From a virus: a DNA stretch of 20,798 bases. The position numbers and the translations under genes were made by a program. The DNA is taken from the IMG/VR virus record IMGVR_UViG_3300009156_000095, positions 1-20,798 of that record; one strand, given 5' to 3'. Every line of letters begins with the position of its first letter. Positions within the stretch are counted from its first letter, which is position 1. The notes under the pieces were generated by a model. The model did no database searches. It was not told where the DNA came from and was given only the letters and a program-made list of their open reading frames with translations. Positions 1 through 20,798 of the stretch are shown here, piece by piece.

Positions 1-221
1 CCGTCCGTTCGACCCGACCCCCCGGTCGCAGCAGTGCCCGCCTTGGTGCCTGCGGAGCCCGTGGACGCGCGCGAGCCATTTCCGGCATGAGATGACGCCC
101 GGCCAGGCGATCGCTGCTCTGGCGGGCTGCAGATGCCGAATCTGTCGACCCTAGCACAGTCGTAGGGCTGCGAGACACAGCCGGCGACGGCGAGGAGGGC
201 AAGGAGGGCGAGCTGACGCAT
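1..221 (-). CDS. Putative lipoprotein, N-terminal part (runs off left edge)
   Basis: An open frame starts with ATG at 221 and stays open to the window edge, giving 73 visible codons. The N-terminus is a typical lipoprotein signal: M-R-Q, then a run of Leu/Ala, ending in the lipobox L-A-V-A-G-C. Cys15 would be the lipidated residue after signal peptidase II cleavage. After it come two more Cys residues (about 22 and 31) and a Gly/Ser/Thr/Ala-rich stretch that looks disordered. No convincing Shine-Dalgarno sequence precedes the ATG. The gene follows the fibre genes, where phage lysis genes often sit, so an Rz1-like outer-membrane spanin is one possibility. The visible part is not especially proline-rich, and no Rz partner with a membrane segment and coiled coil is seen. 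An unrelated phage or host lipoprotein is equally possible. The lipobox is seen directly; the function is unknown. Confidence 0.6.
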   Translation of the reverse strand, partial: MRQLALLALLAVAGCVSQPYDCARVDRFGICSPPEQRSPGRASSHAGNGSRASTGSAGTKAGTAATGGSGRTD

Positions 222-577
222 GGGAAGGATGGTAGAGCCGCCCGCGACAGCAAAGTAGATGCGCTTTTGGATGTATTATTCTCTACCGTAGCTATGCCGG
301 CGCGCTTTACTTGAGCATCCCACGAATACCAGCGAATGCCCGAAATGCTGCATTTGCCGTGCTTGAAGGTTACTGAATAGAGGCCAAGCATAGTTGAGGT
401 GAGTTGGCGCTGAGAATTTAAATCTAGGCCTTGTTTGCCACAAGGAAGCCCGTAGGCGCGATTCTTGACCGCTAGGTGAAATCGTACCCGGAGTACCTGA
501 GAGGCTCGCCAGCGGCCTTCCTTTGCCAAAATCGACTTTTCACGGTTGCAGGTTTCAAAACCACAACCAGATGGCGA
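222..577. other. AT-richer intergenic region after the fibre genes
   Basis: This 356-nt stretch has no convincing gene. Hand-counted 60-nt samples (241-300 and 361-420) are about 48% and 45% G+C, well below the coding DNA to the right. It separates the last fibre gene from the lipoprotein start, and it is the longest stretch in the window with no coding-like ORF. It holds one short stem-loop (429-445) and AT-rich tracts such as AATAATAC (minus strand, near 285), but I could not find a promoter with a matching -35 box. A minus-strand frame from ATG 391 is also open to the edge, but its product is Ser/Pro/Arg-rich and looks like a shadow frame of the lipoprotein. Confidence 0.6.
429..445 (-). 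terminator. Possible weak terminator stem-loop after the fibre operon
   Basis: CCTTGT (429-434) and ACAAGG (440-445) form a 6-bp perfect stem around a 5-nt loop. On the minus strand it lies about 130 nt beyond the stop of the last fibre gene and is followed by an AT-rich stretch (CCTAGATTTAAATT) rather than a clean U-tract. It could end the late transcript, but the stem is short and the call is weak. Confidence 0.25.
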
Positions 578-1750
578 TTAGAGGGCTCCGGCGGCGTACC
601 TGGTGGCTAACGCCAGGGCCACCGAGCGGGCGACGAAGCCCTGCCTGGTCGAGGCGGGCAGCGCACCGCCGATCGAGCCGGTCGCCAGTTGAACGCCGTT
701 CTTCTTGGTCGTCCAGCTTGAGCCGCTGCACTCCAGGCGAAGCACATCGCCGGCTGCCACTGCGCCGGTCGAGGACAGGCTGGTCATGTTGCCGCCCTCG
801 CGGCGGTAGAGTTCGATGCCGGTGTTGATCGAGCGGATGCCGACATAGTTCTGGTTGTCGGTGACCCGGCAGCAGGCGAACGGCCCTGAGCTGGTCGGCA
901 GCGGCGACGGCAGGGTGATCTCGCACCAATGGTTCTGCGAGCCCATGTCAGGGCTGAGGTACATCGAGCCGGGCGAGGCGGTGGTGGTCGAGGCCAGCTT
1001 GCCCGAGCTGACGACGCCGTGGCCGCTGACGCCGCCCGCCATCATCGTCCAGCCGGTGACCGCCTCCAGGTTCTGGTTCGCCAGGCCGGAGAAGTCGGTG
1101 ATGAAGTCCGGAACGACCGGCGTATCGTCCCAGGCCGCCAGCACCCGGCGCCAGGCGGTGCCGTTCCAGATCGATAGCACCTCGGTGGTGGTGTTCCACC
1201 AGAGCTGGCCGACCAGCGGGCTGGCGGGCGCGCTGCCAGCGACGGTGGCGCCGCCGACGATCGTCGTCCAGGCGGTGGCGAAGTCAGTGCCGCTCGATTT
1301 GGCCAACACCTGGCCGGTGGTGCCGCCGACGGGAACGCCGGGGCCGGCCGGGCCGGTGCTGCCGGTTGCACCAGCTGGGCCCTGAATGCCCTGCGGTCCC
1401 TGGCTGCCGGTATCGCCCTTGATGCCCTGCGGGCCTTGCGCGCCTGGCGCGCCCTGCGGGCCCTGGATGCCCTGGCTGCCGGTATCGCCCTTGGGGCCTT
1501 GCGGCCCGACGGGGCCCTGGACCCCCTGCGGCCCCTGCGGGCCGTCAGCGCCGCGCGTCGAGCCGCCGTCGACCCATTGGGTGCCGTCCCAGGTCCAGCT
1601 GTGGCCGGTGTCGTTGGCCGTCCACATGTCGCCCTGCTGCGGATTGGTCGGCAGATCGGCATAGGTCGGCACCAGGCCAAGGAAGCGAATGCCAGGCCCC
1701 TGGGGCCCGGTGGGCCCCATGATATTCATCTCCTTCAGCCACTGGTCCAT
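578..1750 (-). CDS. Collagen-like tail fibre protein with LamG-like C-terminus
   Basis: This 390-residue protein has a modular fibre architecture. A short GPTGPQGPG segment is followed by a Trp-rich module at 40-59. A Gly-X-Y collagen-like stalk covers about 67-137 and contains KGDTGSQG twice. A second Trp-rich module lies at 181-200. The C-terminal domain (about 215-390) looks like a beta-sandwich of the LamG/concanavalin type, with N-Y-V-G-I-R and I-E-L-Y-R-R-E strands. Collagen-like stalks in phage fibres are known to form trimers, and the terminal domain is a likely receptor or carbohydrate binder (inference). The start is uncertain. ATG 1750 has AAGGG 8 nt upstream. ATG 1720 (residue 11) has a better AAGGAG at good spacing. 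The gene lies in the same frame as the preceding collagen-like gene, separated by TAG and CCC only. It is the last gene of the fibre block. Confidence 0.85.
1398..1492. repeat. 23-bp exact direct repeat in the collagen-like region
   Basis: The sequence at 1398-1420 recurs exactly at 1470-1492, an offset of 72 nt or 24 codons. It encodes the KGDTGSQG segments of the collagen stalk. A perfect in-frame repeat of this kind could let the stalk length change by recombination or slippage in steps of eight Gly-X-Y triplets. Confidence 0.85.
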
Positions 1751-1753
1751 GGG

Positions 1754-2374
1754 CTATGCCCTTAGCCAGGAATCGCCGTCGAACTTCCAGACATCGCCAT
1801 TATCGGTGTTGAGCCACATATCGCCCGCGACGAACTCGCCGATGACCGGCGGCGTGCCCGAGCCCGACATCCACATCGAGCCGCGCTGCCCGTCCTTGCC
1901 GGGCGCGCCCGTCGGCCCCGGTATGGTCGAGGCAGCACCTGGCGCACCTGCGGGGCCAGCCGGTCCCGCCGGCCCGCTGGGCAAGGTCGCCGAGAACAGC
2001 GGCCCCTGGTAAGCGTAGGCGCCGCCGCCGATCGCCACCGCGCCCTGCGCCACCATCGAGGTCGGCTGCTTGCTGCTGTTCCGAAAGTACAGCTCGATCG
2101 TGTAGCCCCTCGGATCGGAGAAGAAGGTGCCGGGCACGTCGAGGTGGGCTCGGCCGGAGATGGTGTCGACAATCGCCAGGTCGTAGGCGGAGACGTTGAT
2201 GTCGGAGCGCGGCCGGAGCACCAGCTGCGGATATTGGGTGTCGATGCCGGCATAGGGCGTGCCGTTGACGCCATTGCGGAACAGGAAGTCACCGCTGAAG
2301 GCGGCGCCGCGCGCCTGGCGCCAGCCGATCCTGGCCGGCTCGACCGGCGAGATGTCAATCACCTGGAGGGTCAT
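1754..2374 (-). CDS. Collagen-like fibre/adhesin protein with N-terminal beta domain
   Basis: This is a 206-residue protein. Residues 1-130 form a beta-rich domain of unknown family, with motifs such as Q-L-V-L-R-P-R-S-D-I and Y-T-I-E-L-Y-F-R-N. A collagen-like Gly-X-Y stretch spans about 134-165 (GPAGPAGPAGAPG, then GPTGAPGKDGQRG). A Trp-rich module ends the protein at 184-203. The start ATG overlaps the stop of the 61-codon gene by 4 nt (ATGA), suggesting coupled translation. The stop is an amber codon (TAG at 1756-1754), and the next collagen-like gene starts one codon later in the same frame. The two could therefore be a split fibre gene or a readthrough pair. A role as a fibre or fibre-linking protein is inferred from context and collagen repeats. 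Confidence 0.8.
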   Translation of the reverse strand: MTLQVIDISPVEPARIGWRQARGAAFSGDFLFRNGVNGTPYAGIDTQYPQLVLRPRSDINVSAYDLAIVDTISGRAHLDVPGTFFSDPRGYTIELYFRNSSKQPTSMVAQGAVAIGGGAYAYQGPLFSATLPSGPAGPAGPAGAPGAASTIPGPTGAPGKDGQRGSMWMSGSGTPPVIGEFVAGDMWLNTDNGDVWKFDGDSWLRA

Positions 2375-2556
2375 GCGGCCTCCTCGGGCGGCTCATAGGG
2401 ATCGACGGTGCCGCCGTTCTCTTGGAAGCGCAGCCAGTCGCCGGTTTTGTTGTCCTCGGTCAGCCACCATTCTTGGCCGTCCTCATCAACGCAGATGATC
2501 ATTTGCTGGCTGATCGGATCGGGCGGCGGGCCGTATTTGCAGGACACGTAGGCCAT
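2371..2556 (-). CDS. Small phage protein, 61 residues, unknown function
   Basis: The ORF from ATG 2556 encodes 61 residues, acidic overall, with a central E-W-W-L-T-E-D-N segment, a C-K-Y-G near the start and a D-P-Y-E-P-P-E-E tail. I prefer this start over the longer in-frame one at 2622. ATG 2556 sits in a TGATG overlap with the stop of the preceding fibre gene and has AGGA 5 nt upstream, whereas the extra residues are Arg/Gly-rich and overlap real coding DNA. The stop overlaps the next gene in an ATGA. It lies between fibre genes and could be a fibre chaperone or minor virion protein, but nothing in the sequence proves either. Confidence 0.75.
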   Translation of the reverse strand: MAYVSCKYGPPPDPISQQMIICVDEDGQEWWLTEDNKTGDWLRFQENGGTVDPYEPPEEAA

Positions 2557-3731
2557 CACATCCTCGCATTGATGACGGGGTCGAAAGTAACGAAGAAACC
2601 GCCCGACGCCGCCGACGCGCACGTCACGCGATAGCCTTCCTCAGAGATGGACTGGATCGGCATTGCGCCGCCCGAGACATTGGAGGTGATAACGTTGAGG
2701 TTAGCGACAGACGGCACGGCACGCATCGGCACCGGAAACAGAAAACTGGCGTAAGCCGACACCCCGACAGCGTTTGACCAACCGGCGCAGATCAGCGAGC
2801 CCGACGCCGCGCCACCGGGCTTGTAATAGTACCGCATGCACGCCGCCAGATCGGTGCCAACGTCATTGGCCTGGAAAGGCGGTGCGGCGCCGGTCCCGGC
2901 CGGGTCGGCGTAGAGGCCGACATTGGTGATGTCGAGCGCCTGCGGCGTCCCGGTAGCGATCAGGTTTGACTGCCCTGGCCCAGCGATAAAATTACCGGCG
3001 TTCCAGCCTTCAGCCGGCGCCTTGCCAGTAGCGCCAGCCATCGCCGTAAACCCGAGATGCAGGCCGGGATCGCTATCGACGCCGCTCCAGGTGCCGCCAG
3101 TTGGTGCCGGCACCGCCGCCGAATATTGCAGCCATTTGCCACTGTCGGCCGGCTGTACGGTGAACTGCTTGATCCATGACACCGACGTGCTGTCGTCGCG
3201 GATCGATGCCGAGAAGGTGGTGGCTGTCGCGACATTGGTAAGCTTGGCGGCGAAGCGCAGCACCGCCGGCTTGCGGTTGCCGACAGTCGCGGGGTACCAG
3301 CCCAGAAGGCGAGTGCGCTGACGCTCAATCGGCTGATGGATGCGCAAGGAATTGGAGGCGGCTGGCGACGGCGTGCCGGTGCCGTTGTTGCTGAGGCGGA
3401 TGACGTTAAGCGGCACCGGCTCGGGCAGCGTCCAGTCGTCGCTGGTCAGCAAAAAATCGCCATAGGTCGGATTGCCGGCACTGGCCTGGAAAATGCCCAG
3501 CCACTGGTCGGCAGGCCAGAGATTGCTCGTCACGATGGCGGTGCCCCATCCCTGCTCCTGGCTGATTGCAAAACGGGGATTGACGACAATGTTGGGCTCG
3601 CCCGCTGCCAGCTTGATCTGCGCGGCCGAGGTCTGCATCCAGACGCCGTTGGTGTAGCGATACTGGGCACCTGACGCGCTGTCGGTGAACAGCTGGCCCT
3701 CGGTGGGCGTGTTGGGGAAATTGAAAGCCAC
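2556..3731 (-). CDS. Putative tail fibre / receptor-binding protein
   Basis: The product is 391 residues. Residues 12-31 carry the same Trp/aromatic module seen in the neighbouring fibre proteins (G-Q-L-F-T-D, ending N-G-V-W). Then comes P-N-I-V-V-N-P-R-F (46-54), a form that often opens beta-sandwich (jelly-roll) domains in phage adhesins, followed by a long beta-rich region with A-D-Q-W-L-G. The C-terminal part (about 295-391), beginning near C-M-R-Y-Y-Y-K, is a probable second receptor-facing domain. The start codon is GTG, chosen because AGGAGG lies 5 nt upstream, overlapping the TAG stop of the previous fibre gene. The short N-terminus has no obvious tail anchor, so it may attach to the virion through the preceding fibre (inference). 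Confidence 0.75.
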   Translation of the reverse strand: MAFNFPNTPTEGQLFTDSASGAQYRYTNGVWMQTSAAQIKLAAGEPNIVVNPRFAISQEQGWGTAIVTSNLWPADQWLGIFQASAGNPTYGDFLLTSDDWTLPEPVPLNVIRLSNNGTGTPSPAASNSLRIHQPIERQRTRLLGWYPATVGNRKPAVLRFAAKLTNVATATTFSASIRDDSTSVSWIKQFTVQPADSGKWLQYSAAVPAPTGGTWSGVDSDPGLHLGFTAMAGATGKAPAEGWNAGNFIAGPGQSNLIATGTPQALDITNVGLYADPAGTGAAPPFQANDVGTDLAACMRYYYKPGGAASGSLICAGWSNAVGVSAYASFLFPVPMRAVPSVANLNVITSNVSGGAMPIQSISEEGYRVTCASAASGGFFVTFDPVINARM

Positions 3732-3740
3732 AGCGCCCTC

Positions 3741-4673
3741 CTACTTGATGCCGTTGAGTTGCCACGTCGCAGTGGCGATGTTGCCGGTGCCAAACAGAAA
3801 CCGGACAGCCGCGAGCTTGCCCCCCAGAGCGCCATTATAACCAGAGCCAACCGTGTTGTAGTAAAGACTGCCGTTGTAATAGGCGCCGCGCCAAGTAACG
3901 AATGGCACTATACCTTGCTGCTGCGCTTGAAAGTCAAAGTAAACGCTGGCGGGCACAGTGGGTGCGTTGCCAACTTGGCCAAGTACAGTAATGCCACTGG
4001 CGCCACTATGACCTTGGGCAATATTGCCGGGTGTAGAGCTAAACTGGCTGACATTGCCGCCATCCGCGTAATTACCCGCCGCGTCGAACGTCACGCCATC
4101 GTTTGAAAAGCGCAAGACAAGGCCCGTCGCGTTGTTCACCGGCCCGCAATTAAGTAGCGCCAGTTGGTAGGCTATGTAGCCAGCCGGGAAAGCGATATCG
4201 AGCGTTGCCTGCGGCGTCGAGATAACACCGCTGCTGATCTTGAACACGCCGCTGTCGATGATCGGCTGGGCCGGCGAGGCGACGTTGACCTGAACCCATT
4301 GGACCGAGGTGCCGTCATCGTAGCGGAGGTAGAGATTGCCCTGATCCGAGTCCCACCAGAGGTTGCCTACTTTTCCGGCGGCCGGTGGGGCGTCGGCGAT
4401 CAGCGCGCCGCCGATGATGTTGGCATTGACCCAGGCCTTGGTCGCGGCGTCCTGGTCGTTAACCGGATCGGCGACATTGATCAGCTTCTTGCCGCCGAGC
4501 TTGATGTCGGCCGTCGGAGTGGTCTGGCCGTCCTTGGTCAGGCACATGGTCAGCCCGGCCGCCAGGTTGTTGTCCTCCGAGTCATGCCGATCGGCGCGGA
4601 TCTTCAAGCCGCTGGCCGCGTCGTTGACCCAGTTCATCACCCGGTTGAAAGTACCGCTTCCGTCAAATGGCAT
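3741..4673 (-). CDS. Tail fibre protein with virion-anchor N-terminus
   Basis: This 310-residue protein begins with a pattern typical of podophage tail fibres. F-N-R-V-M-N-W with A-S-G-L-K-I-R-A-D-R and D-S-E-D-N-N lies in the first 36 residues. It is followed by P-T-A-D-I-K-L-G-G-K-K-L-I-N-V-A-D-P and A-A-T-K-A-W-V (about 53-82), the usual anchor and shaft start. A Trp-rich module spans 103-126. Residues 140-310 form a beta-rich tip ending W-Q-L-N-G-I-K. A strong AGGAGG precedes the ATG. Tip-coding DNA (sampled at 3841-3960 and 4021-4080) is about 52-55% G+C against about 63% in the anchor part, which suggests the tip was exchanged separately. The likely role is attachment to the host surface. 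Confidence 0.85.
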   Translation of the reverse strand: MPFDGSGTFNRVMNWVNDAASGLKIRADRHDSEDNNLAAGLTMCLTKDGQTTPTADIKLGGKKLINVADPVNDQDAATKAWVNANIIGGALIADAPPAAGKVGNLWWDSDQGNLYLRYDDGTSVQWVQVNVASPAQPIIDSGVFKISSGVISTPQATLDIAFPAGYIAYQLALLNCGPVNNATGLVLRFSNDGVTFDAAGNYADGGNVSQFSSTPGNIAQGHSGASGITVLGQVGNAPTVPASVYFDFQAQQQGIVPFVTWRGAYYNGSLYYNTVGSGYNGALGGKLAAVRFLFGTGNIATATWQLNGIK

Positions 4674-4748
4674 GGTCGTCCTCCTGGGCCGTCAGGTTTG
4701 CAGTGGTGCGCAGCGGTGGATTCGTGCCCTGTCCACCACCGTTTCCTT

Positions 4749-4970
4749 GTGGTACAATATGCGGATGACCAGCTCACCCCTGAACAGATCGAAACCGTTG
4801 ACCAGCAGCTTGTGGACATCTTTGCCCAAACGCAGGATGAGGTCGCGCAGAGCCTCGGCATCCAGCCCCAGGCCAATGGCAAATGGAGCAAAGCTGACGA
4901 AGATCGCATCTTCGCCGAGGTTACCCGTTTGCATCGCCAGACGCTCATCGAGCTGTACCAAGACTCCTGA
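4749..4970 (+). CDS. Coding-like ORF on the opposite strand, unknown function
   Basis: This reading fills most of a 271-nt gap in the minus-strand gene order. From a GTG at 4749 it gives 73 residues: acidic, Gln-rich and probably helical, with T-P-E-Q-I-E-T-V-D-Q-Q, then G-I-Q-P-Q-A-N-G-K-W and an amphipathic C-terminus ending L-I-E-L-Y-Q-D-S. All five Ile codons are ATC and all Arg codons are CGC or CGT, as expected for a GC-rich gene. The weak points are clear: the start is GTG, there is no Shine-Dalgarno, and no good promoter was seen. A competing minus-strand frame (4961 to 4692, TTG start, or ATG 4934) fits the operon spacing. It overlaps the 443-residue gene and stops 18 nt before the fibre gene, but its Leu/Val/Phe-rich product resembles an antisense shadow. 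Base-position statistics are symmetric for the two, so strand is unresolved. It could also be a remnant of a transferred gene. Confidence 0.38.
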   Translation: MVQYADDQLTPEQIETVDQQLVDIFAQTQDEVAQSLGIQPQANGKWSKADEDRIFAEVTRLHRQTLIELYQDS

Positions 4971-6276
4971 GCCAGTTCATGTAGTTGTCCACCCATTGCT
5001 GGTTGGCTTCCTGCACCGGCCGCGTCGTCTCGACCGTGCGCGCCGTGTTGGGGATTTTCTCACCGACCGGCCGGGTTGCAAGAAAGTCGGGAAACATCAC
5101 CGAGAACGGCACCTGGCCCATATTGCCGACATGCTCACCAGCAATGCCGGTCGAATAGGTGTCGTGGCCAGACGATGGGATGATGCGGCCCTCGGGATCG
5201 AACTTGCCGACTGACATGCCGCTGGTCAGCGTCGAGGCATGGTGCAGCTCGGGCTCGGTGATCGCCTTGCGCAGCGATGCCAGATCGGGGAAGCCCTGCT
5301 TCTGGAACTGACCGAGCGCCATCAGCTTGGCCAGCTCGGTGCGCGCCCCACCAGGTGCTGTTGCTAGCCATTGGTCGTCGGCGTTGCGGATCCCCGGCCA
5401 ATTCTTCACCTTCTCTGCCATCTTGGCATCGAAGGCAGTGATCGCCTCGGGAGAGAGATCAGCCTTCTGCGTCAGGTCGAGCAACGGCCTGGTCGTCATC
5501 CTGGCGAAGTCACCGCTCTCCGGCCCCATCGCGACATGCACGCCAAACACCGGCTTGCCGCCCTTGGCATGCTCTCGCACCTCGTCGCTGATCGAGGTGA
5601 TGCGGCCCTTCTCGGAGGCCCAGATCTGGCCGGGGTTCTCCTGCATGAAGCGGCCACCGCCACCGAGATGCTGCTCGCGCGGCAGCTGCACCCCATTGAC
5701 TGAGGTGAGGATCTCGCCGGCCTTGGTCCGATCGCCATAGAGCGGAAAGAGAATGCCACCCTGGAGATCCTCGGCGGTGATCGGCTTATCGGGCCGTAGA
5801 TTGCCGGTCGGCCGGCTCTCATGCGTCATGGTGCTGAAGGGCTGCTTCAGCTTCACGCCGCTGCCGGCAGGGTGAAACCATTCGGGATCCTTGGCCTTGG
5901 CCAACACCTGACGGCCGCCGCCCTCAACCAGCGCCTCGACCCCCTTGGCTGCCTCCTTGGCCGCGTTCTTCTCGACTCCGCCGCCGGGCATCATCCCGAG
6001 CGCCGCCAGGCCCATCCCCCACCAATCCTTGTTCTTGGCCGCCGTGCCGAGATCCTCGGCCGACAGCGCCTGGCCGACGACCGGCAGGTTCTCGGCCGGG
6101 GTCATCAGATCCTTGGCGAGTGTGCCCTGTTTCACACCCATCTGCGGGATGTCGGGATAGCTCTGCATCGAGGACGGCAGGTAGCTGGTGGCACCCGCGA
6201 TCAGTCCACTCAGCCGGTCACGCAGCGAGGTCGTCGGCTGGAAGCGGGGATCCGTCGAGGACTGGATCGTCGCCAT
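4945..6276 (-). CDS. Putative ejected virion protein with polyvalent-protein-like domain
   Basis: This 443-residue protein is the last of three probable ejection proteins before the fibres. Residues 1-125 are Gly/Ala-rich with G-M-G-L-A-A-L-G-M-M (about 87-96), possibly membrane-active. Residues about 168-390 form a distinct globular domain. It contains P-L-Y-G-D-R-T-K-A-G near 178-187, V-N-G-V-Q-L, a Gly-rich G-G-G-G-R-F, I-W-A-S-E, and then V-F-G-V-H-V-A-M-G with D-F-A-R-M (243-260) and W-P-G-I. From memory, this order resembles a domain found in large phage polyvalent (ejected, multidomain) proteins. I could not test that here. The C-terminus is a short helical tail. A cell-entry or early host-takeover role is inference. 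A weak AGAGG lies 10 nt before the ATG, which follows the previous stop closely. Confidence 0.7.
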   Translation of the reverse strand: MATIQSSTDPRFQPTTSLRDRLSGLIAGATSYLPSSMQSYPDIPQMGVKQGTLAKDLMTPAENLPVVGQALSAEDLGTAAKNKDWWGMGLAALGMMPGGGVEKNAAKEAAKGVEALVEGGGRQVLAKAKDPEWFHPAGSGVKLKQPFSTMTHESRPTGNLRPDKPITAEDLQGGILFPLYGDRTKAGEILTSVNGVQLPREQHLGGGGRFMQENPGQIWASEKGRITSISDEVREHAKGGKPVFGVHVAMGPESGDFARMTTRPLLDLTQKADLSPEAITAFDAKMAEKVKNWPGIRNADDQWLATAPGGARTELAKLMALGQFQKQGFPDLASLRKAITEPELHHASTLTSGMSVGKFDPEGRIIPSSGHDTYSTGIAGEHVGNMGQVPFSVMFPDFLATRPVGEKIPNTARTVETTRPVQEANQQWVDNYMNWLRSLGTAR

Positions 6277-6279
6277 CTG

Positions 6280-7224
6280 TCAGGGCCTCTTCGCCCCGCC
6301 GGCCATGCTCAGCCTGGCCAGCACCTCGCGGGCTTCCTGGGCGGCCTGCGGATTGACCAGCAGCCGGCCCCCGGCGTCCCTGGTCATATAGTTTTTGACC
6401 GCAGGTGCGAGGGTCTGGGCCCAGGTTGACGCTGTTGTCGCCACGGGTGGAAGCCCGATTGCGGCAAGCCCGGTATCCGCAGCCATCGTCGTAAGCTTTG
6501 GCGCGTTACCCAAAGACTCAACGGCATTGGCTACCCTGGAGGTCGGCGCGGGCGGCGCTGGAGCCGGCCGGAACACTTCTTGCAGCGTTTTCGGAGCTGG
6601 TGGCGGTGGGGCCGCCCTGGTGCCGCCGCTCCACCATTTCGCGAACGGCGCCGCGATCGCCCCACCGAGCCCGCCCAGGCCACCGCCCCAGGCGGCCCCC
6701 TCGGCGATATCCTCCCAGCTGCCGCCATGCCCATAGGCGTTGACGCCACCCTTGGCAGCGCCCTCGGTGCCATAGGCCAAGCCGCTCTTGAGCATCCCCG
6801 CCTCGGGAGCCAAGAATTTGCCGGCCACCGCTGGATTGGCCAGGCTGCTGCCGAATTCGACCGCACTAAAGGTGCCGGGGTTGACGGCATCGATGGCGGC
6901 CCTGTCGGCCTCACGCAGCTTGGTCTGCTTCTCGTTGGCCTTGTCCCAGCTCATGTTGCCGGAGAGCGTGTCGGCCAGAGCCGCGCCCTTGTCGGCCAGG
7001 CCGAAAGTCAGGCCGCTCACTCCGGCTCGCGCCAGCGCATGGAGGCGATTGCCGACCCCGCCCCAGTAGCCCGGCGCGCTGGTGTCGGGCAGCTGGAACA
7101 TCCCGCCATCGGCGGCGGGTTTGTTGGTGACGCCGGACGGCGCCGTCGGCGGGATCAGGTCATCGAAGCGCCCACCGCCGCCGCTGCCGCCCTTCTTGGG
7201 AATGAGATCGTCAAACCTACCCAT
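6280..7224 (-). CDS. Putative internal virion/ejection protein with FDDLIP motifs
   Basis: This 314-residue protein opens with G-R-F-D-D-L-I-P twice (residues 2-9 and 18-25), separated by a Gly/Ser/Lys-rich linker. F-D-D-L-I-P is a short motif I associate with ejection or internal proteins of podophages. Two stretches rich in Gly, Ala and aliphatic residues follow: about 64-85 (V-S-G-L-T-F-G-L-A-D) and about 174-195 (G-G-G-L-G-G-L-G-G-A-I). They could insert into membranes. A Pro/Ala-rich linker spans about 200-225. The C-terminus ends in a helical A-A-Q-E-A-R-E-V-L-A-R-L segment. The ATG is in a TGATG overlap with the preceding stop and lacks its own Shine-Dalgarno, so coupling is likely. 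The role in DNA delivery is inferred from motif and position. Confidence 0.7.
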   Translation of the reverse strand: MGRFDDLIPKKGGSGGGGRFDDLIPPTAPSGVTNKPAADGGMFQLPDTSAPGYWGGVGNRLHALARAGVSGLTFGLADKGAALADTLSGNMSWDKANEKQTKLREADRAAIDAVNPGTFSAVEFGSSLANPAVAGKFLAPEAGMLKSGLAYGTEGAAKGGVNAYGHGGSWEDIAEGAAWGGGLGGLGGAIAAPFAKWWSGGTRAAPPPPAPKTLQEVFRPAPAPPAPTSRVANAVESLGNAPKLTTMAADTGLAAIGLPPVATTASTWAQTLAPAVKNYMTRDAGGRLLVNPQAAQEAREVLARLSMAGGAKRP

Positions 7225-8621
7225 CAGAGTTTCGACGGATCGCCTCCCTGCTCTCGCAGTCGCTTCTCGACCGCCGCCCGGTCTGCCCCGCGCGCGAGAG
7301 CGTCACGCGCCTCTTGCAGAATGTCGCCGCCACCACCGCCGCCAGTGCTGCTGGTCTTGTCGGGATCCCAGTCGAGCACCGCGCGCGCGTTCGCCACCGG
7401 CCCGGCGTAGTTGCTGAGCGTGCCCCATTTGGCCCAATGCTCGGCCATCGCCTGCTTGGCGACGGCGATCTGTTTCACCTGCTCCATCAGCATCCCGGCG
7501 CGGCGGGCGTTCTCTGTCGGATCCAGCCTGTCGTTGAAGGCGCGGTTCATCAGCGCCTCGCCTTCCTGCTGGGTGAACTGCGAGCCGAGCACCTGGCGCA
7601 GCGTCGTCTGCACCGTCTCGCGGATCGCGTCCTGAGCGATCTGGCCATTCGGGTTGAGGTATGGCTTCAAGGCATCGGGGATCAGCCCGGCGGCCCCGGT
7701 GATCCCGGTATATTTCGACGGGTTGGCGTTGAGGAGATCCAGCGCCTTCTGCACCTGCTCGACGGCCTTGGCGGCAGCTCCGCCGCCCGCCTGGTTCCAG
7801 TCGAGGATCTCCTTGGCCGCCTGGGTGTCGTAGGCCGCCTGGCCGGGGGTGAACAGGTCGCCAGGCTTGGCCGGCGCGACATAGTTGGCCTTCTTGAGCG
7901 CGTCGTCGCGTTCCGCCTGGCTGATCCGGCCGGCCTGGAAGTCGGCCTCGATCCTGGCGGTGTCGGTCTGCGGCTTGGCCGCCTCGGTTTTTGCCGCCGT
8001 CGAGGCGGCCTCCTTGTCGGCCTCGACCTTGGCGATCGCTGCCAGGCGCTCGGCCTCCTGGCGATCCTCTTGGAGATTGGTCTGCTGGGCGCGCTGCGCC
8101 GCCGCGTCGGCGGCTTGCTGGGCCCGCGTTGCTTCGCCCTCGCCGTGCTGGAACGTCTGCCCAGCCTCCCGCTCGCTGGTCTGGAATTCGCGCTGCGCCG
8201 CCGCCTGCCGCTCCTGCCGTCGGCTCTCGGCCATGTCGTGAAGCATGGGGAGCACCTTCTCGGGCATGAGCGCGCCCATGACCTGCATCGCCTCGGGGCT
8301 GAACTCGCCGGTATCGGGATTGAACTGGGTCATCGCCTGGGACAGCGCCTGGCGGCCCTCGGCCAGCTGCTTGTCGGCGCGGCCCTGGCTGAGCCCCTGC
8401 ATCACCGACTGCGCCAGGTAGCCCACGCCCTGCATCGGGCTGGTCATCTGCGGCAGCTCGATCTGCTGGTTGGAGAGCTGCTTCTGGCGGGCGATCAGGG
8501 CATCGAGCGTCATGCCGCCGCCAGGTACGCTGCCAGGCGGTGAACCGCCGGGCGAGACGCCCATGCCGATAATGTTGGGACCAAGCCGGCTAGTGCCGGG
8601 AGCGGGCGGGACGCGGACCAT
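7224..8621 (-). CDS. Putative internal virion (ejection) protein, coiled-coil
   Basis: This 465-residue protein starts with a Pro/Gly-rich segment (1-36). A long Gln/Ala/Glu/Arg-rich helical region, likely coiled coil, covers about 125-240. A C-terminal domain (about 290-410) contains V-L-G-S-Q-F-T-Q-Q-E-G-E-A-L and N-D-R-L-D-P-T-E-N-A-R-R. I recognise this arrangement from internal/ejection proteins of podophages and related phages. A Gly run precedes a last helix, A-R-D-A-L-A-R-G-A-D with V-E-K-R-L-R-E-Q-G. It lies directly after the virion lysozyme in a TGATG overlap, with GGAGG about 12 nt upstream. A part in the DNA-ejection channel is likely but rests on family resemblance and gene order. 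Confidence 0.7.
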   Translation of the reverse strand: MVRVPPAPGTSRLGPNIIGMGVSPGGSPPGSVPGGGMTLDALIARQKQLSNQQIELPQMTSPMQGVGYLAQSVMQGLSQGRADKQLAEGRQALSQAMTQFNPDTGEFSPEAMQVMGALMPEKVLPMLHDMAESRRQERQAAAQREFQTSEREAGQTFQHGEGEATRAQQAADAAAQRAQQTNLQEDRQEAERLAAIAKVEADKEAASTAAKTEAAKPQTDTARIEADFQAGRISQAERDDALKKANYVAPAKPGDLFTPGQAAYDTQAAKEILDWNQAGGGAAAKAVEQVQKALDLLNANPSKYTGITGAAGLIPDALKPYLNPNGQIAQDAIRETVQTTLRQVLGSQFTQQEGEALMNRAFNDRLDPTENARRAGMLMEQVKQIAVAKQAMAEHWAKWGTLSNYAGPVANARAVLDWDPDKTSSTGGGGGGDILQEARDALARGADRAAVEKRLREQGGDPSKL

Positions 8622-9361
8622 CAGCCGAATAGCCTCCCTGAATTGAGCTGTGCCATGAGCTGGGTGAGCACCTGGCGGCGATCGGCGCCGAGCGGGGTCA
8701 CCGGGGCCACCGCCTCGGCATCGACGCGGGCCGCCTCGGGCGCCGGCCTCAGCTGATTGGTGCCGGCGAGCTGGGCGGTCGGAAACTTCAGCCCGCTGAG
8801 CGCGTCTCCGATCTCGTTGACCATGCTCTTGGGCTGGTTCTGCTTAGCCCAGAGCGCGGCCAGCTTCTGCCGGTTCTCCTCACTCCAGGGGTCGTTGGGA
8901 TTTGGAGCCGAGCCGCCGCCGGAGCCGCCGCCGGAGCTGCTGCCTGCAGCGGCGCCGCCATAGGATGCCGCGCGCTTGGCCGCATTGTCGGCGGAGGGAC
9001 GCTCCCAGTAGTTGAGAAAGTTGGTGCCCGCCTCACCCTGCGTCTTGGCCGCCAGCACCTTGTCCCAAGCGGCTTTCTCGCTGGTCGTGTTTTCGTGATG
9101 GAAGAAATCGAGCTGCACGTCGGGGTCGGAAACGTCCTTCCCCTGCTCGGCCGCGAACTGCTCCAGCGCCACCCGGCGGGGGCCGGTCCACTGCGCCAGG
9201 CCGTAGCCGCCCCGGCCGGCGATCGGCGCCCGCTCTTGGATCCCGGTGTCGAGGCCGCTCTCGTCGCGCCAGTTCATCACTACGCCCCGGGCGACATGCT
9301 CGGGGTAGCCGTAGCGTTGCACCATGGTGCTGACGAGCTGGTCCTCGCTGAGCCGGGGCAT
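8621..9361 (-). CDS. Virion-associated lysozyme-like protein (Phage_lysozyme2 type)
   Basis: The product is 246 residues. Residues about 8-95 match the phage tail lysozyme pattern: N-W-R-D-E-S-G-L-D-T-G, with Glu34 as likely catalytic acid, then G-R-G-G-Y-G-L-A-Q-W-T-G-P-R-R (49-63) and a Q-L-D-F-F-H-H-E helix. A Gly/Ser linker (about 135-156) leads to a C-terminal tail of about 90 residues. That tail begins D-P-W-S-E-E-N and ends V-L-T-Q-L-M-A-Q-L-N-S-G. It may dock the enzyme to the internal or tail complex. Such enzymes cleave peptidoglycan locally during DNA entry. GGAGGT precedes the ATG at good spacing. It sits among the ejection proteins, not with lysis genes, which favours an entry role over release. 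Domain assignment is by motif; the tail is unassigned. Confidence 0.82.
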   Translation of the reverse strand: MPRLSEDQLVSTMVQRYGYPEHVARGVVMNWRDESGLDTGIQERAPIAGRGGYGLAQWTGPRRVALEQFAAEQGKDVSDPDVQLDFFHHENTTSEKAAWDKVLAAKTQGEAGTNFLNYWERPSADNAAKRAASYGGAAAGSSSGGGSGGGSAPNPNDPWSEENRQKLAALWAKQNQPKSMVNEIGDALSGLKFPTAQLAGTNQLRPAPEAARVDAEAVAPVTPLGADRRQVLTQLMAQLNSGRLFG

Positions 9362-9364
9362 GGC

Positions 9365-9841
9365 TTACCTCCGATAGCTCGCCATCGAGCGGCCATTGCC
9401 GGCCATGCCGCCACCGCCGGCCCGCTGTTGCAGCGCCTGCACCATCAGCTGCTCCATCGGGTTCGAGGCGACCGGCGCCTGCATCTTGTTGGGGCCAAAC
9501 ATCTGACTGATGCCGTACTGCGCGAAGGGGCCGCCCATGCTCATCATGCCCTGGGCGAACTTTTGCTGCTTGTTGTAGTCGAGCAGCTTCTGGGCAAAGG
9601 CATTGGCATCGGTCAGCGGGTTGGCGGCCGGCGCTGCCGCGCGCGCCGCTGCGGCCTGTTGAGCGCGGGCGGTGTTCGCGGCATTGGCGCCCTCGGTGCC
9701 CTCGACTGTCGCCCAGCCGGAATCGGGCAGCACCGAGTTGTAGCTCGGCGCCCACGGGGTGGCGCTGCCGTAGTCGGTGATCATGCCGGAAGGCGTGGCC
9801 TGGGTGGGAGGCCTGGAGCTGCCGCCGCCTGAAGATGCCAT
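9365..9841 (-). CDS. Virion-operon protein, unknown function, 158 residues
   Basis: This is a low-complexity protein. The N-terminus is Ser/Gly/Pro-rich and the middle (about 50-75) is a helical Ala/Gln/Arg-rich stretch. Next comes L-T-D-A-N-A-F-A-Q-K-L-L-D-Y-N, then Met/Gly-rich segments (F-A-Q-G-M-M-S-M-G-G and G-I-S-Q-M-F-G-P-N). A Gly-rich M-A-G-N-G-R-S end closes it. A good AGGAGAG precedes the ATG. It lies between the 296-residue protein and the lysozyme and is most likely another internal virion component. The Met/Gly-rich segments might be membrane-interacting, but no family is recognised. Confidence 0.65.
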   Translation of the reverse strand: MASSGGGSSRPPTQATPSGMITDYGSATPWAPSYNSVLPDSGWATVEGTEGANAANTARAQQAAAARAAAPAANPLTDANAFAQKLLDYNKQQKFAQGMMSMGGPFAQYGISQMFGPNKMQAPVASNPMEQLMVQALQQRAGGGGMAGNGRSMASYRR

Positions 9842-9850
9842 GGTTCTCTC

Positions 9851-10741
9851 CTATGCCCGTGCCCAATTGCCGGCGGCCCCGCCGCCGACGGCGCCTGCCA
9901 GGCTGAACAGGCCCTGGTTGAAGGCGTTCGCGGAGGCGAGCTGGTTCTGGTAGTTGCTGGCCATGTAATTGCCAGGCGAAGCAGCCGAGATCCCCTGCCG
10001 GCTGAACGGCGAGAACGACGGCATGTTGACCTGGGAGCCACCCAACAGAGCCATGATCTCGTTGATCGGTTGATTCCTTAGAGCGAAGCTTTCCTGCGTC
10101 TGCGCCTGCCGGAGCTGGTTGTTGGCGGCGTTGCCGGCGAGATAGGCGTCGTAGTTGGACCTGGCTTCCTGGCCCGAGGCCAAATAGGCCTGCTGCTGGG
10201 CGTCGGTGCGGGCCCGCTGCTGGGCATCCTGAACGTCGGTCCAGCCCTGCGACCCCGGGCTCATGCCACGGGCGGCGAGCTGCGCCTCCTGGGCGGCGTT
10301 CGCCTTGTTCATGGCGTCGGTCTGCCGCCCCATCAGCGCCTTTTCGATCGCCGGCCGATCGGTCGCCTCGGAAAAGCCACGGGCGCTCTGCCAGGGCTGC
10401 CAGCCCTGGGTGTTGATCGACTGGTTGAGATAGTCGCCGATCTTGGCCGACTGCTGGGTGGCGGTGCGGCCGAGATTGTAGCGGGTCGAGGTATCCCAGC
10501 CGGCGATCTTCTGCTCATCCGGGGAGAGCGTCGTCGTCCGGGTGTAGCGCGGCACCGAGATCATCCGGCCGTCGGCGCCGGGCACCTGCTCCCAGCCGGC
10601 GACCTGATAGTTCACCGAGCCGTAGGGCGATTGCTCATTCGGGTTGTTGATGATCGCCGAGCTGCTGGCCGCCCCGACCTGGGCGTTCTGATCGGCCGCC
10701 GCCTGCTGATAGGGGTTAGGTGGCTTGGGGCTGGATGCCAT
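9851..10741 (-). CDS. Putative internal virion protein, Gln/Ala-rich, 296 residues
   Basis: It begins with P-K-P-P-N-P-Y-Q-Q-A-A-A-D-Q-N, a form I recognise from virion proteins that follow the tail-tube genes in many podophages. There it is often annotated as a hypothetical or as an internal protein. Features include N-E-Q-S-P-Y-G-S-V-N-Y (residues 35-45), a helical Gln/Ala-rich middle (about 140-220) with L-A-A-R-G-M-S-P-G-S, and a Gly/Ala-rich end (about 275-296, S-L-A-G-A-V-G-G-G-A) that could be a membrane-active tail. GGAGG lies upstream of the ATG, inside the last codons of the acetyltransferase gene, and the two genes overlap by 26 nt. Function is inferred only from order and composition. 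Confidence 0.7.
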   Translation of the reverse strand: MASSPKPPNPYQQAAADQNAQVGAASSSAIINNPNEQSPYGSVNYQVAGWEQVPGADGRMISVPRYTRTTTLSPDEQKIAGWDTSTRYNLGRTATQQSAKIGDYLNQSINTQGWQPWQSARGFSEATDRPAIEKALMGRQTDAMNKANAAQEAQLAARGMSPGSQGWTDVQDAQQRARTDAQQQAYLASGQEARSNYDAYLAGNAANNQLRQAQTQESFALRNQPINEIMALLGGSQVNMPSFSPFSRQGISAASPGNYMASNYQNQLASANAFNQGLFSLAGAVGGGAAGNWARA

Positions 10742-11222
10742 GGGAGCCTCCGAAATAGTCGGTCTGGCGGATGGTCCCGCCCGTGTAGCCAGGAAGGAAC
10801 CGGCAGTCCTCCGGCAGCATGCCCCACATCAGAACGTCGCGCGTGCCCTCGACCCCGCAGCGCAGGAAGCCCTCATAGACGAAGCCCATCCTCCGCACCT
10901 GTTCGAGAGCGCGGGCGTTGCCGGGCTCGACCAGGGCGGTGATCCGCCGGGCGCGGGTAAAGAGGGTGCGAAAGATCGTCTTGAGCAGCCGCCTGGTCAT
11001 GATCCGCTGATCGGCGATCGCGCAGGTGAAATGCCAGTCGAACCAGGTCTTGGGCTCGCAGGCGAGCACGCCCACCACCTGGTCGTCGCTCTCGCGCCAG
11101 GCGGTGATGCAGAACCATTCGCGCATGTCGAGGTGGCCGTAGGGGATCGCCGTCTCCTCTTCCAGAAACTGGCAGGCCTCGACGGTCAGCGGGGCGGCGA
11201 AGGAGAAACGATAGCGGCTCAT
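10716..11222 (-). CDS. GNAT-like N-acetyltransferase
   Basis: This 168-residue protein fits the GNAT fold (RimJ/RimL-like). A strand Q-V-V-G-V-L-A-C-E (48-56) is followed by a helix after R-I-M-T-R-R-L-L-K. Then come I-T-A-L-V-E-P-G-N-A-R-A-L (94-106) and the characteristic R-R-M-G-F-V-Y-E-G-F-L-R (110-121). The usual Gly-rich acetyl-CoA loop (R/Q-x-x-G-x-G/A) is degenerate here, with no Gly in Q-R-I-M-T-R-R. It may therefore bind CoA atypically or have a structural job. I chose ATG 11222 over the longer frame from 11342: it forms a 4-nt ATGA overlap with the nozzle gene stop, and the extra residues are Arg-rich shadow. A target cannot be deduced. Its place amid tail genes suggests modification of a virion or host surface component. 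Confidence 0.75.
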   Translation of the reverse strand: MSRYRFSFAAPLTVEACQFLEEETAIPYGHLDMREWFCITAWRESDDQVVGVLACEPKTWFDWHFTCAIADQRIMTRRLLKTIFRTLFTRARRITALVEPGNARALEQVRRMGFVYEGFLRCGVEGTRDVLMWGMLPEDCRFLPGYTGGTIRQTDYFGGSHGIQPQAT

Positions 11223-13060
11223 CCGACCACCGCCCCGATCTCGTAGACGACATCGATGCCGGCGAGCGCAAAGTGGCAGTCGTTGACGGTCACCTTGATG
11301 CGCGGGGCGCCGACCCCGCCGAGCCCCGACACCCCGTTCCAAAGCGTCATCGCCTTGGGGTTGGTCTGCCAGTAGTCCACGTCCCAGGTGGCGGTGTCCC
11401 AGGAGCCGCCCAGCCTGGCGATCGACACATCGGGCTGATTGAGCGGCGGCGAATCGTCATAGTCGACGCGGATGTCGACGTAGGGTTTGGCGATGCCGTC
11501 GGTGATGATGTAGGGCCGCACCATCTGGAACTTCTTCAGCGAAGAGGTGCCAAACGTCGACCAGGTGAGCATCACATCGGCGGTGATCGGCCGGCCGTCA
11601 TCGGAGTAGGCGTTCCGGCTCATCTCGTAGAGCGCGCCCGTGTCGGACGCGCAGTAGAGCTTGCGGCCGAGCCACTGCCAGGTGCGGGCCGGCACGTCGC
11701 TCCAGCTCGCCCAGATCGGATCCGGCATGAACCTGATCATCTGGCGGAACACGTTGGGCGCGCCGCTCGGAAAATTGCAGATTGCCCAACCGTGATTGTA
11801 GTCGAGGATCACCTCCCAGCCGGAGCCGCCGGAGCCGCGATCGGCGGTCAGCTCGGCGAACATGTCGGTGACGTTCTTGTCGGACACCCCGAGCTGCTCG
11901 GCCTCGGCCCTGAGCATGGTCGACATCGGCACCAGGCCGGTCGAGATGAAGGCGTAGAGATCGCCGCCGTAGTTGATCACCGAGCGCATCGACATCGGCG
12001 CGTCGAAGCGGAAGATGCCGGTCAGGGCGAAGTCAGTGTCGGGATCGGTGCCGCCATAGATTACGGCCTCGCCGTTGGAGCTGAAAATCACCAGCTGGTC
12101 TTCGGTGCCCGCGCCCCCATCGAGAGTCCACGTATAGATTGCACGGATCGAGCCACCTCGCCTAAAAAGTGCATTGAGCGGTAGCTGCTTGAGCTGCCCC
12201 GATTTCTGCTGCAGCGGCAGATAGAACAGCGCCAGATTGGTGTGGTCGGCGAACCACAGCCGGTTCATATGCGACAGCACCAGGTGGAAATTCTGCGGAT
12301 TGCAGTAGGTGGCGCCGGCCGGCGCCGTCAGCGTCTCCTTCACCAGGGAGCCGAGCGGGATCGCGTCGACACCGGAGGTCTGCGGGCCGGTCGCCGCCGA
12401 GGTGTTGACGCCGACCAGGGTGAAGGTGTTGACGGGGGTGTTGACCGACGAGATCTGATGGTTGCCGTTGGCGGCCGAATGCGTGGCGTCGGCGCCGACG
12501 ATCTTGACGTAGTCGCCATTGTGGAACTTGCCGATGTCGGCCGCCGCCACCGTCACCACCGCCGGGTTGGCGTTCGACAGGCTGGTGACCGTGACCGGCG
12601 CGCCATCGACTGCCGTGCCGCCGTTCCAGCTCCAGACCCCGTCGGCGCCGTTGACGGCGACCGTGTAGTCGTCGTCGCCGAGATTCGAGAACGAGGTCCA
12701 AGCCCAGAAATTGGCATTGAAGCCGGAGCGCAGCAGCGTAGCGTCCTGCTTGTAGAGCTTGCCCTCGGCCGCCAACAGCATGGCGTTGGGCGCGCCATAG
12801 AACGGCAGGATCGTCTCGATCGAGGCCTGGCTGGCGAGCTGCGAGATCTTGATCAGGCCGGGCCGGATGGTGATGCGGTCCTTCTCCACCGTCCAGTTGT
12901 CGAGGATCGAGGCGGTGAAGGCGTCGGCGGTAGCCAGCTTGGAGCTGAGCGACAGCCCCTTGACCGGGGCTTGCAAGTGCTTGGTCTGCGCCGCCAGCTT
13001 CTTCTTGGCCAGCGTCGGCACTGCCTTCGAAGCGTAGCGGGACGGCGCGACCCTGGTCAC
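11219..13060 (-). CDS. Tail nozzle / stabilisation-like protein (beta-propeller type)
   Basis: This 613-residue protein matches in size and pattern the tail-tube nozzle group (P22 gp10-like stabilisation protein, functionally like T7 gp12). A short basic N-terminal part (K-K-K-L-A-A-Q-T-K) leads to repeated beta segments, including N-R-L-W-F-A-D, L-V-I-F-S-S-N-G-E-A-V-I-Y-G-G-T-D and W-A-S-W-S-D-V. These look like propeller blades. The C-terminus (about 490-613) resembles a fibre-docking beta domain. The start codon is GTG in a GTGA overlap with the preceding adaptor stop. Known homologues close the distal end of the short tail and contact fibres and needle. The family call rests on sequence style, length and position, since no alignment was possible. 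Confidence 0.78.
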   Translation of the reverse strand: MTRVAPSRYASKAVPTLAKKKLAAQTKHLQAPVKGLSLSSKLATADAFTASILDNWTVEKDRITIRPGLIKISQLASQASIETILPFYGAPNAMLLAAEGKLYKQDATLLRSGFNANFWAWTSFSNLGDDDYTVAVNGADGVWSWNGGTAVDGAPVTVTSLSNANPAVVTVAAADIGKFHNGDYVKIVGADATHSAANGNHQISSVNTPVNTFTLVGVNTSAATGPQTSGVDAIPLGSLVKETLTAPAGATYCNPQNFHLVLSHMNRLWFADHTNLALFYLPLQQKSGQLKQLPLNALFRRGGSIRAIYTWTLDGGAGTEDQLVIFSSNGEAVIYGGTDPDTDFALTGIFRFDAPMSMRSVINYGGDLYAFISTGLVPMSTMLRAEAEQLGVSDKNVTDMFAELTADRGSGGSGWEVILDYNHGWAICNFPSGAPNVFRQMIRFMPDPIWASWSDVPARTWQWLGRKLYCASDTGALYEMSRNAYSDDGRPITADVMLTWSTFGTSSLKKFQMVRPYIITDGIAKPYVDIRVDYDDSPPLNQPDVSIARLGGSWDTATWDVDYWQTNPKAMTLWNGVSGLGGVGAPRIKVTVNDCHFALAGIDVVYEIGAVVG

Positions 13061-13488
13061 TGCATCCGGCCCCCATCCGCCTCGTCATAGAGGTCGAGCA
13101 CCTTGGCGTTCGCCTTGGCGCCGACCTTGTTCAAGCGCACCGCAAAGTCACGCATGTACTCGCCGAATTCGAGGCCCTTGGAGGCGAGGAAACGGAACTT
13201 CAGTCCGTTGATCGCCAGGCGCCCGTCGAACAGGATCTGGTCCTCGTCGGCCGTCGGCCGGGTGGCCAGCGAGCCGTCGGCGGCGACCAGGATCCAGTTG
13301 CCGTCGCCGAGCGTCTCCTCATAGGGCTGCTCCTCCAGCACCTCGTCGGCGACCGCCGACAGGATCGCCACCATCTGGGCGATGTCCTCATCCGGCGAGC
13401 CGATCGCCTGGGTGATCGGCTGCTGGGTGATGCCGATCTCCATCGACGCCTGGGAGATCGCGTCCTTGACGGTGATCAGCTGTGCCAT
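13057..13488 (-). CDS. Probable head-tail adaptor protein
   Basis: This 143-residue protein has a helical N-terminus (V-K-D-A-I-S-Q-A-S-M-E-I-G-I) and D-E-D-I-A-Q-M-V-A-I-L. A conserved-looking centre follows (N-W-I-L-V-A-A-D-G-S and D-Q-I-L-F-D-G-R-L-A-I-N-G-L-K). The C-terminal helix is G-E-Y-M-R-D-F-A-V-R-L-N-K-V. Size, helix-rich character and placement just before the nozzle gene match the adaptor/tail-tubular position of podophages (T7 gp11-like, P22 gp4-like), which joins portal to nozzle. The ATG follows the previous stop after 1 nt, with only a weak GGCGG upstream, so coupling is likely. The assignment is positional more than motif-based. Confidence 0.6.
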   Translation of the reverse strand: MAQLITVKDAISQASMEIGITQQPITQAIGSPDEDIAQMVAILSAVADEVLEEQPYEETLGDGNWILVAADGSLATRPTADEDQILFDGRLAINGLKFRFLASKGLEFGEYMRDFAVRLNKVGAKANAKVLDLYDEADGGRMQ

Positions 13489-13489
13489 C

Positions 13490-14044
13490 TCAAGCCGCCA
13501 CCCGCGCCTTCAGCGCGTTCAGCATGCCGTCCTGCGCCTTGATGGTGGAGCGCAGCTCGTCCACCTGTTCCTTGAGCGCCGCGATCTCGCCGTCGCGCTC
13601 CCGCAATTTCACCTCGAACTGGCCCAGCTCGGCCGACAGCTCAATCATCGCCTTGGCCCGCTGCGCCAGCTCGCGCAGCTCGCCGGGCATGGCGTCCTTC
13701 TTGCTGCCGGTCCTGTCGGCCAGCTTGGCGAGCTGCTCGACGGTGTAGATCTCGCGCGCCGACAGCATCTGGATCGCCGCCTGGCTGGCGGCCGGCCACA
13801 GCACCAGGGGGAAGCCCTCTTGCTGGGTCACCTCCATCGCCTTGCGCTGCTTTTCGTAGAGCCTGTGGGCGTCGGGATAGGTTTCAATGTCCTCGTCGTC
13901 GGCCTCGCGCGTCTGCATCGTGTACGGCGGCACCGAGACGGTGATCATCAGCGTGGACACGAAGCGCGGCAGGCCGTCGGAAGAGACGCCCTCCTGCTTG
14001 TAGCCATCGAAGAAGCTTGCGAATGCCTGGGTCTGCTCTGCCAT
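13490..14044 (-). CDS. Coiled-coil structural-operon protein, unknown
   Basis: This is a 184-residue protein. The N-terminal part (1-90) is mixed, with V-S-T-L-M-I-T-V-S-V-P-P-Y and R-E-A-D-D-E-D-I-E. The C-terminal part (about 120-184) is a strongly predicted coiled coil, with heptad-like L-R-E-L-A-Q-R-A-K and K-L-R-E-R-D-G-E-I-A-A-L-K-E-Q-V. AGGAGG lies 6 nt before the ATG. It is the first gene after the capsid gene and the stem-loop that follows it, so it may start a separate translation block. It could be a tail-assembly or portal-associated protein. No family is recognised. Confidence 0.75.
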   Translation of the reverse strand: MAEQTQAFASFFDGYKQEGVSSDGLPRFVSTLMITVSVPPYTMQTREADDEDIETYPDAHRLYEKQRKAMEVTQQEGFPLVLWPAASQAAIQMLSAREIYTVEQLAKLADRTGSKKDAMPGELRELAQRAKAMIELSAELGQFEVKLRERDGEIAALKEQVDELRSTIKAQDGMLNALKARVAA

Positions 14045-14119
14045 GGATTCCTCCTGCCCTAGTTGGAGTGAGGAGCGGAGGGCCAGGTCTAGGGCACCGG
14101 ACCCGCCGCCCCCAAAGCC

Positions 14120-14146
14120 GCGCCCGAGCCGACAGCTCTCGGGCGC
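14120..14146 (-). terminator. Stem-loop after the major capsid gene
   Basis: GCGCCCGAG (14120-14128) pairs perfectly with CTCGGGCGC (14138-14146) across a 9-nt loop. On the minus strand it lies just past the capsid stop and is followed by GGCTTTGGGG, so there is a short T run but no long U-tract. A stem-loop directly after the capsid gene is in the place where T7 has its late terminator. It may dampen expression of the distal genes or stabilise the capsid mRNA. Confidence 0.5.
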
Positions 14147-14159
14147 AGCGGTGGGACGA

Positions 14160-15128
14160 TCAGGTGCCGTTTGCGGTGAGCCGCCCCTGCATCGACCTGT
14201 TCGACAAGGTCAAGGCGCCCATGAACGCGATGTGTCGGGTGATCGCATCCATATCCGGCGACTGCTCGGGCAGATCGAGCTGCTCGAAATTCCGGCCGCT
14301 ATAGACCTCGAACTTGAGATATTTCGTGTTCAAGAAATAAGCGCCGGTCAGGCCGGTTGCGGCACCGTCGAAGACGATGGCCGCCTGCTTGTATTTCAGG
14401 GTTTCGAAGCCGAGCGCGCCGAGCTTGGGGTCGGCATAACGCTGGTTCTCCTGCAACCCGGACTCGTAGGTCGAGTAGATCTCGGCGTCGGCCGCGATCA
14501 GGTCGGGGTGCTCGGTGCCCCGGATGAGTTTCATCCACAAGGCGTTCATGCCGGCCTTGAGGGCCGGGTACTGCAGGCCGGTGGCGCGGGTGACGACCTG
14601 GAACTGATTCATCCAGAACGGCCACTGAGCCGGCGGGGTTGGGCCGGCGACAATGCCGCCGACGGTGCCGAGGCCATCGACGGTAACCATGGCCTTGAGG
14701 CCGGCAAAGCTTTTGGCCACGGTGCCGTCGCCATAGACCGCCTTGGTGATGTTGTTGTTCATCGTCACCTGGGCGTTGTCGACCTTGCCCTCCAAGAGGG
14801 AGAGCACCCGTTCCTTGCCACGGTTCTTGGCCAGGTCGGGACCGGAAAGCGTGATCGAGGCGACCGCATTGGCCGGCGCATAGTCGGCCTCCGAGATCGT
14901 CTCCTTGACCGCTCTGCTGAGCAGCTCGGTGCCGGCGTACCAGGCAAAGGTTTCCTCGGCATAGGTGAGCGGGCAGGCGATTGCCTTGCCGCCATCGATG
15001 ACGCGAATGCGATTGCCCTGCTTCAGCAGCGCCGTGATGGCGTTGCTGTTACTGACGTTGTCGGCGAATTCCTTGTGGTAGTTGTTGAGTGTCGTGGTCA
15101 CCAGCTGGGTGACGGTGGGTTCAGCCAT
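14160..15128 (-). CDS. Major capsid protein
   Basis: This 322-residue protein has the usual size for a podovirus capsid protein of HK97-like fold. An N-terminal helix contains T-L-N-N-Y-H-K-E-F-A-D-N-V. The central part has G-G-K-A-I-A-C-P-L-T-Y and A-S-I-T-L-S-G-P-D-L-A-K-N. The C-terminal domain has the run D-P-K-L-G-A-L-G-F-E-T-L-K-Y-K-Q-A and Y-F-L-N-T-K-Y-L-K-F-E-V. It follows the scaffold gene by 15 nt, and AGGGG is near the ATG. The stem-loop downstream fits a highly expressed gene. The family name is by overall pattern. No cleavable prodomain is apparent. Confidence 0.88.
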   Translation of the reverse strand: MAEPTVTQLVTTTLNNYHKEFADNVSNSNAITALLKQGNRIRVIDGGKAIACPLTYAEETFAWYAGTELLSRAVKETISEADYAPANAVASITLSGPDLAKNRGKERVLSLLEGKVDNAQVTMNNNITKAVYGDGTVAKSFAGLKAMVTVDGLGTVGGIVAGPTPPAQWPFWMNQFQVVTRATGLQYPALKAGMNALWMKLIRGTEHPDLIAADAEIYSTYESGLQENQRYADPKLGALGFETLKYKQAAIVFDGAATGLTGAYFLNTKYLKFEVYSGRNFEQLDLPEQSPDMDAITRHIAFMGALTLSNRSMQGRLTANGT

Positions 15129-15143
15129 TGGAGGGCCCCTGGA

Positions 15144-16310
15144 CTAAAGCCCGACCTCGTCAGCAGCCGCCTCCAGAGTTGCACGCAATCCTTTCGGCCC
15201 CTCCGTACCATTGGAAGCTGAGCCGACCCTCGATGTCATGCCTCGCACGTTCGAGCGCGCCGCCTGGCGTGCCCGGTCGTTGCTCTGGCGCTGCTGCAGC
15301 GACTGCTGCTGCTGCTGCACCAGGCGAGCGCGGATCGATGGAGTGCGCCAGCGCGCTTCCTCGTAGGCTTGCCGGATGTCGAGATTCGGATTGAGCCGAT
15401 ACATCTCGATCAGGGCCGGCAGGCACTCGTCGAAATCCGGCCGCAGCGGGTTTCCCTGCTGGTCCTTCTCGTCGGCGAAGCTGTCTACCCCCCATCGGGA
15501 AACCTTGAGAGCCTCGGCCTGGGCCTGTTGAGCCTGGCCTTGTTGCATGCGCTGGATCTCCGCGCGGAGAGCCTGCGTCTCTGAAAACGTTCTGCCGAGC
15601 GTGTCGGCGAAGTGGCGGATCGCCGGATCCTTCAAATCCTCTTCGGACAGAGGGCCCGACGGGCTCTGACCAGGCATTGCTGGGTTCACCAGGCCCATGC
15701 GATCGGCCAATTCCCCGAGCAGCTGCTGCCTCACCCTAGGATCGGGCGACATCGCCCGGTGGTGAAAGCTGGCCCACTGCTCGATCGCCTGGAGCGGGGC
15801 TAGCCCTTGCTGCTGCAACGATCCCGAAATGACGGGGTCGGAGAAAATCGGGCCGAGCGCCTGAGCGAACTGAACTGCTCCATGCGCGGCCTGCACCCGG
15901 CTCTGGTAATCGCGCTCCATGTCCGTGTGCCGCCGGACGAGAAACTCTTGCCCCTCGGGCGGCAGCTTGGCGAATAGCTCGCGATCCTGAGCACTCCAGT
16001 GCTGCGGTGCCTGATTGCTCCCTCGGGCTGGATCAGGTGGCGGCTGCTGCGGTGCTGAATCTTCGTCGGGGCTGGGAGGTTCGTCGCCCTCTGCTTCACC
16101 CGGCTGGCCGTCTTTCGACACCCAGCGCCCGCGTTTGTCGCGCGTACGTCCTTGGTCGTCAACGATTAGCTCGGGGGAACTGTCGTCCTGCCCGTCATCA
16201 TCGGGCGCATCCTCGACCACCTCCTGCCAGGCGGCCTCGGCCACGTCTCTCAAGCTGGATGAGCGGTCAGTCTCCTGGCTCGCCCCATTGTTCGGATCGC
16301 TGTCGGGCAT
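15144..16310 (-). CDS. Capsid scaffolding protein (probable)
   Basis: From ATG 16310 the protein has 388 residues. The N-terminal third is very acidic and Pro-rich, with D-D-D-G-Q-D-D and E-A-E-G-D-E-P-P-S-P-D-E-D. The middle is helical. The C-terminus (about 330-388) has a Gln run and basic residues, as scaffolds use to bind the capsid shell. I prefer this start to the longer one at 16385. The extra residues are Arg-rich and lie in another frame of the upstream gene, whereas M-P-D-S-D-P starts an acidic segment. The gene overlaps the preceding 94-codon gene by 44 nt and has only a weak GAGCGAG upstream. Position immediately before the capsid gene supports the call. Confidence 0.75.
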   Translation of the reverse strand: MPDSDPNNGASQETDRSSSLRDVAEAAWQEVVEDAPDDDGQDDSSPELIVDDQGRTRDKRGRWVSKDGQPGEAEGDEPPSPDEDSAPQQPPPDPARGSNQAPQHWSAQDRELFAKLPPEGQEFLVRRHTDMERDYQSRVQAAHGAVQFAQALGPIFSDPVISGSLQQQGLAPLQAIEQWASFHHRAMSPDPRVRQQLLGELADRMGLVNPAMPGQSPSGPLSEEDLKDPAIRHFADTLGRTFSETQALRAEIQRMQQGQAQQAQAEALKVSRWGVDSFADEKDQQGNPLRPDFDECLPALIEMYRLNPNLDIRQAYEEARWRTPSIRARLVQQQQQSLQQRQSNDRARQAARSNVRGMTSRVGSASNGTEGPKGLRATLEAAADEVGL

Positions 16311-16551
16311 TGTCTCGCTCTCGTTTCTCGAACGGCGCGCGCGGCAAATCGCGCGGATCGACTGCCCCACAGTCGGCCATGTCACGGTCCCGGCTGCGCC
16401 AGGAACTGACCTCTTTGCCCGTCACCGGGCTTTCGAATGCGTCGAAGCGCGGCGAAAGCATCGGCGTTGGAAACGTCGACGCCCTCGCCGCTACGCCGGG
16501 CCCCTCGATTGGCTTAGGAACCAGGGCCCCGTCGCGATAGACGTAGATCAT
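16267..16551 (-). CDS. Small conserved-looking phage protein, 94 residues
   Basis: This small protein begins M-I-Y-V-Y-R-D-G-A-L-V-P-K. It has a Pro/Ser-rich middle (F-P-T-P-M-L-S-P-R-F), then D-A-F-E-S-P-V-T-G-K-E-V-S-S-W and R-D-M-A-D-C-G-A-V-D-P-R-D. The C-terminus is charged and Arg/Glu-rich. Its ATG overlaps the previous stop by 4 nt (ATGA), and its end overlaps the scaffold start by 44 nt. It resembles small proteins that often sit just before the scaffold in related phages (from memory). It has no zinc-binding Cys cluster, and its function is unknown. Confidence 0.72.
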   Translation of the reverse strand: MIYVYRDGALVPKPIEGPGVAARASTFPTPMLSPRFDAFESPVTGKEVSSWRSRDRDMADCGAVDPRDLPRAPFEKRERDNARQRSEQWGEPGD

Positions 16552-16958
16552 GCGACCGGCGCTCCGCCGGCCTTCAGGCCACCGGCTCGGAGGTTCTCGA
16601 CATCCTGGCGGATGCGGTTGGCCTCCTCGACCTGTTCCTGCTTGGTATGCGCCTGGTCGAGCACCGCCTGGCGGGCTTCGTCGGGCGGCGGCGGGCTGCC
16701 CTCGGGATAGGGCTCATTCATGGCGACATCGACAACCGGCTCAACCATCTCGACCCCCAGCAGCGCGGCTTTTTCTTCCTGCGTTTTCGGCGTGTAATCA
16801 TGATTGCTGTTGGTCACGCCATCCGGGTTGTCGGTCGGGTGATCGCCCTCGACCCAGACATCGGGCGGCGGCGCCCCTTCGGCCGGGGCATTGGCCGGGT
16901 CATTCGGGTCATAGACCCATCCCAATTTCGGGTCGGCGGTGGGAGTGTCAGCCATCAT
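16548..16958 (-). CDS. Acidic Pro-rich head-region protein, 136 residues
   Basis: This is an acidic protein with low complexity. Features are G-W-V-Y-D-P-N-D-P (13-21), P-P-P-D-V-W-V-E-G-D (30-39) and a motif N-E-P-Y-P-E-G (81-87) shared in form with two upstream proteins. A helix D-Q-A-H-T-K-Q-E-Q-V-E-E-A-N follows (101-114). Two ATG codons stand in tandem (16958 and 16955), and AGGA lies upstream. The first overlaps the stop of the preceding gene. Its end overlaps the next start in ATGA. It is a probable minor head or decoration protein, judged by order only. Confidence 0.7.
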   Translation of the reverse strand: MMADTPTADPKLGWVYDPNDPANAPAEGAPPPDVWVEGDHPTDNPDGVTNSNHDYTPKTQEEKAALLGVEMVEPVVDVAMNEPYPEGSPPPPDEARQAVLDQAHTKQEQVEEANRIRQDVENLRAGGLKAGGAPVA

Positions 16959-17365
16959 GGTGTTCCTGGGACAATGTAATCGGAGCGGCGGAAGGCGGCC
17001 GGCGTCTCGGTGGTGTCGACCGACGGATACCGTTCATGCGGCTCGATCGCGCCTCGGGTGCCGTGATAGCTCTTGGTCACGTCGACCGCCATGGTGGTGC
17101 CGATCGCCGCCGCCTTCTCGGCTTGGGTCGTCCAGCCCTGACCGCTCGAAGCGGTAGTCGAGGCGATGGTGCCGACCTCGCCGTCATTGCCGGCGGCCGC
17201 GCCCTGGTTGGCGACCCCGCCCGAGAACGCCACCGCCGGCACATAGGCGGGCGTCGACGGGGCGATCGCCCCGGGGAAGCGGTGCCAGTTTTTCGGCGCG
17301 ATGTCGTTCAGCTTGAGCGTGGCGATCGGCGTGTCGCCGGCCCGGTTCAGATCGAATTGAGCCAT
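16955..17365 (-). CDS. Head-region protein, 136 residues, unknown
   Basis: This protein begins M-A-Q-F-D-L-N-R-A-G and has P-K-N-W-H-R-F-P-G-A-I-A-P (24-36). A Gly/Ala/Ser/Thr-rich middle resembles repetitive surface-exposed regions. The C-terminus is charged, with S-Y-H-G-T-R-G-A-I-E-P and A-A-F-R-R-S-D-Y. AAGGAGG precedes the ATG at ideal spacing, and its end overlaps the next gene. It is one of five small genes between portal and scaffold, so a decoration or structural role is plausible, but no family is recognised. Confidence 0.72.
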   Translation of the reverse strand: MAQFDLNRAGDTPIATLKLNDIAPKNWHRFPGAIAPSTPAYVPAVAFSGGVANQGAAAGNDGEVGTIASTTASSGQGWTTQAEKAAAIGTTMAVDVTKSYHGTRGAIEPHERYPSVDTTETPAAFRRSDYIVPGTP

Positions 17366-17375
17366 CGGTCCCTCC

Positions 17376-17927
17376 TTACGTCACGGTGAACGGCACGGCA
17401 TTCGACACCACCCCGTCGGTGTCGACGGAGATCTGCACGGTGCCGGCGAGGAGCTGGCCGGGCACGGTGCAGTCGAGCTGGGTGTCGGACACATAGGTGG
17501 TCAGGAACGCGCTGCCGTCCTGCATCGCGGTCGAGCTGGCGGCGAAGCCGGTGCCGGTGATCGTCGCCGGGGTGGTCGTGTTCGAGGCGCCCGTGTTGGG
17601 GGTGATGTCGGTGATCGTCGGCGCCCCCGGCCCCGGCGGATCCGGGGTGGCCGTCGGATAGGGCTCCTTGGGCAGCAGCGGCAGGCCGCCGCCGACAGTG
17701 TTGTCGGTCGGCGCCTCTGGATCGTCCGGGGCGCCGGTCGCGGTCGTGCCGGGCGGCCAGGCGGTTTGCTGGGCGATCCTGGCATAGGTGTCATCGAGCT
17801 GGGTGTAGCCTTCCGGCGGCCCGAGCGGATTGTGGTCTGGCTCGTCGGTGGCCGACACCTGCGTCCTGGCCTCGTCGCGAGGCAGCGGAAACACCAGGGC
17901 GCCGACGATCTGGGGGTCACTCATCAT
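17376..17927 (-). CDS. IPT/TIG-like Ig-fold head-region protein
   Basis: This 183-residue protein has a Pro/Asp-rich N-terminal part (1-100) with K-E-P-Y-P-T-A-T-P (87-95). A C-terminal domain (104-183) fits the IPT/TIG Ig-like pattern: I-T-D-I-T-P-N, A-T-I-T-G-T-G-F (121-128), V-S-D-T-Q-L-D-C-T-V-P, and an ending V-S-N-A-V-P-F-T-V-T. Such domains are common as decoration modules on phage capsids and tails. The first ATG at 17927 overlaps the 210-codon ORF stop by 4 nt (ATGA), and a second ATG lies directly after it. A role in head decoration is inferred from domain and position. Confidence 0.75.
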   Translation of the reverse strand: MMSDPQIVGALVFPLPRDEARTQVSATDEPDHNPLGPPEGYTQLDDTYARIAQQTAWPPGTTATGAPDDPEAPTDNTVGGGLPLLPKEPYPTATPDPPGPGAPTITDITPNTGASNTTTPATITGTGFAASSTAMQDGSAFLTTYVSDTQLDCTVPGQLLAGTVQISVDTDGVVSNAVPFTVT

Positions 17928-18556
17928 CGCTGCCTTTCACCGGCTTGCCGTCGTCTTTGCCAGTCATCTCGGTGTTCCCCTCTGGCTCGCTCCAGGCCTT
18001 CAAGCCCGATCGGCCGAGGATCCGCATTGTCTTCCGGCCGCTTCGGCTCATGGCCATGCGCCTGGCGATAACCCCAATTCGGATCTTGCGGGTTGCCGGT
18101 CGGGTAAGGATCGCGCGGGCCGATGCCGTGCTCCTCGATCGGGACCACCCCGGTGTTTTCGACCCGGGTGCGAAAGTCGTCGGTGAGGTGCTCACCCTCC
18201 TTGAGCGGCTCGCGGTTCGGCTCGGGGATCTGCTGCTTGACCGGCGCGCCGGCATTGGCGGCGGTGGCCAGATCCTGCGTCGACACATCGGAGCTGCCCT
18301 GCACCGGGAAATTGGCGTTGGCGGTGCCGCCCTGCTGATCGGCCAGATTGATGTGATCGGATTCGACATCGCCCTTGACCGCCCAGACTTCGCTGGCGTC
18401 CTCGACCTCGGCCTCGATCTGGCCCTGGTCGTTGATGGTGAACGGAACTGATTTGCCGTCCACGAATAGCTCGGTGGTGGTCCGGGTGAAGCCGGAGCCA
18501 AAGACGGTCAGCGTGCCGTCCTGCAGCTCGGCGGAATCAACTTGCACGTCAGCCAT
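17924..18556 (-). CDS. Head-region protein with N-terminal Ig-like domain
   Basis: The 210-codon ORF has AAGGAG before its ATG. Residues about 8-60 look like a small Ig/TIG-type domain (T-L-T-V-F-G-S-G-F, then F-V-D-G-K-S-V-P-F). The rest is acidic and Pro-rich, with D-P-Y-P-T-G-N-P (149-156). From about residue 188 the frame becomes Arg/Gln-rich with poor third-base G+C. The +1 frame in the same place reads K-A-W-S-E-P-E-G-N-T-E-M-T-G-K-D-D-G-K, with high third-base G+C, and ends at TGA 17917. So the true C-terminus may come from a frameshift or assembly error. Alternatively, a separate 16-codon ORF may start at 17967 (ATG, with GAGGGG upstream). I keep the ORF as read because its TGA gives a clean ATGA overlap with the next gene. 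Confidence 0.65.
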   Translation of the reverse strand: MADVQVDSAELQDGTLTVFGSGFTRTTTELFVDGKSVPFTINDQGQIEAEVEDASEVWAVKGDVESDHINLADQQGGTANANFPVQGSSDVSTQDLATAANAGAPVKQQIPEPNREPLKEGEHLTDDFRTRVENTGVVPIEEHGIGPRDPYPTGNPQDPNWGYRQAHGHEPKRPEDNADPRPIGLEGLERARGEHRDDWQRRRQAGERQR

Positions 18557-18580
18557 CTGGCTCTCTCCTTGAGTTGGGGC

Positions 18581-18665
18581 GGGGGCAGCGCCGGATTGGA
18601 CAACGACGCTGCCCCCTATTGCCGGCAGGGCATCTTCTTTGTGGGGCTCAGAGGATCGCCGGCAA
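18581..18665 (-). promoter_or_regulatory. Two stem-loops in a 120-nt intercistronic spacer
   Basis: Between the 46-codon gene and the 210-codon gene lie two inverted repeats. TTGCCGGC (18619-18626) pairs with GCCGGCAA (18658-18665), an 8-bp stem with a 31-nt loop. GGGGGCAGCG (18581-18590) pairs with CGCTGCCCCC (18607-18616), a 10-bp stem with a 16-nt loop. Neither is followed by a U-tract on the minus strand, so intrinsic termination is doubtful. They may be an mRNA-processing or stabilising element. Confidence 0.5.
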
Positions 18666-18676
18666 CGCTTGGAACA

Positions 18677-18817
18677 CTAACGCTGGCCGCCCTGGCCGGG
18701 CTTGTTCTGGCCGCCCTGGTCGCTCTCGCCAGGCTTCTGGCCGGGCTTCTGCTGGCCACCCTGGCCGCCGCCCTGCTGGCCGCCGCCCTGGCCGCCCTGC
18801 GTGTTCTGGTTTGACAT
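18677..18817 (-). CDS. Small Gly/Gln-rich peptide, 46 residues
   Basis: A short ORF with ATG at 18817, TAG at 18679-18677 and AAGGAG seven nucleotides upstream. The product is 46 residues, almost wholly Gly, Gln, Lys and Pro: a run of G-G-Q and G-G-G-Q units followed by K-P-G-Q-K-P-G and N-K-P-G-Q-G. It has no hydrophobic core, so it is probably disordered. The clean Shine-Dalgarno and its place directly after the portal gene support a real gene. An accidental open frame in repetitive GC-rich DNA cannot be excluded. No function is known. Confidence 0.62.
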   Translation of the reverse strand: MSNQNTQGGQGGGQQGGGQGGQQKPGQKPGESDQGGQNKPGQGGQR

Positions 18818-18846
18818 GTCAGTCTCCTTGGTTGTCCTCCCGCCCC

Positions 18847-20798
18847 TTAGAACGGCGGCGGTCTTGTACCGTTGCTGCCTCCGCCTGGTGGCGGCCCTGG
18901 TGGGAGCCCACCGCCGGGCGGTGCAGGGCCAGGCGGTGGGCCCGCGCCAGCTCCATTCGCACCCTTCGGGCCAGGCGGAGAACCCACCCCTGGAGGAGGG
19001 GCACCTGGCGGCGGCGGCGGAGCCGGCGGCATCATCGCCTGCATGGCGATCTGCTGCTTCAGGATCTCTTGGAAGTCATTGATCATCTCCGTCACCCCCC
19101 GCGAATAGCGGATTGGGTGTAAAAACATTTTGAGCATTTCGAGCCCAAGCTGCATCACCATGGCCGGCGGCAGGATGCCGGTCATCAGCATCTGCTGGGT
19201 GCCCATCATCACCCCCTGGATCGCCTGCATGGTCTGGGCCATGCCCTCCTGCTCGGCCTGGAGGTCGGGCACGATGGTCGAATCCGTCTCGATGTCGATG
19301 GCGCAAGTTCTGAGAAAATCGGAGCGCAGCACCGCCTCGACCTCGGGCGGCACCTTCTCGCCGGTCATCAGCTCCAGGGTCGCGGCGTCGAAATTCTTGG
19401 CGATCAGCTCGGCCTTGAGCCGCAGCAGATCGCGGACGAAATTGCCGGCGGTCTGCTTGAAATCCTCCATGCGCGACATGCCCATGGAGCCCTTGATGCG
19501 CTGCGCCGTCGCCGTCTCCGAGGCCCGGGTGGCACCGCGCATGATGTCCGAAATCCCCATGATTTCGTAAATGCTTTGCTTGAGCTGCTCCTTGGCGATC
19601 AACAGCTTGTCGAGCGCCGACATCCACTGGTCGATCGGCACCAGCCAGATGTGATTGGCGAGCCCGCCATTGATCATGTCGACGCCGTCGACGGGAATCA
19701 TCTTGCCGTCGCCGGCCGTCAGGATGTCGGCGATCTCGTTCGAGGCCGAGTTATAGGCGCCCCGGATCTTGATCATCTTGGTGACGTGGGAGATGCGGGA
19801 GCTGACCTCGTCCAGGTCGCCGGCCAGCTTGGCATAGAGATCGTAATAGGGCCTGGGGATCCGGGTGTCGGTGGTGCGGATCGCCAGCATCGGCACCGGG
19901 ATCGGGTAGAAGCCATCGAGCTGGTAGCTGTCGGGGTCGACCCTGAGCACGACGCCGGAGGCCTCGCGGATAAACCAGATGATGGTCTTGGTGGTCCGGT
20001 CCCACAGCTCCCAGACCATCGCTTTTTTGATGTGGTCGCCCAAGTTCTTGGCTGATTTCAGCGCCGAGCCGCCGCCGACCGCGTCCTTGGCGGCGCTCTC
20101 CTCGGTCCACTTGAACAGCTCGCCGAGCCGGTTGGCTGATTTCAGCGCCTCGTACTGCTTGGAGCCGGCGAACTCTGTCTCCAGCCCCTCGCGGGTGAAC
20201 AGATGGCGAAAGCCGACCCAGTTCATATCGGCGGCGGCGCGCACCGGATCGACCAGCAGATCCTCCCAATAGACATACTCGTCGCCGACCGATTCCCAGA
20301 TCTTGATGTCCTCGGTCGGCGGCGGTGCGCCAGGCACCCCACCGCCAGGCAGCGGGGTCGTGCCATCGCCGGCCAGCACCGGCTGCTGCTTGAATTCCGG
20401 CGACCAGCGGACGCGGCAGACGCCGCGCCCCGGCAGCAGCGTGTCCTTGATCGCCAGCTTGACCGATTCGTCCGACTGCTCGTCATCGAGCACGATCTCG
20501 AGCGTCTTCTGCATCACCGAGGCGGCGGTATCGATGACCGCCTGCGGCGGCCGGGTGTCGGCCGGCTGCGGCATCGTCGGCATCGGCGGCGCAGGCGCGC
20601 CCGGCAGCGCGCCGAAAGGCGGCGGCGGGCCCGGCGGGGGCGGCGGCGCGCCCAGGCCGGCAGCGAGCGCGTCGGGCGAAACGCCCGCGCTTAGATCGGC
20701 TGCCCCGCCAGGCGGCATGGGAGGAGGTATGACATCCAGCGGAGCGCCCGCGTCTGGGGGAACGACCCCAGGCGGCGGCGGTTGAGGAGGGCCGGGCG
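18847..20798 (-). CDS. Portal protein (5' end beyond the window)
   Basis: The frame is open to the right edge. The ATG at 20718 is internal: upstream codons continue in frame as a Pro-rich stretch (V-V-P-P-D-A-G-A-P-L-D), and no Shine-Dalgarno stands before it. At least 649 residues are visible. Portal hallmarks include D-T-L-L-P-G-R-G-V-C-R-V-R-W near the N-terminal third, Y-V-Y-W-E-D-L-L-V-D-P and N-W-V-G-F-R-H-L-F. The later part has R-A-S-E-T-A-T-A-Q-R-I-K-G, a pattern recurring in podovirus portals. The C-terminal 60 residues are Pro/Gly-rich, as is the N-terminus, so both ends are probably flexible. The portal forms the dodecameric DNA channel at the capsid vertex. Size suggests the P22-like rather than the smaller T7-like class. 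Confidence 0.88.
   Translation of the reverse strand, partial: PGPPQPPPPGVVPPDAGAPLDVIPPPMPPGGAADLSAGVSPDALAAGLGAPPPPPGPPPPFGALPGAPAPPMPTMPQPADTRPPQAVIDTAASVMQKTLEIVLDDEQSDESVKLAIKDTLLPGRGVCRVRWSPEFKQQPVLAGDGTTPLPGGGVPGAPPPTEDIKIWESVGDEYVYWEDLLVDPVRAAADMNWVGFRHLFTREGLETEFAGSKQYEALKSANRLGELFKWTEESAAKDAVGGGSALKSAKNLGDHIKKAMVWELWDRTTKTIIWFIREASGVVLRVDPDSYQLDGFYPIPVPMLAIRTTDTRIPRPYYDLYAKLAGDLDEVSSRISHVTKMIKIRGAYNSASNEIADILTAGDGKMIPVDGVDMINGGLANHIWLVPIDQWMSALDKLLIAKEQLKQSIYEIMGISDIMRGATRASETATAQRIKGSMGMSRMEDFKQTAGNFVRDLLRLKAELIAKNFDAATLELMTGEKVPPEVEAVLRSDFLRTCAIDIETDSTIVPDLQAEQEGMAQTMQAIQGVMMGTQQMLMTGILPPAMVMQLGLEMLKMFLHPIRYSRGVTEMINDFQEILKQQIAMQAMMPPAPPPPPGAPPPGVGSPPGPKGANGAGAGPPPGPAPPGGGLPPGPPPGGGSNGTRPPPF

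Follow-up and report, generated by a model that had tools for sequence, protein, structure and literature searches.

The minus-strand gene at positions 4945–6276 of the window (the whole stretch of DNA analysed here, a complete virus record of 20,798 bases) encodes a 443-residue protein composed of two modules. A short N-terminal carrier precedes a C-terminal domain that lacks a family model matching the window protein and that recurs in phage late regions, both within large proteins and in solo form. Tentatively, and at close to an even call, we read the protein as a nucleic-acid-binding effector that is ejected and exchangeable. As proposed in the first-pass annotation, it may represent an undescribed injected effector.

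The gene is an open reading frame of 443 codons that starts with ATG 3 bases past the stop of the preceding gene, and the plus-strand frame is interrupted by stops. The motifs listed in the first-pass annotation are indeed present in this frame, starting at residues 181 (GDRTKAG), 193 (VNGVQL), 205 (GGGGRF), 246 (VHVAMG), 256 (DFARM), and 293 (WPGI). Searches of Pfam, PHROGs, NCBIfam, and PADLOC assigned no family to the protein, and residues 1–125 matched no family of Pfam or PHROGs. The late block runs on the minus strand in the following order: a 623-residue ORF (18847–20718) that we read as the portal, the major head protein gene (phrog_9953, E 5.2e-73), the gene at 11219–13060, a GNAT-like gene, a virion structural protein gene, the tail lysozyme gene, two genes without a family, the gene at 4945–6276, and the tail-fibre gene (Table 1). 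The ejection-protein genes of short-tailed phages are placed by reference to the T7 gene order. By this analogy, the gene occupies the kind of site at which such phages encode ejection proteins. The phages similar in the 11219–13060 protein include those of Sulfitobacter, Rhizobium, Bradyrhizobium, Myxococcus, and others, so the host of the window is not settled. Two related podophages, ppBjS10J-1 and pCB2047-A, were checked for the same slot, and four block proteins of ppBjS10J-1 yielded no polyvalent family.

Table 1. Positions of the genes, modules, and conserved residues discussed in the text.
Feature	Positions	Strand	Basis
Gene under study, 443 aa	4945..6276	-	ORF call; relatives by tblastn and pattern scan
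Adjoining block gene, 314 aa, without family	6280..7224	-	ORF call; Pfam/PHROGs scan
Adjoining block gene, 465 aa, with relatives in L004 and L008	7224..8621	-	ORF call; protein comparison
Phage_lysozyme2 (tail lysozyme) gene	8621..9361	-	PF18013, E 8e-26
Virion structural protein gene	9851..10741	-	phrog_6121, E 2.6e-40
Late-block protein	11219..13060	-	phrog_5107, E 3.5e-73
Tail-fibre type gene, after the gene under study; N-terminus with relatives in L004 and L008	3741..4673	-	Pfam/PHROGs; comparison
Acidic convergent ORF, 73 aa, GTG start, possible partner	4749..4970	+	ORF; comparison
N-terminal carrier module, residues 1–112, 75% identity to proteins with ART-PolyVal in place of the domain	5941..6276	-	Sequence comparison
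C-terminal payload domain, residues 126–443, occurring solo and within large polyvalent-type proteins; PUA/YTH-like fold predicted	4948..5901	-	Homology; model
D182-R183, 33/33 rows; predicted strand end, after model residues 52–58	5728..5733	-	Model; alignment
W219 (IWAS), 32/33 rows; in the strand at model residues 94–98	5620..5622	-	hhalign; alignment
Predicted helical insert, residues 257–339, including conserved W293-P-G	5260..5508	-	Model; 33-row alignment
H371-D-T-Y374 loop, between later strands; H 33/33, Y 32/33 rows	5155..5166	-	Model; alignment

The resemblance to polyvalent proteins, at first noted from the motifs alone, reflects real homology. The motifs are not a product of chance, since tblastn with the whole protein identified two annotated phages, MW202675 (residues 138–399, E 2e-21) and C72C1 (residues 160–439, E 5e-20), and a pattern scan with three aligned sequences detected 27 viral loci in IMG/VR. 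The ORF is complete in 21 of these loci, and 20 of the 21 encode 764–1783 residues. A Pfam scan covering 18 of the 27 loci revealed a polyvalent-type domain in eight, namely InPase in L013, L018, L020, and L025, ART-PolyVal in L009 and L026, and PBECR5 in L027 and, below the Pfam cut-off, in L022; the remaining ten showed no family at E 0.01. The MW202675 protein, annotated as 'type I restriction enzyme', likewise carries InPase (E 2.4e-47), and the gene two places upstream encodes ART-PolyVal (E 1.2e-17) together with peptidase M15. The defining feature of polyvalent proteins is the presence of at least two disparate domains, which were found together in relatives of the window protein. The window protein itself has a single recognisable one and by this measure is not polyvalent, but rather a solo carrier of a polyvalent-type domain.

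The first-pass annotation described the domain as usually embedded in giant proteins. Copies in large proteins do exist, but solo versions of 425–484 residues are common (L003, L035, L040–L042, and the CRP-902 type). Among them are those of C72C1 (468 residues), L040 (484), L041 and L042 (425 each), and gp72 of the isolated phage CRP-902 (436) with its IMG/VR relatives. Solo polyvalent domains near structural genes have also been described by Iyer et al. (2017, PMC5512222), who list 40 domains without a function. The domain had no match in the plasmid collection; a pattern scan of genome contigs (A1) gave 54 pattern matches and zero relatives. The PDB, searched by sequence, contained no relevant match, and no Pfam LPD model matched any of 19 family members at E 10.

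Exchange of the modules is evident from two kinds of relatives. The carrier recurs in 490-residue proteins encoded by four near-identical contigs (L004–L007) from four metagenome sets, where it is followed by ART-PolyVal (PF18760, E 5.5e-7 for the whole protein). The C-terminal part of this protein type alone scores 31.3 bits against a cut-off of 31.2, and its H and Y motifs were located by eye. The remaining block genes of the window and L004 are less alike, with identities of 33–59%. Conversely, a 774-residue protein of L008 contains the domain (53% identity over residues 125–443) behind an unrelated N-terminus. L008 belongs near the window, with three other clearly matching proteins out of 23 compared, and its 774-residue ORF is closely followed by a gene homologous to the window's tail-fibre gene, as in the window. 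From these arrangements, the slot holds the carrier with the domain, the carrier with ART, or another N-terminus with the domain. The ART-type swap on one carrier thereby marks a payload slot where more effectors may be sought.

The domain likely adopts a PUA-like fold, as judged from an AlphaFold2 model computed from a 19-row alignment (A2; mean pLDDT 80.8, pTM 0.79). A model of an independent branch (A5, 11 rows) reached a pLDDT of 34.9 and was discarded. With the first model as the query, 18 predicted viral proteins of 419–1489 residues were retrieved from BFVD at E ≤ 0.001 (query TM up to 0.85), one of them labelled 'Structural protein'. Foldseek returned nothing from the PDB at E ≤ 0.001; its top hit was a YTH domain (E 0.3, probability 0.57). 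When the Foldseek candidates were aligned with VIA-align, the 28 top rows were all YTH entries (Z 7.9–5.1), which are not independent because the PDB holds many of them. The best row, 4u8t_C, superimposed 138 residues, i.e., most of the YTH domain, on the predicted model with Z 7.9, an rmsd of 3.4, and 9% identity. Two THYN1 entries (4.8 and 4.4) and Rpa0253 (3.9) followed, so that YTH and then EVE domains are the best matches; the other rows had Z ≤ 3.9 and 41–58 aligned residues, or 82–90 in three cases. A VIA Z below 8 and a Foldseek E of 0.3 can reflect a mere common arrangement. Sequence profiles for YTH (PF04146) and EVE (PF01878) matched none of the 19 members and nothing in the window, where the control of the YTH search was also without a match, and the Pfam and PDB profile searches gave no YTH match at the sequence level. 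An hhalign comparison of 33 family rows with four YTH sequences selected IWASEKGRITSISDEVREHAKGGKPVFGVHVA, the IWAS/IWCS segment, with P 0.14, and 7 of 200 column-shuffled YTH profiles reached an equal score. In this alignment, W219 lies opposite the first cage Trp of YTH domains.

The YTH and EVE domains are PUA-superfamily readers of modified bases, which Bell et al. (PMC7641849) tied to restriction and virus–host conflict in prokaryotes; YTH-like domains also occur in CoCoNuT systems (PMC11090510). The payload domain would share with them its predicted fold and strand order, a Trp that is conserved in the second core strand, and conserved residues that end the first strand. It differs by the lack of a significant sequence match, by its large helical insert, and by the second cage Trp, which is not evident and in whose stead H371/Y374 may serve. 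The words YTH, PUA, EVE, and ASCH are absent from the main text of PMC5512222, and no report of a YTH-like domain in polyvalent or ejected phage proteins was found in the open-access literature searched.

Residue conservation was counted over 33 aligned rows, equivalent to 12.4 effective clusters (protein residues are those of the model plus 123). In addition to the residues in Table 1, W293 is kept in 31 of the 33 rows, R312 and R336 have a weighted frequency of 1.0, and L003 has Phe in place of W219. YTHDC1 holds the base with W377, W428, and L439, and N363, N367, and S378 contribute hydrogen bonds; N363 and N364 sit at the end of strand 1 (PMC6112328). Judging from residue order and secondary structure, D182-R183, W219, and H371/Y374 would match the base-holding places of YTH domains. 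DNA methylases were considered as a clue to the ligand; they are annotated in CRP-902 and C72C1, and none in MW202675 (positions 1–55101 of 61219). The C72C1 enzyme is a C5-cytosine methylase (PF00145, E 6.5e-34), and the best match of the CRP-902 enzyme, EcoRI_methylase, is below the cut-off (E 0.017). Thus, the methylases of these three phages give m6A in particular no support.

Facing the gene, a small acidic ORF (pI 4.1) sits between it and the tail-fibre gene. In L008, a 68-residue relative is encoded at the same place (52.5% identity, E 1.8e-16). Two further acidic families occupy this position next to other solo copies, one in L040 (74 residues) and L041/L042 (66 residues), with 47% identity (E about 1e-13), and one comprising CRP-902 gp71 and its relatives (77 residues). 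All three families have pI values of 4.1–4.5 and net charges of -7 to -9, and they are dissimilar and could not be united. In all seven pairs tested, dN < dS (dS saturated in two), and gp71 is the sole plus-strand gene among gp32–gp79 of CRP-902. CRP-902-type loci that are complete at the 3′ end and extend at least 240 bases further number 22; the small ORF is present in 11 of them and absent in 11. None was seen to follow the C72C1 gene or the embedded forms examined. The window's family had no match in L004–L007 and zero relatives in the viral-contig scan and in phages; among phages, the CRP-902 ORF matches only CRP-902. The product of ORF 4749–4970 could be a neutraliser, a chaperone, or an unrelated gene product. 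The facing ORFs offer a testable partner, and CRP-902 has both genes (gp72 and gp71).

According to the effector reading, residues 1 to about 112 would be a carrier specific to the lineage and would direct the protein to the virion or the ejection machinery, and the C-terminal 318 residues would be a payload drawn from the repertoire of polyvalent proteins and open to exchange. The protein would probably be packaged in the virion and then ejected. In the newly infected cell, the payload, for which a PUA-superfamily (YTH/EVE-like) fold interrupted by a helical insert is predicted, would most likely bind nucleic acid. D182-R183, W219, and the H371/Y374 loop would line a putative pocket for a base, which may be modified. 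As infection starts, host or phage nucleic acid may be marked, masked, or disabled in this way, and the acidic convergent ORF product may hold the payload inactive within the producing cell. If the domain reads or alters bases, a nucleic-acid-recognising effector would be delivered with the genome, which bears on how incoming DNA fares against restriction and other defences. A more elaborate version of the effector reading, which we regard as doubtful, is that an injected PUA/YTH-like base-recognising payload, new among polyvalent domains, together with an acidic convergent neutraliser gained at least three times, constitutes an effector–immunity pair aimed at (modified) nucleic acid.

The effector reading is supported by the homology of the domain to one found alongside InPase, ART-PolyVal, and PBECR5 in large phage proteins, by the carrier bearing ART-PolyVal in four contigs and the domain another N-terminus in L008, and by the position of the gene in the late block beside the tail-lysozyme gene. 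The ranking of YTH and then EVE domains as best matches of the model, the landing of hhalign on IWAS/IWCS, the strong conservation of D182, R183, W219, H371, and Y374, and the acidic convergent ORFs adjoining solo copies in three settings argue in the same direction. It is weakened by the absence of a YTH sequence match, the low Foldseek, VIA, and hhalign scores, and the pLDDT of 34.9 of the second model, as well as by the Phe at W219 in L003, methylases that do not point to m6A, and the small ORF missing from half of the CRP-902-type loci and after the C72C1 gene. A search of the literature for virion proteomics of a relative found none.

Alternatively, the domain might be an enzyme acting on a nucleoside, nucleotide, or base by hydrolysis or another alteration, much as the ASCH-fold protein YqfB acts on N4-acetylcytidine. 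This is unlikely but deserves appreciable weight: the strictly kept D182, R183, R312, R336, and H371 look catalytic, enzymes are frequent among polyvalent domains (PMC5512222), and the amidohydrolase YqfB has a PUA-like ASCH fold (PMC6972931). However, no enzyme fold ranks above the YTH and EVE rows in the structural matches, and Pfam contains no enzyme family for the domain. It is rather improbable that the protein serves virion structure or maturation, its domain being used for assembly or packing and inactive in the host. The late-block position and the BFVD match labelled 'Structural protein' would fit such a role; nevertheless, the carrier also occurs with a domain of the ADP-ribosyltransferase type in place of the payload, and the payload domain shares ORFs with InPase and PBECR5 elsewhere, which is unlike a fixed structural part. 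Finally, the carrier–domain joint would be an assembly artefact, and the gene not naturally modular, only with very low probability. The exact 40-base joint occurs in no other IMG/VR contig, yet the frame is open across it, the carrier has another payload in four contigs, and L008, assigned to this lineage through three other genes, has both the domain and the small ORF before the tail-fibre gene.

Three known systems were compared with the window protein, in addition to the YTH and EVE domains. With the polyvalent proteins (PMC5512222), it shares a domain homologous to one in InPase, ART-PolyVal, and PBECR5 proteins, a late, virion-gene neighbourhood, and the solo form described there; it differs in having a single recognisable domain for which Pfam has no model. 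The MuF polymorphic toxins described in temperate phages by Jamet et al. (2017, PMC5576092) offer a parallel in their conserved, virion-linked N-terminus, exchangeable C-terminus, and adjacent small ORF. However, the window protein has no MuF domain (no Pfam or PHROGs match), its gene is far from the portal gene, and its small ORF is convergent, whereas that of the MuF toxins lies downstream on the same strand. The ejection proteins of the T7 gp14–gp16 type, which exchange functional domains (PMC8954989), resemble the window block in that a peptidoglycan-degrading gene precedes the tail fibre, but the window protein matches no PHROGs family and its payload is of the polyvalent type.

The lytic enzyme of the block has been exchanged too, as L004:3313–4506 encodes a VanY peptidase (PF02557, E 1.9e-12) where the window has its tail lysozyme. 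Directly after the carrier–ART gene of L004, a plus-strand ORF of 207 residues (L004:9463–10086) shows a weak, below-cut-off match to a NUMOD-like endonuclease (PF22083, E 1.8e-4), and a homing-type endonuclease at this place might help payload exchange. The N-terminus of the 774-residue L008 protein (L008:4630–6000) contains STILHEGFGHGVQ and also matches phrog_13543, a function-unknown family of 1879 positions. A zincin was considered in L008, but its motif HEGFGH is HExxxH, one residue longer than HExxH and non-canonical, and no metallopeptidase is claimed. The public label of UOF80306.1 (L002:6876–9572), 'type I restriction enzyme', fits neither InPase nor the domain and is probably wrong. 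In the window, the GNAT-like gene (10716–11342, minus strand) matches phrog_4470 (E 1.1e-11) and, weakly, the internal virion protein family phrog_308 (E 0.15), and a GNAT-like gene is also present in the late block of several related podophages. Two ORFs of the tail-fibre region (578–2374, minus strand) contain collagen-like GPQG/GPAG repeats.
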